Origin: Butyricicoccus faecihominis
GTDB taxonomy: Bacteria > Bacillota > Clostridia > Oscillospirales > Butyricicoccaceae
DNA: 59,530 nt
NCBI RefSeq assembly: GCF_024462775.1
Contig: NZ_JANGCE010000024.1
Span: 1 to 59,530 of the forward strand
Reading direction: 5' to 3'
This document shows positions 1 to 59,530 of this stretch, one piece after another. Every line of letters starts with the position of its first letter. Position 1 is the stretch's first letter. The position numbers and the translations under genes were made by a program. The notes beneath the pieces were generated by a model. The model made no database searches, was not told the origin of the DNA, and was given only the letters and a program-made list of their open reading frames with translations.

Positions 1-40
1 CGCCTCCGGCGCACGCGTGCGCCGGAGGCGGCCTGTTTTT
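1..40 (+). terminator. Rho-independent terminator at window edge
   Basis: A perfect GC-rich palindrome occupies bases 1-30 (arms starting CGCCTCCGGCGCA) and is followed by GCCTGTTTTT. The T run lies on the plus-strand side, so it should end a plus-strand transcript from a gene left of the window. It may also help end the minus-strand unit finishing at 41, whose downstream part is not visible. Confidence 0.75.
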
Positions 41-166
41 CTAGGATTCGTGCGCCGGCATTTCGGTTTGTTCTTCCACGCCGGGTTCGGTATAGCAACA
101 GTGGCATACCTCCTGCTCGTCCATGCCGAGCAAGGCGCCACACTTTTTACAAAATTGCTGTTCCAT
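41..166 (-). CDS. Small zinc-ribbon protein, 41 residues
   Basis: A 41-codon frame reading MEQQFCKKCGALL... and ending ...MPAHES. It carries CxxC (Cys6, Cys9) and CHCC (Cys21, Cys23, Cys24), the layout of a short zinc-ribbon/rubredoxin-like fold. The AGGAGG site lies 8 bases upstream and the start is only 2 bases past the stop of the SRAP gene, so the two are almost certainly co-transcribed and translationally coupled. Function is unknown. Co-transcription with an SOS-controlled DNA-protein crosslink gene suggests, as inference only, a damage-response accessory role. It is short, but the ribosome site, coupling and cysteine pattern make it credible. Confidence 0.65.
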   Translation of the reverse strand: MEQQFCKKCGALLGMDEQEVCHCCYTEPGVEEQTEMPAHES

Positions 167-168
167 CT

Positions 169-759
169 TTATTCCTCCTGACCAAAATCCTCCGCCTCAT
201 CGCGTATCAGGGGCGGGCCTTCGCGCCGCAAAAGCGCAAAGGTCTTTGTGTTGTCGAACACCCATGTCTTGAGTTCGTTCCGCTTCAAAACGACCGGCAT
301 GCGGTCGTGCACCGCCTGCATCGAAGCGTTTGCCGGTTCGGTGAGGATGACGAAGCGCTGCTCGCCGCCGAACGTATGATACAGCCCGGCCAAATACAGC
401 ACCGGCTCTTCGGGCAGGGTAAAGCGGTATTTTTGCCGCTCGCCATAATGGGCCCACTCATAAAAGCCGCTGGCCGGTATGGCGCACCGACGGCACATGA
501 GGCTGTTCCGAAACATCTTTTTCTCCCCGGCCGTTTCAGACCGGGCGTTGATGACCGTACCGCCTCCGCCCACACGCGGAAACCCCCATTTAATAGGCCG
601 GGGGCTGAGTGTGTTCTCCTCTCCGATCAGCACGGGTACCGTATGCGTTGGGAATATCTCACCGGTTTCCATTTTGACATTCGGAAAACGCTGCCGCGCT
701 TGCTCCCATAACTGCCGCAGTGTGGGCTGCTCCATGGAAAAAAGATACCTGCCGCACAT
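169..759 (-). CDS. yedK: SOS response-associated peptidase (SRAP/YedK/HMCES family)
   Basis: The 196-residue protein begins MCGRY, the family signature: the initiator Met is removed and Cys2 becomes the residue that crosslinks to abasic sites in single-stranded DNA. Other family motifs are NARSETA (about residue 72), the CAIPASGFYEW block (about 93-103, containing the conserved Glu) and HDRMPVVL (about 151, containing the catalytic His). Length matches the usual single-domain SRAP. The start is fixed by Cys2 and by a GGAGG site 7 bases upstream. It is first in a two-gene unit with a zinc-ribbon protein. A LexA-type box lies inside its promoter, which supports induction by DNA damage. Confidence 0.93.
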   Translation of the reverse strand: MCGRYLFSMEQPTLRQLWEQARQRFPNVKMETGEIFPTHTVPVLIGEENTLSPRPIKWGFPRVGGGGTVINARSETAGEKKMFRNSLMCRRCAIPASGFYEWAHYGERQKYRFTLPEEPVLYLAGLYHTFGGEQRFVILTEPANASMQAVHDRMPVVLKRNELKTWVFDNTKTFALLRREGPPLIRDEAEDFGQEE

Positions 760-793
760 AGCCTTTCCTCCCCCCTACTCATGAGGTGTTTTT

Positions 794-822
794 ATTTTAG
801 AACAAATGTTCGTGTTTGTCAA
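794..822 (-). promoter_or_regulatory. SigA promoter with LexA (SOS) box for the SRAP gene
   Basis: Read on the minus strand, TTGACA (817-822) is separated by 17 bases from TAAAAT (794-799). The spacer contains GAACATTTGTTC (800-811), a perfect GAAC-N4-GTTC dyad. Preceded by C, this matches the Gram-positive LexA/DinR box (CGAAC-N4-GTTC core). A repressor bound there would cover the core promoter. The position between -35 and -10 is typical of SOS genes. Confidence 0.8.
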
Positions 823-858
823 CTGTTACTTTTCCCTAGCGTGCCCTCCATTCATTCA

Positions 859-898
859 AAAAAACCGGTCCGCCGCGAAAAGCGGCAGACCGGTTTTT
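859..898 (-). terminator. Bidirectional intrinsic terminator
   Basis: Stem AAAACCGGTC plus CGCCGC, a GAAA-type loop, and the complementary arm ending GACCGGTTTTT. On the minus strand it is followed by seven Ts, directly after the stop of the FtsX permease gene. Confidence 0.8.
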
Positions 899-905
899 GG
901 AATGG

Positions 906-3563
906 TTATTCTCCTTCGGCGCGGATGCGGTCGACGATCGACTGACGCAGCGCAAAGCGATGGGTAATTAGGGGCAGCAGCGCGCCAAGGAGCAAGAACA
1001 CAGGCGCGATGCACGCCACCGGCAAAATAGAGAACCGGTACGTGAAGAACCAGAATGTTGAGCCGAGCGCCGTTTGCAGCAGCGGCCCTAAAACAAGGCT
1101 CAGCACCAGCGACACGGCGACAGCCATGCCCGCGTAGCACAAGCCCTCATAAATCAGCATGCGGCGAAGCTGCTGCCCGGTCATGCCGACGGCCTGCAAG
1201 ACCGCGAACTCGCGGCGGCGGGTCAGGATACCGGTAAGAATCGCATTGAAGAAGTTGAGCACGCCGACCAGACCGATCACCAGACTTAAAATGCTGCCCA
1301 GCATTAGGAACATGCTGCGGAAGGAATGGAATTCATCGACATAGCTCTGCTTGGATTCATAATCGAGCAGCGGATCGATATTCTCCGTGTAATCCTTTAA
1401 AAAGGCTTCCATTTCCGCGTTTGATTCGGGCGTGGTGTTAAACAGGTAGGTCATAATGTTCGACGTACCCGTATCGCGCTGAAACACATCGCTATTTAAA
1501 ACGAACGCATCCGCACCGGAATAGCGGTAGCTCATCGCATGTTGCATGGTTACGCAGGCGGCGACCGTATAGGTCACATCGTGGTATTTTACCGCGCGGC
1601 TGCCTACGAAACCGGCCTCGATCTCCTCGGCGGGCATGACCTCGCCGGTTCGGACGTCGTAATATTCATATTCGTCCACATAGCGCAAGGTGACCTCGTC
1701 GCCTATCTTGGCCCAGTGCGAGGTATCGTACACCTCATTATAATCATTTGTTTCGTAAACAGCCGCGATCGCGTTCTGGCTGGGATCGTACAGCGGGGCG
1801 AGATCGCCCGCGACGATGTCCAGCCGGTCAAGCGGCAGCTTTTCCATACCATAGAGCTGCGCCCTATCAGCCACCGTGTTCTCCGGACCTCTTTCCGTGT
1901 CTTCCAACAGCCTATCCACCACTTCCGGACTGTTCCATCTGCCTTGCATTTGGCGGAACCATTCCTCGGAAACAAATTCCTGTACGGACGTGGTTTGGCC
2001 GTAGATACGACCGCCCTCCGTCACATCGCCCTTGGCGGTCACCGTATCAATCGCGTCCTCGGGCAGGGCTTGATCCTCGGAGGCAAAGCCGCCTCCTGTC
2101 TGGAAATAGTCCGCATTGCCAAGGATAAAGTCGGTAACGACCCAGTTGCGGAGATATTTATCCATATCGAAGCCGTTGGCGAAGGTATAGGTCACCTGCA
2201 TCAAAACGACCGCGAGCGACAGCGAAACGATGACCAGCACCGTTTTCAAACGGTTACGGCCCAGATTGGCAAACGCCATATGCGGAATTTTCGCGCCCTT
2301 TTGGCCCTGCTTGATCTTCTTTTTTTGTTTGGCGTTCGCGCCCTCGGTATAGCGAACCGCCTCGACCGGAGAAACCCGCCCCGCGATACGGCCGGGCTTG
2401 CGGCACGAGATCAGCACCGTAATAAGCGAAAACAGCGTGGCGCCGATAAAAATAATCGGATTGGCGGTCACATGCGTGACCGTATAGGAAAGATTCTTCA
2501 TGATCATCGGCGTGATCACCGTACCGCACACCCAGCCGATCAACAGGCCGATTGGAATGCCAGTGATTGATAGATAGAGCGCCTGCCGCCGTATAATGCG
2601 GCGAATTTGCCTGCCGGTGGTGCCAATGGTTTTCAAAAGGCCGTAAAACCGGATATCGTTCGTGACGGAAATCTGAAAAATGTTGTAAATAATCAGATAC
2701 CCGGTAAAAATAAAGATGAGCAGCAAGACGATGATGGCGATCATGGTGGTGGGGTCGGCATTCGCCGCGAACTGCGCGCCGGTATACGCCCAGTTGACGC
2801 CGATCTTAATATAATTATCCTCGCCCGCGGTCTCATTCTGATAGCCATGGTTTTCGAGCACGGCCAGCAGGTCTTCCTTAATATGGTTCGTATTTTTGAA
2901 GTAAACGTTCAGGCTCCATTTACCGATCCCATAACCCGAGTCTGCCGGAGCGGTTTTTAGCTGTTCCTCCACGTAGGAGCGCGGCAGAATCGCCATGCTG
3001 GCCATGCCCGCCGAATCGTACTCCCACCAACCGGAAAGGGTGAACGTATCCTTTCGCTTGTCGGTCTCGCTCAGATCAAACGGCATTTCAACGGTCGCCC
3101 CAAGCTTGGGTTCCACGCCGAGCAGCTTCAAAATGCGAGTATCGCAGGCGATCTCCTTGGTGCCCTCGCGGGGGAGCGCGCCGGTCGTCGGCATATTCAT
3201 GCCGCCCTTGGCGCAGTTTTCGTCCATGTAGCTTACTTCAATGTGGGCCTTGTTAAACGGCGGGTCGGTCGGCATGCCGAGCATCAGGCGCGTGGCGGTC
3301 TTGACGATCAGGGGGTCGTCCGCGAGCTCCAACATTTGCTCTTCGGTTAAATCCTTGAACGTGCCGTGCATATCGCCGCCGACCTGACGGAAGTTCTGCT
3401 GCTCGTACGAGGAAACGATCGTCATGCCGATGGTAAACAGCGCGGTAAACAGAATGGTCGTCAGCGCAATGGCGATGATCGCGACCCAGTTGCGCGCCCT
3501 ACTGGCTTTCAGGCTTTTGCGCGACAGGTTCTGAATGCACTTTTTATTGGCTACTTTCAGCAT
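906..3563 (-). CDS. ABC transporter permease, FtsX/MacB type with two FtsX domains
   Basis: An 885-residue membrane protein. One N-terminal helix (about 25-50) precedes a large extracytoplasmic region. Three helices follow (about 275-400, including ARG-rich loop FYGLLKTIGTTGRQIRR, a typical FtsX cytoplasmic motif). A second helix at about 440 leads to another extracellular domain, and the last three helices (about 765-870) include the matching loop REFAVLQAVGMTGQQLRRML. This duplicated FtsX layout is that of exporters or lipoprotein/peptide-sensing ABC systems, not importers. The start overlaps closely with the upstream ATPase gene (2-base gap). The substrate cannot be told from sequence; peptide or antimicrobial export is one possibility. 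Confidence 0.88.
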   Translation of the reverse strand: MLKVANKKCIQNLSRKSLKASRARNWVAIIAIALTTILFTALFTIGMTIVSSYEQQNFRQVGGDMHGTFKDLTEEQMLELADDPLIVKTATRLMLGMPTDPPFNKAHIEVSYMDENCAKGGMNMPTTGALPREGTKEIACDTRILKLLGVEPKLGATVEMPFDLSETDKRKDTFTLSGWWEYDSAGMASMAILPRSYVEEQLKTAPADSGYGIGKWSLNVYFKNTNHIKEDLLAVLENHGYQNETAGEDNYIKIGVNWAYTGAQFAANADPTTMIAIIVLLLIFIFTGYLIIYNIFQISVTNDIRFYGLLKTIGTTGRQIRRIIRRQALYLSITGIPIGLLIGWVCGTVITPMIMKNLSYTVTHVTANPIIFIGATLFSLITVLISCRKPGRIAGRVSPVEAVRYTEGANAKQKKKIKQGQKGAKIPHMAFANLGRNRLKTVLVIVSLSLAVVLMQVTYTFANGFDMDKYLRNWVVTDFILGNADYFQTGGGFASEDQALPEDAIDTVTAKGDVTEGGRIYGQTTSVQEFVSEEWFRQMQGRWNSPEVVDRLLEDTERGPENTVADRAQLYGMEKLPLDRLDIVAGDLAPLYDPSQNAIAAVYETNDYNEVYDTSHWAKIGDEVTLRYVDEYEYYDVRTGEVMPAEEIEAGFVGSRAVKYHDVTYTVAACVTMQHAMSYRYSGADAFVLNSDVFQRDTGTSNIMTYLFNTTPESNAEMEAFLKDYTENIDPLLDYESKQSYVDEFHSFRSMFLMLGSILSLVIGLVGVLNFFNAILTGILTRRREFAVLQAVGMTGQQLRRMLIYEGLCYAGMAVAVSLVLSLVLGPLLQTALGSTFWFFTYRFSILPVACIAPVFLLLGALLPLITHRFALRQSIVDRIRAEGE

Positions 3564-3565
3564 GG

Positions 3566-4234
3566 TTATCGCCTCACGATCTGGCCGTCCTCGATGCGGA
3601 CGATGCGCTGGGCGAGCTGGGCAAGCTCCTCGTTATGGGTGATCATGACAATGGTCTGTTTGAACTTTTCGCCCGTCACCTTGAGTAGGGAAAGCACGTC
3701 TTGACTGGTTTTGGAATCCAGATTGCCGGTCGGCTCGTCGGCCAGTAAAATAGCGGGCTTGGTCGCCAGCGCGCGGGCGATGGCGACGCGCTGCTGCTGG
3801 CCGCCGGAAAGCTGGCTCGGCAGGTTGGCAAGCTTGCTTTCAAGGCCCAGCGTGCGGATGATTTCATCCACATAGGTCTTGTCCACCGTGCCGCCGTCCA
3901 GCTCGATGGGAAGCACGATATTTTCGTAAACATTCAGCACCGGCACAAGGTTGTAGGCCTGAAATACAAAGCCGATCTTGCGGCGGCGGAAAATGGTCAG
4001 TTCATCATCCTTTAAAGAGAATATATCCTTTTGATCGACGAACACCTTGCCGCTTGTCGGCCGGTCCAGCCCGCCGAGCATATGCAAAAGCGTGCTTTTG
4101 CCGCTGCCCGAAGTGCCAACCACCGCGACAAACTCGCCGCTTTCAACCGAAAGGTCTAATCCATCCAGCGCGTTTACCTGTGTTTCCCCGCTGCCATATT
4201 GCTTGCGCAGCGCCTCAGTCTGTAATACGGTCAT
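3566..4234 (-). CDS. ABC transporter ATP-binding protein (MacB/LolD-like)
   Basis: The 222-residue ATPase partners the FtsX permease that follows. It has Walker [10 protein letters not shown] (about 40-48), the Q loop FVFQAYNL, the signature [15 protein letters not shown], Walker [14 protein letters not shown] and the switch His in MITHN. The GxSGSGKST plus DEPTGNLDS wording is typical of the LolD/MacB/BceA/SalX group that pairs with FtsX permeases. I place the start at the ATG at 4234 because it has GGGAGG 7 bases upstream and begins with the usual family sequence. The frame extends further upstream to 4342 but that part has no family similarity. An inverted repeat just upstream may be its operator. 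Confidence 0.9.
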
Positions 4235-4256
4235 ATCCCGTTCCTCCCAAATGAAA

Positions 4257-4291
4257 AGTCTGTATGGTACCTGCTTGGTACAATACAGACT
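4257..4291. promoter_or_regulatory. 15-bp-arm inverted repeat upstream of the ABC exporter operon
   Basis: The left arm AGTCTGTATGGTACC (4257-4271) and right arm GGTACAATACAGACT (4277-4291) match at 14 of 15 positions around a 5-base centre. The dyad overlaps the best minus-strand -10 (TATAGT at 4289-4294), for which no good -35 is visible. It could be an operator for a repressor or activator encoded elsewhere (GntR/YtrA or MerR type by analogy), or a hairpin in the 5' leader. Confidence 0.6.
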
Positions 4292-4387
4292 ATACCCCAT
4301 GATCCTTGCGAGAGCCTTTCTGAAAACTAACAAGATTGACACAATTCATCCACGCGTCATTTAGCTGAGGCGTTTTTAAACGTGTGT

Positions 4388-4488
4388 TATCCTTAGCGTA
4401 GCGAAGGATCTCGCGCGAACGCGCGGGCATTACGTATGCATCGCGCGTTCGCGCGGGATTCTTCGGCCTAAAGGCCTCAGAATGACAG
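4388..4488. repeat. Dispersed inverted-repeat element, copy 1
   Basis: About 100 bases with nested self-complementary blocks: TCGCGCGAACGCGCG followed by CGCGCGTTCGCGCG, flanked by GCGAAGGATC on the left and GATTCTTCGG plus CAGAATGACA on the right. A second copy in the same orientation is at 47211-47311. It belongs to the widespread type of repeat reading TGTCATTCTGAG...CGAAGAATC on the opposite strand. It has no coding potential. Confidence 0.8.
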
Positions 4489-4537
4489 CGCAAATAGCGC
4501 TAAACGAAATGGCACTACAATTCATCCCGGAATTCTT

Positions 4538-4957
4538 TTAGACCTGCCGCCGTTTAAAGTCCAGATACCCCTGTAAGATCAGAGAAGCGGCCACCGCGTC
4601 CACGGTTTTCTTGTGCTGCTTGCTTTTTTTGCCGCTTTCGTGTAAAATAGCATGAGCTTCCACCGTGGTGCGCCGTTCATCCCAAAGGACGACGGGCACG
4701 CCGGTTTTCTCGCGCAGCTCCTCGGCAAGCTGTTCGCACTTTTGCGCGCGTTCGCCCACGGTGCCGTCCATATTTTTGGGATGTCCGAGGACGATCTCCT
4801 CTATTTTTTCTTCCCTGATGAACTGGACAAGCTTGTCGATCAGCTTGTCCCTGTTCCATTCGCTGATTACGCGGGGAGAACCGGCGATCAAGCCGGTCGC
4901 GTCCGACACGGAAAGGCCGGTGCGCGCGTCCCCGTAGTCGATACCTAAAATGCGCAT
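4538..4957 (-). CDS. ruvX: RuvX/YqgF family pre-16S rRNA nuclease (putative Holliday junction resolvase)
   Basis: The 139-residue protein starts MRILGIDYGDARTGLSVSD, the RNase-H-like YqgF signature with the first catalytic Asp. It continues with VLGHPKNMDGTVGERA and VVLWDERRTTVEAHA (second acidic residue) and closes with KKTVDAVAASLILQGYLD (third Asp). Size and motif spacing match the family. In E. coli the orthologue is needed for 16S rRNA 5' end maturation. The ATG has GGAGG a few bases upstream. It lies alone, divergent from the rpmG-secE-nusG unit. Confidence 0.92.
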   Translation of the reverse strand: MRILGIDYGDARTGLSVSDATGLIAGSPRVISEWNRDKLIDKLVQFIREEKIEEIVLGHPKNMDGTVGERAQKCEQLAEELREKTGVPVVLWDERRTTVEAHAILHESGKKSKQHKKTVDAVAASLILQGYLDFKRRQV

Positions 4958-5037
4958 AAGTGCCTCCTATATGTTGTGGTATACACAAGTATAGCACAAC
5001 TATTCCAAAAATTCAGCACTTTTTTATATAGAAAAAC

Positions 5038-5066
5038 TTGACCGGCCGCCACCGCCATGCTATAAT
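5038..5066 (+). promoter_or_regulatory. SigA promoter for rpmG-secE-nusG
   Basis: TTGACC (5038-5043), a 17-base spacer, and TATAAT (5061-5066). The expected transcription start is near 5073, giving an unusually long leader of about 180 bases before rpmG. I see no strong terminator or known riboswitch in that leader. Confidence 0.8.
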
Positions 5067-5070
5067 AATT

Positions 5071-5094
5071 GAACCTATGCAGGTTCTTTTTTTT
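5071..5094 (+). other. Short hairpin plus T8 at the presumed transcription start
   Basis: GAACCT-ATGC-AGGTTC, a 6-bp stem with a 4-base loop, is followed by eight Ts. It sits right at the predicted start point of the rpmG promoter, so it cannot terminate that transcript. It may stop read-through from upstream or cap the mRNA 5' end. Confidence 0.4.
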
Positions 5095-5253
5095 GTGCGC
5101 TTTTTTTGTGTGTCTCAGAAAAAGCTGCCGGAACACTGTAAAGGGAGGCAAGTTGCTCCCCCTGCTTATATAAAAGGTATATAGGCTGAAAAGGAGCACA
5201 GGTGGCCGCCGCCCTAACCCGGCGCGGCTGAAACAAAGAAGGAGGTGCCGTTA

Positions 5254-5403
5254 ATGCGCGTAAAGGTTACGCTCGCCTGCACAGAGTGCAAGCAAAGAAA
5301 CTATGACACGATGAAGAACAAGAAAAACGATCCGGACCGTCTTGAGATGAACAAGTATTGCCGTTTCTGCAAAAAGCATACGCAGCATCGCGAGACCAAG
5401 TAA
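5254..5403 (+). CDS. rpmG: 50S ribosomal protein L33
   Basis: A 49-residue frame [19 protein letters not shown]... ending ...HTQHRETK. The two zinc-binding CxxC pairs (CTEC at 9-12 and CRFC at 36-39) identify the zinc-containing (C+) form of L33. GGAGGTG lies 7 bases before the ATG. It is the first gene of the classic rpmG-secE-nusG order, with secE starting 18 bases later. It is a structural protein of the large ribosomal subunit near the E site. Confidence 0.95.
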
Positions 5404-5421
5404 GAGAAAGGAAGACGCTTC

Positions 5422-5658
5422 ATGGCTGAAGAAACCAAAGCGAAGAAGCCCGGTCTCTTTGCACGCATAGGCAAATGGTTCCGCGAACTGAAAAGCGAAT
5501 GCCGTAAGATCGTCTGGCCGACGCGGCAGCAAACCGTCAACAACACAATGGTCGTTATCGCAGCGGTTGTGATCGTGGGTATTTTCATCTGGATCCTCGA
5601 CCTGATTTTCGGCGGTGTGGTCCAGTTTGCGCTGCTGCATTTTGCTTCCGCCGCCTAA
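5422..5658 (+). CDS. secE: Preprotein translocase subunit SecE
   Basis: A 78-residue single-span SecE of Gram-positive type. A basic amphipathic segment (GKWFRELKSECRKIVWPTRQQ, around 17-37, shown in part) carries the conserved KIVWPT motif. It is followed by one transmembrane helix (about 40-70) rich in V and I. SecE clamps SecY in the membrane translocon. It lies between rpmG and nusG, the standard arrangement, with a 15-base gap to nusG. Confidence 0.95.
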   Translation: MAEETKAKKPGLFARIGKWFRELKSECRKIVWPTRQQTVNNTMVVIAAVVIVGIFIWILDLIFGGVVQFALLHFASAA

Positions 5659-5673
5659 CTGAAGGAGGCTTAT

Positions 5674-6210
5674 ATGTCAGACGCTGCAAAGTGGTATGTG
5701 GTTCACACATACTCGGGCTATGAAAACAAAGTAGCCTCTTCGATCGAAAAAGCGGTTGAAAACCGCAAACTGCACGACCTGATCCCCGCGGTCAACATCC
5801 CGACGGAGACCGTGACCGAGGTGAAGGACGGCAAGACCCGCGAGGTGGAGCGCAAGCTCTTCCCCGGCTATGTGCTTGTCAAAATGATCTTGACGGACGA
5901 AACCTGGTACCTCGTGCGCAACACGCGCGGCTGCACCGGCTTTGTCGGGCAGGATAAGGCGGGCGGCAGCAAGCCTATTCCGCTGACAGAGGACGAGATC
6001 GCCGCGATGGGCGTTGAAAAGCGCGAGATCGAAGTAAGCTACGCGCTTGGAGACAGCGTGCGCCTCATCGATGGGCCGCTGGCCGGCTTTATCGGCGTGG
6101 TGGACGTGCTCGAACCGGATAAGAACAAGGTTCGCGTGGTCGTATCCATGTTCGGACGCGAGACCCCGGTCGAGCTGGAGCTCGATCAGGTCGAAACTGT
6201 TACCGATTGA
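5674..6210 (+). CDS. nusG: Transcription termination/antitermination factor NusG
   Basis: A 178-residue NusG with the NGN domain first (KWYVVHTYSGYENKVA, residues 6-21; FPGYVLVKM; RNTRGCTGFVG) and the C-terminal KOW domain (GDSVRLIDGPLAGFIGVVD). NusG binds the RNA polymerase clamp and links it to Rho or ribosomal S10. GGAGG precedes the ATG. The next gene, rplK, follows after a 119-base gap that holds a structured leader, so rplK is probably regulated separately. Confidence 0.96.
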   Translation: MSDAAKWYVVHTYSGYENKVASSIEKAVENRKLHDLIPAVNIPTETVTEVKDGKTREVERKLFPGYVLVKMILTDETWYLVRNTRGCTGFVGQDKAGGSKPIPLTEDEIAAMGVEKREIEVSYALGDSVRLIDGPLAGFIGVVDVLEPDKNKVRVVVSMFGRETPVELELDQVETVTD

Positions 6211-6240
6211 TTTTCCTGCGGAACGCATTCCGCATTACTC

Positions 6241-6329
6241 CGGGCGCGGGCGCGCCCGTATCAGGCAAGTGGGAGAGCCGCCAATAGGCTCGCCAGCCAC
6301 CACATTTCGTTAAGGAGGAACCCTTTACA
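6241..6329 (+). promoter_or_regulatory. Structured leader before rplK (putative ribosomal-protein autoregulatory site)
   Basis: A tight stem CGGGCGCG/CGCGCCCG (6241-6258) is followed by GTGGGAGAGCC (6269-6279) and a complementary GGCTCGCCAGCCACCAC ending at 6303, then TTAAGGAGG. The motif GTGGGAG ... CCAC ... TAAGGAGG recurs in front of rplA. I infer an L1/L11-type mRNA control element; this is not proven. Confidence 0.45.
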
Positions 6330-6755
6330 ATGGCTCAAAAAGTAGTAGGTTATATCAAGCTCCAGATTCCCGCAGGCAAGGCTTCTCCGGCGCCTCCGGT
6401 AGGTCCGGCCCTCGGCCAGCATGGTGTAAACATCATGGCCTTTACCAAGGAATTCAACGAGCGCACCAAGAACGACGCAGGCCTGCTGATCCCGGTCGTT
6501 ATCACGGTCTATGCTGACCGTTCGTTCAGCTTCATCACCAAGACGCCTCCCGCGGCAGTCCTCATCAAGAAGGCCTGCGGTATCGAGAGCGGCTCCGCCG
6601 TTCCGAACAAGACCAAGGTTGCCGTTCTGAAGAAGGCCGACCTGCAGAAGATCGCCGAAACCAAGATGCCCGATCTGAACGCCGCTTCTCTGGAAGCCGC
6701 GATGAGCATGGTTGCCGGCACTGCCCGCGCCATGGGCGTAACGGTGGAAGAGTAA
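6330..6755 (+). CDS. rplK: 50S ribosomal protein L11
   Basis: A 141-residue L11 with the typical start [27 protein letters not shown] and the RNA-binding C-terminal half ([44 protein letters not shown]). L11 forms the GTPase-associated centre with 23S rRNA. AAGGAGG lies before the ATG. It is followed by rplA, the usual partner, after a 125-base structured gap. Confidence 0.97.
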
Positions 6756-6783
6756 TTTTTTCCGCCCCCGAAGCTTGAATGTT

Positions 6784-6880
6784 TGTTTGACCGCCGCAGG
6801 CTGTATACCGCCGCGGGTGCGTCAAAGTGGGAGGGTATGGTTTCATCCTGTCCCCGCTATACCACTAAGGAGGATTTATT
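6784..6880 (+). promoter_or_regulatory. Structured leader before rplA (putative L1 control element)
   Basis: GTGGGAGGGTATGG (6827-6840) can pair with CCCCGCTATACCAC (6852-6865), directly followed by TAAGGAGG. The same GTGGGAG...CCAC...TAAGGAGG order stands before rplK. An upstream pair GCCGCAGGC / TATACCGCCGCGGG may add structure. L1 is known to repress its own mRNA in bacteria; assignment here is inference from the repeated motif. Confidence 0.45.
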
Positions 6881-7576
6881 GTGCATAAAGGTAAAAAATA
6901 TGTAGACAGCGCCAAGACCGTCGACCGCGCAAAGCTGTACGACGTGAACGAGGCGCTCACCACCGTTGTTTCCACCGCCAAGGCCAAGTTCGATGAGACC
7001 ATCGAACTTCACGTAAAGCTGGGCGTTGACTCCCGTCACGCCGACCAGCAGGTTCGCGGCGCTATCGTGCTGCCCCACGGCACCGGCAAGAACGTTCGCG
7101 TTCTTGTGTTCGCCAAGGGCCCCAAGGCTGACGAAGCCGCCGCTGCCGGCGCGGATTACGTTGGCGCTGAGGATATGCTCGAGCGTATCCAGAAGGAAAA
7201 CTTCTTCGATTACGACGTGGTTATCGCGACGCCCGACATGATGGGTATCGTTGGCCGCCTCGGTAAGATTCTTGGTCCTAAGGGCTTGATGCCGAACCCG
7301 AAGGCCGGTACGGTTTCCATGGACGTTGCCAAGGCTGTTCAGGAATCCAAGGCTGGTAAGATCGAGTACCGTCTGGACAAGACCAACATCATCCACTGCC
7401 CGATCGGCAAGGCCTCTTTCGGCCCCGAAAAGCTGATGGACAACTTCAGCGCTCTGATGGGTGCTATCATCAAGGCCAAGCCGTCCGCGGCAAAGGGCCA
7501 GTACGTCAAGTCCTGCGTGGTCGCTTCCACGATGGGCCCCGGCGTAAAGGTGAACGCTGCCAAGCTGATGGATTGA
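6881..7576 (+). CDS. rplA: 50S ribosomal protein L1
   Basis: A 231-residue L1 using a GTG start with AAGGAGG 9 bases upstream. Family motifs include [36 protein letters not shown], the MPNPKAGTV block and the C-terminal [12 protein letters not shown]1 forms the mobile stalk at the tRNA exit site and is a translational repressor. The usual next genes, rplJ-rplL, are separated here by 2.8 kb carrying the agr-like cassette. Confidence 0.97.
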
Positions 7577-7599
7577 TCGTTTTCCGCCAAAGGAATAAC

Positions 7600-7638
7600 A
7601 AAGACCACGCTGCAAATGCATTTGCAGCGTGGTCTTTT
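7600..7638 (+). terminator. Intrinsic terminator after rplA (bidirectional)
   Basis: The perfect palindrome AAAGACCACGCTGCAAAT-GCATTTGCAGCGTGGTCTTT is followed by TTG. It ends the nusG-rplK-rplA transcript. Because both arms end in A/T runs it also serves the convergent histidine kinase gene. Confidence 0.9.
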
Positions 7639-7647
7639 TGTATCGTT

Positions 7648-9054
7648 TTATTCGGTTTGACACGTTGTTTCCACTTTTTCCGGCTTCTTATAGGGCAGTT
7701 CCACGGTGCTGATAAAGCTTTCGCTGCACGGGCTGTTTGCCATTACCACGCGCACAGAAAAGATACCATTTTCATACTTGGCGTCAAACGCGCCGTTATG
7801 CTTGTGCGCCATTTGCGACAACTGCCGCAGGCCGACGCCATGAAACGGGCCTTTCTTCGTACTGCGAAAGCGATATTTCTTCGCCGGTATTGGCGCGATC
7901 TCGCTGGGATTGTCGCAGAGAACACCGAAAAAGTATCCCTTTTGCTTGAGCACCAGACGGATGCGCCGGTTTTCCGGGTCTTTATTCTTTTCGCAAGCCT
8001 CAATCGCGTTATCCAGTACGTTAAACAAGACGGTGCATAAATCGGCCGTGGGCACATGCATCGGATTGGGATACCATATTTCGGCACTGATACGGATACC
8101 GCTTTCCAGCGCGCGAGAAAATTTTGCGTTCACCAGCGCGGCAACCGTGGGGTCGCGCACTTCTATCCACTGCCTTGTGGATAACGGTTCGGAATCAGCC
8201 ATTTCTTTCAAATACTTTTTAATTTCCTCCAGTCTGCCCTCTTCGGCCAGCGTGCCCAACACTTGCATATGATTTTTAAAGTCGTGCCGTATCGCACGTG
8301 ATTTTTCATAAAGCGAGCGTATGGTTTTGCTCTGTTCCTCTCGCTGGTCTGCTCGCAACAACTCGCTTTGAAGTTTATATTCTCGTTCATTACCACGAGA
8401 CATATTGATTAGTAGCGCCAACATGATAATTAGCTGTAATGCAAATACAATAGGTAAAATAGGCGCAATATGATGCATCCAAAGCGGATCATCGTTTTGG
8501 GAATAGGAAAATGCAGTAACAAAACTTGCTAGCAGTGTAATGCCTGCGCCGAAACACACCCATTGAGACGCATGTAGATAGCGCTGTTCTCCTACCCCAG
8601 CTTTTCGATAAATAGTATAAATTGCGCTACCTAGTAATAGGTATAACAATCCGCGCGATTCCAGTGTACCATAAATTTGAAAGAAGGATGTTCCCAAAAC
8701 GCTCTCCGTCGTGACACTAGGATAGAAAAGAGCTAGGACAAATGTCGCTGTGCTTTCACAAAGGTATAACAATCCAAAATAAATCGCTGGTAAGCAAAAC
8801 GATATTCCAAAACGATGGTTTGACAGAATATAGCATGTAACGATATCAATAATAAAAGCCACTAATGATTTAATTAAATACGGTACGGGAGTAAAACTAA
8901 GAATTAGTGTTGGAAACAAATTAATAGCAAGAAGTACTAGTATTTGTGATCGAGTTAGATTTTTCCCAAACGGTCTTAGTACTATATAGTATAGTAGACA
9001 AGAAAGGAATACATCTCCGAAGGAGGAAACCACAGATAAAATCGATTCCAGCAT
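7648..9054 (-). CDS. AgrC-like sensor histidine kinase (GHKL family)
   Basis: A 468-residue kinase. The first half has six or seven hydrophobic helices (about residues 5-225), the AgrC-type peptide sensor. The linker is helical. The H-box reads IRHDFKNHMQVL (phospho-acceptor His near residue 257), the N-box VLFNVLDNAIEAC and the G-box region FHGVGLRQL. This HxxxNH plus HATPase_c_5 layout is the quorum-sensing kinase class. I use the ATG at 9054, which has GAGGG 5 bases upstream; a GTG at 9066, overlapping the regulator stop, lacks a site. It is co-transcribed after the LytTR regulator and faces an AgrD-like gene. AgrC itself binds a thiolactone peptide. Confidence 0.88.
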   Translation of the reverse strand: MLESILSVVSSFGDVFLSCLLYYIVLRPFGKNLTRSQILVLLAINLFPTLILSFTPVPYLIKSLVAFIIDIVTCYILSNHRFGISFCLPAIYFGLLYLCESTATFVLALFYPSVTTESVLGTSFFQIYGTLESRGLLYLLLGSAIYTIYRKAGVGEQRYLHASQWVCFGAGITLLASFVTAFSYSQNDDPLWMHHIAPILPIVFALQLIIMLALLINMSRGNEREYKLQSELLRADQREEQSKTIRSLYEKSRAIRHDFKNHMQVLGTLAEEGRLEEIKKYLKEMADSEPLSTRQWIEVRDPTVAALVNAKFSRALESGIRISAEIWYPNPMHVPTADLCTVLFNVLDNAIEACEKNKDPENRRIRLVLKQKGYFFGVLCDNPSEIAPIPAKKYRFRSTKKGPFHGVGLRQLSQMAHKHNGAFDAKYENGIFSVRVVMANSPCSESFISTVELPYKKPEKVETTCQTE

Positions 9055-9062
9055 GTTGTCCC

Positions 9063-9761
9063 TCACATATCTGTCAATGCAGCTTTTACATTGTCTGCAA
9101 AACCACGGCTTACCGGTACTTTCTTTCCGTTATTCATGCAAAGCCCCTGCACTTCACATGAGCAAATGCTATTGCGATTCACAAGATAAGAACGATGGCA
9201 CTGTATAAATTGATTTTTCGGCACCTCGTTTACAAAATCCGCGAATTTTTTGCGGTATTTGATCATGCCGTTCTTCGTATAAATGTGGCAGTAATGTTCG
9301 GCCGCTTCGATAAATATCACATCGCAGTAGTGAATTAATATTTTCTTTCCCTTCTGGGCAAGAATAACGATCTCCTGTGATTTTGTCTCAGCCAGACCGG
9401 CAGCGTGTTCCAAGCAAGGCATGCAATCCTCTTTCCCAATCGGCTTGAGTAAATACCGGTACGCTTGAACGGTATACCCCTCAACCGAATAGGATTCATG
9501 GTTTGTGGTAAAGACGATCGGCGTGCGCCCGGTCACCTTACGAATGCGCCGCGCCGTGTCGATTCCGTTTTCCTCTTTCGTTTCAATATCCAGAAAGAAT
9601 AGATCGGCCCAAAGGATATCGTCCTCCTCTATTTCCGACCCATCGGCAAAGGTGCGAAAGACTGTAAGCATTTGCAATTCTTCCGCTGTCCTTTTGATTG
9701 TTTTCTGCGTTTGTTCCATGGTAATCGGCTCGTCCTCGACCAGCGCAATATGTAAAACCAT
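9063..9761 (-). CDS. LytTR-family response regulator (AgrA-like)
   Basis: A 232-residue protein. The receiver domain has the acidic pair in VEDEP (residues 9-11), phospho-acceptor Asp58 in FFLDIE, a Thr/Asn switch in FTTNHE and Lys in LLKPIGK. The C-terminal LytTR domain (about 130-230) includes FIEAAEHYCHIYT and QCHRSYLVN. LytTR proteins bind pairs of short direct repeats spaced about two helical turns; such a pair occurs in the promoter of the divergent agrD-like gene. A GAGGG site precedes the ATG. It is first in the regulator-kinase unit. Confidence 0.9.
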   Translation of the reverse strand: MVLHIALVEDEPITMEQTQKTIKRTAEELQMLTVFRTFADGSEIEEDDILWADLFFLDIETKEENGIDTARRIRKVTGRTPIVFTTNHESYSVEGYTVQAYRYLLKPIGKEDCMPCLEHAAGLAETKSQEIVILAQKGKKILIHYCDVIFIEAAEHYCHIYTKNGMIKYRKKFADFVNEVPKNQFIQCHRSYLVNRNSICSCEVQGLCMNNGKKVPVSRGFADNVKAALTDM

Positions 9762-9780
9762 ATTTTCACTTCCCTCTTTG

Positions 9781-9848
9781 CAATTCGTGCCTATTCCCCT
9801 TCAATTCATGCCAGTTATCTTGTTATTTATATCCCAATCTTTTATACT
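9781..9848 (+). promoter_or_regulatory. agrD-like promoter with paired direct repeats (putative LytTR operator)
   Basis: CAATTCGTGCC (9781-9791) and CAATTCATGCC (9802-9812) are 11-base repeats with one mismatch, 21 bases start to start. They are followed by TTGTTA (9820-9825), a 17-base spacer and TATACT (9843-9848). Paired repeats two turns apart, directly upstream of a weak -35, are how AgrA/LytTR activators bind. They lie between the regulator gene and the peptide gene. Confidence 0.65.
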
Positions 9849-9897
9849 TAATTATAGCCCAAGAGCGCGGAATTTTCAAACTATGGAGGGTATTATT

Positions 9898-10038
9898 ATG
9901 AAAAATAAAAAAATTTGGCTAAAGCAGCTTCTGATGTCCGCCGCCACCACGATCAGCATGTTCGCCATTTTCATGAGCAAAATGCCTTGTGAAGGAAAAT
10001 TTTATCAGCCCGAAGTACCGGAGCAGCTCCGCAAGTGA
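9898..10038 (+). CDS. agrD: AgrD-like cyclic autoinducer prepeptide, 46 residues
   Basis: The 46-residue product has a basic amphipathic leader (MKNKKIWLKQLLMSAATT), a hydrophobic stretch, then PCEGKFYQPEVPEQLRK. This matches the AgrD plan: leader, a Cys-starting core of five residues, and an acidic QPEVPxxLR tail that AgrB removes. By analogy with clostridial AgrD the thiolactone ring would be Cys31-Glu-Gly-Lys-Phe35, unusual for having two charged residues. The start has GGAGGG 6 bases upstream. It is divergent from the LytTR regulator and AgrC-like kinase. No agrB is present in the window, so processing must rely on a distant AgrB or another peptidase. Confidence 0.82.
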   Translation: MKNKKIWLKQLLMSAATTISMFAIFMSKMPCEGKFYQPEVPEQLRK

Positions 10039-10087
10039 TCTAAAACCACGTTTTTTTCACCTGCACAGAACTTTTTCTTGCATTTAT

Positions 10088-10119
10088 AAAAAGCTTCTCT
10101 TCCATCAGAGAGGCTTTTT
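10088..10119 (+). terminator. Terminator after the agrD-like gene
   Basis: AAAAAGCTTCTCT-TCCATC-AGAGAGGCTTTTTG: an imperfect stem with an A/T base and a closing run of five Ts. It separates the peptide gene from the rplJ promoter. Confidence 0.75.
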
Positions 10120-10160
10120 GTTATGTTTCGCAATTATTCCATAAAGTTTTCGTTTTTGAC

Positions 10161-10189
10161 TTGACAAACGCGTCCCCACTCTATATAAT
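10161..10189 (+). promoter_or_regulatory. Consensus SigA promoter for rplJ-rplL
   Basis: TTGACA (10161-10166), a 17-base spacer and TATAAT (10184-10189), a full consensus match fitting a ribosomal protein gene. The start should be near 10196, at the 5' end of the L10 leader. Confidence 0.9.
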
Positions 10190-10195
10190 ATAAGA

Positions 10196-10333
10196 GCTTG
10201 GTCAGAGACAGCTGGCAGCCGCAAGGCTTAAAAGGCGATTACGCCGCCCGCCGAGGTCAACACGGAACTGTATCATCATGTTATCTGTGTACCCTCCCTG
10301 TGTCTTTGCACCGGGAGGGTATTTTTATTTTTT
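10196..10333 (+). ncRNA. L10 ribosomal protein leader with attenuator
   Basis: The leader runs from the promoter to the rplJ ribosome site. It contains the conserved GACAGCTGGCAGCC ... CCGCCGAGGTCAAC arrangement and the TGTGTCTTTGCACC loop. ACCCTCCC (10291-10298) and GGGAGGGT (10313-10320) form a stem followed by ATTTTTATTTTTT, a terminator. The layout matches the Firmicutes L10 leader, bound by the L10(L12)4 complex to set rplJ-rplL expression. Confidence 0.8.
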
Positions 10334-10348
10334 AGGAGGTGAATATAG

Positions 10349-10939
10349 ATGCCGAATGCAAAGGTTCTGGAAGAAAAGAAAGCAATGGTTGCGAACCTGG
10401 TCGAAAAGATCAAGAATTCCCCCGCTGGCGTTCTGGTCGACTACAAGGGCATCAATGTTGAGGACGACACCAAGCTCCGCCGTGAGCTGCGCGCCGCTGG
10501 CGTTGATTATGCTGTAATCAAGAACACCCTGATTCGCTTCGCCGCCAAGGAGCTCGGTTTCGATGCGCTCGATGAGCACCTGAACGGTACGTCCGCTTTG
10601 GCTATCTCGACGACGGACGACGTGATCGCCCCCGCCAAGATTCTGGGCGACTTCGCCAAGAAGCACGAAAACTTCACGATCAAGGCCGGTTTCCTCGATG
10701 GCGCCGTTGTTGACGCAGCCGAGGTACAGAAGCTCGCAAGCATGCCGAGCAAGGAAGTCCTGATCGCGCAGGTGCTGTACTCCTTCAACTATCCCATCAT
10801 GCAGCTTGCTATCGCGTGCGACGCGATCGTCAAGAAGGCCGATGGCAACATGGATATGAAGGTTTCCGACCTGCTTGCCCCCGCAGCCGCTCCCGTAGCT
10901 GCTGAAGCTTCCGCTGAGGAAGCACCCGCTGCTGAATAA
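10349..10939 (+). CDS. rplJ: 50S ribosomal protein L10
   Basis: A 196-residue L10. The N-terminal rRNA-binding half reads VLEEKKAMVANLVEKIKNSP and VDYKGINVEDDTKLRRELR, with the conserved YAVIKNTL and FAKKHENFTIKAG blocks. The C-terminal helix binds L12 dimers and ends in an Ala/Glu tail. AGGAGGT precedes the ATG and an L10 leader stands before it. It lies 44 bases upstream of rplL. The tail after about residue 172 is low-complexity, common in the family. Confidence 0.96.
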   Translation: MPNAKVLEEKKAMVANLVEKIKNSPAGVLVDYKGINVEDDTKLRRELRAAGVDYAVIKNTLIRFAAKELGFDALDEHLNGTSALAISTTDDVIAPAKILGDFAKKHENFTIKAGFLDGAVVDAAEVQKLASMPSKEVLIAQVLYSFNYPIMQLAIACDAIVKKADGNMDMKVSDLLAPAAAPVAAEASAEEAPAAE

Positions 10940-10983
10940 GCAGAAAACAAAAATAAATTTAAAACAAAACGGAGGTATATCCC

Positions 10984-11358
10984 ATGTCTGTTGCTGAGAT
11001 TATGGAAGCTGTAAAAGAGCTCAAGGTAATGGAGCTCTCCGAGCTGGTTAAGGCTCTGGAAGAAGAATTTGGCGTTTCCGCTACGCCCGTAGCTGTTGCC
11101 GGTGCCGGCGCAGGTGCTGGTGACGGCGCTGCCGCTGCCGAAGCCAAGACCGATTTCGACGTCGTTCTGGTTGAAGCTGGTTCCTCGAAAATCAACGTTA
11201 TCAAGGTTGTTCGCGAGATCACCGGTCTGGGCCTGAAGGAAGCGAAGGAGAAGGTTGACACCGCTCCGCAGACGATCAAGGAAGGCGCTGCTGAGGCAGA
11301 GGCCAACGAGATCAAGGAGAAGCTCGAGGCTGCCGGCGCGAAGGTCGAACTCAAGTAA
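10984..11358 (+). CDS. rplL: 50S ribosomal protein L7/L12
   Basis: A 124-residue L12: N-terminal dimerisation domain ([20 protein letters not shown]), an Ala/Gly-rich hinge (about 40-55) and the C-terminal factor-binding domain ([32 protein letters not shown]). It recruits translational GTPases. GGAGG lies upstream. A terminator follows at once; rpoB, the common next gene, is not here. Confidence 0.97.
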
Positions 11359-11371
11359 TTTTTCCGCTTTT

Positions 11372-11416
11372 AAAAGACGTGCTGCAAATGATTTTGCGGC
11401 GCGTCTTTTCTTTTTG
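11372..11416 (+). terminator. Terminator after rplL
   Basis: AAAAGACGTGCTGCAAA-TGAT-TTTGCGGCGCGTCTTTT with two mismatched pairs, followed by CTTTTTG. It ends the rplJ-rplL transcript. Confidence 0.85.
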
Positions 11417-11454
11417 CCCATTTTCCTGTACAATAGAAATATCTATACCGTATT

Positions 11455-11521
11455 GTCATTCCGTGAAACCGCAAGGCGGACTTTGCCCGCCCGTTATTGG
11501 CACGCAAACCGGAAATGACAT
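11455..11521. repeat. Small inverted-repeat segment before pyrK
   Basis: TGTCATTCCG at the left and CGGAAATGACA at the right form imperfect inverted ends around about 45 bases. The ends resemble the TGTCATTC termini of the dispersed repeats at 4388 and 47211, but the interior differs. It may be a related or decayed element. Confidence 0.4.
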
Positions 11522-11550
11522 GGCGCTACACCGAAAGGGGAATCTTTTTT

Positions 11551-12312
11551 ATGACCAATCCGGAAGTCGGTACCGTCGCCCAGTGTTCGCGTCTGGCCGA
11601 TGGCTTGTATCAGCTTGTCATTCACGCGCCCGAGATCGCTTCGCGCGCGAAATGCGGGCAATTCGTTCATATTTTATGCGGCGAGGGCAACTTCCTCCGC
11701 CGCCCGATCTCTATTTGCGATGTCGACGCACCGCGCCTGCGCATTGTGTTTCAGGTCAAGGGCGAAGGCACCAAATGGCTGTCCGAGCGCAAGGCGGAGG
11801 ACAAACTCGACCTGCTTGGCCCGCGCGGCCGTGGGTTCGACCTTGCCAAGCTGGGCGCAAAGCCGGTATTCATCGGCGGCGGCATCGGCGTACCGCCCAT
11901 GCTGTACGCGACAAAGTGCGCCCAGAACGCGGGCGCGAAACCGAGCGCTATCTTAGGCTTCCGCTCGCAAAGCGCCGTTATTCTTGAAGAGGACTTTGCC
12001 TGCCCCGCCACCGTCTGCACGGACGATGGCTCCTACGGCGTACACGGCTTTGTATCCGACGTTTTAAAGCAACAGGCGGCGGGTTTTACGGGCATTGCCG
12101 CCTGCGGCCCCAAGCCGATGCTGAAAGCGATCGCCGCGATCGCGCAGCAAGCGGGTCTGCCCTGTCAGGTATCCATGGAAGAGCGCATGGGCTGCGGTAT
12201 CGGCGCATGTCTGGTATGCGCCTGCGCGCTGAACGCGGAAAACGGCGAGACCCGGTACGGCCACGTTTGCAAGGACGGCCCGGTATTTGACGCAGAGGAG
12301 GTGCAGTGGTAA
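11551..12312 (+). CDS. pyrK: Dihydroorotate dehydrogenase B, electron-transfer subunit PyrK
   Basis: A 253-residue FAD/[2Fe-2S] protein that passes electrons from PyrD to NAD+. It shows a ferredoxin-reductase-like FAD domain (FLRRPISICDVD), the NAD-binding block PVFIGGGIGVPPML, and the C-terminal iron-sulfur cysteines in MGCGIGACLVCACA and HVCKDGPVF. I take the ATG at 11551 with AAGGGG upstream; an upstream in-frame extension has no family similarity. Its stop overlaps the pyrD start by one base, so the two subunits are translationally coupled. Confidence 0.93.
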   Translation: MTNPEVGTVAQCSRLADGLYQLVIHAPEIASRAKCGQFVHILCGEGNFLRRPISICDVDAPRLRIVFQVKGEGTKWLSERKAEDKLDLLGPRGRGFDLAKLGAKPVFIGGGIGVPPMLYATKCAQNAGAKPSAILGFRSQSAVILEEDFACPATVCTDDGSYGVHGFVSDVLKQQAAGFTGIAACGPKPMLKAIAAIAQQAGLPCQVSMEERMGCGIGACLVCACALNAENGETRYGHVCKDGPVFDAEEVQW

Positions 12313-13226
12313 TGGTGGATATGACGGTAGACCTGTGCGGCGTTACCCTGAAAAACCCGGTGACCACCGCCTCCGGCACTTTTGGCTTCGGCCATGAGTA
12401 CGGCGAATTCTTTGACCTGTCCGCGCTTGGCGGCATCGGCGTAAAGGGCCTGACCCCGCACGAGCGGCTTGGAAACCCCGCGCCCCGCATCGCGGAAACG
12501 CCCATGGGCATTTTAAACTGCGTCGGCCTGCAAAACCCCGGCGTAGACCGCTTTATCGAAGAGCAAATCCCCTTTTTGCGCCAGCATGATACCAAGATCA
12601 TCGCCAACGTATCAGGCAATACGGTGGAGGAGTACGCCGGGATCGTGGAACGCATTTCCGAAGCGGATATTGATTTGATCGAGCTGAACATCTCCTGCCC
12701 GAACGTGAAATGCGGCGGTCTGGCCTTTGGCACGCGCACCGATATGGTGACCGAGGTCGTTTCCGCGGCGAAAAAACATGCAAAGAGGCCGCTGATCGTC
12801 AAACTCAGTCCCAACGTGACCGATATTGCCGAAATCGCGCGCGCCGCCGTGGACGCGGGCGCGGACGCGCTTTCGCTAATCAATACCCTGCTGGGCATGC
12901 GCATCGACATCGAAACGAAAAAGCCCATCCTCTCCAACGTGATGGGCGGCCTGTCCGGCCCGGCGGTGTTCCCGATCGCGGTGCGTATGGTCTATCAAGT
13001 GCGCCGCGCGGTCTCCGTACCGATCATCGGCATGGGCGGCATCCGCACCGGGCGTGACGCGGTGGAAATGCTCATGGCGGGCGCGGACGCAATCGCCGTG
13101 GGCACCGCCCTGTTCGCCGATCCCCTCGCCCCTGTGCATGTGCTGGAAGAGATGCAGGAATGGATGGAAGCGCACGGCGTGCGCTCTGTACGCGAATTGA
13201 CCGGCGCGGTAGAGGTGAACGCATGA
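12312..13226 (+). CDS. pyrD: Dihydroorotate dehydrogenase B, catalytic subunit PyrD
   Basis: A 304-residue class 1B enzyme with FMN-binding TIM-barrel motifs: NPVTTASGTFGFG, the LNISCPNVKCGG segment containing the catalytic Cys loop, KLSPNVTDI, GLSGPAV and the closing GMGGIRTG and MAGADAIAVGTALF. It oxidises dihydroorotate to orotate in the cytoplasm. I chose the ATG at 12312, with AGGAGG 10 bases upstream; the GTG at 12306 is too close to that site. Its stop overlaps the next start (ATGA). Confidence 0.95.
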   Translation: MVDMTVDLCGVTLKNPVTTASGTFGFGHEYGEFFDLSALGGIGVKGLTPHERLGNPAPRIAETPMGILNCVGLQNPGVDRFIEEQIPFLRQHDTKIIANVSGNTVEEYAGIVERISEADIDLIELNISCPNVKCGGLAFGTRTDMVTEVVSAAKKHAKRPLIVKLSPNVTDIAEIARAAVDAGADALSLINTLLGMRIDIETKKPILSNVMGGLSGPAVFPIAVRMVYQVRRAVSVPIIGMGGIRTGRDAVEMLMAGADAIAVGTALFADPLAPVHVLEEMQEWMEAHGVRSVRELTGAVEVNA

Positions 13227-14386
13227 AGACCACCGTTTACCTTGTGCGCCATGCCGAGGCCGAAGGCAACGTATACCGCCGCTGCCACGGCCAGTATGAC
13301 AGCCTGCTCACCCCGCGCGCCTATCAGCAGCTCCCCTACCTTGCCGAGCGCTTCAAAGAAGTACCGCTGGACGCGATCTACGCGTCCGACCTGTTCCGCG
13401 CCCGCACAACCGCAAAGGCGATCGCCGCCGCCAAGGGCATGCAGGTGGAGATACGGCCCATTCTGCGCGAGATCGATATGGGCGATTGGGAGGACCTAAC
13501 TTGGGCCGAGCTGCCGGTATTCTGGCCCGAGCAATACCATGAGTGGCAGACCCGCCCGTGGGACGCCGCGCCGCCGCACGGCGAAAGTGTCATAAACGCG
13601 GGCGCGCGCATGCTCGGCGGCGTGCGCGAACTGGTGCGCGAGCATGAAGGGCAAGCCTTCGCCGTGGTCACGCACGGCTCGGCTATTCGCGGCGCGCTTA
13701 CCATCGCAAACGGCCTGGCGCCCGAACAAATGGTCGAGATCGGCTGGGGCGACAATACCTGTGTGGCCAAGCTGGAATTTGACGGGCCGGATTCGGTCTC
13801 CGTCGTTTACCAGAACGACGCCTCCCATTTACCGGCGGAGCTTTCCACCTTCGCCTCCATCGGCTGGACAAACAACAAGGGCCAACCGACCACCCTTCAG
13901 CTCTGGTTCCGCCGCGCCGATCCGCTGGACAAAGCGGACGCGGAAAAGATTGTGCACTTCATGCGCGAGATCCACAAAAACGCCTACGGCACCGATCTGG
14001 GCGTGCATCCAGACGAGATCCTGTCGCATATCGAGGAATTGCAACGCATCTCCCCGCGTTCGGTCACCTTCGGCGTGCTGCCAGACGGCGAGATCGCGGC
14101 GCTCGTTTATATGAACACCTCGTATGAGGATGAGCCGAACGTCGGCCTTGTCGGCGGCTTCTGCATCGAGGATCAGTACCGCGGCTGCGGCCTGTCCCAG
14201 CAGATCCTTGGGCAGGCGATCAGCGTGTACCGCGCGCTGGGCAAGGAATACCTAGTCGCCCATGTGGCCGTGCACAACGAACGCGCCAAGGGCTTTTACC
14301 ATAAATATGATTTTGAGCAGCGCGGCGAATACCGGAACGAAAACGGCAACCACTACCGCATGTTCAAACGCATCGCGGTTGATTGA
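13223..14386 (+). CDS. Histidine phosphatase / GNAT acetyltransferase fusion
   Basis: A 387-residue two-domain protein. Residues 1 to about 210 are a histidine phosphatase (phosphoglycerate-mutase-like): YLVRHAEAEGN with Arg9 and His10, SDLFRARTTAKAI, and the second His in VVTHGSAIRG. Residues about 225-387 are a GNAT acetyltransferase with the acetyl-CoA loop DQYRGCGLSQQIL and the VHNERAKGFYHKYDFE block. The start codon overlaps the pyrD stop (ATGA), so it is in the pyrKD operon. The substrates are unknown. A pyrimidine-related phosphatase role is only inferred from location. Family members are often annotated simply as phosphoglycerate mutase. Confidence 0.85.
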   Translation: MKTTVYLVRHAEAEGNVYRRCHGQYDSLLTPRAYQQLPYLAERFKEVPLDAIYASDLFRARTTAKAIAAAKGMQVEIRPILREIDMGDWEDLTWAELPVFWPEQYHEWQTRPWDAAPPHGESVINAGARMLGGVRELVREHEGQAFAVVTHGSAIRGALTIANGLAPEQMVEIGWGDNTCVAKLEFDGPDSVSVVYQNDASHLPAELSTFASIGWTNNKGQPTTLQLWFRRADPLDKADAEKIVHFMREIHKNAYGTDLGVHPDEILSHIEELQRISPRSVTFGVLPDGEIAALVYMNTSYEDEPNVGLVGGFCIEDQYRGCGLSQQILGQAISVYRALGKEYLVAHVAVHNERAKGFYHKYDFEQRGEYRNENGNHYRMFKRIAVD

Positions 14387-14395
14387 CCCAAATAA

Positions 14396-14443
14396 AAGCC
14401 GCCTTTGGCCCCAGTATGACGGGGCCAAAGGCGGTTCTTTTTA
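14396..14443 (+). terminator. Terminator after the pyrKD operon
   Basis: AAGCCGCCTTTGGCCCC, an 8-base loop, and GGGGCCAAAGGCGGTT followed by CTTTTTATTT. A strong stem placed between two convergent genes. Confidence 0.88.
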
Positions 14444-14444
14444 T

Positions 14445-14906
14445 TTAAACGGACACGCCGTTTTTTTCGAGCAAGCGCATCACTTTATCGATGATCGGTT
14501 CGGGGTCAACGATTGTATACTGCATGCCATGCATCGGCTTGACACGCGCCTGCACGGCGCCCAAAACGGGCGAACCGATCTTCACCATCACCGACGCCCC
14601 TTGTTCCGTCAGCGGATTGATCATGACCGCGATGTACGGCCCTTGTTCCAGCGAAAAGGTCTGCGCATCGACGCCCGGCGGCGTGTACCGCAGGTCGGCC
14701 TGCCGGATTAGATCGAGCAATGCCGCTTGGTCTTCGTCATATAGCGTCGCATGGCGGAACTCGTCCGAGTGGTCCACAAGGACATCTACCAGCAAATGTT
14801 TGTTTTCCGGCAGCCGCAAATGCCGTACCGGCAAAAAGCATGCCAGCGCGGTACAGACCGCCGCCATACACAGCATCGCGGCAAGCCGTTTCAGCGGACT
14901 TTTCAT
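14445..14906 (-). CDS. Uncharacterised secreted or membrane-anchored protein
   Basis: A 153-residue protein with an N-terminal hydrophobic segment (about 8-26, AAMLCMAAVCTALACFL) that could be a signal peptide or anchor. The Cys context ALAC is not a clean lipobox. The rest is a soluble alpha/beta-looking region with no motif I recognise. AGAGAGG lies 6 bases before the ATG. It lies downstream of carB past that operon's terminator, so it is either read through or has its own weak promoter. Function unknown. Confidence 0.7.
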   Translation of the reverse strand: MKSPLKRLAAMLCMAAVCTALACFLPVRHLRLPENKHLLVDVLVDHSDEFRHATLYDEDQAALLDLIRQADLRYTPPGVDAQTFSLEQGPYIAVMINPLTEQGASVMVKIGSPVLGAVQARVKPMHGMQYTIVDPEPIIDKVMRLLEKNGVSV

Positions 14907-14934
14907 GGCAAGCCTCTCTTTCTTTTTCCGGATG

Positions 14935-14976
14935 CCAAAACAGGAAGCAGCGTTGCCTGCTTCCTGTTTTTCTTTT
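14935..14976 (-). terminator. Bidirectional terminator after carB
   Basis: AAAACAGGAAGCAG-CGTTGC-CTGCTTCCTGTTTT is a perfect 14-bp stem. On the minus strand it lies just past the carB stop and ends in TTTT; on the plus strand it ends TTTTTCTTTT. Confidence 0.82.
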
Positions 14977-14979
14977 GAC

Positions 14980-17900
14980 TTAAATGGTGTTGATGTCCAC
15001 CATTTCGCAATTTTCGATCTTCACGTCGCCTTCCAGACAGCGCAGCAGCGCGGAGGCCGTGTCAATGCTGGTCAGACACGGAATGGCGCGCTCTACCGCC
15101 GTGCGGCGGATATGCACCGAGCCAAGCTCCGGGTGGCGGCCCTTGACGGAGGATGCGATGACATAGTCGATCTTGCCCGATTCGATCAAATCGATGATGT
15201 TCGGGCCGGGCTCGTCCACGTTGCGCACCGCGTTGGTCGCGACCATGTGGCGGTTGAGCACGTTGGCGGTGCCGCTCGTCGCGTAGATCTCAAAGCCAAG
15301 GGCTTCAAAACGTTCGCCGATGCGGATGGCTTCCTGCTTGTCCGAATCGCGCACCGAGATCAGCACGGCGCCCTTCTTCTTCATCTGGAAGCTCGCGCCG
15401 ATCAGGCCCTTGAGCAGCGCCTCGCGGAACGAGGTGGATACGCCCAGCACCTCGCCGGTGGATTTCATTTCCGGCCCAAGCTGGGTATCGAGATCGCGCA
15501 GCTTCTGGAAGGAGAACACCGGCACCTTAACGGCGTAGTGGTCGCTTTCCGGGTGCAGGCCGGTGCCGCAGCCCATGTCCTTCAGCTTTTCGCCGAACAT
15601 GCAGCGCGTCGCAAGGTCTACCATGGGCACGCCCGTCACCTTCGAGATATACGGCACGGTACGAGAGGAACGCGGGTTGACCTCGATCACGTAGACCTCG
15701 TCGTTATACAGAACGAACTGGATATTGACCAGACCGAGTACCGCGAGCGACTTGGCCAGCGCCTCGGTATAGCGGATAATGGTCTCCTTATGCTTGGGCT
15801 CTATGGTGATGGACGGATAAACGGAGATCGAGTCGCCCGAGTGAACGCCCGCGCGCTCCATATGCTCCATGATGCCGGGGATGAGGATCTCATCGCCGTC
15901 GCAGATGGCGTCGACCTCGATCTCGCGGCCCATCATGTACTTATCGACCAGCACCGGATTTTCCACCTTGTTGCGGGTGATGACCTGCATGAATTCGCGC
16001 ACGTCCTCTTCCTTGTACGCGATTTCCATGCCCTGTCCGCCGAGCACGTAGGAGGGACGGACGAGTACCGGATAGCCCAGCTCATCCGCGGCCTTTACCG
16101 CTTCTTCCTCGGTCATGACGGTATGACCCGCCGGGCGCGGGATGCCGCAGTTTTCGAGGATCACGTCGAACTTCTCACGGTCCTCCGCCGCATCGATCGA
16201 CCACGCGGGCGTGCCGAGGATCGGTACGCCGAGCGATTCGATATGCGCCGCAAGGTTGATGGCCGTCTGTCCGCCGAACTGCACGATCGCGTAATCCGGC
16301 TTTTCCGCGTTCACCACGCCGGTAACGTCCTCCGGCGTCAGGGGCTCGAAATACAGGCGGTCGGCCGTGTCAAAGTCGGTGGATACGGTTTCCGGGTTAT
16401 TATTGATGATGACGGTCTCGCAGCCAAGCGCCTTCAGCGCCCACACCGCGTGCACCGAGCAGTAGTCAAATTCGATGCCCTGACCGATACGGATCGGGCC
16501 GGAGCCGAGAACCAGCACCTTTTTCTTGCCCGTGGCGGGCTTTACCTCGGTCTCCTCATCATAGGTGGAGTAATAGTAGGGGGTCTCGGCCTCGAACTCG
16601 GCGGCGCAGGTGTCTACCGTTTTGTAAACGGGCAGGCGCTTGACAGCCGAAATATCCTTACCGGAAAGCTCTTCGATCGTCTTATCGAGGAAGCCCATCT
16701 TCTTGGCGCGCAGATAAAGCGCGGAATCGATCGTATCGGCAGCGGCGATCGCCTTTTCCATTTCGACGATGTTCCAGAACTTGTGCAGGAACCATGTGTC
16801 GATCGTGGTGATGCGGTGCACGTCCTCGATGGACAGAATGCCGCGGCGGAACGCCTCGCAGATGTGGAACAGGCGCTGGTCGTCCGTGGTGGCGACGCCC
16901 TTTTCAATCTCCGCGTCGCTCTTCGCGCGCAGATGGGGCATGATCATGCTGTTCATCTTGATCTCGCAGCCGCGCACGGCCTTCATCATCGCGCCCTCGA
17001 ACGAATTGTCGATCGCCATGACCTCGCCGGTGGCCTTCATCTGCGTGCCGAGCGTATTGTCCGCGTAAACGAATTTATCAAACGGCCAGCGCGGGAACTT
17101 GACCACGCAATAGTCGATCGTCGGCTCGAAGCAGGCCTTGGTCTTGCCGGTAACGGCGTTCATGATCTCGTCCAGACCGTAGCCGATCGCGATCTTGGCG
17201 GTCACCTTGGCGATCGGGTACCCGGTGGCCTTGGACGCGAGCGCGGACGAACGGGATACGCGGGGATTGACCTCGATCACAGCGTACTCGAACGATTCCG
17301 GGTTCAGCGCGTACTGCACGTTGCAGCCGCCCTCGATGCCCAACTCCGTAATGATGTTGAGCGCGGAGGTGCGCAACATCTGGTATTCCTTGTCACACAG
17401 CGTCTGGCTGGGCGCGACGACGACCGAGTCGCCGGTGTGCACGCCGACCGGGTCGACGTTTTCCATATTACAAATGGTAATGGCGTTGCCCTTGGCGTCG
17501 CGCATGACCTCGTACTCGATTTCCTTCCAGCCGGAGATGCACTTTTCGACCAGAATTTCGTCCACACGCGAATACATGATGCCGGACGCGGCGATCTCGC
17601 GCAGCTGCTCCCAGCTATAAGCGATGCCGCCGCCCGTGCCGCCGAGCGTATACGCCGGGCGGATGATAACGGGCAGGCCGATCTCGCGCGTGAAATCCAC
17701 CGCGTCCTCGACCGTGTGCACAACCTTGGAGGCGATGCACGGCTCGCCGATCTTCTCCATCGTATCCTTGAACAGCTGGCGGTCCTCGGCCTTGGCGATG
17801 GTATCCGGCTTGGCGCCCAAAAGCTTGACGTTCATTTTATCGAGGAAGCCGCTTTCGCACAGCTCCATCGCAAGGTTCAGACCGGTCTGTCCGCCCAGAT

Positions 17901-18165
17901 TGGGCAGCAGGCTGTCCGGCCGTTCCTTCTTGATGATCTCCTGCACGGCTTCCACGGTCATGGGTTCGATATAGACCTTGTCCGCCATGGCTTTGTCGGT
18001 CATGATGGTTGCGGGGTTGGAGTTGACGAGCACGACCTCCAGCCCTTCCTCGCGCAGCGCGCGGCAGGCCTGCGTGCCCGCGTAGTCGAACTCGGCCGCC
18101 TGACCGATGACGATCGGGCCGGAGCCCAGCACCATTACCTTATGAATATCCTTGCGCAGCGGCAT
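14980..18165 (-). CDS. carB: Carbamoyl-phosphate synthase large subunit
   Basis: A 1061-residue CarB with the expected duplicated structure. Two ATP-grasp halves each begin with a VLGSGPI.IGQ motif (HKVMVLGSGPIVIGQAAEFD near residue 7 and KKVLVLGSGPIRIGQGIEFD near 550). The C-terminal MGS-like allosteric domain covers about 930-1061. It makes carbamoyl phosphate from bicarbonate, ATP and ammonia channelled from CarA. I start at the ATG at 18165, which overlaps the carA stop by one base and has AAAGGGGG upstream. The frame continues to 18246 without family similarity. Full length, with no visible defect. Confidence 0.96.
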   Translation of the reverse strand: MPLRKDIHKVMVLGSGPIVIGQAAEFDYAGTQACRALREEGLEVVLVNSNPATIMTDKAMADKVYIEPMTVEAVQEIIKKERPDSLLPNLGGQTGLNLAMELCESGFLDKMNVKLLGAKPDTIAKAEDRQLFKDTMEKIGEPCIASKVVHTVEDAVDFTREIGLPVIIRPAYTLGGTGGGIAYSWEQLREIAASGIMYSRVDEILVEKCISGWKEIEYEVMRDAKGNAITICNMENVDPVGVHTGDSVVVAPSQTLCDKEYQMLRTSALNIITELGIEGGCNVQYALNPESFEYAVIEVNPRVSRSSALASKATGYPIAKVTAKIAIGYGLDEIMNAVTGKTKACFEPTIDYCVVKFPRWPFDKFVYADNTLGTQMKATGEVMAIDNSFEGAMMKAVRGCEIKMNSMIMPHLRAKSDAEIEKGVATTDDQRLFHICEAFRRGILSIEDVHRITTIDTWFLHKFWNIVEMEKAIAAADTIDSALYLRAKKMGFLDKTIEELSGKDISAVKRLPVYKTVDTCAAEFEAETPYYYSTYDEETEVKPATGKKKVLVLGSGPIRIGQGIEFDYCSVHAVWALKALGCETVIINNNPETVSTDFDTADRLYFEPLTPEDVTGVVNAEKPDYAIVQFGGQTAINLAAHIESLGVPILGTPAWSIDAAEDREKFDVILENCGIPRPAGHTVMTEEEAVKAADELGYPVLVRPSYVLGGQGMEIAYKEEDVREFMQVITRNKVENPVLVDKYMMGREIEVDAICDGDEILIPGIMEHMERAGVHSGDSISVYPSITIEPKHKETIIRYTEALAKSLAVLGLVNIQFVLYNDEVYVIEVNPRSSRTVPYISKVTGVPMVDLATRCMFGEKLKDMGCGTGLHPESDHYAVKVPVFSFQKLRDLDTQLGPEMKSTGEVLGVSTSFREALLKGLIGASFQMKKKGAVLISVRDSDKQEAIRIGERFEALGFEIYATSGTANVLNRHMVATNAVRNVDEPGPNIIDLIESGKIDYVIASSVKGRHPELGSVHIRRTAVERAIPCLTSIDTASALLRCLEGDVKIENCEMVDINTI

Positions 18166-19262
18166 TAGCGGCAGCCCCCTTTCGCTTGATCGATGTTTTC
18201 GATGAACAGATCGAACAGATAGCTCGTGTCCATCGGCCCGGGGCATACCTCGGGGTGGTACTGTACGGTGAAGACCGGACGGCCGACATGCTCGATGCCT
18301 TCCACCGTGCCGTCGTTCAGGTTGACGTAGCGCACGCGGGCGACCGCCGGGTCGACCGATTCACCCACGACCGCGTAGCCGTGGTTCTGCGAGGTGATAT
18401 AGGTGCGGTCGCGGTCGATATCCTTTACCGGATGGTTGACGCCGCGGTGGCCGTACTTGAGCTTTTCCGTCTTCGCGCCGATGGCGAGCGCCAACAGCTG
18501 GTGGCCCAGACAGATGCCGAAAACAGGCAGGCCGGTTTCGAGCAGATGGCGAAGGTTTTCGACAACATCAACGTTCTCCGCCGGGTCGCCGGGGCCGTTC
18601 GAGAGCATGACCGCGTCAAAGCCCTGTTTGACCAGCTCTTCCGCCGGGGTGAGCGCCGGGATGGTGGTCACTTCGCAGCCGCGCTTTTGCAGCTCGCGCT
18701 CGATGTTATACTTTACGCCGTAGTCATACAGGGCGATGCGGTACTTGGTTTCGCCCTCGGCCGGGTAAACGGTCGAATCCTCGCAGGTGACGGCTTTTAC
18801 CGCGTCCTTTACCACATAGGCTTTCATTTCGGCGATCGTCTGCTCGGAGGGCTCAAAGCCCTCCGTGTAGATGATGCCGTTCATCACGCCGCTCGAACGC
18901 AGCAGGCGGGTCAGCCGCCGGGTATCGATGCCCTGCAGGCCGACGACCTTCTGCTCCTTTAGGTATTCGTCCAGCGTCATCTTGCAGCGCCAGTTGGACG
19001 GATACTCCGCGATCTCGCGCATGATAAAACCGGAGACCCAGCTTTTGCGGGATTCATAGTCTTCAAAATTGATGCCGTAGTTGCCGATCATCGGATAGGT
19101 CATGGTGACGATCTGGCCGTAATAGGAAGGATCGGTCAGAACCTCCTGATAGCCCGCCATGCCGGTGTTGAATACGACCTCGCCAATGCTTTGGCCTTCG
19201 TAACCGACGCTCGTGCCTTCCAGCAAAGTGCCGTCGGCAAGCAGTAAAAACGCTTTTTTCAA
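18165..19262 (-). CDS. carA: Carbamoyl-phosphate synthase small (glutaminase) subunit
   Basis: A 365-residue CarA. The N-terminal domain reads LLLADGTLLEGTSVGYEG and VVFNTGMAGYQEVLTDPSYYGQ. The C-terminal class I amidotransferase has its Cys nucleophile in GICLGHQLL and the His/Glu pair in VQYHPEVCPGP. It releases ammonia from glutamine for CarB. The stop overlaps the carB start, giving coupled 1:1 synthesis. It lies 64 bases after pyrF and belongs to the PyrR-controlled transcript. Confidence 0.96.
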   Translation of the reverse strand: MKKAFLLLADGTLLEGTSVGYEGQSIGEVVFNTGMAGYQEVLTDPSYYGQIVTMTYPMIGNYGINFEDYESRKSWVSGFIMREIAEYPSNWRCKMTLDEYLKEQKVVGLQGIDTRRLTRLLRSSGVMNGIIYTEGFEPSEQTIAEMKAYVVKDAVKAVTCEDSTVYPAEGETKYRIALYDYGVKYNIERELQKRGCEVTTIPALTPAEELVKQGFDAVMLSNGPGDPAENVDVVENLRHLLETGLPVFGICLGHQLLALAIGAKTEKLKYGHRGVNHPVKDIDRDRTYITSQNHGYAVVGESVDPAVARVRYVNLNDGTVEGIEHVGRPVFTVQYHPEVCPGPMDTSYLFDLFIENIDQAKGGCR

Positions 19263-19326
19263 GTGCTAATCACTCCTATTTTTTATCTGATTCCTGCCAT
19301 CCCCACAAAAAGAGGCAAATGGGAAT

Positions 19327-20244
19327 TTACTTGATTGCCGCGACGATCTCATCGCGCATGCGGATCGCTTCGGCGCGGGCGGCTTCCTTGTAATCGTCGC
19401 CGCCGTTTCCGGTCTTTTTCCACGCGCACATGATGCCGCGCGACGAATTGACGATCGCGCCTAGGCCGTCGTCGTTAAAGGCGTTTGCAATGTCCTTCGC
19501 GGTCGCGCCCTGCGCGCCGTAGCCCGGCACGAGGAAATAGCTCTTGGGCAGCGTTTCGCGAACGATCTTCTGCTCCTCCGGGTAGGTCGCGCCGACCACC
19601 GCGCCGATCTGGCTGTAACCGCAGGGGGCAACCAAACCTTCGCCCCACTTGGCCACCATTTCAGCCATGCGCGCGTAAAGCGGCCTGCCCTCCATATCGC
19701 GGTTTTGCAGCTCGCCGGAGGAAGGGTTCGAGGTCTTGACCAGAATGAACAGGCTCTTTTCCCGCTCGCGGCACTCCTTGAGGAACGGCTCGATGCCGTC
19801 CGTGCCGAGGTAGCCGTTTACCGTGGCCGAATCGCAGCCGTACGGCGCGATCTCGGTATCGCCCACGCGGGTCTTGCCCAAATAAGCTTCGGCGTAGGCC
19901 GTGGCCGTCGCGCCGATATCGTTTCGCTTGATATCGCCGATCACGTACATGCCCTTGGCGTGCGCGTAGTCGATGGTCTCCTTCAGCGCCATCGCGCCGT
20001 AGGAGCCGAGCAGCTCATAATAAGCGGCCTGCGGCTTGACGGCGGGAACGATGTCGCACAGCGCGTCGATCAGGCCGCAGTTAAAAGCGACGACGCTTTC
20101 GGCGGCGGCGCGCAGGGTCTCGCCGTGCAGCATCATATTGCGGCTCGAGATATGCGGCGGGATGTACTCGAGACGGGCGTCCAGCCCGGCGACGGTGGGG
20201 TTGCCTTTTTCTTTGATCTTCTCTACCAAAGTTTCAATAGACAT
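19327..20244 (-). CDS. pyrF: Orotidine 5'-phosphate decarboxylase (subfamily 2)
   Basis: A 305-residue long-form OMP decarboxylase. It has GNPTVAGLDARLEYIP at the N-terminus and the catalytic Lys/Asp array in GMYVIGDIKRNDIGATA, followed by VNGYLGTDGIEPF and GYGAQGAT. It makes UMP. I prefer the ATG at 20244 (AGGAG 8 bases upstream) over an in-frame GTG at 20253 that abuts the ribosome site. It lies between pyrR and carA in the pyr operon. Confidence 0.95.
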   Translation of the reverse strand: MSIETLVEKIKEKGNPTVAGLDARLEYIPPHISSRNMMLHGETLRAAAESVVAFNCGLIDALCDIVPAVKPQAAYYELLGSYGAMALKETIDYAHAKGMYVIGDIKRNDIGATATAYAEAYLGKTRVGDTEIAPYGCDSATVNGYLGTDGIEPFLKECREREKSLFILVKTSNPSSGELQNRDMEGRPLYARMAEMVAKWGEGLVAPCGYSQIGAVVGATYPEEQKIVRETLPKSYFLVPGYGAQGATAKDIANAFNDDGLGAIVNSSRGIMCAWKKTGNGGDDYKEAARAEAIRMRDEIVAAIK

Positions 20245-20276
20245 GTGCTGCACTCCTTTTCCAGCGGTTGATAGGC

Positions 20277-20798
20277 TTACAGAATGGTGACGATATCCTC
20301 CCCATCGACCTCGGTGACGCGCACGCGGACGCGTTCTTCCTTGGCCGTGGGCAGGTTTTTGCCGATATAGTCGGGCCGGATGGGGATTTCGCGGTGTCCC
20401 CTATCGATCAATACGGCGAGCTGGATGCGGCCCGCGCGGCCCAGATAGGACACGGCCTCGATCGCGGCGCGCACCGTGCGGCCCGTATAGAGCACATCGT
20501 CCACGATGATGACGGTCGCGTTCTCGACCCGGCGGTCCGGCTCGGGCAGGGGCAGGTCGCGGCGGGGCTTGTCGTCCCGCCACGGGGTCACGTCCAGCTC
20601 GATCACGGGCGGTGCGGCGCCCTCTACCTCGCGCAGCTTGTCGGCGATACGGCGGGCCAGATAAACGCCCCGCGTGCGCACGCCGGCGAGCAGCACGCCT
20701 TCCGTGCCGCGATTTTTCTCCACGATCTCGTAGGCAATGCGTGTGAGCGCCCGGCGCACACCGTCGGCATCCATAATGACAGCTTTTTGTTCGGGCAT
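20277..20798 (-). CDS. pyrR: Bifunctional pyrimidine operon regulator / uracil phosphoribosyltransferase PyrR
   Basis: A 173-residue PyrR. The PRPP-binding motif is [14 protein letters not shown], and [16 protein letters not shown] and DVTPWRDD are family blocks. UMP-bound PyrR binds pyr mRNA leaders and favours termination; it also has weak UPRTase activity. It is the first gene of the pyrR-pyrF-carA-carB unit, and its own leader contains a readable PyrR site and attenuator. AAAGGGGG lies upstream of the ATG. Confidence 0.95.
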
Positions 20799-20819
20799 GC
20801 TGCGCCCCCTTTCCTAAAA

Positions 20820-20936
20820 ATGCAAAAAAGCTTTCTGCCAATAGCAGAAAGCCGCACAAAAACGCCAGCTATCCCTTTGTAGAGAGACCGGGCGCGCACT
20901 GATTTTCTGCCTTGGCGAACTCGCGGGTTGCACCTT
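20820..20936 (-). ncRNA. PyrR-binding leader and attenuator of the pyr operon
   Basis: On the minus-strand RNA, CCTT-TAA-GGTGCAAC, the hexaloop CCGCGA, then GTTCGCC-AAGG form a hairpin with an internal bulge (about 20910-20939). The loop fits the PyrR consensus CNGNGA. The next segment GGCAGAAA can pair with TTTCTGC of the downstream stem (antiterminator). GCTTTCTGC-TATTG-GCAGAAAGC followed by TTTTTT (20824-20852) is the terminator. The three alternative structures match PyrR attenuation as known in Bacillus. Confidence 0.75.
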
Positions 20937-20956
20937 AAAGGCGGATTGTTATCGTT

Positions 20957-20985
20957 ATTATATCCTATGCGGGCGATTTTGTAAA
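20957..20985 (-). promoter_or_regulatory. SigA promoter of pyrR-pyrF-carA-carB
   Basis: On the minus strand TTTACA (20980-20985), 17 bases, TATAAT (20957-20962). Transcription would start near 20950, just ahead of the PyrR-binding hairpin. Confidence 0.82.
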
Positions 20986-21086
20986 CAGCCGAAACGACAA
21001 AACAATCTTGTTTTTTGTGCCAGAAATAGTGAAATACACCGACAAGTCCGCAGGACGGGTTTCTAAACACTGTATATGCAATCCTA

Positions 21087-21115
21087 TTGTCCCGCAAGGA
21101 GAAATAGACTATACT
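21087..21115 (+). promoter_or_regulatory. Promoter of the AraC-family gene
   Basis: TTGTCC (21087-21092), a 17-base spacer and TATACT (21110-21115), 22 bases before the AGGAGG site of the gene at 21151. Confidence 0.65.
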
Positions 21116-21150
21116 GAATATAAGTTAACACACGGTTAGGAGGGCGCACT

Positions 21151-22074
21151 TTGAAAAGCGTACACAGCCTGCAATATAAAAACGCAAATAAGGAAGAGTA
21201 TCTGCCGGGCCGCACGGCGGAATTCCCCTATATCGCCTCCTACTGCGAACTGGACAAGTACATTGGCCGAGTCGTGCCTTGGCATTGGCACAAGGAGGTC
21301 GAACTGTTCTACGTAAAAAGCGGCACAGTGGAATACTTCACGCCCAAAGGGAAGACCGTGTTCCCCACCGGTTCGGGCGGCATTCTCAATTCCAACGTGC
21401 TCCATACCACCAGACCGCAGGACGGACCGGATGAAACCATTCAGCTCTTGCATATTTTTGATCCCTCGCTGATCGGCGGTCAGCAGGGCTGCCGGATCGA
21501 GCAGAAATTTGTCACGCCGCTGATCACCGCCCAGCAAGTCGAACTGATCCGCCTGTCCGCGGACGACCCCGCACAGGCGCGCACGATCCAGATGATCCTA
21601 GATTCATTCGATATCGCACCGGAGGAGCCCACTTATGAGATCAAGCTGCGCGCGGCGTTATCAGAAATCTGGTGCCGGTTGCTGGAGCTCGCGCAGCCTT
21701 TGCTCCAAGAAAAAGGGAAATATGATAAAACCAACGAAAAGCTGCGCGTGATGATGATCTATATCCATGAGCATTTTTCAGAAAAACTACCCATTGCGCA
21801 AATCGCCGCCTCGGCCTTTGTCAGCGAACGCGAGTGTTTCCGCGCCTTTCAGCAGTACCTGCATATGACGCCCGCGGAATACCTGAAAAGCTACCGCCTG
21901 CAAAAGGCGTGTCACATGCTGGCAAGGAGCCGGGAATCGATCACCGCGATCTGCCACGCCTGCGGCCTTGGCAGCAGCAGCTATTTTGGCAAGACCTTCC
22001 GCGAAAGCATTGGCTGTACGCCGCTGGAATATCGGCGCAAATGGCAGGATTACGATATTACTGGGCAGGAATAA
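21151..22074 (+). CDS. AraC-family transcriptional regulator with cupin domain
   Basis: A 307-residue regulator. The N-terminal cupin sensor has HWHKEVELFYVKSGTVEY (about 48-65). The C-terminal two helix-turn-helix motifs (about 200-300) include LPIAQIAASAFVSERECFRAFQ and ITAICHACGLGSSSYFGKTF. It starts at TTG with AGGAGG 8 bases upstream. Such cupin-AraC proteins usually control sugar utilisation genes. The next genes are small and unrelated, so the target is not obvious. It diverges from the pyr operon. Confidence 0.87.
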   Translation: MKSVHSLQYKNANKEEYLPGRTAEFPYIASYCELDKYIGRVVPWHWHKEVELFYVKSGTVEYFTPKGKTVFPTGSGGILNSNVLHTTRPQDGPDETIQLLHIFDPSLIGGQQGCRIEQKFVTPLITAQQVELIRLSADDPAQARTIQMILDSFDIAPEEPTYEIKLRAALSEIWCRLLELAQPLLQEKGKYDKTNEKLRVMMIYIHEHFSEKLPIAQIAASAFVSERECFRAFQQYLHMTPAEYLKSYRLQKACHMLARSRESITAICHACGLGSSSYFGKTFRESIGCTPLEYRRKWQDYDITGQE

Positions 22075-22196
22075 TATATTTTTAAAGAAAAGATTGCACT
22101 ATACTGATATCAACAAAGGTGATAGGGCAATCGACGATACGCTGCCAGACGCGGTCACCTTAGGGTGGCCGCTTTTTTATGGAACGGAGGTGCGCT

Positions 22197-22436
22197 ATGT
22201 TTCATCTGAGTATTTTCAATTTGAAGGGCTTTTTCCAAACAGTGGACCGCTGCACCGGCGCCGTCTATCTTGTGTGTCCGGACGGCAGCAAAAAGGATAT
22301 CAACAAGCAATTTGATTTACAGCAAAGCTTACAGCGGCAGTTTTTTGAAAATAAGCGGTATTTGCGCCTTTGTCTGGATGTGCCGGGCGTCAGCGATTAT
22401 TTGAGCGTCGTCTGTTTTTCCCTTGGCGATTATTAA
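22197..22436 (+). CDS. Small conserved-looking protein of unknown function
   Basis: A 79-residue protein starting MFHLSIFNLKGFF with GGAGG 7 bases upstream. It has mixed hydrophobic and polar stretches, a short PDGSKKDINKQFDL segment that looks like a beta-hairpin and a helical middle. No membrane segment or catalytic motif is visible. A terminator follows directly, so the gene is a closed unit or the tail of the AraC transcript. I cannot assign a function. Confidence 0.65.
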   Translation: MFHLSIFNLKGFFQTVDRCTGAVYLVCPDGSKKDINKQFDLQQSLQRQFFENKRYLRLCLDVPGVSDYLSVVCFSLGDY

Positions 22437-22465
22437 ATTCGATCCCATCCATATTTTCATCATAA

Positions 22466-22498
22466 GGGAGCCCGGCTGCTGCACAGCCGGGCTTTCCC
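22466..22498 (+). terminator. Terminator after the 79-residue gene
   Basis: GGGAGCCCGGCT-GCTGCAC-AGCCGGGCTTTCCC: a 9-11 bp GC-rich stem with only a short T tract. The following bases to 22649 hold no gene I can support. Confidence 0.65.
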
Positions 22499-22649
22499 CA
22501 TGCCGTGAAGCGATCATTTTTTGTTAATTTTTCCACTCCGTTTATGCAATTTTTGTTCTTCCGCCGCGGCGCGTAAATTCTCAGCCGATTCGGGCAAACT
22601 GAATATGCAGCACCAAGTGAATCTATTTTTTGAAAGGCGGCAGACGAAT

Positions 22650-22832
22650 ATGCGAGTTTCTCCCTTTATTTCCGGCATTGCCACCGGCGCGGTGGCAGGC
22701 GCGGTCGTTTCGATGGTAGCGGCAGGCGCGATGCTCAACCCCTCGATCCGACGCAGCGTTCAGCACACGGCCCACAAGGCCGAGCACGCCATGCAGCACG
22801 CGGCTAAGAACGTGAACCAGATGATCGGCTAA
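22650..22832 (+). CDS. Small membrane protein with glycine-zipper segment
   Basis: A 60-residue protein. Residues about 6-32 form a hydrophobic stretch with repeated small residues (GIATGAVAGAVVSMVAAGA), like a YtxH or glycine-zipper membrane helix. The tail is His/Lys-rich and helical (HTAHKAEHAMQHAAKN). A GAAAGGCGG site precedes the ATG; a longer start at 22605 is possible. Function unknown; YtxH-like proteins are often linked to stress. Confidence 0.6.
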   Translation: MRVSPFISGIATGAVAGAVVSMVAAGAMLNPSIRRSVQHTAHKAEHAMQHAAKNVNQMIG

Positions 22833-22853
22833 AGTTTCCCCCTCTTCGCCCGC

Positions 22854-22896
22854 AAAACAGCCCGCTGCGTTTGCAGCGGGCTGTTTTGCTTTATTT
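22854..22896 (+). terminator. Bidirectional terminator
   Basis: AAAACAGCCCGCTGC-GTTT-GCAGCGGGCTGTTTT followed by GCTTTATTTTT. It separates the small membrane protein from a convergent small gene. Confidence 0.9.
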
Positions 22897-23130
22897 TTCC
22901 TTGTCTGTTTGCTGTTTATACAGAGTCAAGATCCATAGAACACAGTCCCGCCGTTCCTTCGCCGTTTGGATGTATTCCTCGATCTGCGCCTGCGATAGCT
23001 TTTCCCCCTTACACATTTCATCCGCCAGATCAATGTTATCGATCAGCCAATAAACTCCTTTCTGCATCCATTCAGGCAAAGTTCTCATTTTTTCAAGGAT
23101 CTTTTCAATCGCTTTTTCTTTGGAATCCAT
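22891..23130 (-). CDS. Small helical protein of unknown function
   Basis: A 79-residue, charged, mostly helical protein starting MDSKEKAIEKILEKMRTLPE with AAGGAGG 10 bases upstream. It contains WMQKGVYWLIDNID in the middle and ends in a Lys-rich tail. No known domain is recognised. It resembles short cytoplasmic proteins often seen near regulators in Clostridia, but no role can be assigned. Confidence 0.6.
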   Translation of the reverse strand: MDSKEKAIEKILEKMRTLPEWMQKGVYWLIDNIDLADEMCKGEKLSQAQIEEYIQTAKERRDCVLWILTLYKQQTDKEK

Positions 23131-23254
23131 CGATTTTTCCTCCTTATATTGTATCACTATGTAATGCACTACTATTCTACACCAAGCGACCTGTAAATCG
23201 TGGAATGCATACATTCCAAAGGAAAATTTATTTTTAACTGTCCGTGACAAATGC

Positions 23255-23850
<596 letters not shown>

Positions 23851-23855
<5 letters not shown>

Positions 23856-23887
23856 AAAGCGCCCGGAACCGAAGTTCCGGGCGCTTT
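23851..23887 (-). terminator. Terminator of the inositol-dehydrogenase-like gene
   Basis: AAAGCGCCCGGAAC-CGAA-GTTCCGGGCGCTTT, a 14-bp stem. On the minus strand it is followed by TCTTTT, 20 bases past the stop codon. Confidence 0.85.
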
Positions 23888-23906
23888 CCCATGTGATCGA
23901 CAGTTT

Positions 23907-24929
23907 TTAGCGGATCGGCAGCATCTTGCCGGTCTCGAAGGATTCCTTGCAGCGGTAGGCGGCTTCGGATACGGCGGTGCCGTCGTATACGGTCAGGTCG
24001 GCGGGCTTGGTGCCGTTCTTGACATGGCCGACAAACGCGGTCATTTCGGCAACGAAAGCCTCGTGCCAGCGGCTCATGAAGTCCGGGTAGTACTCCTCGC
24101 GCGAGCCGTGCTCGTCGACGATGTTCAGCAGATTCTGCGCGCCGACGTTCGCAATGCGCAGCGTGCCCTTGGTGCCGATGATCTCGGTCTCCACGTTGGA
24201 GCCGGCGGCGTGGGTGCGGTTGGTGAACATAAAGCCCATTGCGCCGTTATCGCACTGTACGGTGGCGCAGGCGTTGTCCGCGTCGTTCAGTTCCTTGTAA
24301 AGGTCGAATTCGAACACGCTGCCGATCGCCCATACGTTCTTGATGTCCGAGCCGGTGAACCAACGGATCAGATCGATATCATGCACGCACATATCCAGAT
24401 ACTGGCCGCCGGAGTGCGGCGCGAACTTAAGCGTGGATTCGATCGTGGAGCGGGGGTCCTGCGTGTAGGAACGAACCAGCACGACCTTGCCGATGTCGCC
24501 GTTATCGATACGGCGCTTGGCGTCCGCGTAGGACTTATCAAAGCGGCGCATGAAGCCGAGCTGGAAGATCAGGTCGGGATGGGCGGCGACAACCTTCTCC
24601 GCATCCTTGCACTGCGCTACGTCGGTGCCGAGCGGCTTTTCGCAGAATACATGCTTGCCGTACTTCATTGCGGTCTCGATCTGCTGGGTGTGCAGGAAGG
24701 AGGGGGTGACGATCGCGACGGCGTCCAGCTCCGGGTTCTTGCACATCTCTTCAAAATCGGTATAAGTATTCGCAACGCCCAGCTCCTCGGCCACTTCCTT
24801 TACGCGCTTTTCATCGGCATCGCAAATTGCGGCGAGCTCGCAGCCCGGCACCTGTGTGGCAAGGTTGCAGGCGTGCTCATAACCCAGGCGACCCAGACCG
24901 ACCGAACCAATCTTTACTGTTTTCATCAT
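23907..24929 (-). CDS. Gfo/Idh/MocA oxidoreductase, inositol 2-dehydrogenase-like
   Basis: A 340-residue enzyme. The N-terminal Rossmann fold shows GSVGLGRLGYEHA. The catalytic EKP motif is in HVFCEKPLGTD, and the C-terminal domain has GFMRRFDKSYADAK and the conserved MCVHDIDLIRWF (catalytic Asp/His). This pattern is closest to IolG-type myo- or scyllo-inositol dehydrogenases, which use NAD to oxidise the ring; other sugars are possible. AGGAG precedes tandem ATGs, so the start could be 24929 or 24926. An AraC regulator lies upstream on the same strand behind its own terminator, suggesting a control pair. Confidence 0.85.
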   Translation of the reverse strand: MMKTVKIGSVGLGRLGYEHACNLATQVPGCELAAICDADEKRVKEVAEELGVANTYTDFEEMCKNPELDAVAIVTPSFLHTQQIETAMKYGKHVFCEKPLGTDVAQCKDAEKVVAAHPDLIFQLGFMRRFDKSYADAKRRIDNGDIGKVVLVRSYTQDPRSTIESTLKFAPHSGGQYLDMCVHDIDLIRWFTGSDIKNVWAIGSVFEFDLYKELNDADNACATVQCDNGAMGFMFTNRTHAAGSNVETEIIGTKGTLRIANVGAQNLLNIVDEHGSREEYYPDFMSRWHEAFVAEMTAFVGHVKNGTKPADLTVYDGTAVSEAAYRCKESFETGKMLPIR

Positions 24930-25044
24930 GCATTCTCCTTTAAACTCTCGTTCTCTCTCCGGGGCCTCTCTCCCAGCCCCTTAACTTGTCTTTATTGTAC
25001 TGCCGCACAGGCGAAAAAAATAGAGCATTCTTGCTTTTTGATAG

Positions 25045-25088
25045 AAAAATAGCGCCGCTGGAACACCCGTCTCCGGCGGCGCTATTTC
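25045..25088 (-). terminator. Terminator after the second AraC-family gene
   Basis: On the minus strand AAATAGCGCCGC ... GCGGCGCTATTT with a 16-base loop, followed by TTCTAT. It separates the regulator from the downstream dehydrogenase. Confidence 0.75.
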
Positions 25089-25098
25089 ATAAACTTCC

Positions 25099-25959
25099 TT
25101 AATCTTGCGATTCATGCACCACATACTCCCGGCGGAAGGTGCGCGGCGACATGCCGACCGCCTTGGAAAACTGAGCGTTGAAGTGGCTGGGGTTGTCATA
25201 CCCGACGACCGCGGCAATGCGCGTGACGGGCAGATCGGTGGTAATGAGCAGGGTCTGCGCTTCGCCCACGCGGCGGCGCAATACATATTGCAGCGGCGAG
25301 TAGCCGGTGACCTGCTTGAACACATGCGATAAGTAATATGGGCTGACGCGCAGGCTGTCCGCCAGCGCTTGCAGAGAAAAATCCTCCGCGAAGTGCGCGT
25401 CGATATAATCCTTGATGCGGCGGGACAGCGCGTTTTCATCCGCCGTGCGCCCCGCGTTCTCGCCGCCGAGATACTGCCGCACAACGGATAAAAGCGCCAT
25501 GAGCAGGTGATGGCTGCCGTCCTCGTTCCCGGCCTTGAGTTCGTCAAACAGCAAAGCGTACAGCCGTTCCAGCCGCACGGTTTGCGCCTCGGTCAAGCGG
25601 TAGACGGGCGAAGCGTCATCCCTTGTCAGCGCGTTTTCGCGCAGGCCGGGCACCGCGAGGCCGCCGAACGCTAGGCTGTAGCTTGCGATCTTTGCATCCG
25701 GCCCGGAGCGTTCGTCGTGCACCACGCCGCTGTTATAAATGAATAGGTCGCCCCGCCGCGCTTCGTACGCGACGCCGCCGACCGAGTAAACGCTTTCGCC
25801 GCCGCAGATCAGCACGACCTCGACCAAATCCTTATGCGCGTGCATGACGCGCGGGTGGACGCTGGCCTCGGCTTCCGTCCGGCTGACACTAAACAAACGC
25901 GGCATGCCCGGGAGCCCGAATACCGGCTCGTATTCCTTTTTGACAAAGCATTGGATCAC
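25099..25959 (-). CDS. AraC-family transcriptional regulator
   Basis: A cupin-AraC regulator of about 286 residues. The sensor region has HAHKDLVEVVLICGGESVYSV. The DNA-binding domain (about 185-285) has FSLQALADSLRVSPYYLSHVFK and VTRIAAVVGYDNPSHFNAQF. I favour the GTG at 25959, which has GGGAGG 6 bases upstream; an ATG at 25974 is in frame but lacks a well-spaced site. The Gfo/Idh/MocA dehydrogenase gene downstream has a weak -35, consistent with activation by this protein, though that is inference. Confidence 0.85.
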   Translation of the reverse strand: MIQCFVKKEYEPVFGLPGMPRLFSVSRTEAEASVHPRVMHAHKDLVEVVLICGGESVYSVGGVAYEARRGDLFIYNSGVVHDERSGPDAKIASYSLAFGGLAVPGLRENALTRDDASPVYRLTEAQTVRLERLYALLFDELKAGNEDGSHHLLMALLSVVRQYLGGENAGRTADENALSRRIKDYIDAHFAEDFSLQALADSLRVSPYYLSHVFKQVTGYSPLQYVLRRRVGEAQTLLITTDLPVTRIAAVVGYDNPSHFNAQFSKAVGMSPRTFRREYVVHESQD

Positions 25960-26040
25960 AGGGCGCCCTCCCATCCTTCTTAATGAATTTATCGTATCAC
26001 AACCGCGTGCCGCCGGTCAAGAGAGGAAAACGAAAGGCAA

Positions 26041-26104
26041 GAGGGCGCCGCAGGTGAACTGCCCCTGTCAAGTAGACAGGGGGGCAGTTCAGAGCGGCGC
26101 CCTC
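26041..26104 (-). terminator. Long hairpin after nagA
   Basis: GAGGGCGCCGC (26041-26051) pairs with GCGGCGCCCTC (26094-26104) and inner GAACTGCCCCTGTC pairs with GACAGGGGGGCAGTTC. The T tract is poor on both strands, so it may act as a terminator or an mRNA-stabilising structure. Confidence 0.7.
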
Positions 26105-26113
26105 AAAATTGTT

Positions 26114-27223
26114 CTATAGCAGTTGTCCGCGCAGCATGATCGAATGCACGTTCAATTCATCGTCTAAAAAGACGACGTTGGCAAGCCGCCCGGGTTCCAG
26201 CGAGCCATAATCGTGCTCTACGCCGATGGCTCTGGCCGGGTTGAGGGCCGCCGAACGCACGGCTTCGCCGAGCGGAATGCCCATCTTTACCGCACTGCGT
26301 ACACAGTTTAGCAAATTGGTGGCCGAACCGGCGATGGTACCGTCGTGCAGGGTGGCAAGGTTGCCCCGCACCGTGACCGCCTGCCCGCCAAGCGAATATT
26401 CGCCGTCCTCCAGACCGGTGGCCATCATGCTGTCTGAAATCAGAATGACCCGGCCCGCGAACATCTTGAACGTTTGCCGAACGACCGACGGGTGCACATG
26501 CACGCCGTCCGCGATCAGTTCAACCGCGACCGCGTCGTTGTCCGCCGCCGCGCCGATTACGCCGGGCGCGCGGTGTGAAAAGGGCGGCATGGCGTTCCAC
26601 AAGTGCGTTACCTGCCGCGCGCCAAGGCGAAACGCTTCGGAGGTCGTTTCATAATCCGCTTCGGTGTGCGCGATGGACAAGCGAACCTCAGACGCGAGCG
26701 CCTCGATCGTTTCCATCGCGTGCGGAATCTCCGGCGCAAGATCGCACAGCTTGAACAGACCGTTCGCCTTCTTTTGCAGGCGGCGGAACATTTCCGCGTC
26801 CGGTTCGTGCAGGTAGGCCGCGTTTTGCGCGCCTTTTTTTGCCTCCGAAATAAACGGACCCTCCATATTGATGCCGACCAGCGCCGCGTCCTGCGCCTCG
26901 ACCCGATAGGTCGCGGCGGCTTCGGCAATGCCGGCCAGCTTTTCCTCCGGATAGGTCATGGTTGCCGGGCAGATCGCCGCCACGCCGTTCTGCGCCTGAT
27001 AGCGCGCGATGGCGGAGATCGCCTCGTACGTGCCGTCGCAGAAGTCATAGCCGACACAGCCGTGGAAATGAACGTCCACTAAGCCGGGGATCGCGGTCAG
27101 GCCGTCCATATCGGCGGCTTCGGCCGAAGGCTCGCCGGACGCGATCCGATCGCCGGAAATACTCAGGCCGCCGTGTACGAACGTTCCGTCCGGCTGAAAA
27201 ACTTTCAGATTTTTAAATTCCAT
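26114..27223 (-). CDS. nagA: N-acetylglucosamine-6-phosphate deacetylase
   Basis: A 369-residue amidohydrolase. Metal-binding HxH is in PGLVDVHFHGCVGYDF, followed by MEGPFISEAKKGAQN (metal Glu and substrate loop), SIAHTEADY, THLWNAMPP and the catalytic Asp in LISDSMMATG. It removes acetate from GlcNAc-6-P to give GlcN-6-P for NagB. It is last in the PTS-nagB-nagA unit, 22 bases after nagB. Length is typical. Confidence 0.95.
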   Translation of the reverse strand: MEFKNLKVFQPDGTFVHGGLSISGDRIASGEPSAEAADMDGLTAIPGLVDVHFHGCVGYDFCDGTYEAISAIARYQAQNGVAAICPATMTYPEEKLAGIAEAAATYRVEAQDAALVGINMEGPFISEAKKGAQNAAYLHEPDAEMFRRLQKKANGLFKLCDLAPEIPHAMETIEALASEVRLSIAHTEADYETTSEAFRLGARQVTHLWNAMPPFSHRAPGVIGAAADNDAVAVELIADGVHVHPSVVRQTFKMFAGRVILISDSMMATGLEDGEYSLGGQAVTVRGNLATLHDGTIAGSATNLLNCVRSAVKMGIPLGEAVRSAALNPARAIGVEHDYGSLEPGRLANVVFLDDELNVHSIMLRGQLL

Positions 27224-27245
27224 GCGGATGACTCCTTCATTCCTC

Positions 27246-27983
27246 TTAGAGCAGATCGCGGCATTTGGCCAGCGCCGCTTCGTCCACGACCGCGACGACG
27301 TCCGGGTGCAGCTGGAGAATGGATGCGGGCACGCGGGGCGTGACCGGGCCGAAGAACGCTTCGCGCACGATATCCGCCTTGTTTTCGCCCGAAACGATGA
27401 TCAGGACCTTACGCGCCGCCATGATGGTGCCGATGCCCATCGTGTAAGCCTGACGCGGCACATCGTCCGCGGAGGCAAAGAACCGCTTGTTGGCTTCAAT
27501 GGTGGATTCCGTCAGATCGACACAGTGGGTGTCCTTCGGGAATTCGTCGGCCGGTTCGTTAAAGCCGATGTGGCCGTTCAGACCCATGCCCAGCAGCTGT
27601 AAATCCACGCCGCCGGCGGCGCGCACCGCGGCTTCGTAGGAAGCGCAGGCGTTATCCGCGTCCGGGTCGGAGCCGTCCGGCACATGGACGCGATCCTTCG
27701 GTACGTTGATCGAATCGAACAGGTGCTTGTGCATGAAGTAGTGATAGCTCTGGTCGTGGTCGGCGGTCAGGCCGCGGTACTCGTCCAGATTAAAGGTGGT
27801 AACGCCCGAAAAGTCCAAATCGCCCGCCTGATAGCCTTTTACCAGCTCTTCATACAGGCCGATCGGCGAAGAGCCGGTCGCCAGACCGAGCACGCAGTTC
27901 GGCTTTAAAATGACCTGCGCCGCGATGACATTTGCCGCTTTGCGGCTGAGTTCGTTATAGTCTTTTGCACAAATGATCTTCAT
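27246..27983 (-). CDS. nagB: Glucosamine-6-phosphate deaminase
   Basis: A 245-residue NagB with LGLATGSSPIGLYEELV, the catalytic Asp in TTFNLDEYRGL, and LLGMGLNGHIGFNEPAD. It converts GlcN-6-P to fructose-6-P and ammonia. I start at the ATG at 27983 with GAGGTG 7 bases upstream, the usual family N-terminus MKIIC. It lies about 100 bases after the EIIBC gene, across two hairpins, and just before nagA. Confidence 0.95.
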   Translation of the reverse strand: MKIICAKDYNELSRKAANVIAAQVILKPNCVLGLATGSSPIGLYEELVKGYQAGDLDFSGVTTFNLDEYRGLTADHDQSYHYFMHKHLFDSINVPKDRVHVPDGSDPDADNACASYEAAVRAAGGVDLQLLGMGLNGHIGFNEPADEFPKDTHCVDLTESTIEANKRFFASADDVPRQAYTMGIGTIMAARKVLIIVSGENKADIVREAFFGPVTPRVPASILQLHPDVVAVVDEAALAKCRDLL

Positions 27984-28020
27984 TATTCCACACCTCATCC
28001 ATTTCTAAAAAATAATGACG

Positions 28021-28075
28021 CGGAAGGCGAGCGTCGCCGCCCGCCTTCCGCACACTCCCCCGTGTGAGGGAGCAT
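28021..28075 (-). other. Two intercistronic hairpins between PTS EIIBC and nagB
   Basis: CGGAAGGCG/CGCCTTCCG (28021-28050) and CACACTCCCCCGTGTG (28051-28066). Neither is followed by a T run, so they are more likely mRNA processing or stability elements that set different EIIBC and NagB levels than terminators. Confidence 0.45.
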
Positions 28076-28083
28076 TCCTACTT

Positions 28084-29532
28084 TTACTTAAGCATCTTGG
28101 CCATTTCGTCGGCTACGAACTGTACCTTGGTGCCTACAATAACCTGAACCGAAGTCTTGGACGGACGCATAACGCCCGCTACGCCGGCAGCCTTGATCTT
28201 CTTTTCATCGACCGCGGTGTAATCCTTTACTTCGAGGCGCAGGCGGGTGATGCAGTTGTCGAGGCTTACGACATTGTCCTTGCCGCCAAGGCCTTCGAGA
28301 ATCTGCGCCGCAACAGCGGTGAAATCGTTGTTCGCCAGAACAGCCTTGGTCTCGTCTTCATCATCGTCATCCTCACGGCCGGGGGTCTTGAGGTTGAACT
28401 TGGTGATAACGACGCGGAACACAAAGTAGTAGACGATAGCGACCACGATGCCGATCGGGATGATCATCCAAGTGTTCTGCGCCAGAGGCGTGAACGAGGA
28501 GAGCACCAAGTCAACAACGCCGCCCGAGAACGAGAAGCCCGCTCGAACCGGGAACATAACGGTGATCGCGCCGGAGATGCCGGCCAGCAGCGCATGCACA
28601 ACATACAGGCCGGGAGCGAGGAACATGAACGAGAACTCGATCGGCTCGGTAACGCCGGAGACGAAGGAGCAGATCGCGGCTGCGAACAGCAGGCCGTAAG
28701 CGATCTTTTTCTTGTTCGGCTTGGCGGTGTGGTACATTGCCAAGCAGGCTGCGGGCAGGCCGAACATCATGAACGGGAAGAAGCCGGTCATATACATACC
28801 GGTCTGTCCGGCTACGCCGGTGCCGGCCCAGAAGTTGCCCAGATCGTTGATACCGGCAACGTCAAACCAGAAGACCGAGTTGAGCGCGTGGTGCAGGCCG
28901 ACCGGAATGAGCAGACGGTTGAGGAACGTGTAAATGCCAACGCCGACAGCGCCAAGACCCATGATGCTTTCGCCGACCCAAACGAGTGCGTTGTAAACGA
29001 CCGGCCAGACGAAGAACAAAACGAGTGCCGCAACGATCGAAACGACCGCCGTGACGATAGCGACGCAGCGCTTGCCCGAGAAGAACGACAGCGCGTCGGG
29101 CAGCTTGGTGGATTTGAACTTGTTGTAGCACATCGCGCCGATGATACCGGCAACGATACCGATAAACTGGTTGTTGACCTTGGAGAACGCAGCGTCCGCC
29201 TCCACGCCCTTGATAATGGATACAAAGGCCGGATTGAGCAGCTGCTGGATCATCAACCAGGAAACCAGACCGGCCAGAGCCGACGTGCCTTCGTGGTCGT
29301 CCGACATGCCGACCGCGACACCGATCGCGAACAGGATCGGCATGTTGTCAATCAGCGCACCGCCAGCTTTCACCAGGAACAGACCAATCATGGCCAGAGC
29401 GCCCGTGATATCGCCGCCCTGCATGGTACCCGGCGATAGAGCGTAGCCAATGCCCATCAAAATGCCTGCAACGGGCAGACACGCGACAGGCAGCATCAGC
29501 GATTTGCCGAGCTTCTGCAATTTTTTCATCAT
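28084..29532 (-). CDS. nagE: PTS EIIBC component, N-acetylglucosamine/glucose family
   Basis: A 482-residue permease. The EIIC domain (about 1-375) has many transmembrane helices and family blocks MLPVACLPVAGILMGIG and VTEPIEFSFMFLAPGLY. An acidic linker (DDDDEDE) leads to the EIIB domain (about 400-482) with phospho-acceptor Cys427 in LDNCITRLRLEV. It imports and phosphorylates sugar. The GlcNAc assignment rests on the following nagB and nagA genes. EIIA and HPr are encoded separately just upstream. GGAGGGG precedes tandem ATGs; the start could be 29529. Confidence 0.9.
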   Translation of the reverse strand: MMKKLQKLGKSLMLPVACLPVAGILMGIGYALSPGTMQGGDITGALAMIGLFLVKAGGALIDNMPILFAIGVAVGMSDDHEGTSALAGLVSWLMIQQLLNPAFVSIIKGVEADAAFSKVNNQFIGIVAGIIGAMCYNKFKSTKLPDALSFFSGKRCVAIVTAVVSIVAALVLFFVWPVVYNALVWVGESIMGLGAVGVGIYTFLNRLLIPVGLHHALNSVFWFDVAGINDLGNFWAGTGVAGQTGMYMTGFFPFMMFGLPAACLAMYHTAKPNKKKIAYGLLFAAAICSFVSGVTEPIEFSFMFLAPGLYVVHALLAGISGAITVMFPVRAGFSFSGGVVDLVLSSFTPLAQNTWMIIPIGIVVAIVYYFVFRVVITKFNLKTPGREDDDDEDETKAVLANNDFTAVAAQILEGLGGKDNVVSLDNCITRLRLEVKDYTAVDEKKIKAAGVAGVMRPSKTSVQVIVGTKVQFVADEMAKMLK

Positions 29533-29670
29533 AAGGATTTCCCCTCCTCTTTTTTACCGCCCTCCGGCGGCTCGGTCAATGTGTATGCGGCAGGGGCGGC
29601 CTTAGCCGATAGGCGCCCGCGCCGACGTTCCACCGTTTCCGGATGCCCCGCAAACGGATTGAAACCTTTT

Positions 29671-29928
29671 TTACAGGTTCTTTCTGAGGAACAGCTCCAT
29701 CGCATCGGCGGCGGCTTCCTCATCCGGCCCTTCGACCGTGACGCGGATCAGGTCGCCCTGCTTGGCGCCCATGCTCATCACGCCCATGATGCGCTTCGCG
29801 TCGACTTCTTTCTTGGGGGATGCGATCATGATCTTGGATTCAAACTTTGCCGCTTCCTTGACCAGCAGCCCCGCCGGACGCGCGTGGATGCCCAGCTCGT
29901 CGGTGATCGTGTACTCAAATGTTTTCAT
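29671..29928 (-). CDS. HPr-family phosphocarrier protein with Arg at position 46
   Basis: An 85-residue HPr. His15 in GIHARPAG receives phosphate from enzyme I. The regulatory site that in Firmicutes HPr is Ser46 (context K-S-I-M-G-V-M) reads K-R-I-M-G-V-M here, so residue 46 is Arg. It therefore cannot be phosphorylated by HPr kinase at this position. It lies between the EIIA and EIIBC genes of the amino-sugar operon, where a dedicated phosphocarrier makes sense. A separate general HPr probably exists elsewhere in the genome. Confidence 0.9.
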   Translation of the reverse strand: MKTFEYTITDELGIHARPAGLLVKEAAKFESKIMIASPKKEVDAKRIMGVMSMGAKQGDLIRVTVEGPDEEAAADAMELFLRKNL

Positions 29929-29957
29929 ATTGTTTCATTTCCTTTCTCGCGGTTATT

Positions 29958-30455
29958 TTACTTTTTCAGCGTCAGCAGCGGCGCGCCCGCTTCCACGGGG
30001 CTCGGGTCGGCCGCCTTCACAGCACTGTACGCATCCGAATTGCAGATAATGACCGGCGTTACGATATCGTAGCCTGCCGCTTTGATCGCCTCGGGGTCAA
30101 ATTCGATCAGCGTATCGCCCGTTTTGACCTTGTCGCCCGCCTTGCAGCAGGCCTTGTAGTGTTCGCCCTTGAGCTGCACGGTGTCGAGGCCCACGTGGAT
30201 GAGCACCTCGGTCCCGTCGTCCGTGGTCATGCTGACCGCGTGGCCGGTATCGAACATCACGTCGATCGTGCCGTCCGCCGGCGCTGTGATGCGGCCCTCA
30301 GCCGGTACAACGGCCGCGCCCTGACCCAGAATGCCCTGCGCGAACGTCGGGTCGGCCACGTCGGAAAGCGGAACGATCTTTCCCTTTACCGGAGAAGCAA
30401 TCACCATGCCGCCACCGGCGCCGCCCATCAATTTTTCCTTTAATTTACCAAACAT
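29958..30455 (-). CDS. PTS glucose-type EIIA component
   Basis: A 165-residue EIIA(Glc) domain protein: ASPVKGKIVPLSDVADPTF, His72 in DTGHAVSM and His87 in VLIHVGLDTVQLKGEHY (the phosphoryl-accepting His), ending LLTLKK. It passes phosphate from HPr to the EIIB domain. I start at the ATG at 30455 (AAGGGTGATGAA upstream); upstream residues are not family-like. It is first in the EIIA-HPr-EIIBC-nagB-nagA order. Confidence 0.92.
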   Translation of the reverse strand: MFGKLKEKLMGGAGGGMVIASPVKGKIVPLSDVADPTFAQGILGQGAAVVPAEGRITAPADGTIDVMFDTGHAVSMTTDDGTEVLIHVGLDTVQLKGEHYKACCKAGDKVKTGDTLIEFDPEAIKAAGYDIVTPVIICNSDAYSAVKAADPSPVEAGAPLLTLKK

Positions 30456-30519
30456 TTCATCACCCTTTTTCTGACGAGTATGTCCTACGCACCGTAGGAA
30501 TATGCCCAAAAATAAAAAG

Positions 30520-30605
30520 AACCAAATTTCTGCGGATACGATTCACCTATGATAGGCCCATCGTTTCGCGAAATTTGGTTTTGCCCGCCGAAGCGGTAAC
30601 AATCC
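30520..30605 (-). promoter_or_regulatory. RAT antiterminator site overlapping a terminator (BglG/LicT/GlcT type)
   Basis: On the minus-strand RNA, GGATTGTTACCGCTTCG followed by GCGGGCAAAACC (30577-30605) matches the ribonucleic antiterminator consensus bound by BglG/LicT/GlcT proteins. Its 3' end overlaps AACCAAATTTC, which pairs with GAAATTTGGTT (30520-30530) followed by CTTTTTATTTTT, a terminator. The two structures exclude each other, so the PTS-nag operon is read only when an antiterminator protein is active. That protein is not encoded in the window. Confidence 0.85.
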
Positions 30606-30642
30606 AACTGACTTTTCGGATTCTTGTTCACTTGTTGTTTTT

Positions 30643-30671
30643 ATTGTAACAAACCGTTCACATTTATGCAA
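30643..30671 (-). promoter_or_regulatory. SigA promoter of the PTS-nag operon
   Basis: Minus strand: TTGCAT (30666-30671), 17 bases, TACAAT (30643-30648). The start should be near 30636, 30 bases ahead of the RAT site. Confidence 0.75.
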
Positions 30672-30766
30672 GACGGTTTTCACCGTCAAACCGTTAGAAA
30701 TTATGACCAGTTTTTCGTCATTTTACACAAATGAACGCATCGGCCCCGAACCTTGGCGCGCCGCGC

Positions 30767-30795
30767 TTGACGAGAGCGACCCTATTTGCTATGCT
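30767..30795 (+). promoter_or_regulatory. Promoter of the cysteine-rich small protein
   Basis: TTGACG (30767-30772), a 17-base spacer and TATGCT (30790-30795), 37 bases before the ATG at 30832. Confidence 0.65.
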
Positions 30796-30831
30796 GAAAA
30801 GACAAAAACCGACGGAAAGAAGGAATTTCCC

Positions 30832-31185
30832 ATGCAAATTGACGGCAACGAGCTGGCGATTCAGCAAAACGAACTTGACCGCCAAGGCTTTAAAGAGGAA
30901 GCACTCAAAATCAAACGCGAATTTTTAAAGCAGGTGCGCGAGGCGGGCGACCACTGTCCCTGTAAGGAAGCGTGTCCGCACCACGGCAACTGTTTCGAGT
31001 GCGTGACCGTCCACCGCGGGCACCGCGACCACCTGCCGCTTTGCATGTGGGATATGGTGAACGAGCGGATCGCCGCGCTGAGCCATATGACCGAGGGCTC
31101 GCTCCGCGCCTACGAGGACCGAAAAGCCGCCGAAGCGGCTTCCGCCTGCGGTGGCTGTGAAGGCTGCGCCGGCTGCAAGGAATAA
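30832..31185 (+). CDS. Cysteine- and histidine-rich small protein, unknown function
   Basis: A 117-residue protein. The helical first 40 residues are followed by HCPCKEACPHHGNCFEC and then VHRGHRDHLPLCM, a dense Cys/His array that suggests one or two metal sites (zinc or iron-sulfur). The C-terminus has CGGCEGCAGC, another cluster. GAAGGAA lies 6 bases before the ATG. It is transcribed alone and ends at a strong hairpin. I do not recognise a named family; the CxC-x3-C-x5-C-xx-C spacing is recurrent in Clostridia. Metal binding is inference. Confidence 0.72.
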   Translation: MQIDGNELAIQQNELDRQGFKEEALKIKREFLKQVREAGDHCPCKEACPHHGNCFECVTVHRGHRDHLPLCMWDMVNERIAALSHMTEGSLRAYEDRKAAEAASACGGCEGCAGCKE

Positions 31186-31192
31186 AAGGAAA

Positions 31193-31227
31193 TAGCCGCT
31201 TCCGAAACACTCGGAAGCGGCTTTTTA
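31193..31227 (+). terminator. Terminator after the cysteine-rich gene
   Basis: AGCCGCTTCCGA-AACAC-TCGGAAGCGGCT followed by TTTTTAC. It is also close to the end of the convergent pspA gene. Confidence 0.88.
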
Positions 31228-31237
31228 CAACTATGAT

Positions 31238-31918
31238 TTACAGTCCCATATCCTTTTTGAGCTTTTCCAGTTCCGCGTCGACCGAAGCGGAGGCGCCGGA
31301 GGCGGCGTATTTTGCCTCGAGCGCGGCGGCTTCGTCCACCGGCTTTTGGTTCAGTTCGCTCATCGCGTTGGCCTGATCGAGCATTTGATCGGCCTTGCGC
31401 TCCATACGGTCAAACGCGTTCATGGCGCCCGCGGCCTTATCCGCCGACGAGGCAAAACCGTTTACCTTTTCCTGCGTCTTGGCGACCGCGACCTTGGCCT
31501 TGATCATCTCGCGGCGGCCGTTCAGGTTTTCAATATCGCCCACCAGCTTATCGTGCATCTGGCGCATCTTCTGCGCGTTTTCATGCGCGGCGTCATAGGT
31601 CGCCTTCAGGCTGGCCGATTTGCCCTCTAACTGCTGCTTTTTGCCGAGGAAGGTACGTGCATCGCCCTCATTCCCGGCGGCGAGCGCCTTGCGGGCAAGG
31701 TCGTCGTACTTCTTTACCTCTACCTCGTTATCCTCTACCATGCGGCGGGTACGCGCTTCCTCCGCCATCACGCCCGCGGTTTCCCGCTTGACCTCGGCCA
31801 GATTTTCCGTCAGGTCGCGCAGGTACTGATCGATCATCTTGGCGGGGTCCTCCGCCTTATCCAGAAGGTCGTTGATATTTGCCTTGATAATGTCGGTGAA
31901 ACGCTCTAAAATGCCCAT
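31238..31918 (-). CDS. pspA: PspA/IM30 family membrane-stress protein
   Basis: A 226-residue, nearly all-helical coiled-coil protein starting MGILERFTDIIKANINDLLDKAEDP, the PspA/Vipp1 signature including the amphipathic membrane-binding helix. Repeated long helices carry KVNGFASSADKAAGAMNAFDRMERKADQM near residues 155-185. PspA proteins form membrane-bound rods that protect the membrane under stress. It follows a glycine-rich transmembrane protein gene by 65 bases on the same strand, and a CBS protein, which suggests a small envelope-stress unit. Confidence 0.92.
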   Translation of the reverse strand: MGILERFTDIIKANINDLLDKAEDPAKMIDQYLRDLTENLAEVKRETAGVMAEEARTRRMVEDNEVEVKKYDDLARKALAAGNEGDARTFLGKKQQLEGKSASLKATYDAAHENAQKMRQMHDKLVGDIENLNGRREMIKAKVAVAKTQEKVNGFASSADKAAGAMNAFDRMERKADQMLDQANAMSELNQKPVDEAAALEAKYAASGASASVDAELEKLKKDMGL

Positions 31919-31983
31919 TTTTTGTTTCCTCCATTCGGTTTATATCATGAATGCCGCATACATAATACGGCGCTTGGAATGCC

Positions 31984-33075
31984 TTACGGGTCCTTTTTAT
32001 CCTCGTATTTTTTAGCCAAATCCTCGATATCCTGATCGCCGAACTTCTCGAGCGGCGTTTTCAGGATCTCCTCGGCCCGCTTTTGCTCGCGCTCGCGCGC
32101 TTCGCGCATCTTCTTGCCCCACAGGTACAGCAGCACCGCCACGATCACCACCGCCAGACACACGGCCACAACCGGCAGCGGGGATTTCTGCACGGTCATG
32201 ATGCGCTCGCCCGTTTTTTCAAAAACAAGGCTGAACATGCGATCTTCATCGCCCTGCGGAATATCTGAATAATAGTAGCGGTCCATGTAGTCGGCCAGAA
32301 TGCCGATGGCTTCATCGTCCAAAACAGATTTGGCCTGCGCGCCAATGGTATAGCCGCAGTTGTACGAGCCCCTGTCGTCGTCAGCGAAGACGAGCAGGAA
32401 ATGCGCCGTATCGGTGAACAGCTCATCGTATAGTTTTTTAGAGCGCTCCGTCAGGCTGGCGACCGTTGCGCCGGAATCGGCTGGCAGAATGTACAAATAG
32501 GGCTGTATGCCGGTCTTCTCATAGAAGGCCTTCATCCCGCTTTCCAGCTCGCGCCCGTTTCTGATCCACCCGGCTTCATCGGTATAATAGCCGGTCTCCT
32601 GCACCGCGCCCGCAGGAAGCGGTTCGCGTGCGACTGTACTTTTGGCGATATCACTGCCGCCGCCACCCGTGCCGCGCATAAAAAATCCAATGACCATGAA
32701 CAGCACGATGACCGCAATGAAAATGCCGACCGCCGTACCGCAGCCGGGGCCACAACCGTTGCCGCCGGTGCCATTGTTGTTCTGGTTTCCTCCGCCGCCA
32801 CCGCCGCCCTCATAGCGGCGGGAGTTGTTGACAAAGATCGGTCCTGTACGGATGCCGCCAAAGCCGCCGTATCCGCCGGTAGAGCGGCCGCCCGTGGACC
32901 TGCCGCCGCCCGATCGGCCGCCGCCGGAAAAACCACCGCCAAAGCCGCCGCCGGAACGGCCCCCGCCAGAGAAACCGCCGGAACGGCCCCCGCCCGAAAA
33001 GCCCCCCGAGCGTCCGCCGCCCGAAAAACCGCCGCCGGAATGGCCGCCACCGCCGCCTCCGCCTGATCTGCCCAT
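31984..33075 (-). CDS. Glycine-rich membrane protein with TPM-like extracellular domain
   Basis: A 363-residue protein. Residues 1-110 are very Gly/Ser/Arg-rich with repeated GGGFSGGGRSGG-type units. A transmembrane helix (about 115-137, VGIFIAVIVLFMVIGFF) precedes a soluble domain (about 150-300, ESGMKAFYEKTGIQPYLYILP, FTDTAHFLLVFADDDRG) that resembles TPM-type domains. A second helix (about 305-325) leads to a charged cytoplasmic tail. With pspA directly downstream and a CBS protein upstream it forms a likely envelope-stress operon. GGGGG lies before the ATG. Codon repeats in the glycine region look like, but are not, a CRISPR array. Confidence 0.78.
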   Translation of the reverse strand: MGRSGGGGGGGHSGGGFSGGGRSGGFSGGGRSGGFSGGGRSGGGFGGGFSGGGRSGGGRSTGGRSTGGYGGFGGIRTGPIFVNNSRRYEGGGGGGGNQNNNGTGGNGCGPGCGTAVGIFIAVIVLFMVIGFFMRGTGGGGSDIAKSTVAREPLPAGAVQETGYYTDEAGWIRNGRELESGMKAFYEKTGIQPYLYILPADSGATVASLTERSKKLYDELFTDTAHFLLVFADDDRGSYNCGYTIGAQAKSVLDDEAIGILADYMDRYYYSDIPQGDEDRMFSLVFEKTGERIMTVQKSPLPVVAVCLAVVIVAVLLYLWGKKMREAREREQKRAEEILKTPLEKFGDQDIEDLAKKYEDKKDP

Positions 33076-33102
33076 TGTTTTATCCCCCTAAGTATTGGAT
33101 GA

Positions 33103-33495
33103 TTACTTTTTCTGCCCGCGCAGATATTGCAGCACATCGTGCCGGGTGACGATACCGCTGAACATACCGCGACCATCCGCGACGGGTACAAAGTTCTGCT
33201 CGGTCACCAGATCGACCAGATCCTCCATGCGCGCGTCGATGCTGACGGTGCGGTGGCATACGCGCCTTTCGATCTGCCCGACGGTGATCTGGTCGAGCTC
33301 CTCCGGGGTAAAGTGCAGGACCGCGCGAAGGAAATCCCCTTCGTTGATCGTGCCCACGTATAGCCCCTTGTGATCAATCACGGGGATCGCGGTAAAGCCG
33401 CTTTCCAGCATATCCGTCATGGCCTGCCGCACGGTGCAGTCCTCAAATAAGTACGAGACCTCGCCCTTGGGCTTGAGGAAAAAGGAAATGTTCAT
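33103..33495 (-). CDS. CBS-domain protein
   Basis: A 130-residue protein with two CBS motifs: the first around FEDCTVRQAMTDMLESGFTAIPVID, the second around RRVCHRTVSIDARMEDLVDLV ending VPVADGRGMFSGIVTRHDVL. CBS pairs bind adenine nucleotides (AMP, ATP, c-di-AMP) and sense energy or second messengers. I use the ATG at 33495, giving the family-like start MNISFFLKPKGEV; a GTG at 33510 is also possible. It is first in a probable operon with the glycine-rich membrane protein and pspA. Confidence 0.85.
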   Translation of the reverse strand: MNISFFLKPKGEVSYLFEDCTVRQAMTDMLESGFTAIPVIDHKGLYVGTINEGDFLRAVLHFTPEELDQITVGQIERRVCHRTVSIDARMEDLVDLVTEQNFVPVADGRGMFSGIVTRHDVLQYLRGQKK

Positions 33496-33553
33496 TGACG
33501 AAACCACCACTTTCCTGAATACAGGTATTCTATTCTATTTATAACCTTTTATC

Positions 33554-33582
33554 ATTGTACGACAGCGAAGCAAAAGGGTCAA
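33554..33582 (-). promoter_or_regulatory. SigA promoter of the CBS gene
   Basis: Minus strand: TTGACC (33577-33582), 17 bases, TACAAT (33554-33559), about 50 bases before the start codon. Confidence 0.75.
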
Positions 33583-33667
33583 TCGTTTCCCGGCAAGATT
33601 GATAGTTTATTTACAATTCACCGTCCGTTTCTTGGGCAAGGTGCCGCTAAAAAAATTTCCTGTACGC

Positions 33668-33696
33668 TTGACCTTTTCCCTTTTAACTGCTAAAAT
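33668..33696 (+). promoter_or_regulatory. SigA promoter of the substrate-binding protein gene
   Basis: TTGACC (33668-33673), a 17-base spacer and TAAAAT (33691-33696). GAACC-GGAA-GGTTC (33708-33721) follows near the start point. No T-box is seen. Confidence 0.75.
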
Positions 33697-33757
33697 GTAA
33701 AAGTCAGAACCGGAAGGTTCGATCACAAAGCATTTTTGCAAGGAAAGGGTTTTTGAC

Positions 33758-34777
33758 ATGAAGAAAAGATTTCTGGCTGCCCTGATGTGCGGCGCCATGG
33801 CGCTCAGCCTCACCGCCTGCGGCTCCGGCGGCGACCAACCGAAGGCTGACGACGCGAATCCCCCTGCCGAAGGGCAGACGACCGGCGGCAAATCCTTTAA
33901 CATCGGTATTTGCCAGCTTTTGCAGCATGATGCGCTCGATGCCGCCACCAAGGGTTTTCAGGATAAGCTGACCGAGCTGGCTCAGGCCGATGGCAATGAA
34001 GTAAAGTTCGATTACAAAAACGCTTCAAACGACGTGCCGACCTGCTCGACCATTATCAACGGGTTTGTATCCTCCAACGTGGACCTGATCCTTGCCAACG
34101 CGTCTCCGGCGCTGTCGGCGGCGGCCTCGGCGACAGATACGATCCCGATCCTCGGCACCTCAATCACGGATTACGGCACGGCCCTTGATATGGACTGGAC
34201 GGGCACCAGCGGCCGCAACATCTCCGGTACCGCCGACCTGGCTCCGTTGGACGAGCAGGCCGCTATGCTGCACGAGCTGTTCCCGGACGCTAAGAATGTC
34301 GGCTTACTGTACTGTTCGAGCGAAGCCAACTCCGCCTACCAGATCAGCGTCATCCAGCCGATTCTGGAGGAAATGGGCTACACGTGCACCGTTTACACGT
34401 TCTCTGATTCGAACGATCTCGCTTCGGTCGCAACGAATATGGTAAGCGCCAGCGATGTGATCTATGTGCCGACCGATAATACGGTTGCCGGCAATACGGA
34501 GATCATCAAAAACATCACGCTTCCGGCCAAGGTTCCGGTCGTCGCCGGCGAAGAAGGCATTTGCAAGGGTTGCGGCGTCGCTACGCTGTCGATCAGCTAT
34601 GACGAGCTGGGCCGTGTAACCGGTGAGATGGCCTACGATATCCTCGTAAATGGCGCTGATATCTCTACTATGGAAGTAAAATTCAGCCCTACCTTTACGA
34701 AAAAGTATAACAAGGCGATCTGCGACGAGTTGGGCATCACCATTCCGGACGGCTACGAGCCCACAGAAGAAGCCTGA
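33758..34777 (+). CDS. ABC transporter substrate-binding lipoprotein (TrpX-like family)
   Basis: A 339-residue exported protein. The signal peptide ends in the lipobox LTACGS (Cys about 21), followed by an acidic/Gly linker. Then come FNIGICQLLQHDALDAATKGFQDKL, DLILANASPALSAAAS, NVGLLYCSSEANS and the C-terminal DELGRVTGEMAYDIL, the pattern of the ABC_sub_bind (TrpX/YtpA-like) family that binds amino acids or nucleosides. AAGGAAAGG is upstream. The permease and ATPase follow after a strong terminator, so the binding protein may be made in excess. Confidence 0.88.
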   Translation: MKKRFLAALMCGAMALSLTACGSGGDQPKADDANPPAEGQTTGGKSFNIGICQLLQHDALDAATKGFQDKLTELAQADGNEVKFDYKNASNDVPTCSTIINGFVSSNVDLILANASPALSAAASATDTIPILGTSITDYGTALDMDWTGTSGRNISGTADLAPLDEQAAMLHELFPDAKNVGLLYCSSEANSAYQISVIQPILEEMGYTCTVYTFSDSNDLASVATNMVSASDVIYVPTDNTVAGNTEIIKNITLPAKVPVVAGEEGICKGCGVATLSISYDELGRVTGEMAYDILVNGADISTMEVKFSPTFTKKYNKAICDELGITIPDGYEPTEEA

Positions 34778-34808
34778 TCCCCGCGGTCCCTTCAATTACC
34801 GACGAATG

Positions 34809-34850
34809 AAAAAAGAGTGGAAAAGGGCTTCCCTTTTCCACTCTTTTTCG
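34809..34850 (+). terminator. Terminator between binding-protein and permease genes
   Basis: AAAAAAGAGTGGAAAAGGG-CTT-CCCTTTTCCACTCTTTTT: a 19-bp stem and T run. It would leave only partial read-through to the permease. Confidence 0.88.
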
Positions 34851-34896
34851 TTATAATTAAAATATCTGTACGCATTTAACAATACCGTTTGGGGGA

Positions 34897-35811
34897 ATGA
34901 AAGTGAATGTTCTCAACCTGCTCAATGCACTGCCGGGCGCGGTTGCTCAGGGCCTGATCTGGGGCATCATGGCTATCGGCGTATTCATTACGTACAAGGT
35001 GCTCGATGTGGCCGACCTGACCGTGGACGGCTCGATCACCACGGGCGGCGCAACCTGCATTATGCTTATGTTCGCGGGCTTTCCCGTATGGGCGGCTATG
35101 CTCGGTGCATTTTTGGCCGGCCTGATTGCCGGCTGTATCACTGGTCTTTTGCACACGTTTATGGGTATTCCCGCGCTTCTTGCCGGCATATTGACCCAAC
35201 TTTCGCTTTACTCGATTAATTTGCGGATCCTAGGGGCCGCAAACAAGGCGATCAGCGTTGATAAATATCCGCTGATCGTGTCGCTCCGCTACATCACCCA
35301 GTCTATTCTGGTGGTAACCGTGTTTGTTGTTGTGATCATCGCACTGCTTTACTGGTTCTTCGGCACGGCGCTTGGCTGCTCAATCCGCGCTACGGGCGCC
35401 AATCCCAACATGAGCCGCGCACAGGGCATTAATGTTAACCACAACAAGGTATTTGGCCTGATGGTCTCCAACGGTCTGGTTGCGCTCGCAGGTTCTTTGC
35501 TTGCTCAGTACTCTGGCTTTGCCGATGTTAAAATGGGCACAGGCGCGATCGTAATTGGACTAGCCGCCGTTATTATCGGCGATGTTATTTTTGGCAGAAT
35601 ATTTCGCAACTTTGCTCTCAAACTGCTCAGTGTCGTTTTCGGCGCTATCATATACTATCTGGTCATTCAAATCGTTCTGTGGCTGGGCCTGAACGCGGAT
35701 GATTTGAAGTTGTTGTCCGCGCTGGTCGTCGCGATATTCCTTGCTATCCCTTACTGGAAGGGCAAATATTTCAGCAAGGCCGCAAAGAAGGGGGACAAGA
35801 CCGATGCTTGA
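34897..35811 (+). CDS. ABC transporter permease (BPD_transp_2/TrpY-like family)
   Basis: A 304-residue membrane protein with about eight to nine hydrophobic helices. The TVDGSITTGGATCIM start, the GLLHTFMGIPALLAGILTQLSLY block and ATGANPNMSRAQGINVNHNK are typical of the branched-chain/TrpY-type permease family. GGGGG stands 6 bases before the ATG. The stop overlaps the ATPase start by 8 bases. Confidence 0.88.
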   Translation: MKVNVLNLLNALPGAVAQGLIWGIMAIGVFITYKVLDVADLTVDGSITTGGATCIMLMFAGFPVWAAMLGAFLAGLIAGCITGLLHTFMGIPALLAGILTQLSLYSINLRILGAANKAISVDKYPLIVSLRYITQSILVVTVFVVVIIALLYWFFGTALGCSIRATGANPNMSRAQGINVNHNKVFGLMVSNGLVALAGSLLAQYSGFADVKMGTGAIVIGLAAVIIGDVIFGRIFRNFALKLLSVVFGAIIYYLVIQIVLWLGLNADDLKLLSALVVAIFLAIPYWKGKYFSKAAKKGDKTDA

Positions 35812-36583
35812 GCTGCAAAATATTCATAAAACCTTTAACGCAGGTACAATTAATGAAAAGAAGGCGATCGACGGCCTGAACCTGACGCTCCAGCCCGGTG
35901 ATTTTGTCACGGTGATCGGCGGCAACGGCGCGGGCAAGTCCACCATCCTGAACCTGATCGCGGGCGTGTTCCCGGTCGATCAGGGACTGATCCGCCTAAA
36001 CGGGTTTAATCTCACCGGCCTGCCCGAGCACAAGCGCGCGCGCCATTTGGGCCGTGTGTTTCAGGACCCCATGATGGGCACGGCGGCCACCATGGGCATC
36101 GAAGAAAATCTGGCGCTCGCCTACCGGCGCGGCAAACGCCGCGGTCTGGGCAGCGGCATTTCAAACGCAGAGCGCGAAATTTATCGTGAAAAACTGGCTA
36201 CGCTGGGCCTTGGTCTGGAGGACCGTTTGACCAGCAAGGTCGGCCTGCTCTCCGGCGGCCAGCGGCAAGCGCTGACCCTGCTGATGGCGACGCTGCAAAA
36301 GCCCGACCTGCTGCTGCTGGACGAACACACCGCCGCGCTCGACCCCAAGACCGCCGACAAGGTCTTGCAGCTAACCGACGAGATCGTCGCGCGCGACCAG
36401 CTCACCACCTTAATGGTCACGCACAACATGAAAAACGCCATCCAGTACGGTAACCGCCTGATCATGATGGACGCCGGCCGCGTCGTCGTGGACATTGCGG
36501 GCGAGGAAAAGAAAAACCTTTCCGTACGCGATCTGCTGGAAAAGTTCAATATCGAAAACGACCGCATGCTTTTAAGCGAATAA
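35804..36583 (+). CDS. ABC transporter ATP-binding protein (TrpZ-like)
   Basis: A 259-residue ATPase with Walker A GGNGAGKST (about 43-51), the Q-loop GRVFQDPMMGTA, the signature LLSGGQRQAL, Walker B LLLLDEHTAALDP and the switch His in MVTHNM. It energises the preceding permease. The start overlaps the permease stop by 8 bases. Members of this family are often linked to tryptophan or nucleoside transport, but no biosynthesis gene adjoins it here to fix the substrate. Confidence 0.9.
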   Translation: MLELQNIHKTFNAGTINEKKAIDGLNLTLQPGDFVTVIGGNGAGKSTILNLIAGVFPVDQGLIRLNGFNLTGLPEHKRARHLGRVFQDPMMGTAATMGIEENLALAYRRGKRRGLGSGISNAEREIYREKLATLGLGLEDRLTSKVGLLSGGQRQALTLLMATLQKPDLLLLDEHTAALDPKTADKVLQLTDEIVARDQLTTLMVTHNMKNAIQYGNRLIMMDAGRVVVDIAGEEKKNLSVRDLLEKFNIENDRMLLSE

Positions 36584-36599
36584 CGCAACACTCCCCCTG

Positions 36600-36666
36600 A
36601 ACGGCGCGCTTCGGCGCGTGGAGGTTCTTTGACAAACTGCAACGGCGCGCTTCGGCGCGCCGTTTT
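36600..36666 (-). terminator. Duplicated hairpin and terminator after the ABC operon
   Basis: ACGGCGCGCTTCGGCGCG occurs at 36601-36618 and again at 36642-36659, where it continues GCCGTTTTA to make a stem CGGCGCGC-TTC-GGCGCGCCG. The second copy is a plausible plus-strand terminator and overlaps the convergent recombinase stop. Confidence 0.7.
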
Positions 36667-37534
36667 AATGTTCCGTTTCCCTTTCTCTGTTTTCCAGTTC
36701 CCGCCTTTCTATCACCAGACCGAGCGCGTTGACGCGTTTTTCCTGTTCCTCGCCGCTGGTCGCGGTGTAGATACGGGTGGTATCGACCGAGCTGTGGCCG
36801 AGAAGATCGGCCAAATGCGCCAAATCGCGATCCGTATCGTAATAGGTGCGTGCAAACAGGTGACGCAAGTTGTGCGGGAACACCTTATGCGGGTCGACGC
36901 CCGCCGAACGGCACAGACGCTTCATCGTGTTCCAGATATTCGATCGATCCATCGGCAGGCCATACCGTGTGATAAACACCGGGCCGCCCGTTAAGTGCTT
37001 GCTCTCCGCGTAACGCAGCAGCGCGCCGCACAGGCTGCTGGGCAGGAATACCACGCGCGTTTTACCCTTGAGCCTAACGGAGGCGCGCCCTGCGCGCGCC
37101 GCTTCCACGGTGATGTAGCGAAGTTCGGATATGCGAATGCCGGTAGCCCCGAGCGTTTGCAGCAGCAGGTATACCCTACTGTTCCGGCGACCTGATGCAA
37201 CGTACAGCAGGCGCAGGTAGTCCTTTCGCGTCAGCTCGCGGTCGGGCGGTAAAAACGCTTTGCGCTGCGTCTTGAGCGGCCGCACGCGGCAGTCGTGCCG
37301 CTCCATAAACGCCAGCAGGCCGTTTACCGCCGCCAGCATGGAATTGACGCTGGAGGCCGCGTATCTCGCGGTCAGGGTTTCCTTATAGGCGACGACCGCC
37401 GTTTTGTCCAGCTGCCGGTCTCCCATGAACGCCACAAAGCTGCACAGGTCGCGCCGGTATTTGGAGAGCGTCGCGGCGCTTCGCTCCGCCGCCGCCAATT
37501 TCTCAAGGTATGCTTCGATCTGTTCCGTTAACAT
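36665..37534 (-). CDS. Tyrosine recombinase/integrase, XerC/D-like
   Basis: A 289-residue recombinase: a SAM-like N-terminal DNA-binding domain (about 1-90) and the catalytic domain with Arg134 (GIRISELRY), Lys156 (VRLKGKTRVV), His221 and Arg224 (HNLRHLFAR), His247 (LLGHSSVDT) and Tyr256 (RIYT). All catalytic residues are present. I start at the ATG at 37534, with GGAGG 9 bases upstream. It stands alone with no phage or transposon partner genes or obvious attachment site. It may be a chromosome-dimer resolution paralogue, a phase-variation switch, or a relic. Confidence 0.9.
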   Translation of the reverse strand: MLTEQIEAYLEKLAAAERSAATLSKYRRDLCSFVAFMGDRQLDKTAVVAYKETLTARYAASSVNSMLAAVNGLLAFMERHDCRVRPLKTQRKAFLPPDRELTRKDYLRLLYVASGRRNSRVYLLLQTLGATGIRISELRYITVEAARAGRASVRLKGKTRVVFLPSSLCGALLRYAESKHLTGGPVFITRYGLPMDRSNIWNTMKRLCRSAGVDPHKVFPHNLRHLFARTYYDTDRDLAHLADLLGHSSVDTTRIYTATSGEEQEKRVNALGLVIERRELENRERETEH

Positions 37535-37658
37535 GATTTTATTCCTCCGATGCATCTCTATTGTCGGCCAGCACAATACGCCGCTCAATCAACATAGCAC
37601 CGGATAGGCTATAAATGCAACCGCTTTGCATGTATTTCTTTCTTATAATGCGAAAAAA

Positions 37659-37696
37659 ACCACCCTTGGAAAGAACATTTTTCCAAGGGTGGTTCT
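37659..37696 (-). terminator. Bidirectional terminator after the SLH gene
   Basis: AACCACCCTTGGAAA-GAACAT-TTTTCCAAGGGTGGTT. On the minus strand the stem is followed by TTTTTTCG, just past the stop of the SLH gene. Confidence 0.88.
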
Positions 37697-37707
37697 TATT
37701 TGATGGT

Positions 37708-40281
37708 TTACTTCAAAATTACGCGTTCGCGCACCGTGCCATTGACGATTAGCGGCAAGGTCTGCATGGTGTAGCCGCTGCACGTAACCTGCGCGGTATA
37801 GTTGGCCCGCTTGACGGTAAACGCGGCCAAACCGTCCGCACCGGTGGTAACGCTCTTACCGCCGATGGTGACGACCGCGCCCGAAAGCTTGGCGCCGGTG
37901 GTATCCGTTACCGTTATCTCGACCGTTTCCAGTATTTCACCGGTCAGCTTAACGGTACGGCCCGAAGAAACACTCAGCGTCTGGCTGATCGGGTTGGTAA
38001 AGCGGCTGTCCGAAGCGGCCAGCGTATAGGAACCGCGCTTGACATAAACGGTCGCCTTGCCGTCCTTATCTGTGGTGGCGTTCTGGGCGGGCGTGCCCTT
38101 CTCGGTCTCGGTCGGCGTAAAGGAAACGACCACGCCTTCGATCGGCAGGCCCAAATCGTCAACGACCTGCGCGGTCAGCGCAAAGGTGGTGACGAAGTTG
38201 ACGCGCAGCGTCGGATTTTTGCCCTTTGTCATGACAAAGGTAAAATCGGCGTAATTGGCGTTATTCTCCGCGAAATCCGAAACGGCCGACCGGTTGATCT
38301 TGACCGTGGAGCCGTTCACCACGTACTGCCAATCCTCTTCCAGCGTTTTGCCGTTGCAGCGGATGTACTTGAGTTCAGCGTCGTCCGCCGGTACGAGCGA
38401 TACGGTCAGATCGGCATAGCCGCCCGACTGGGTGTTCGCGTCAAAATCCGCCTCGGCAGGCGAAACCGTGTTGACCGGCGAGGTGTCGGTCACCTCCAAC
38501 GTGCAGGAGTGCGTCGCACCGCGGCTGGGCACAAAGCTGATCGTATACGAGCCGGTATTCTTTTTATCCAGCAGCTCGTGCTTGAACGTCACAAGGCCGC
38601 TAGCGCCGTCGTACACATAATCGGTACCGCGTTCCAGCACGGTGCTCCCAATCTTGACGCTCGACAGCGTGGTGCCCGTGGGCAGCGTAACGGTAACGGA
38701 CAGCTCGGTATGGTTGGCCGAACCATCATACTTATCATAGGTAATCTTGGACGGACTGACCGCGGTGAGCGCGGAGTCCACGGTAGAGATCAGGATCGCG
38801 CCCTTGCTGCCGTCGCGGAAGATCAGATCCATCGAAAAGGTGCCGGCCTTGAGCGTGGTCAGGTATTTCTTGTACACGCGGATGCCGTTCTTATCGGTAA
38901 GCAGGTTGTAGTCGGTGCCTTGGCTAAGCGTCTTGCCGTCGCACTCGACGCGCTGCAAATCGTTTTTGTCCGCGCCAAAGGAAAAGTCATAGGAGTGCGC
39001 CAGCGTATCGGTATTGTTGATATCGAACGAGAAGGTGCCCGGCGATACCGTAACGCCGTTCGAGGAAGAAACCGACTCGCCCGCGATCGTCGCGGTCACG
39101 CCGCTCATCAGCTCATAGCTGCCGGGCTTCATCAGCAGTTCGCAGCCGGACGCGTTCAGAACCGCCTTCTGGATCGAGCCGCCGCCGGTGACGGCGGTCT
39201 TGGCGTTGCAGGTCAAGGTATTGATCTCGGTGCTGCCAGTCGTGAGCAGGGAAGCCTGCTTTTCCACATTGATGTCCCACACCTGCGCGTCCAGCGTCAG
39301 CGAAAGGTTTTCGCCGTCGAGCGTCAGGTCGGACAGGCCGCCCGCGCTCACATCGAGCCCGCTCTCCCGCAGCGTGCTGGAAGAAAGCACCTCGGTCTTG
39401 CCGATATTGGTGTTGCCCGTGCAGGTGATCTGCGGCGTGATGCCGCGCGGATTTTTCACGACCATGCGGGCGGCGGATACGCCGTCCATCGTGACGTCGC
39501 CGCCGGAAACGATGATATCCCCTTCCACCTTGACGTTGCGCAGGTTGACTGTGCCGGTCGTCACGCCTTCGGTGATGTAAAGGTTGCCTTCCACGGTCGC
39601 GTCCGAAAGAGTGCCCGCGGCCGAGATGGAAACATTCTTGGTGTCGTCCGCAAAATCGGACTCGGTCAGCGTGCCGTTTGCCGTGTGCAGCGAGGAGCCC
39701 ATGAAGAAATAAAGAATCTTGGCGATCTCGCCGCGCGTTACTGCGCGCTGCGGCATAAACGAGCCGTCCGTATAGCCGTTGATATAGCCCTTATCGACCG
39801 CTTCGGCCACATAGCTGACCGCATATTTGCTGATCTTGGCCTTATCGGTGAACGACATGGAGGCGGCGGTGCCCGTGGGCGTGTACTTATGCAGACGGCC
39901 CAAAATAGTCGCGGCCTGCTCGCGCGTCAGCGTGCCGGTCGGGTCCATTTTATCATCGCCCACGCCGTTGATGTAACCGTATTCCACCGCGGTCTGCACG
40001 GTGGAATAGTAGGTGTCCGAACTTTTTACATCGGTAAAGCTGATCTGTGCTTTTTCCGTAAAGCCGAACGCCCGGTTGATATAGCGCATGAATTCCCAGC
40101 GCATGATCGCCTGATCGGGCTTGTACGTCCCATCAGAGGCCGGGTTAATGACGCCCTGCTTATTGAGCGCGGTAATATAGGTTCTGGACCAGTGCTTATC
40201 GATATCGCTTGCCGCAAAGGCGGCGGGGATCGATACGAGCAGCATGGCTGCCGCAAGGACGGCGGACAAAAATCTTTTCAC
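37708..40281 (-). CDS. S-layer homology (SLH) domain surface protein
   Basis: An 857-residue secreted protein. A signal peptide (VKRFLSAVLAAAMLLVSIPAAFAA) is followed by three SLH repeats (about 25-195; for example ITALNKQGVINP, AVEYGYINGVGDD, AVDKGYINGYTDG) that anchor it to the cell-wall polymer. A beta-rich region with repeated short strands (about 205-390) comes next, then three X2/Ig-like modules (about 425-700, each with a core like LTLKAGTFSMDL or YTISFVPS). Two carboxypeptidase-regulatory-like beta sandwiches follow to the end. It starts at GTG with GAGGTG upstream. It lies after ricT on the same strand. The extracellular ligand is unknown. Confidence 0.85.
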   Translation of the reverse strand: MKRFLSAVLAAAMLLVSIPAAFAASDIDKHWSRTYITALNKQGVINPASDGTYKPDQAIMRWEFMRYINRAFGFTEKAQISFTDVKSSDTYYSTVQTAVEYGYINGVGDDKMDPTGTLTREQAATILGRLHKYTPTGTAASMSFTDKAKISKYAVSYVAEAVDKGYINGYTDGSFMPQRAVTRGEIAKILYFFMGSSLHTANGTLTESDFADDTKNVSISAAGTLSDATVEGNLYITEGVTTGTVNLRNVKVEGDIIVSGGDVTMDGVSAARMVVKNPRGITPQITCTGNTNIGKTEVLSSSTLRESGLDVSAGGLSDLTLDGENLSLTLDAQVWDINVEKQASLLTTGSTEINTLTCNAKTAVTGGGSIQKAVLNASGCELLMKPGSYELMSGVTATIAGESVSSSNGVTVSPGTFSFDINNTDTLAHSYDFSFGADKNDLQRVECDGKTLSQGTDYNLLTDKNGIRVYKKYLTTLKAGTFSMDLIFRDGSKGAILISTVDSALTAVSPSKITYDKYDGSANHTELSVTVTLPTGTTLSSVKIGSTVLERGTDYVYDGASGLVTFKHELLDKKNTGSYTISFVPSRGATHSCTLEVTDTSPVNTVSPAEADFDANTQSGGYADLTVSLVPADDAELKYIRCNGKTLEEDWQYVVNGSTVKINRSAVSDFAENNANYADFTFVMTKGKNPTLRVNFVTTFALTAQVVDDLGLPIEGVVVSFTPTETEKGTPAQNATTDKDGKATVYVKRGSYTLAASDSRFTNPISQTLSVSSGRTVKLTGEILETVEITVTDTTGAKLSGAVVTIGGKSVTTGADGLAAFTVKRANYTAQVTCSGYTMQTLPLIVNGTVRERVILK

Positions 40282-40329
40282 AGCTTTCACCTCTTTGGTT
40301 TTATGGGGATAAAGCACATTCGCTTCCCT

Positions 40330-41400
40330 TTATTCCGGTTGCTCCGCCGGCGCGGAGCCTGCGCCCTCTCCGGGCTTTTTACCGCTGCGGCGGCGGCCGC
40401 CGCGTCTTCTTCTGCGGCGGGGCGCGCCATCGGCGGCCTGCGGCTGTTCGCCTTCCGGCATAGTCTCTTCCGGCGCTGCGTCCTCCGGCTCCGGTGCGCG
40501 GACCGGTGCGGGCGCGGGACGGGGCTCCACAGGCTTTTTCGTCTCTGCCCCGTCATGGGCCGCCGCGCAGGGACGGTTTTTACAGCCGCCGCCACGTACC
40601 ATGCAGCATTCCGTGCACTGGAACTGCTCCGGCGAATGCTCAGGGCCGTCGTCGAGCTGCACGCGGCAGGTGCCGCGCAGCATTTGGGTGGAAATGACGC
40701 GGCCGCGCCCCTCGGGCGTATCAACTATACTGCCGTTTTTCGGGGTCACCTTTTGCAGCTCGGCATAGGCTTCGTGCTCATATTTCAGGCAGCACATCAG
40801 CCTGCCGCACGTGCCGGAAATTTTGGCCGGGTTGAGCGAAAGGTTCTGTTCCTTCGCCATATTGATCGAGACCGGGTGGAATTCCTCCAAATAGGAAGAA
40901 CAGCACAGCTCGCGCCCGCAGGCGCCAAGGCCGCCAATCATCTTCGCTTCGTCGCGCACGCCGATCTGCCGCAGCTCAATCCGAGTGCGGAACACACCCG
41001 CGAGGTCTTTGACCAGCTCGCGGAAATCGACGCGGCCATCGGCCGTGAAATAAAACAGCATCTTGCTCATGTCAAACGTGCACTCGACCGTGACAAGGTT
41101 CATTTCGAGCCCATGCTCCTCGATCTTACGCTTGCAGATGACAAAAGCCTCGTCCGCGCGGCGCAGGTTGCGCTCAAGCGTTTGCCGGTCGGCGTCTGTC
41201 GCGACGCGCACCATGCGCTTGAGCGGCTGGACGATATTCTGATCGGGCACCTCGGTGTTGCCCTGCACGGCCTTTGCAAATTCCAGGCCGCGCGCGGTCT
41301 CCACGATAACGTCCTCCCCCGCGGCGACGGGAACGCCTTGCGGGTCAAAATAATACATTTTTCCGTTTGGTTTAAAACGGACTCCGATAATATTGGTCAA
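40330..41400 (-). CDS. ricT: RicT/YaaT family protein (PSP1 domain) with basic tail
   Basis: A 356-residue protein. The PSP1 core has VRFKPNGKMYYFDPQG, AKMIGGLGACGRELCCSSYL and SGTCGRLMCCLKYEHEAY with the conserved Cys residues of the RicT iron-sulfur complex, and KVTPKNGSIVDTPEGRGRV. In Bacillus RicT helps RNase Y processing and sporulation control. The C-terminal 100 residues are Pro/Glu/Ala-rich and end RRRRRRGGRRRSGKK, likely an RNA- or DNA-binding tail. It starts at TTG with AGGAGGAG upstream. It follows holB by 26 bases, the order known in Firmicutes. Confidence 0.92.
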   Translation of the reverse strand: MTNIIGVRFKPNGKMYYFDPQGVPVAAGEDVIVETARGLEFAKAVQGNTEVPDQNIVQPLKRMVRVATDADRQTLERNLRRADEAFVICKRKIEEHGLEMNLVTVECTFDMSKMLFYFTADGRVDFRELVKDLAGVFRTRIELRQIGVRDEAKMIGGLGACGRELCCSSYLEEFHPVSINMAKEQNLSLNPAKISGTCGRLMCCLKYEHEAYAELQKVTPKNGSIVDTPEGRGRVISTQMLRGTCRVQLDDGPEHSPEQFQCTECCMVRGGGCKNRPCAAAHDGAETKKPVEPRPAPAPVRAPEPEDAAPEETMPEGEQPQAADGAPRRRRRRGGRRRSGKKPGEGAGSAPAEQPE

Positions 41401-41426
41401 TACTTGCTCCTCCTAGATAGCGGGGA

Positions 41427-42308
41427 TCATTCAAGATAACAAATGCGAAATGCGTCGCTCGTGAGCGACAGGGTAACGGCCGCCGCGGCCGCGTTGCGGG
41501 ACACGCGGTCCTGCAAAACATAGAGGAAATCGGCCAAGCGCGTCAGCCTTGCCGGGGCGATCGCGCGCGAAAGCTTATCCGTTTCGGCGGCAAGGCCGGG
41601 CGCGAGCGGTACGGTTTGCAGCCCATGGGCGCGTAAGATCGCGTCGCGCAGCGCGGTCTGCATCAGCCCGAGCAGGGCGACCAGCGCCCGGCGCGGCGTT
41701 TTTTCCATGGCGAGCGCCGCGGCCATCAGCCGCTCCTCTCGCCCCTCGGCAAGGGCCGCGAAATAAGGGCCGATCAGATCGGCTGCTTCCGCTTCGGGCA
41801 GCGCGCCGCCGTCCGGCTCAAGCGAAAAGGTCACGCAGCGGCTGCGCACGGTTTCCAAAAGCGCGTCCGGCTGTTCAGAGAGCAGCAGAAAAAAAGCGTA
41901 GGCGGGCGGCTCCTCCAGCAGCTTGAGCAGCGCGTTCTGCGCGGCGGGATTCAAGCGGTGCGCGTGGCAGATGACCGTCACGCGGCGCTCTCCATCATTC
42001 GGCACGATGGCGTTTTCCGCCTTTAAGCGGCGGGCAAGCTCAACTTTGAGCTCGTCGTCCCCCTCGTCGACAACGGTCAAGTCGGGGTGCACGTCGCTTG
42101 CCACCTTGCGGCAGGGCACGCAAACGCCGCAGGGGCGCTGTCCGTCGCCCTCGCAAAACAGGGCTGCGGCCAGCGCGCGGGCAAGCGACAAAAGCGCTTC
42201 GCCATTTTCGCCGGTGAGCAGCACGGTCTGCGGAAAGCGGCCGGCAAGCGCGTGCCGCAGGCTCGCCTTCAGCGCTTCGTTGCCGGACAGCGCGTCAAGC
42301 GAGATCAC
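41427..42308 (-). CDS. holB: DNA polymerase III subunit delta'
   Basis: A 293-residue clamp-loader subunit. ALAGRFPQTVLLTGENGEALL is the degenerate P-loop region, and the four zinc-binding cysteines are in CGVCVPCRK plus CEGDG upstream. AHRLNPAAQNALLKLLEEPPA and LLLSEQPDALLETVRSRC are family blocks with the sensor 1 and SRC motifs. Delta' is the stator of the clamp loader. The start overlaps the darA stop (ATGA). Confidence 0.94.
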   Translation of the reverse strand: MISLDALSGNEALKASLRHALAGRFPQTVLLTGENGEALLSLARALAAALFCEGDGQRPCGVCVPCRKVASDVHPDLTVVDEGDDELKVELARRLKAENAIVPNDGERRVTVICHAHRLNPAAQNALLKLLEEPPAYAFFLLLSEQPDALLETVRSRCVTFSLEPDGGALPEAEAADLIGPYFAALAEGREERLMAAALAMEKTPRRALVALLGLMQTALRDAILRAHGLQTVPLAPGLAAETDKLSRAIAPARLTRLADFLYVLQDRVSRNAAAAAVTLSLTSDAFRICYLE

Positions 42309-42628
42309 AGCTTTTCAAAGCGCTCCACGTTCAGCACGAACACGGTCGCGCCGCCGACCTCGACCTGCACCGGGGTGGACGGGAAAAAGCCCATGCCCAG
42401 CTCCGCCGTGGTCGGGATGATCTGCTTGCGGGAAGAGGAATGCTCGCGGATGATGTCAAACGCCGCGTCGAGCTTATCCTCGTCCAGACCAATCAGGATG
42501 GTGACGTTGCCGGCCTTGAGAAAGCCGCCGGTCGTCGCCAGCTTGGTGATGGAAAAGCCGGCCTTCATCAAATTGTTTATTACGTCCTGCGCGTCGTCGT
42601 AATTGATGATCGCAAGTACCATTTTCAT
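42305..42628 (-). CDS. darA: c-di-AMP receptor DarA (YaaQ/PstA family)
   Basis: A 107-residue PII-like protein: MVLAIINYDDAQDVINNLMKAGFSITKLATTGGFLKAGNVTILIG, shown in part, with the GGFLK loop that binds cyclic di-AMP, and a C-terminal FFPSTPVQVEVGGATVFVL strand pair. GGGAGGT lies 7 bases before the ATG. It sits directly before holB and after the decarboxylase gene, as in Bacillus yaaO-tmk-yaaQ-yaaR-holB-yaaT, but tmk and yaaR are missing here. Confidence 0.93.
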   Translation of the reverse strand: MKMVLAIINYDDAQDVINNLMKAGFSITKLATTGGFLKAGNVTILIGLDEDKLDAAFDIIREHSSSRKQIIPTTAELGMGFFPSTPVQVEVGGATVFVLNVERFEKL

Positions 42629-42655
42629 AACGGTTACCTCCCAAACAGGTTTCAT

Positions 42656-44098
42656 TCAGTCTGTTATTACTACATAAATGTCGTCTACTTTATTGTACCA
42701 TCTTTCTTGCAACAATTCAATGTGCGAGTCGGTGATTTTCTCGCCCGGCCAAAGCAGCGGGATTCCCGGCGGATAGGGCGTTACCGGGCGGGCGCAGACC
42801 ATACCCGCGGCAGTCTCGACCGGCACGCGGCCGTGGTGGGAAAAATGCGCCTGCCGCACCGACAGCACCCGCTCGGCGGGCGGAAACGGCGCGGCCGGAT
42901 GCGGCACTTCTCCCTTTTGCGCCCGGCGGCTGATCTTTCGCAGCGCGCGCCGCAGCCGCCGCAGCGAAGAGCCGGTATCCGAGCAGGTCAGGATAAACAC
43001 GGCGTTTCGCTCGTCCGCCATCTCGCAGGCGACGCCGAACTCGCTCCAAAGGGTGTCCGAAAGCGTCTGTCCGGTCATATCGGTGCCCGCGGTGCTCACG
43101 GTCAGCCGGCAGGGATCCAAATCGGGGAAATCGCCCGTGCCCAAGGCCGAAAAGCGCGTGCGCGCATCGACAAAGCGGCGCAGCTCCTCGCAGGCCGTGG
43201 CCGCGCGCAGGTAGGCGATATGGCCGGGGCCCTCGACGTAGGCGCGCGCCAGATCGATCGAAGACAAAATGGGATAGGACGGGCTCGACGTGCCGAACAG
43301 CGCGGTGTTTTCGCGCAGGCCGCGCCGGTCGATCCGGTCGCCCATGAGCAATGCAGCGCCCTGCCCCAGACAGGGCAGCGTTTTATGAATGGACAGCACC
43401 GCCAGATCGGCGCCCTCCGCAATCGGCGTGGGCAGGCCGACCGCCGGAAAATGCGCGCCGTGCGCCGCGTCGACCAGCAGTTTTTTGCCGTAAGCCGCGC
43501 ATAGGTCGGCAAAAGCAGGGATATCGCGGCGAACGCCGTAATAGGTTGGTGAGGTGAGCATCACCGCGCGGATCTCCGGGTGGGCGATCAACTGCCGTTC
43601 CGCCTCGGCGATATCGAGCGCGCCGGGCACGGCAAACGGCTCGATCAGCTCGGAAGAGAAAAAATAGGGCGTTAGATCAAGCAGCGCACAGGCTGTGCAA
43701 ACCGATTTATGACAGCCCCGGTCAAGCAGCACGCTGCCGCCCGCCCCGGCGGCGGTGGCCAGCATGGCCAGCACGCCCTGCGTCGAGCCGCCGGTCAGGA
43801 AAAAGCAGTCCCCTGCCTCAAAATAACATGCGGCGGCTACCTCCGCGTCCCGAATGGGGCCTTCGCCCAAATATAGGTTGCCGGTGCCGTAGGTCTCGGT
43901 AAAGTCGATCGCAAACAGGTCGGCATAGGTGGTGAACACAGGCTCGCCCTTGTGTCCGGGCATGTGAAAGCGCGCCGCGTCGCCCGTGGCCATCAGCTGT
44001 AGGGCGTGGTAGAGCGGCGCGGTGGTAAACGGCAAAAGCCGGTTGATCTTGCTCATCTGCCCGCGCGGCCGGCGCAGGGTGCGCTTATGCGTCTGCAT
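42656..44098 (-). CDS. Orn/Lys/Arg decarboxylase family PLP enzyme
   Basis: A 480-residue fold-type I PLP enzyme. Motifs are FHMPGHKGEP, the glycine loop TGGSTQGVLAM, the cofactor Asp in LLVDAAHGAHF and the Schiff-base Lys in SIHKTLPCLGQGA. The C-terminal small domain ends YPPGIPLLWPGE. It is the YaaO/SpeA type, decarboxylating a basic amino acid, possibly arginine to agmatine or lysine to cadaverine. AAGGGGG lies 7 bases before the ATG. It lies upstream of darA, holB and ricT, matching yaaO position in Bacillus. Confidence 0.9.
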   Translation of the reverse strand: MQTHKRTLRRPRGQMSKINRLLPFTTAPLYHALQLMATGDAARFHMPGHKGEPVFTTYADLFAIDFTETYGTGNLYLGEGPIRDAEVAAACYFEAGDCFFLTGGSTQGVLAMLATAAGAGGSVLLDRGCHKSVCTACALLDLTPYFFSSELIEPFAVPGALDIAEAERQLIAHPEIRAVMLTSPTYYGVRRDIPAFADLCAAYGKKLLVDAAHGAHFPAVGLPTPIAEGADLAVLSIHKTLPCLGQGAALLMGDRIDRRGLRENTALFGTSSPSYPILSSIDLARAYVEGPGHIAYLRAATACEELRRFVDARTRFSALGTGDFPDLDPCRLTVSTAGTDMTGQTLSDTLWSEFGVACEMADERNAVFILTCSDTGSSLRRLRRALRKISRRAQKGEVPHPAAPFPPAERVLSVRQAHFSHHGRVPVETAAGMVCARPVTPYPPGIPLLWPGEKITDSHIELLQERWYNKVDDIYVVITD

Positions 44099-44117
44099 TG
44101 CGAAACCCCCTTTATGG

Positions 44118-44234
44118 GAATTAGTAATTAGTAGTTAGTAATTAGTAATTATTGTGCAAGGCCGCGCGACTTCCTCCACGCTTCACACTTGCCGCGCAAT
44201 TATTAATTACTCATTACTAATTCCTAATTATTAT
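44118..44234. repeat. AT-rich MITE-like inverted repeat
   Basis: GGAATTAGTAATTAGTAGTTAG (44117-44138) at the left is matched in reverse by CTCATTACTAATTCCTAATTATTA at the right, around a GC-rich centre with GCGCGGCAAG-type sequence. The ends are repeats of TTAGTAAT. It lies in the 310-base gap between the decarboxylase and serC, of which the rest (44235-44400) holds a possible promoter with TATAAT near 44340. Confidence 0.6.
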
Positions 44235-44408
44235 ACCACGCCGTGGCATAGGCTTGCAAACTGTCCATAATGTGCACACATTCGTCTTTTTCAGACGGAA
44301 TTTTGGTTTAATTTCACGTAGTAAATCATGGGGGTGTATATTATAATAATTATTGCGCTCGTTATTCGATCGCCATGTTTTGAATTTTGAAAGGCAGGTA
44401 ACTAACCT

Positions 44409-45500
44409 ATGGCTGACAATCGTATTTTCAACTTTTCCGCAGGCCCCTCCATGCTGCCGGTTCCCGTGCTCGAACGCGCGGCATCCGAAATGCTCAATTA
44501 CAAGGGCTCCGGCATGTCTGTCATGGAGATGAGTCACCGCTCCAAGGTATATGACGCCGTCATCAAGGACGCCGAGGCCGCGCTGCGCCGTGTCATGAAC
44601 ATCCCGGAAAATTACAAGGTGCTGTTCCTGCAAGGCGGCGCGACCACGCAGTTCGCGGCCATCCCGATGAATCTGATGAAGACCGGCAAGGCCGATTACG
44701 CCGTGACCGGTAACTTTGCAAACAACGCGTACAAGGAAGCCGTGAAGTTCGGCGATATCCATGTTGCGTATTCTTCCAAGAAAACCAATTTCGACCACGT
44801 GCCCGCGCAGAACGAGCTTGACCTGAACGCGGACGCGGACTATTTCTACATCTGCGCCAACAACACCATCTATGGCACCGAATACTCTTATGACCCCGAA
44901 ACGCCCGAAAATGTTCCGCTCGTGGCGGATATGTCGTCCAACATCCTGTCCAAGCCGGTCGACGTTTCCAAATATGGCGTTATTTACGCCGGCGCGCAGA
45001 AGAACATGGGCCCCGCCGGCCTGACCGTCGTGATCGTACGCGACGACCTGCTCGGCTCCTACCCCAAGGAAAAGTACCCGGCCATGCTGGACTGGAAGCT
45101 GATGGCCGACAAGGAAAGCATGTACAACACGCCCCCGACCTATGCCATCTATGTGCTCGGTCTGGTGCTTGAGTGGGTGGAATCCCTCGGCGGCCTGACC
45201 GAAATGGCCCGCCGCGCCGAAGAAAAGAGCAGCCTGCTGTACGATTACCTCGATTCGACCGATTTTTATCAGGCCGTTGCCGCGAAGGACAGCCGCAGCC
45301 GCATGAACGTCACCTTCCGCACCGGAAACGACGAGCTCGACGCCAAGTTCGCCAAGGAATCCGCCGCCGCGGGCATGTCGAACCTCAAGGGCCACCGCTC
45401 GGTAGGCGGTATGCGCGCCTCGATCTACAACGCCATGCCGCTCGAGGGCGTACAGACGCTGATCGACTTCATGAAAAAATTTGAAGCCGCCAATAAGTAA
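44409..45500 (+). CDS. serC: Phosphoserine aminotransferase
   Basis: A 363-residue SerC. FNFSAGPSMLPVPVLERA is the family start, with GSGMSVMEMSHRS and the PLP Lys198 in AGAQKNMGPAGLTVVIV. It moves an amino group from glutamate to 3-phosphohydroxypyruvate. The start has AAGGCAGG upstream. The partner serA lies 18 bases downstream, so serine synthesis is co-transcribed. Confidence 0.95.
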   Translation: MADNRIFNFSAGPSMLPVPVLERAASEMLNYKGSGMSVMEMSHRSKVYDAVIKDAEAALRRVMNIPENYKVLFLQGGATTQFAAIPMNLMKTGKADYAVTGNFANNAYKEAVKFGDIHVAYSSKKTNFDHVPAQNELDLNADADYFYICANNTIYGTEYSYDPETPENVPLVADMSSNILSKPVDVSKYGVIYAGAQKNMGPAGLTVVIVRDDLLGSYPKEKYPAMLDWKLMADKESMYNTPPTYAIYVLGLVLEWVESLGGLTEMARRAEEKSSLLYDYLDSTDFYQAVAAKDSRSRMNVTFRTGNDELDAKFAKESAAAGMSNLKGHRSVGGMRASIYNAMPLEGVQTLIDFMKKFEAANK

Positions 45501-45518
45501 GGGAGGACATACGCCAAC

Positions 45519-46679
45519 ATGTATAATGTAAAGCTGTATAATAAGATTTCCAAGGTCGGTCTGGACGACCTCGACGCCGCCAAGTACGCCTGCTCCGAGG
45601 ATTTTAGCGATTACGACGCCGTGCTGGTCCGTTCGGCCAAGCTGCACGACGTTGAATTCCCGAAAAACCTCAAGTGCATTGCGCGCGCGGGTGCGGGCGT
45701 CAACAACATCCCGATCGACCGCTGCTCGGAAGAGGGCATCGTCGTATTCAATACGCCGGGCGCGAACGCCAACGCCGTCAAGGAGCTGGTCATCTGCGCG
45801 ATGCTGCTCGCCTCCCGTAAAATCGTGCAGGGCGCGAACTGGGTGCGCTCGCTGAAGGGCACGCCGGATATCGGCCCCGCTGCCGAGAAGGGCAAGGCGA
45901 CCTATGCCGGGCCCGAAATCGCGGGCAAGCGCCTTGGCGTGATCGGCCTCGGCGCGATCGGCGTCAAGGTGGCGAACGCCGCCATCGGCCTCGATATGGA
46001 CGTTTGGGGCTACGATCCCTTCCTGTCCGTGGACGGCGCGTTAAAGCTGTCCCGCGCGGTCAAGCACATCACCGATCTGGATCAGATCTTTGCGAACTGC
46101 GATTATATCACCGTACACGTGCCGCTGCTGCCGGATACCAAGAATATCGTCTGCGCGGAGACCCTTGCGAAAGCCAAGGACGGCGTGCGCGTGATCAACC
46201 TTGCCCGCGGCGAATTGGTCGACGAGCAGGCCATGGCCGATGCGCTCCAGTCCGGCAAGGTCGCGTGCTACGTGTCCGACTTCGCTTCCGACTGCATTTT
46301 GGAGCAGGAAAACGCGATCGTGCTGCCCCACCTCGGCGCTTCCACGCCCGAGAGCGAGGACAACTGCGCGATCATGGCCGCAAAGGAAATCGCGGAGTAT
46401 CTGGAAAAGGGCACCATCCGCAATTCGGTCAACTTCCCGAACCTCAAGGTCCCGTACGAGGGCGGCTACCGCATTTGCATGATCCACAAAAACGTGCCCA
46501 ACATGATCACCGCCATTTCGTCCGCCATGTCCTCCAAGGGCGTCAACATCGAAAACATGGGCAACCGCTCCAAGGGCGAATACGCCTATACCATCATGGA
46601 CGCAGCCGTCCAGCCGACCGAGGAGACCCTCGCCGCGATCCGCGCGATCGACGGCATGATCTCGGTCCGCGCGATCTGA
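45519..46679 (+). CDS. serA: D-3-phosphoglycerate dehydrogenase
   Basis: A 386-residue SerA. The NAD-binding fold has LGVIGLGAIGVKVANAAIGLDM, and catalytic Arg/Glu/His lie in NLARGELVDEQAM, CNYIT-like and LPHLGASTPESEDNCA. The C-terminus (about 315-386) is an ACT domain (MITAISSAMSSKGVNIENMGN), which commonly allows serine feedback. It lacks the long ASB domain of larger SerA proteins. GGAGG precedes the ATG. It is directly after serC, and a terminator follows. Confidence 0.94.
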   Translation: MYNVKLYNKISKVGLDDLDAAKYACSEDFSDYDAVLVRSAKLHDVEFPKNLKCIARAGAGVNNIPIDRCSEEGIVVFNTPGANANAVKELVICAMLLASRKIVQGANWVRSLKGTPDIGPAAEKGKATYAGPEIAGKRLGVIGLGAIGVKVANAAIGLDMDVWGYDPFLSVDGALKLSRAVKHITDLDQIFANCDYITVHVPLLPDTKNIVCAETLAKAKDGVRVINLARGELVDEQAMADALQSGKVACYVSDFASDCILEQENAIVLPHLGASTPESEDNCAIMAAKEIAEYLEKGTIRNSVNFPNLKVPYEGGYRICMIHKNVPNMITAISSAMSSKGVNIENMGNRSKGEYAYTIMDAAVQPTEETLAAIRAIDGMISVRAI

Positions 46680-46690
46680 TTGTAATCCAT

Positions 46691-46728
46691 AAAATAGGCC
46701 GCTGCCTGATCGCAGCGGCCTATTTTTA
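46691..46728 (+). terminator. Terminator after serA
   Basis: AAAATAGGCCGCTGC-CTGATC-GCAGCGGCCTATTTT followed by TATCC. A strong 15-bp stem between convergent genes. Confidence 0.9.
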
Positions 46729-46738
46729 TCCTTATGTC

Positions 46739-47152
46739 TTATTTGTCGGCGCCACTCTTATTCTGCAACAGACAAATCCCCGCGCAAGCTACGCCAATGC
46801 CCAGCAGCGTAAAGCCGGCGTTCGTATCGAGCGCCTTCATCCGTGACAATACCACGACCGCGACGCCCATGGCGAGCGTCACCGCTTTGAAAACCAGACC
46901 GATGATGTTCCGCGCGCTTTGCTTGTCCGCGCCGCTGCCGCCCCGCTCGCGAACCTGCATCAGCTCATCCACCGATACCTGAAGCGTTTCCGCGAGCTTA
47001 GGCAACGAAGCGATATCCGGACAGGACAGATCGCGCTCCCATTTGGAAACGGCCTTATCGGTGATATTCATGATGGCGGCCAGTTCGGCCTGCGTCATCC
47101 CGCGTTCCTTGCGCAAGGATGCGATCATGTTGCCCAGCGTTTGTTTTTGCAT
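46739..47152 (-). CDS. XRE-family regulator with two transmembrane helices
   Basis: A 137-residue protein. The N-terminal helix-turn-helix (about 6-60) reads LRKERGMTQAELAAIMNITDKAVSKWERD, shown in part, an XRE/Cro fold. Two hydrophobic helices (about 90-130) follow, ending LLQNKSGADK. This membrane-tethered XRE arrangement is common in Clostridia; some members sense antibiotics or envelope signals. AAGGAGG precedes the ATG at 47152. The 5' leader crosses a copy of the dispersed repeat. Confidence 0.85.
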   Translation of the reverse strand: MQKQTLGNMIASLRKERGMTQAELAAIMNITDKAVSKWERDLSCPDIASLPKLAETLQVSVDELMQVRERGGSGADKQSARNIIGLVFKAVTLAMGVAVVVLSRMKALDTNAGFTLLGIGVACAGICLLQNKSGADK

Positions 47153-47210
47153 GCAGCGTTCCTCCTTGGTTATCCATGCCATTCCATGCAGGCGTTCCCC
47201 CCTGTATCCG

Positions 47211-47311
47211 TCCTCCTGAGCGAAGCGAAGGATCTCGCGCGAACGCGCGTTCCTTACCGAAAATCGCGCGTTCGCGCGAGATTCTTCGTCACTACGTTCC
47301 TCAGAATGACA
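47211..47311. repeat. Dispersed inverted-repeat element, copy 2
   Basis: Same architecture and orientation as 4388-4488: CTGAGCGAAGCGAAGGATC, TCGCGCGAACGCGCG ... CGCGCGTTCGCGCG, then GATTCTTCG...CAGAATGACA. Interior bases differ between copies while arms match, as expected if the RNA or DNA hairpin is conserved. Confidence 0.8.
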
Positions 47312-47360
47312 ACCGGGAAAGCTTAACTTAATGACATTGGCCCTCGTCATTCGTGTTTTT

Positions 47361-47389
47361 ATTGTATCCCCGCCGGGGCGGATTCTCAA
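47361..47389 (-). promoter_or_regulatory. Promoter of the XRE gene
   Basis: Minus strand: TTGAGA (47384-47389), 17 bases, TACAAT (47361-47366), giving a leader of about 200 bases that includes the dispersed repeat. Confidence 0.7.
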
Positions 47390-47540
47390 CCGACCGCCGG
47401 TTTAGTATGGGAAACGGTTGGTTTACCTGTGGTTTACCCGTTCTCTCCCCGCTATTTTACCATATCACGCGCCCGACCAGCGGGCTGATTTTGCCGAAAA
47501 AACGGGTACGCCAAAGACGGTCGCGCACATAGCGCGGGTC

Positions 47541-47569
47541 TTGCTAATCCCCCCAAAATGGGATATACT
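47541..47569 (+). promoter_or_regulatory. Promoter of nadE
   Basis: TTGCTA (47541-47546), a 17-base spacer, TATACT (47564-47569), about 35 bases before the ATG at 47604. Confidence 0.7.
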
Positions 47570-47603
47570 AATTTTATCTGGAATTTAAGAGGAGTGGCAC
47601 AGA

Positions 47604-49544
47604 ATGGAAGATGGTTTTATCAAGGTGGCGGCGGCAACGCCCGCGCTGCGCGTGGCGGACTGCCCCTATAACGCCTTGGAAATTGTAAAGCTGGCACGCG
47701 AGGCCGCCGGTAAAGGCGCGAAGCTCTGCGTGTTCCCCGAGCTGTGCCTGACCGGCTATACCTGCGGCGACCTGCTGTGGCACCAGACCCTGCTGGACGG
47801 CGCGCTGGACGCGCTGCAAACCGTTTTAGAGCAGTTGGAGGCGCTCGACATGCTGGTGGCCGTCGGCCTGCCGTTCATGGCGGAGGGCAGGCTCTTCAAT
47901 GTCGCCGCCGTTTGCTACCACAACGAGGTGCTCGGCCTTGTGCCCAAGCGCAATTTGCCCAATTACGCCGAGTTCTACGAAGGCCGCCACTTTACGGCGG
48001 GCCACGCCGCTTTTTTACCCGCGGGCGATATCGAGCTGCGCTTTCCCAGCGGCCGCGTGCAGAAAAACGTCGCCCTGACCGGCGACCAGCTGTTCTGCTG
48101 CGAAGGCTTGCCCGCGTTTACCCTCGGCGTTGAGATCTGCGAGGACCTTTGGGTGCCCCAGCCGCCCTCCACCACGCTGGCGCAGCTGGGCGCAACGGTC
48201 ATCGTCAACCTGTCCGCTTCGGATGAACTGATCGGCAAGGCCGCTTACCGCCGCGAGCTGGTAAAGAGCCAGTCCGCGCGCCTGCTGTGCGCCTATGTAT
48301 ACGCGGACGCGGGCTTTGGCGAATCGACGCAGGATCTCGTCTTTGCCGGGCACGACCTGATCGCGGAAAACGGCGCGCTGCTCGCGGAAAGCCGCCGCTT
48401 TGAGGGCGGCGTGGTATATGCCGATCTGGATTTGGACCGCTTGCAGCACGAACGCCGCCGCATGGGCAGCTTTAGCCCCCGGAGCGAGGGGCAGGCCTGC
48501 CGCCGCCAGCGGTTTTCTCTGCCGCGGACCACCTGCGACCTGCGGAACCGCTGGTTCCCGCGCACCCCGTTCGTGCCGCAGAATGACGCCGTGCGCGCCG
48601 AGCGCTGTGAGGAAATCTTGACCATACAGGCGGTCGGCCTTGCCACGCGGCTGCACCATACCGGCAGCAAAACCGCCGTTGTCGGCCTGTCCGGCGGGCT
48701 GGATTCAACGCTCGCCCTGATCGTTGCGGCGCATGCGTTCGACCGGCTCGGACTCGACCGGTCGGGCATTCTCGCGGTCACCATGCCCTGCTTCGGCACG
48801 ACCCAGCGCACCCGCGGCAACGCGGAAAAGCTGGCGGAAGCTTACGGCGTGACCCTACAGACCGTCGATATCAAAGCGGCGGTCGATCAGCACTTTGCCG
48901 ATATCGGCCAGTCCAAGGACGACCTGACCGTAACCTTTGAAAACGCGCAGGCGCGTATGCGCACGCTGGTCTTGATGAACCTTGCCAACAAGAACGGCGG
49001 CATGGTGGTTGGCACGGGCGACCTGTCCGAACTCGCGCTTGGCTGGGCCACCTATAATGGCGACCACATGAGCATGTACGGCGTCAACGCCTCCATCCCC
49101 AAAACGCTGGTGCGCTATCTGGTCGCTTACGAGGCCGACCGCGCCGAGGGCACGCTGGGCGAGGTGCTGCGCGACGTGCTGGATACCCCCGTATCCCCCG
49201 AATTGCTGCCGCCCAAGGACGGCGAGATCAGCCAAAAGACCGAGGACCTTGTCGGCCCGTACGAACTGCACGATTTCTTCCTGTATTATATGCTGCGCTT
49301 CGGCTACCCGCCGGCTAAAATTTTCCGCGCGGCGCTGAAGGCCTTTGACGGCGAATATGACCGCGAAACGATTAAAAAGTGGCTCATTACCTTCCTGCGC
49401 CGCTTTTTCACCCAGCAATTCAAGCGCTCCTGTCTGCCGGACGGCCCTAAGGTCGGCACGGTCGCCCTGTCCCCGCGCGGCGATTGGCGCATGCCGTCGG
49501 ACGCCAGCGCGAAGCTGTGGCTGGACGCCGCCGAGCAGCTTTGA
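47604..49544 (+). CDS. nadE: Glutamine-dependent NAD+ synthase
   Basis: A 646-residue two-domain enzyme. The N-terminal nitrilase-like glutaminase has Glu in FPELCLTGY, Lys in VPKRNLPNY and Cys179 in VEICEDLW. The C-terminal synthetase has the ATP-binding SGGLDST loop (about 363-369), VGTGDLSELALGWATYNGDHMS and KRSCLPDGPKVG. It amidates deamido-NAD+ with ammonia channelled from glutamine. GAGGAG lies upstream of the ATG. A VanZ gene begins 14 bases later, so they may share a transcript. Confidence 0.95.
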   Translation: MEDGFIKVAAATPALRVADCPYNALEIVKLAREAAGKGAKLCVFPELCLTGYTCGDLLWHQTLLDGALDALQTVLEQLEALDMLVAVGLPFMAEGRLFNVAAVCYHNEVLGLVPKRNLPNYAEFYEGRHFTAGHAAFLPAGDIELRFPSGRVQKNVALTGDQLFCCEGLPAFTLGVEICEDLWVPQPPSTTLAQLGATVIVNLSASDELIGKAAYRRELVKSQSARLLCAYVYADAGFGESTQDLVFAGHDLIAENGALLAESRRFEGGVVYADLDLDRLQHERRRMGSFSPRSEGQACRRQRFSLPRTTCDLRNRWFPRTPFVPQNDAVRAERCEEILTIQAVGLATRLHHTGSKTAVVGLSGGLDSTLALIVAAHAFDRLGLDRSGILAVTMPCFGTTQRTRGNAEKLAEAYGVTLQTVDIKAAVDQHFADIGQSKDDLTVTFENAQARMRTLVLMNLANKNGGMVVGTGDLSELALGWATYNGDHMSMYGVNASIPKTLVRYLVAYEADRAEGTLGEVLRDVLDTPVSPELLPPKDGEISQKTEDLVGPYELHDFFLYYMLRFGYPPAKIFRAALKAFDGEYDRETIKKWLITFLRRFFTQQFKRSCLPDGPKVGTVALSPRGDWRMPSDASAKLWLDAAEQL

Positions 49545-49557
49545 GAGGTGCGCCTGA

Positions 49558-50214
49558 TTGAGAACACTGATCCGCAGGCTCGCGGCGGTGGTTGCCGCCG
49601 CGGTGTTCTGCCTGAATCTTTACGTGGAGCTTTCCCCCCGGTACGTGGTCGGCCCGGAGTGGAAGCTCGCGTTTGCCGCCGCTTTCGCCCTGCCGCTCGC
49701 GCTCGCCTTTTTCTGCGGCGTGCCGCGCGCGGCGCGGCAAAAGCGCAGGCACGATTTTTGGCTTATCCTATTCTGGTACTACTTATGGGTACTTTTGAAC
49801 GTGCTGTTTTTCGACAATGCGTTTGGGCGCGGTTTTGCGCCCGATCCCACGTTTTCAGCGGTTAATTTGGAGCCGCTGCGCACGATCCGCAATTATTTGC
49901 TGGCCTACGGCTACGGTAACATTTCCCTGCGGCTTACGGTATTGAACCTCGCGGGCAATGTGGTGGCCTTTGCGCCGATGGGCTTTTTTCTGCCCGCGCT
50001 GTTCCGCTGGCAGCGCAGCGTGTTTTTCTATACGGCGTCGCTCGCGCTGGCGATCTCCGCGGTCGAGATCGCGCAGATCTATTCGGGCGCGGGCTCGTGC
50101 GATGTGGATGATCTGATCTTAAATCTGGCAGGCGCGCTGGTTGTCTACCTGATCTGCCGCATTCCGCCCATCTGGCGGCATGTGTGCAGCGTGACCCCTA
50201 AAAAAGGAGACTGA
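49558..50214 (+). CDS. VanZ-family membrane protein
   Basis: A 218-residue protein with about five transmembrane segments and the VanZ core NLAGNVVAFAPMGFFLPALF and the acidic SAVEIAQIYSGAGSCDVDDLILNLAGAL near the C-terminus. VanZ-like proteins are small membrane proteins named after a teicoplanin resistance factor; most are of unknown function. It starts at TTG with GAGAGGTG upstream. It is between nadE and tyrA. Confidence 0.82.
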   Translation: MRTLIRRLAAVVAAAVFCLNLYVELSPRYVVGPEWKLAFAAAFALPLALAFFCGVPRAARQKRRHDFWLILFWYYLWVLLNVLFFDNAFGRGFAPDPTFSAVNLEPLRTIRNYLLAYGYGNISLRLTVLNLAGNVVAFAPMGFFLPALFRWQRSVFFYTASLALAISAVEIAQIYSGAGSCDVDDLILNLAGALVVYLICRIPPIWRHVCSVTPKKGD

Positions 50215-50217
50215 AAA

Positions 50218-51060
50218 ATGATGACGTTCAACACCGTACTTATCGCGGGCCTCGGCCTGATGGGCGGCTCGATGGCCAAAACCATCAAAGCGCGCACGAA
50301 TTGCCGCGTGCTCGGCTGGAACCGCACCCGCGAAACCGCCGAGCGCGCCAAATCGGATGGCGATATCGACGCGGTCGCCGGCGAAGCGCTCTTTGGCGAA
50401 GCCGATCTGATCATCATCGGCCTGTATCCGCAGGCCACGGTGGATTGGCTGCTTGACGCCATGCCCAAGCTGAAAAAGGGCTGCGTCGTGGTCGATATGG
50501 TAGGCGTCAAGCGGTTTATGGTGGACCGGCTGGAGCAGGCCGCGCTGGACAACGGCGTGCACTTTGTCGGCGGACACCCAATGGCGGGGCGCGAGTTTTC
50601 CGGCTTCGATTACGCAATCTCGACCCTGTTCGACGGAGCGAGCATGATCTTCGTGCCCACCAAAAGCAGCGACGAGCAGGTGCTTCAATCGCTCGAATCG
50701 TATTTCATGTCCCTTGGCTTCGGGCAGACCGTGCGCTGCACCGCCGAGCAACACGACAGAATGATCGCCTTCACCTCGCAGCTCGCGCATGTGGTCTCCT
50801 CCGCTTACATCAAAAGCCCGGAAGCCGACCAGCACAACGGCTACTCGGCAGGTTCTTACCGCGATCTCACGCGCGTGGCCAAGCTCAACGAGAATATGTG
50901 GAGCGAGCTGTTCCTGTGCAACGCGGAAGCGCTCGCGACCGAGATCGACGAGATCATCGGGCATCTGGACGAATACCGCCGCGTCATCCGCGCGGGCGAC
51001 CGCGACACCCTCACCGCCCTGCTGCGCGACGGACGGGAACGCAAGGAACGGATCGGATAA
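50218..51060 (+). CDS. tyrA: Prephenate dehydrogenase
   Basis: A 280-residue TyrA. The Rossmann motif is LIAGLGLMGGSMAKTI. The substrate-binding HPMAG block is in VGGHPMAGREFSGFDYA, and the C-terminal helical part has LAHVVSSAYI and SYRDLTRVAKLNENMW. It converts prephenate to 4-hydroxyphenylpyruvate for tyrosine. AAGGAG precedes tandem ATGs. No other shikimate genes flank it here. Confidence 0.93.
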   Translation: MMTFNTVLIAGLGLMGGSMAKTIKARTNCRVLGWNRTRETAERAKSDGDIDAVAGEALFGEADLIIIGLYPQATVDWLLDAMPKLKKGCVVVDMVGVKRFMVDRLEQAALDNGVHFVGGHPMAGREFSGFDYAISTLFDGASMIFVPTKSSDEQVLQSLESYFMSLGFGQTVRCTAEQHDRMIAFTSQLAHVVSSAYIKSPEADQHNGYSAGSYRDLTRVAKLNENMWSELFLCNAEALATEIDEIIGHLDEYRRVIRAGDRDTLTALLRDGRERKERIG

Positions 51061-51153
51061 AGAGAATGCGGCTTTCGCCGCAGGGATTAAGAGGAGCGGA
51101 AAATCCAATGTCATTTAAGATAAGGTCAGGCAAGGAAAAAAGGTATCGCAAAT

Positions 51154-51302
51154 GTAGGGCGCGACGCCCTCGGCGCGCCGAGAGCGAAGCACCGGGATAA
51201 GTGAGCGCATCAAACAGGCTGGTACGGCCGAGCGAAGGAACATAGTTTCTCAGGAAGCGTTACATCCCTTCGAGCCGGCGCGCCGGGGGCGTCGCGCCCT
51301 AC
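51154..51302. mobile_element. MITE-like element with 27-base inverted ends
   Basis: GTAGGGCGCGACGCCCTCGG (51154-51173) continuing CGCGCCG to 51180 is matched in reverse by CGGCGCGCCGGGGGCGTCGC ... CCCTAC (51276-51302), with one mismatch. The element is about 149 bases and has no gene. No clear target duplication is seen. It starts inside a short frame beginning at 51109 (ribosome-site-like GAGGAG), perhaps the stump of an interrupted gene. Related sequence is present at 23680-23790. Confidence 0.6.
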
Positions 51303-51363
51303 TAGCTCGGTGATTCTCTTGTTTTTTCCTATGCGTTTCCCTCTCGGGACTTTGCCTACAGTC

Positions 51364-51409
51364 TAAAAAAGGACACATTGCTCATATCGTGGCAATGTGT
51401 CCTTTTTAA
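51364..51409 (+). terminator. Terminator after the tyrA region
   Basis: AAAAAAGGACACATTGC-TCATATCGTG-GCAATGTGTCCTTTTTAA. It lies beyond the MITE-like element, closing the nadE-VanZ-tyrA transcript. Confidence 0.85.
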
Positions 51410-51486
51410 CGCGCACTATCCAATCCATAAGGAATAACGTATTAAAAAAGCGAATAGGAATTTGTAATATATTAAGAACTGCATTA

Positions 51487-51515
51487 TTGTACATTACCAG
51501 ATGCAAAATTATATA
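51487..51515 (+). promoter_or_regulatory. AT-rich promoter of the RHH gene pair
   Basis: TTGTAC (51487-51492), a 17-base spacer, TATATA (51510-51515). The region is much richer in AT than the neighbours. A start near 51522 leaves a 30-base leader before the TTG at 51552. Confidence 0.5.
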
Positions 51516-51551
51516 TTATAATTGCAAAAAACCCACAGGCTGGTGATTCGT

Positions 51552-51764
51552 TTGGAGAAGTTCACGATTGCGAAAGATACAGAAAAAATGTCTTCCATCA
51601 ATAGGACCATCCGTTTTAAACCCGAAGTATTTGATGAAATACAGCAGCTGCATCAGGCTACAGGGGTTTCGTTCAACAAAATCTGTGCGCAATGTATTGA
51701 ATACGCTTTAAAGCATTTGGATGATGACTCTATCAGCGAGGAAGAGGATGGCTACCATGGTTGA
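51552..51764 (+). CDS. Ribbon-helix-helix DNA-binding protein
   Basis: A 70-residue protein whose core INRTIRFKPEVFDEIQQLHQ ... GVSFNKICAQCIEYALKHL has the beta-strand plus two-helix pattern of Arc/MetJ ribbon-helix-helix regulators, followed by an acidic tail. I favour TTG at 51552 (GGTGAT upstream); ATG at 51588 would give 58 residues. Its end overlaps the next gene by 17 bases. Such RHH proteins often repress their own operon, as antitoxins or plasmid/phage regulators do. Confidence 0.65.
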   Translation: MEKFTIAKDTEKMSSINRTIRFKPEVFDEIQQLHQATGVSFNKICAQCIEYALKHLDDDSISEEEDGYHG

Positions 51765-52419
51765 CGCATTCACACGCTACGCCTATACTTTCCCCAAACT
51801 ACTGGATGGCGCACAAGAAAGCGACGGCGATCTGCTCATGGCCGCCCGGCGTTACACGGAAAACCACTTTTCAGCATACAAAAGTCTCAAACAGCATGCA
51901 CGCAACATATATTCCGATATGATCGGTGGTTTGTCCACCGACTTTCTAATTGAAGTAGAGGACCGCTATCACCAATTCGACGAATACCTGAACTGTATGT
52001 GCAAATTCTTCTTGTATCAAGGTATGGAAGCCGCCCTGCGGCAGTACCGCGCCATACCGGGCGAATCGCTCGCCCCGCTTGCGTTAAAAACCGAGTTTTC
52101 ACGCTTTTTAAGCGCCGCACATATGACAGAACAGCGCCGGCTCGCATGGCTCGGCATACTCAAGGCCGGAGAACTGATCGGCTGCCCGCACCGCGATCGA
52201 AGCTACCAGCTCCAACGGGCACGGGAACGGCTGGCCTGCTGTTACATTTGCGTCGTTGTGGGCTATGAGCACGCCATGGCGCACTTCATCAATTTTTCCG
52301 ACGCTTATCGGCTGGACTTTCTGTACCTAGCCGATCTGCGGCGTGATTTTCTAAAGCTCTGCGCCCTAGAGGAATTAGTCAGCCAAAAGGACTTGAAGCT
52401 CCTGATTTTGGATATTTAA
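51748..52419 (+). CDS. Unrecognised helical protein paired with the RHH regulator
   Basis: A 223-residue, mostly helical protein (MATMVDAFTRYAYTFPKLLDG...). No transmembrane segment, signal or catalytic motif is clear. It has several Cys and Tyr residues in the last third (CCYICVVVGYEHAMAH). The ATG at 51748 follows GAGGAAGAGG; 51757 is also possible. It overlaps the RHH gene, so it is translationally coupled. It could be the effector of a regulator-effector or toxin-antitoxin pair, but nothing in the sequence proves that. Confidence 0.65.
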   Translation: MATMVDAFTRYAYTFPKLLDGAQESDGDLLMAARRYTENHFSAYKSLKQHARNIYSDMIGGLSTDFLIEVEDRYHQFDEYLNCMCKFFLYQGMEAALRQYRAIPGESLAPLALKTEFSRFLSAAHMTEQRRLAWLGILKAGELIGCPHRDRSYQLQRARERLACCYICVVVGYEHAMAHFINFSDAYRLDFLYLADLRRDFLKLCALEELVSQKDLKLLILDI

Positions 52420-52421
52420 AG

Positions 52422-52456
52422 AAAAAAGCGAGCCGCAATTTGCAGCTCGCTTTTTA
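52422..52456 (+). terminator. Terminator after the RHH gene pair
   Basis: AAAAAGCGAGC-CGCAATTTGCA-GCTCGCTTTTT followed by ATG. Bidirectional; it also serves citrate synthase on the minus strand. Confidence 0.87.
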
Positions 52457-52465
52457 TGTATTCGT

Positions 52466-53833
52466 TTATCCCCGTTCCGCAAGGTAGCGGTACTCCGCCG
52501 ACTTGGAGAGCGGCTTGAACGCGGGGCGCATGATCTTGCCGCCAGTCGAGACCTCTTCGAGACGGTGCGCCATCCAGCCGACGATACGGGCGGTGGCGAA
52601 CAACGGCGTATACAGCGAGCGCGGCAGGCCGAGCATTTTGTATACAAAGCCGGAGTACATATCCACATTGGCGCACATGGGCTTCACATCGCCCTTCTTT
52701 TCAGCAAACACGCCGGGTGTGATGCGCTCGATCAGCTCAAGCAGGTCCATTTCGTCGGTAAAGCCCTTTTGTTCGGCCAGCGGACGCGCCGCATCCTTCA
52801 GGGCGACCGCGCGCGGATCGCTCTTGGTATAGATCGCGTGGCCCATGCCGTAGATCAGGCCGGAGCCGTCGCCGGCTTCGCCGTCCAGTATCTTGGCGAG
52901 GTAGGCGCGGACCTCCTCTTCGTCCTTCCAGTTGGAAACGTTCTGCTTGATCTCGTCGAACTGGCTGACGACGCGCAGGTTCGCGCCGCCGTGGCGCGGC
53001 CCCTTGAGCGAGGAGACCGCCGCCGAGATTGCCGAATAGGTATCCGTGCCCGAGGACGAGGTAACGCGCACCGTAAAGGTGGAGTTATTACCGCCGCCGT
53101 GCTCGGCGTGCAGGATCAGGCAGCGATCGAGCAGCTTTGCTTCCTCGTCCGTGTATTGGCCGTCCGGCCGGATCAGGTGCAGGATGTTTTCCGCGGTGGA
53201 GCGATCCGGGTCGGGCACGTGCAGGAACATGGAGTCGCCGTCGAAATAGCGGCGCTTGGCCTGATAGGCGTGTGAAATGATGACCGGGAACTTGGCCGTC
53301 AGGCTGATGCCCTGCCGCATGATGTTTTCCACCGTGGTCTCGTCCGGATTTGCATCATACGAATAAAGGGCCAGCGTGGCGGCGGCCAGCTTGTTCATGA
53401 TATCGCGGCTGGGCGCGCGCATGATCATATCCTCGGTAAAATTTTCCGGCAGTGCGCGTTCCAGACCGATCGTGTGCTGAAAGTCAGCCAGCTGGCGGCG
53501 GGTCGGCAGCGAGCCGCACATCAGCAGATAGCCGACTTCCTCAAAGCCAAAGCGGTTTTCCAGCTCCAGCCCGCGGATCAGGTCGTATACATTATAGCCG
53601 CGATAGGTCAGGCGGCCTTCGATCGGCTCGCGCTCGCCCTCGTTCATGATGTAGCCGTGCACGTTGCCGAGACGGCTCATGCCCACGAGCACGCCGGTGC
53701 CGTCGGAATTACGCAGGCCGCGCTTGATGCCGTAGCGGGAGAAAAGCTCGGGTGGAATACGGGTGTTCAGGCGGAAACTCTCGCAGAGTTCGCCCAGCAG
53801 TTCCTCCCCTACAAAGCTGGGTTCATGTGTCAT
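52466..53833 (-). CDS. gltA: Citrate synthase
   Basis: A 455-residue enzyme. Conserved blocks are GRLTYRGYNVYDLIRG, the first catalytic His region AEHGGGNNSTFTVRV, the second GMGHAIYTKSDPRA, and the catalytic Asp in CANVDMYSGFVYKML. It is of the long si/Re-like type seen in Clostridia. It condenses acetyl-CoA with oxaloacetate, probably for glutamate synthesis in an anaerobe. It lies alone, with no aconitase or isocitrate dehydrogenase next to it. GAAAGGAG lies upstream of the ATG. Confidence 0.92.
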   Translation of the reverse strand: MTHEPSFVGEELLGELCESFRLNTRIPPELFSRYGIKRGLRNSDGTGVLVGMSRLGNVHGYIMNEGEREPIEGRLTYRGYNVYDLIRGLELENRFGFEEVGYLLMCGSLPTRRQLADFQHTIGLERALPENFTEDMIMRAPSRDIMNKLAAATLALYSYDANPDETTVENIMRQGISLTAKFPVIISHAYQAKRRYFDGDSMFLHVPDPDRSTAENILHLIRPDGQYTDEEAKLLDRCLILHAEHGGGNNSTFTVRVTSSSGTDTYSAISAAVSSLKGPRHGGANLRVVSQFDEIKQNVSNWKDEEEVRAYLAKILDGEAGDGSGLIYGMGHAIYTKSDPRAVALKDAARPLAEQKGFTDEMDLLELIERITPGVFAEKKGDVKPMCANVDMYSGFVYKMLGLPRSLYTPLFATARIVGWMAHRLEEVSTGGKIMRPAFKPLSKSAEYRYLAERG

Positions 53834-53873
53834 CGGGCTTTCTCCTTTCAGTCTAATCGTTCAGAATGAATAT

Positions 53874-53902
53874 ATTGTACCGCAATCCTGCAAAAAAGTC
53901 AA
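53874..53902 (-). promoter_or_regulatory. SigA promoter of citrate synthase
   Basis: Minus strand: TTGACT (53897-53902), 17 bases, TACAAT (53874-53879). Confidence 0.78.
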
Positions 53903-54025
53903 ATCCACTCGCTTGGAATTTGTCACAAAAGCAAACTTGAACCAGTTTGTCCGCTTGTTCACAATGATTGTACGCAAGCCCGCAAGCGAGAAACTGCAAA
54001 CACTTTTTTAAAATAAATTAGGAAA

Positions 54026-54050
54026 GCTCCGCGCGGAAACGCGCGGAGCA
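54026..54050 (-). terminator. Hairpin after the LacI-family gene
   Basis: GCTCCGCGCG-GAAA-CGCGCGGAGC, a 10-bp stem 21 bases past the stop. On the minus strand it is followed by TTTCCTAATTTATTTT. Confidence 0.7.
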
Positions 54051-54070
54051 AGAATAAGCACGTGAGACTT

Positions 54071-55072
54071 TTACAATTTCCCACAGGTATTTCGAATAAT
54101 CAGCCGAGGCTCTATCACCTGCTGGATCGGCGTTTTGTCCTCCGCCGAACGATGAAGCACTTGCAGGATCGCCTGCGCCGCCAGCTCTCCCAAATGATAG
54201 CGCGGCTCTTCAATCGTGGTCAGATTGATACGCGGCATAGAGGAATATTCAATATTATCAATGCCGATCACTGAAATATCTTCCGGAACGCGAAAGCCGT
54301 GCATCCAAAGATATTCCAGTATTCCAAGCGCGATGCAATCGTTACTGGCAAAAAAGGCGGTAGGCAGCTCACTGCCGCATGTCAGGATATGATTGGTGGC
54401 CTCAAAACCGCCTCGACGATCTGGATAAACCGTAAGCAGCGGGCTTTCCTGATCCGAGCCAAAATGCCGTTCCATTGCTTCAATAAAGCCCCGCCTCCGT
54501 TCATGATATGTATACGTTGCATCATCACTACCGATATAAGCAATACGGTGATGGCCCAGCGAAACCAGATAATTGGTCGCCATAGCTGCCGCAGCATAGT
54601 TATCGATCGAAATATAGTGCAGGTTTGGCCCTTTGGGCCGGTTAGAAATAAACACTACGGGCACAGATTCGTTTATCTGCCTTAAATTACGATAGGAATC
54701 ATCGGACAGCGGATCCATGATCATACCGCAGATTTCCAGATTGGTCAGCGTTTGCATCGCCTCTACTTCATTTTGCAGCTTACCTGCGCTGTTGCACAGT
54801 ACCAGACTGTAGCCCGCGGCGCGCAACGTATCCTGTGCCCCCTGTATGAGTGGTGGAAAATAGGGGTTCGTAATATCCGGAACGACAATGCCTATGACAG
54901 GTGCTACAGTACTTTCTGCGGTCGGTGTGCGCACATAACCCATTTGATCAGCGATATCACGAATATGCCTGCGCGTTTTTTCACTGACCAAGGCATTGTT
55001 ATTGAGCGCGCGGGATATGGTGGCTACCGTATAGCCGGAGGCCTGTGCAATATCTCGAATGGTAACTCTCAT
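54071..55072 (-). CDS. LacI-family transcriptional regulator
   Basis: A 333-residue repressor. The N-terminal HTH (TIRDIAQASGYTVATISRALNN) and hinge helix are followed by a sugar-binding domain: IGIVVPDITNPYFPPLIQGAQ, VPVVFISNRPKG, HRIAYIGSDD and SVIGIDNIEYSSM. Such proteins repress carbohydrate operons and release on binding a sugar. It is divergent from the IolE/MDR/Gfo/SBP cluster, whose promoter carries a 12-base palindrome. GAGGTG lies upstream of the ATG. Confidence 0.92.
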   Translation of the reverse strand: MRVTIRDIAQASGYTVATISRALNNNALVSEKTRRHIRDIADQMGYVRTPTAESTVAPVIGIVVPDITNPYFPPLIQGAQDTLRAAGYSLVLCNSAGKLQNEVEAMQTLTNLEICGMIMDPLSDDSYRNLRQINESVPVVFISNRPKGPNLHYISIDNYAAAAMATNYLVSLGHHRIAYIGSDDATYTYHERRRGFIEAMERHFGSDQESPLLTVYPDRRGGFEATNHILTCGSELPTAFFASNDCIALGILEYLWMHGFRVPEDISVIGIDNIEYSSMPRINLTTIEEPRYHLGELAAQAILQVLHRSAEDKTPIQQVIEPRLIIRNTCGKL

Positions 55073-55385
55073 GATGTCGGCACCTCATAGATGTTTAGAT
55101 TTCATCCGTTGTTTTATTGCAACAAAATGATGTAATGTTTTTATATAAAATTATAACACAAATCATTTTAGCATGAAGTCTACAAATAGACCAGCTTTAT
55201 TTTAAATGGTTTTATGTGAAAAATGTAACTAAGTTTATAATAATTTATCACATTTTTATATCCACATTATTGTCTGATATGTATATATATCCACGTTAAA
55301 TTCGTCTTTTTATATGCTTATTTCACATATATTTTCTTGTTTTGTTAGCAATAACGCAGAAATACCTTTTCTATCTGAAAATCTA

Positions 55386-55435
55386 TTGACATTTTTATAT
55401 TCATGTCCATAATCAACTTATAAAATCAGCTGATT
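55386..55435 (+). promoter_or_regulatory. Catabolic operon promoter with LacI-type operator
   Basis: TTGACA (55386-55391), 16 bases, CATAAT (55408-55413), then the perfect palindrome AATCAGCTGATT (55424-55435) at the expected start point. A repressor there would block initiation or early elongation. The rest of the 389-base gap (55073-55385) is AT-rich and holds the opposing promoter region of the lacI gene; I see nothing else in it. Confidence 0.65.
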
Positions 55436-55461
55436 AACAATAGAACGCCAAGGAGGTTCGT

Positions 55462-56367
55462 ATGGAAAGACGCTTTTACAACGTGAAGATCGGTGCGCAT
55501 CCCATCAACTGGTGCAATGATGACATGGATTTTCTGGGAGATGAGTACACCTTTGAACAAATCATTGATGAGGCGGCGGCGGCCGGCTATGCCGGGATTG
55601 AACTCGGAAGAAAATTTCCGCGCGATCCAAAGATTTTAAGACGCGAACTGGGTAAGCGGGATTTGGTGCTTACATCCGGCTGGTGCGACACCATGTTTGC
55701 TTGTGCAGAGCTAAGGGACGAATATTTCCACGCATTTCAGGAAAAGGCACGATTCTTTCAAGAGATGGGGTGCCGCTATATCATCGCAGCCGAGGGCACA
55801 AATTCGTCCTGCTGGGATCCCCGCGAATACCGCGCAAAGCAGGGCGTGCGGAAAATGAACGATACGGAATGGAAGCTGTTTACGGATGGCCTGAACGAGG
55901 CGGGCGCTTTTTGCCAAACGCTCGGCATGGAGCTGGTGTATCACGTACACACCGGCACAGTGATTGAAACGCTGGAAGAAACGCAGAAAATGTGCGATAT
56001 GACCGATTCCAATCTCGTTTTTATTCTCGCCGATACCGGCCATCTAAAAGTATGCGGCGTGAATATCCCTCAGTTTTTTGAGACCTTTGCCAATCGTATC
56101 CGCTACGTGCATCTCAAGGATGTCCGCCCGCTCGTGCTCAAAATTGTACGGCAGTTTAACATGGATTTCAACAGCGCAGTGCAGGTTGGGTTGTTCACCG
56201 TTCCCGGCGACGGCTGCATCGATTACCCTGCTGTCTTTGATATTTTAGAGAAAAATCACTATCAGGGATGGATGATGGTAGAGGCCGAACAGTATATCAA
56301 AACGCCGAACGCCTATGAGTTCGCCGAAATGGCGCGTGGATACATTCGCAAGCTGACAGGAGTTTAA
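55462..56367 (+). CDS. Sugar phosphate isomerase/epimerase family, IolE-like (inosose dehydratase)
   Basis: A 301-residue AP-endonuclease-2-like TIM barrel. KIGAHPINWCNDDMDFLGDE near the start, GYAGIELGRKFP, and the metal ligands in IAAEGTN, VYHVHTGTVIETLEE, LADTGHL and MMVEAEQ follow IolE, which dehydrates 2-keto-myo-inositol. GGAGG lies 8 bases before the ATG. It is first in the operon opposite the LacI gene. Related epimerases act on ketoses, so the exact substrate is uncertain. Confidence 0.82.
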   Translation: MERRFYNVKIGAHPINWCNDDMDFLGDEYTFEQIIDEAAAAGYAGIELGRKFPRDPKILRRELGKRDLVLTSGWCDTMFACAELRDEYFHAFQEKARFFQEMGCRYIIAAEGTNSSCWDPREYRAKQGVRKMNDTEWKLFTDGLNEAGAFCQTLGMELVYHVHTGTVIETLEETQKMCDMTDSNLVFILADTGHLKVCGVNIPQFFETFANRIRYVHLKDVRPLVLKIVRQFNMDFNSAVQVGLFTVPGDGCIDYPAVFDILEKNHYQGWMMVEAEQYIKTPNAYEFAEMARGYIRKLTGV

Positions 56368-56382
56368 CACAGGAGGAAATAT

Positions 56383-57435
56383 ATGAAAATAAAAGCGGTG
56401 CGCATGCACGGTGCGATGGATCTACGTATGGACGAGGTCACGCTGCCGGAGCTCAAATCCAATCAGGTACTAATGCAGATCAGGGCCTGCGGCATCTGCG
56501 GTTCGGACATCGCCTGCTACGAAGGCCGGTCGGTAGAGGGCCGATATGATATCGCCCCCTACATCCCCGGCCATGAGTTTGGCGCGACGATCATCAAAAT
56601 CGGCCAGGAAGTCAAAAACTTCTCGGTGGGTGACAAGGTGACCGGCGACTGCACCATGGGCTGCAATGCCTGTGTTAACTGCAAAAACGGGCTGATGCCC
56701 TCCGCCTGTCTGAACACGATCGATGCAGGCTTTCGTCCGGACAGCCCGGGCGCCATGGGCGAATACATGATCATGAACGAGGCCAACATTCATAAGATCC
56801 CCGACGATTGGAGCTTTGAAGAGGCCGCGCTGGTAGAGGCGTTCGCCATTGGTTATTTCGGCGTATGGGGCAGGGGTGGCAGCGTGGATGCAACGGACGA
56901 TGTTTTGATATTTGGCGCGGGTACGATCGGTGTATGCGCTGCGATAACCGCCAAAGCGTCGAGCTGCAAAGTGATCATTGCCGATCCCGTAGCGTCCCGC
57001 CGGCAAAAGGCGCTGCAATTCGGCGCGGATATCGCTCTTGACCCCTTATCTGACGACTTTTTCGAGCAGGTGTTATATCACACAGGCGGGCACGGCCCGA
57101 CGATCACGATCGAAGCCGCTGGTAACTCAGCCGCCGCCGCGGCCGCCATCAAAGCCGCCGGGCAGTGCTCCAAGATCCGCTTCATCGGCATTAATATGAA
57201 GCAGCTGCCCGTTATCCCTTTTGATATCGTCAGCAAAAACCTGACGATCGCAGGCTACAGCGGTACCGAGCATTTTATGACGCGCACGATCAAATTCATG
57301 TCTCGTATCAAGGACCGGTACGACCTACAGTCCATGTGCACGAAATATTTCGATTTTAAGGACACGGTCCAAGCGTTCGATTACGCAGCAAACAACAAGG
57401 AAGATAATCTGAAGGTAATGATTCGCTTTCCGTGA
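56383..57435 (+). CDS. Zinc-containing medium-chain dehydrogenase (polyol/sorbitol-type)
   Basis: A 350-residue MDR enzyme. The catalytic zinc ligands are in CGICGSD and PGHEFG, and the structural zinc cysteines in CNACVNCKNGLMPSAC. The coenzyme fold is DDVLIFGAGTIGVCAAITAKA. It would oxidise a polyol or sugar with NAD. AGGAGG lies upstream of the ATG. The stop overlaps a GTG of the next gene by two bases. Confidence 0.88.
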   Translation: MKIKAVRMHGAMDLRMDEVTLPELKSNQVLMQIRACGICGSDIACYEGRSVEGRYDIAPYIPGHEFGATIIKIGQEVKNFSVGDKVTGDCTMGCNACVNCKNGLMPSACLNTIDAGFRPDSPGAMGEYMIMNEANIHKIPDDWSFEEAALVEAFAIGYFGVWGRGGSVDATDDVLIFGAGTIGVCAAITAKASSCKVIIADPVASRRQKALQFGADIALDPLSDDFFEQVLYHTGGHGPTITIEAAGNSAAAAAAIKAAGQCSKIRFIGINMKQLPVIPFDIVSKNLTIAGYSGTEHFMTRTIKFMSRIKDRYDLQSMCTKYFDFKDTVQAFDYAANNKEDNLKVMIRFP

Positions 57436-57452
57436 AAGGAGTGAACAACAAT

Positions 57453-58439
57453 ATGCGTTGGGGCATTATCGGTTCCGGAACCATTGTAACACAATTTGTT
57501 AACGACACAAGGCAGCTTAATGATACCGAGCTTGCCGCGCTCTATTCCCGATCTGCGGAAAAGGCGGCGCGTTTTGCCGCACAACACGGTATAGGTAAAG
57601 CCTATGCTTCATTGCAAGAGATGCTCGCCGATTCCACGATCGAAAATATCTATATCGGGGTGCCCAACAACCTGCACCTTGATTATGTGCTGCAATGTGT
57701 GGCTGCCGGTAAAAATGTTTTATGTGAAAAGCCAATGGGCATTAATCAGACGCAAGTCCAAACAATGCTGCAAGCCGCCAAACAGAACCATGTGCTGCTG
57801 ATGGAAGGCATGTGGACACGTTTTTTCCCCGTAATGCATACACTGCGCGGTTGGTTTGCGGACGGCACGCTGGGGAACCTGCGCGCAGCCAATATTTCGC
57901 TTGGCTATAATGCGATCGCGGCGGGCGAAACAGCAACCTGGCGGTTCGACCTAAAATCTGGCTTTGGCGCGCTGATGGACATGGGAGTATACGGCGTACA
58001 CTTTGCGCTCGACCTGTGTGGTGGCGCCGCGCCTACCACGATACAAGGGGCGGCTCATATCGCAAACGGACTAGACTACTATAATAGCTATCTGCTGAAT
58101 TTTGGCGGCAAACTCATTTCGGCCTCCTCCTCTATCGTCAACGATACGGATCTTACCGCCAAAATTTATACTGACAAGGGCGAGGTGGAGATCGGCGCGC
58201 CGTGGTGGTATCCCACCGACATTTCGCTTTCTCTCATAAGCGGCGAAAAAAGAACGATTCGTTTTCCCCGCGAAGCCGACGGCCTGCATTACGAGGTACA
58301 GGTGTTCGAGCAATGTGCACAGCGAGGGCTGACCGAATGCCCGCTGTCCTCCCACAAAAATTCACTACAGGCAATCGCAATCATGGACGAGCTCCGCAAG
58401 CAATGGCATGTACGGTATCCGCAGGACGATCAGGCGTAA
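57453..58439 (+). CDS. Gfo/Idh/MocA family oxidoreductase
   Basis: A 328-residue NAD(P)-dependent enzyme. The Rossmann motif is MRWGIIGSGTIVTQFV, the EKP motif NVLCEKPMGINQ, and the C-terminal domain includes GALMDMGVYGVHFALDL with the catalytic Asp/His pattern partly changed (MDMGVYGVHF instead of the DxGxHxxDL form). I use the ATG at 57453 with AAGGAG upstream; a GTG at 57432 overlaps the previous stop. It probably acts on the same cyclitol or sugar as its neighbours. Confidence 0.87.
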   Translation: MRWGIIGSGTIVTQFVNDTRQLNDTELAALYSRSAEKAARFAAQHGIGKAYASLQEMLADSTIENIYIGVPNNLHLDYVLQCVAAGKNVLCEKPMGINQTQVQTMLQAAKQNHVLLMEGMWTRFFPVMHTLRGWFADGTLGNLRAANISLGYNAIAAGETATWRFDLKSGFGALMDMGVYGVHFALDLCGGAAPTTIQGAAHIANGLDYYNSYLLNFGGKLISASSSIVNDTDLTAKIYTDKGEVEIGAPWWYPTDISLSLISGEKRTIRFPREADGLHYEVQVFEQCAQRGLTECPLSSHKNSLQAIAIMDELRKQWHVRYPQDDQA

Positions 58440-58490
58440 TGCTGCACAATCCGTGTCGGCAGCCCCATTTAACGTAAGGAGGAACCATTC

Positions 58491-59492
58491 ATGAAAAAGC
58501 ATATCGCCATTTTATTATCCCTCACACTTTCGCTCACCGCGCTACTGAGCGGCTGCGGCCAAGCCGGGGGCAACTCCGCCTCAACCGCCGACAGTGCCGA
58601 TGCCGACTCGTCCGACGGCGGACAAACCTATAAAATCGGCGTTACCATGTCAAGCCGCGATCAATTCCTATCCACTCTGGAAAAGGGCATTTTGGATGCG
58701 GCGGCCGCTGCCGGCGATTTTGAGATCGAAACTTTTGATGCCAATAACGATGTGCAAAAGCAGTACGAACACATCAACACTTTTACCAGCAAGCAGTTTG
58801 ACGCGATCGTTGTCAATTTGGTCGACACGAATACCGGCGCCGAGGTACTTAAAATGGTAGGCGATATTCCGGTCATCTTTGTCGACCGGCGCCCCGCCGA
58901 AGAACTGCTCGTGGAAAACAAGACCTGCTATGTCGGCGCGGAAGAATATAAAGCGGGCCAATTCCAAGGCGAATTCCTAAGCGAATTTTTTAAAGACAAG
59001 TCTGATAAAACCATCCGCTACGTCATGTTCAAGGGTACGCTAGGCCTAGAGAACACCGAAAACCGCACACGCGGCGCACTGGAAACGCTGGAAAAGAGCG
59101 GCTTTACATTGGAACAGGTTTTTGAAGACACTGCAAACTTTGATCGCTCGATGGCGTTGGACAAGATGAACACCCTGCTGGGAACCGGCAAAGAATTCGA
59201 CTGTGTGATCGCCAACAATGACGAAATGGCGCTCGGCGCGCTGGAAGCCATGAAACTGGTCGGCAAGGATCTCAAGGCGATCCCGGTCGTCGGCATTGAT
59301 TGCACCGACGTAGCTGCTGCAGCGATCAAAGCGGGCGAAATGGCTTGCTCGATCTATCAAAACCCTGCCGAAGTCGGCGCGGCATGTTTCGCGCAAGCGT
59401 TGGACGTGGTGACGACCGGCAAAATGAGCGTTTTTAAAGACGTTCCTTTCCAGCCGGTCACTATTGATACTATCGACACGGTTCGAGGCTGA
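58491..59492 (+). CDS. Sugar ABC transporter substrate-binding lipoprotein (RbsB-like)
   Basis: A 333-residue exported protein. The signal peptide ends at the lipobox LLSGCGQ (Cys about 22), then a Ser/Asp-rich linker, and a periplasmic-binding fold with KIGVTMSSRDQFLSTLEKG, FDAIVVNLVDTNTGAEVL, IPVIFVDRRPAEE and VVGIDCTDVAAAAIKAGE. It is the type 4 (ribose/inositol) binding protein. AAGGAGG lies 8 bases before the ATG. The matching permease and ATPase should follow beyond the window end. It completes the LacI-controlled cluster. Confidence 0.9.
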   Translation: MKKHIAILLSLTLSLTALLSGCGQAGGNSASTADSADADSSDGGQTYKIGVTMSSRDQFLSTLEKGILDAAAAAGDFEIETFDANNDVQKQYEHINTFTSKQFDAIVVNLVDTNTGAEVLKMVGDIPVIFVDRRPAEELLVENKTCYVGAEEYKAGQFQGEFLSEFFKDKSDKTIRYVMFKGTLGLENTENRTRGALETLEKSGFTLEQVFEDTANFDRSMALDKMNTLLGTGKEFDCVIANNDEMALGALEAMKLVGKDLKAIPVVGIDCTDVAAAAIKAGEMACSIYQNPAEVGAACFAQALDVVTTGKMSVFKDVPFQPVTIDTIDTVRG

Positions 59493-59502
59493 AAGGCGCC
59501 CC

Positions 59503-59530
59503 GGCGGTTGCCCCGCCAATGCGGGGCAAC
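59503..59530 (+). terminator. Hairpin at the right window edge (partial terminator)
   Basis: GGTTGCCCCGC-CAAT-GCGGGGCAAC reaches the last base. It may be a terminator or attenuator after the binding-protein gene; the following T tract is outside the window. Confidence 0.5.

Follow-up and report, generated by a model that had tools for sequence, protein, structure and literature searches.

An agrD-type autoinducer precursor gene of Butyricicoccus faecihominis probably belongs to a split agr system, in which a remote AgrB, most likely the one encoded on contig C28, matures the precursor and the neighbouring kinase senses the peptide. The gene is located in the window, which is the whole of contig C17 (59,530 bases) of the host genome G000 (3.69 Mb, 56 contigs). 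It is adjoined by an AgrC-type kinase and an AgrA-type LytTR regulator, and the agrB genes of the host genome are unlinked to it. The same split is present in a one-contig genome of the species and in another genus, and peptide and sensor are hypervariable between strains. The coordinates of the features are given in Table 1.

Table 1. Features at the agrD locus of the window, with the basis of each assignment
Feature	Coordinates	Strand	Basis
GHKL histidine kinase of 472 aa, candidate AgrC-like receptor	7648..9066	-	PF14501 51.6 bits; NF046015 AgrC 61.3 bits, below the 500-bit equivalog cut-off
Hypervariable sensor half of kinase, residues 1-240	8347..9066	-	228/720 bases differ between G000 and G060; rest of kinase gene 15/699
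LytTR response regulator, AgrA-like	9063..9761	-	PF04397 74.6 bits, PF00072 48 bits; NF046049 AgrA 41 bits, below the 400-bit equivalog cut-off
Promoter-like TTGTTA-17-TATACT 5' of agrD	9820..9848	+	9/12, consensus match only
Promoter-like TTGAAA-17-TATAAT 5' of divergent regulator-kinase operon	9851..9879	-	11/12, consensus match only
Ribosome-binding site GGAGGG	9885..9890	+	Read from sequence
agrD-type precursor gene, 46 aa	9898..10038	+	ORF reading, AgrD model match, frame kept in two strains (dN/dS 0.09)
Predicted five-residue ring codons C-E-G-K-F	9988..10002	+	Alignment of five members; ring size by analogy with known AIPs
C-terminal tail YQPEVPEQLRK, presumably recognised by AgrB	10003..10035	+	YQPxVP invariant in 5/5 subfamily members
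Terminator-like hairpin 3' of agrD	10086..10121	+	Weak: 1 found, 0.7 expected

The 46-residue precursor, MKNKKIWLKQLLMSAATTISMFAIFMSKMPCEGKFYQPEVPEQLRK, was read from the ATG at 9898 to the TGA at 10038 on the plus strand, and comparison with an alignment of five members gave an architecture of a hydrophobic N-terminal part, a Cys core, and a Pro-x-x-Pro tail. Against the NCBIfam AgrD model TIGR04223 it scored 19.4 bits (cut-off 19, E 9e-4), and in the whole-genome scan the same frame scored 17.7 bits, below that cut-off; no match to Pfam was obtained. The match was nevertheless judged to be more than chance because the frame is kept in the same-species genome G060 at a dN/dS of 0.09 and the G060 allele scored 31.6 bits against the model. 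The sequence-only reading of this DNA had proposed an AgrD-like peptide with a Cys core and an acidic tail, and would have given this up had the frame not been conserved; the TIGR04223 match and the coding constraint bear the proposal out, and the frame is retained in G060 with a subfamily relative in another genus. The ORF is confirmed as a real AgrD-type autoinducer precursor, for which a thiolactone ring and export are predicted. The gene is probably transcribed alone. Promoter-like sites in the stretch numbered 4 against 1.8 expected (sd 1.6), and sites of the promoter- and terminator-like kinds that flank agrD occur scarcely more often than shuffled sequence would give. Searches from which near records were possibly left out returned no confirmed match to the AgrD query in viral_contigs or genome_contigs and none to the AgrB query in genome_contigs.

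The combination of a negative and a positive residue in the ring had been regarded as unusual, a view that the rings of relatives do not sustain. These vary among CDGQF (same species), CLGQY (paralogue), and CAGKY (relative in another genus), and AgrDs of other families that have an adjacent AgrB likewise carry Lys or Arg as the fourth ring residue (CLGRY in locus L118, CLGKF in L120). An acidic residue directly after the Cys is described for S. aureus AIP-1 and AIP-3 in an excerpt of PMC3673130. The acidic and basic residues together in one ring are an allele of this strain, and special ring chemistry was rejected on the strain alleles and the rings of relatives.

The regulator and kinase genes are divergent from agrD and had not been mentioned in the earlier reading; neither protein reaches the equivalog cut-off of its staphylococcal counterpart, AgrC or AgrA. 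Six hydrophobic stretches were located within residues 12-220 of the kinase. The exported peptide would be sensed by this AgrC-like kinase, which would phosphorylate the adjacent LytTR regulator and thereby act on presumed target genes. Visual inspection of the upstream sequences revealed no convincing shared regulator site.

The claim that no agrB is nearby holds for all 59,530 bases of the window, where no match to AgrB (PF04647) was found. Three matches were obtained elsewhere in G000, on contigs C23, C8, and C28, and none on C17 or C54, so the absence of AgrB from the whole genome, which would have told against the peptide, is not the case. The earlier supposition of a distant or different enzyme stands as to distance, C28 being the likeliest candidate, and nothing found requires a different kind of enzyme. 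That the peptide is processed by an enzyme with no relation to AgrB, or acts in linear form, we consider hardly probable at all: the Cys core and the YQPxVP tail argue against it, as does the co-occurrence of an AgrB from the right family, and in its favour there is nothing direct, the absence of a linked agrB alone pointing that way.

The C23 and C8 AgrBs score well above the cut-off and are each paired with their own AgrD (cores SCNGLYQPEVPQQLKR and TCWFTSYQPEEPDMD, respectively). The C28 AgrB (113 bits against PF04647, cut-off 23) is encoded by the last gene of a regulator-kinase-agrB operon, and shares the motif GGYHA.TP.RC with the AgrB of G079, a genome of another genus in the same family; the motif includes His71 and Cys78, which we take, by S. 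aureus AgrB, to be the catalytic residues. A hidden agrD beside the C28 agrB was looked for and not found: no AgrD match was obtained on contig C28 by profile scan, none in the 10-kb C28 locus by motif scan, and none in a six-frame reading of the 360 bases upstream of the C28 regulator. A second orphan AgrD is encoded on contig C54, 52% identical to that of the window, with the ring CLGQY and divergent from its own regulator-kinase pair. With the C17 and C28 proteins as queries, the regulators and kinases of C17, C54, C28, and G079 were 35-45% identical and those of the AgrD-linked loci C23 and C8 21-29%. The window precursor would be cut after its ring, probably C-E-G-K-F, and closed to the thiolactone by an unlinked AgrB, most likely that of C28, which probably also matures the C54 precursor and would thus be a fixed maturation hub for satellite peptide-receptor modules, each free to change specificity. 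Secreted-looking proteins of ~180-240 aa adjoin three agr-like loci (L011 1840-2553, L001 627-1223, and L031 9766-10311); they matched no Pfam family above cut-off and are possible regulated outputs.

Genome G060, of the same species, consists of one contig of 4.0 Mb and carries the window-type AgrD at position 244,596, the C28-type AgrB at 373,475, and the C54-type AgrD at 1,715,301. The C28-type agrB is therefore not linked to either gene, lying 129 kb from the window-type AgrD and 1.34 Mb from the C54-type AgrD, and an assembly gap does not account for the split, as this one-contig genome holds the same loci far apart. In G079 there is a single AgrB, in regulator-kinase-agrB order, and a single AgrD at the level of the cut-off (18.6 bits by itself and 19.5 when its neighbours in the frame are included), which belongs to the window subfamily; neither a regulator-kinase pair nor AgrB adjoins it, and 505 kb of the same contig separate it from the AgrB. 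These two genomes bear on the alternative that the C23 or C8 AgrB matures the window precursor and that the C28 operon does something else. The own AgrDs of those enzymes have similar tails, that of C23 (YQPEVPQQLKR) being close to the window tail (YQPEVPEQLRK), and both enzymes exceed the cut-off comfortably; in G079, however, a C28-type AgrB is the only one accompanying an AgrD of this subfamily, and G060, which retains both orphan AgrDs, has a truncated C8-type AgrB. We regard this alternative as unlikely. In G060, locus L044 (6165-6626) has the C8-type AgrB beside a CWFTSYQPEEPDMD AgrD without its N-terminal part (match from model position 66), which is present in G000.

Among 394 genomes of the order, the closest AgrBs to that of C28 were 100, 99, and 50% identical (the last in G079) and the next 36%; some AgrB was found at E 1e-10 in 31 of the 394. 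The AgrD subfamily (E 0.001) and a C28-like kinase (E 1e-30) were each present in 3 of 87 genomes of the family, and G000, G060, and G079 were the three genomes in the AgrD-subfamily, kinase, and closest-AgrB searches alike. As G000 and G060 are one species, the co-occurrence of this AgrD with a C28-type AgrB amounts to about two independent lineages. The AgrD profile matched 4 of the 394 genomes of the order; the fourth match (G289, 21.5 bits) was dropped because the opposite strand has an overlapping frame of 927 aa. In a class-wide sample, 5 of 391 genomes besides the host genome were matched, all more weakly (at most 41.7 bits), and an AgrB-like frame adjoins four of these five AgrDs.

Comparison of 10 kb between G000 and G060 gave differences of at most 3% in nearly all 150-base bins (1 of 1010 bases in rplJ-rplL), with two islands of divergence, one comprising the sensor half of the kinase and the adjoining end of the regulator gene, the other AgrD. 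In AgrD, 16 of 141 bases are changed, 11 of these falling within the final 63 coding bases, with 4, 0, and 12 changes at codon positions 1, 2, and 3 (dN 0.051, dS 0.574, ratio 0.09), and the ring passes from CEGKF in G000 to CDGQF in G060. The flanks differ at 0 of 136 bases between the regulator and AgrD and at 2 of 310 downstream (Fisher p 6e-9 for AgrD against these flanks). The paired hypervariable islands are an indirect sign that the neighbouring kinase may be the receptor activated by the peptide. They also weigh on the idea that the window agrD is a decaying remnant of a once complete agr locus from which no signal is made. The missing agrB beside agrD and a family score at the cut-off would suit a remnant; islands placed so precisely in peptide and sensor would not, nor would the low dN/dS, the frame, start, and ribosome site intact in two strains, or the intact orphan relative in another genus, and we hold decay to be highly improbable.

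The unlinked enzyme hardly varies between the same strains, the C28 AgrB being 99.5% and the C28 kinase 99.3% identical, whereas the AgrD-linked C23 AgrB is 88% identical and the C23 kinase, across residues 81-240 of the frame that was compared, about 50-62%. The C54 AgrD has a dN/dS of 0.26 and the same ring in both strains, yet the first 120 residues of its kinase are only 60-80% identical; a sensor that varies while the ring is constant is a misfit with strict pairing of ring and receptor. From the end of the C54 agrD onward (L031 about 9650-12500, compared with L040), ~40-50% of bases differ, with no homology in the compared 2.8 kb, and the small secreted-looking proteins downstream differ per strain, as if the C54 AgrD bordered a strain-specific cassette.

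The frequency of AgrD without AgrB was assessed in two surveys. The first was biased to AgrB carriers, 28 of its 29 genomes having been chosen for an AgrB match, and covered the loci of 30 of 42 matches plus five further loci; an AgrB-like frame was present within a locus of roughly 2-3 kb in 33 of these 35 (29/30 and 4/5). By-hand comparison in 28 comparison genomes placed an AgrD match, one of them below cut-off, within about 2.2 kb of 31 of 33 AgrBs, and the two remaining AgrBs (G037, G403) lie near contig ends. The second survey gave 22 AgrD matches in the window's family at E 0.005, a threshold under which the window and G079 AgrDs fell and were not counted; three were subfamily members, all without AgrB. 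Among the 19 others, AgrB was present in the fetched locus of 12, five of which also belong to the AgrB-biased set, and absent from seven, at least two of these being cut by contig ends and two being neighbouring copies in one place. An orphan AgrD is therefore not unique to the window, a notion that was rejected on these 7 of 19.

In three of the 12 AgrB-linked family loci (L133, L135, and L136) a single open frame gives both the AgrB and the AgrD match, the AgrB match being weak in L133. In L135 (1486-2208, G085) and L136 (1486-2019, G061) an AgrB-like protein runs into an AgrD-like end (..SACRNWSYQPEITASLRKYMDN and ..GVTCIWNYQPEMPAEVSKYLSK), so that two genomes of the family seem to have AgrB fused to AgrD, although L136 is cut by a contig end; L133 (1270-1605, G008) is a 111-codon frame with an apparent AgrB start joined to an AgrD end, the AgrB middle being absent. 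Repeated, very similar AgrDs with the rings CMLFM, CMLFV, and CMFIA were found in G081, G078, and G031 (L131, L138, L139, L137, and L130), with small proteins around them and no AgrB in the fetched stretch; two of the matches span one TAA. Outside the family, the AgrDs of L119 (G737, CFWLFYQPKTP..) and L093 (G289, CYFWFNQPKMP..) likewise had no AgrB in the fetched stretch.

Several considerations count against the split system. Two further AgrBs, those of C23 and C8, each with its own AgrD, could act instead; the co-occurrence comes from a single species, represented by two strains, and one other genus; the AgrD scores no better than about the cut-off; and the family has many orphan AgrDs of other kinds (7 of 19).

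As in S. aureus agrBDCA, there are an AgrD precursor, an AgrC-type kinase, and a LytTR regulator; here, in contrast, agrB is unlinked and hardly varies between two strains, agrD is divergent from the regulator-kinase pair, and the regulator precedes the kinase. The strain groups of S. aureus rest on polymorphism of AgrB, AgrD, and AgrC, according to an excerpt of PMC8919982. For C. autoethanogenum, the portion of PMC8748961 consulted describes an agr System 2 (agrD2-agrC2) without agrB, proposed to use the only AgrB of the genome, agrB1 of System 1; in both cases an agrD-kinase locus without agrB is assigned to a remote AgrB on genome content, and a shared remote AgrB had therefore already been suggested. 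By the same portion, the AgrB locus of C. autoethanogenum has its own agrD and agrA is absent from both loci, whereas here the AgrB operon has a full regulator-kinase pair and no agrD was found in it, and two satellite loci each have a regulator and a kinase. C. perfringens is similar in that separate system names are given to the peptide genes, agrBD, and to the sensor, VirSR (PMC7492741 and PMC3673130, in excerpt); its agrB and agrD are treated there as a pair, whereas here agrB is apart from agrD and adjoining kinase. Literature searches limited to open-access papers turned up no description of an AgrB operon that has a kinase and a regulator, lacks AgrD, and serves satellite loci.

A further reading, to which we give an even chance, is that this signal-less AgrB-kinase-regulator operon matures several unlinked peptides, each with a private receptor, the maturase being frozen while strain-specific signal and receptor pairs diversify. 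The AgrB would stay frozen because it is freed from co-evolution with one substrate. If this is right, agr systems would be separable, with maturation a shared service and specificity evolving only in signal and receptor, and the two strains would provide a natural setting in which to test why AgrB and AgrD co-vary, the C23 AgrB being 88% and the C28 AgrB 99.5% identical between them. It would also mean that searches based on loci can overlook signals with an agrB elsewhere.
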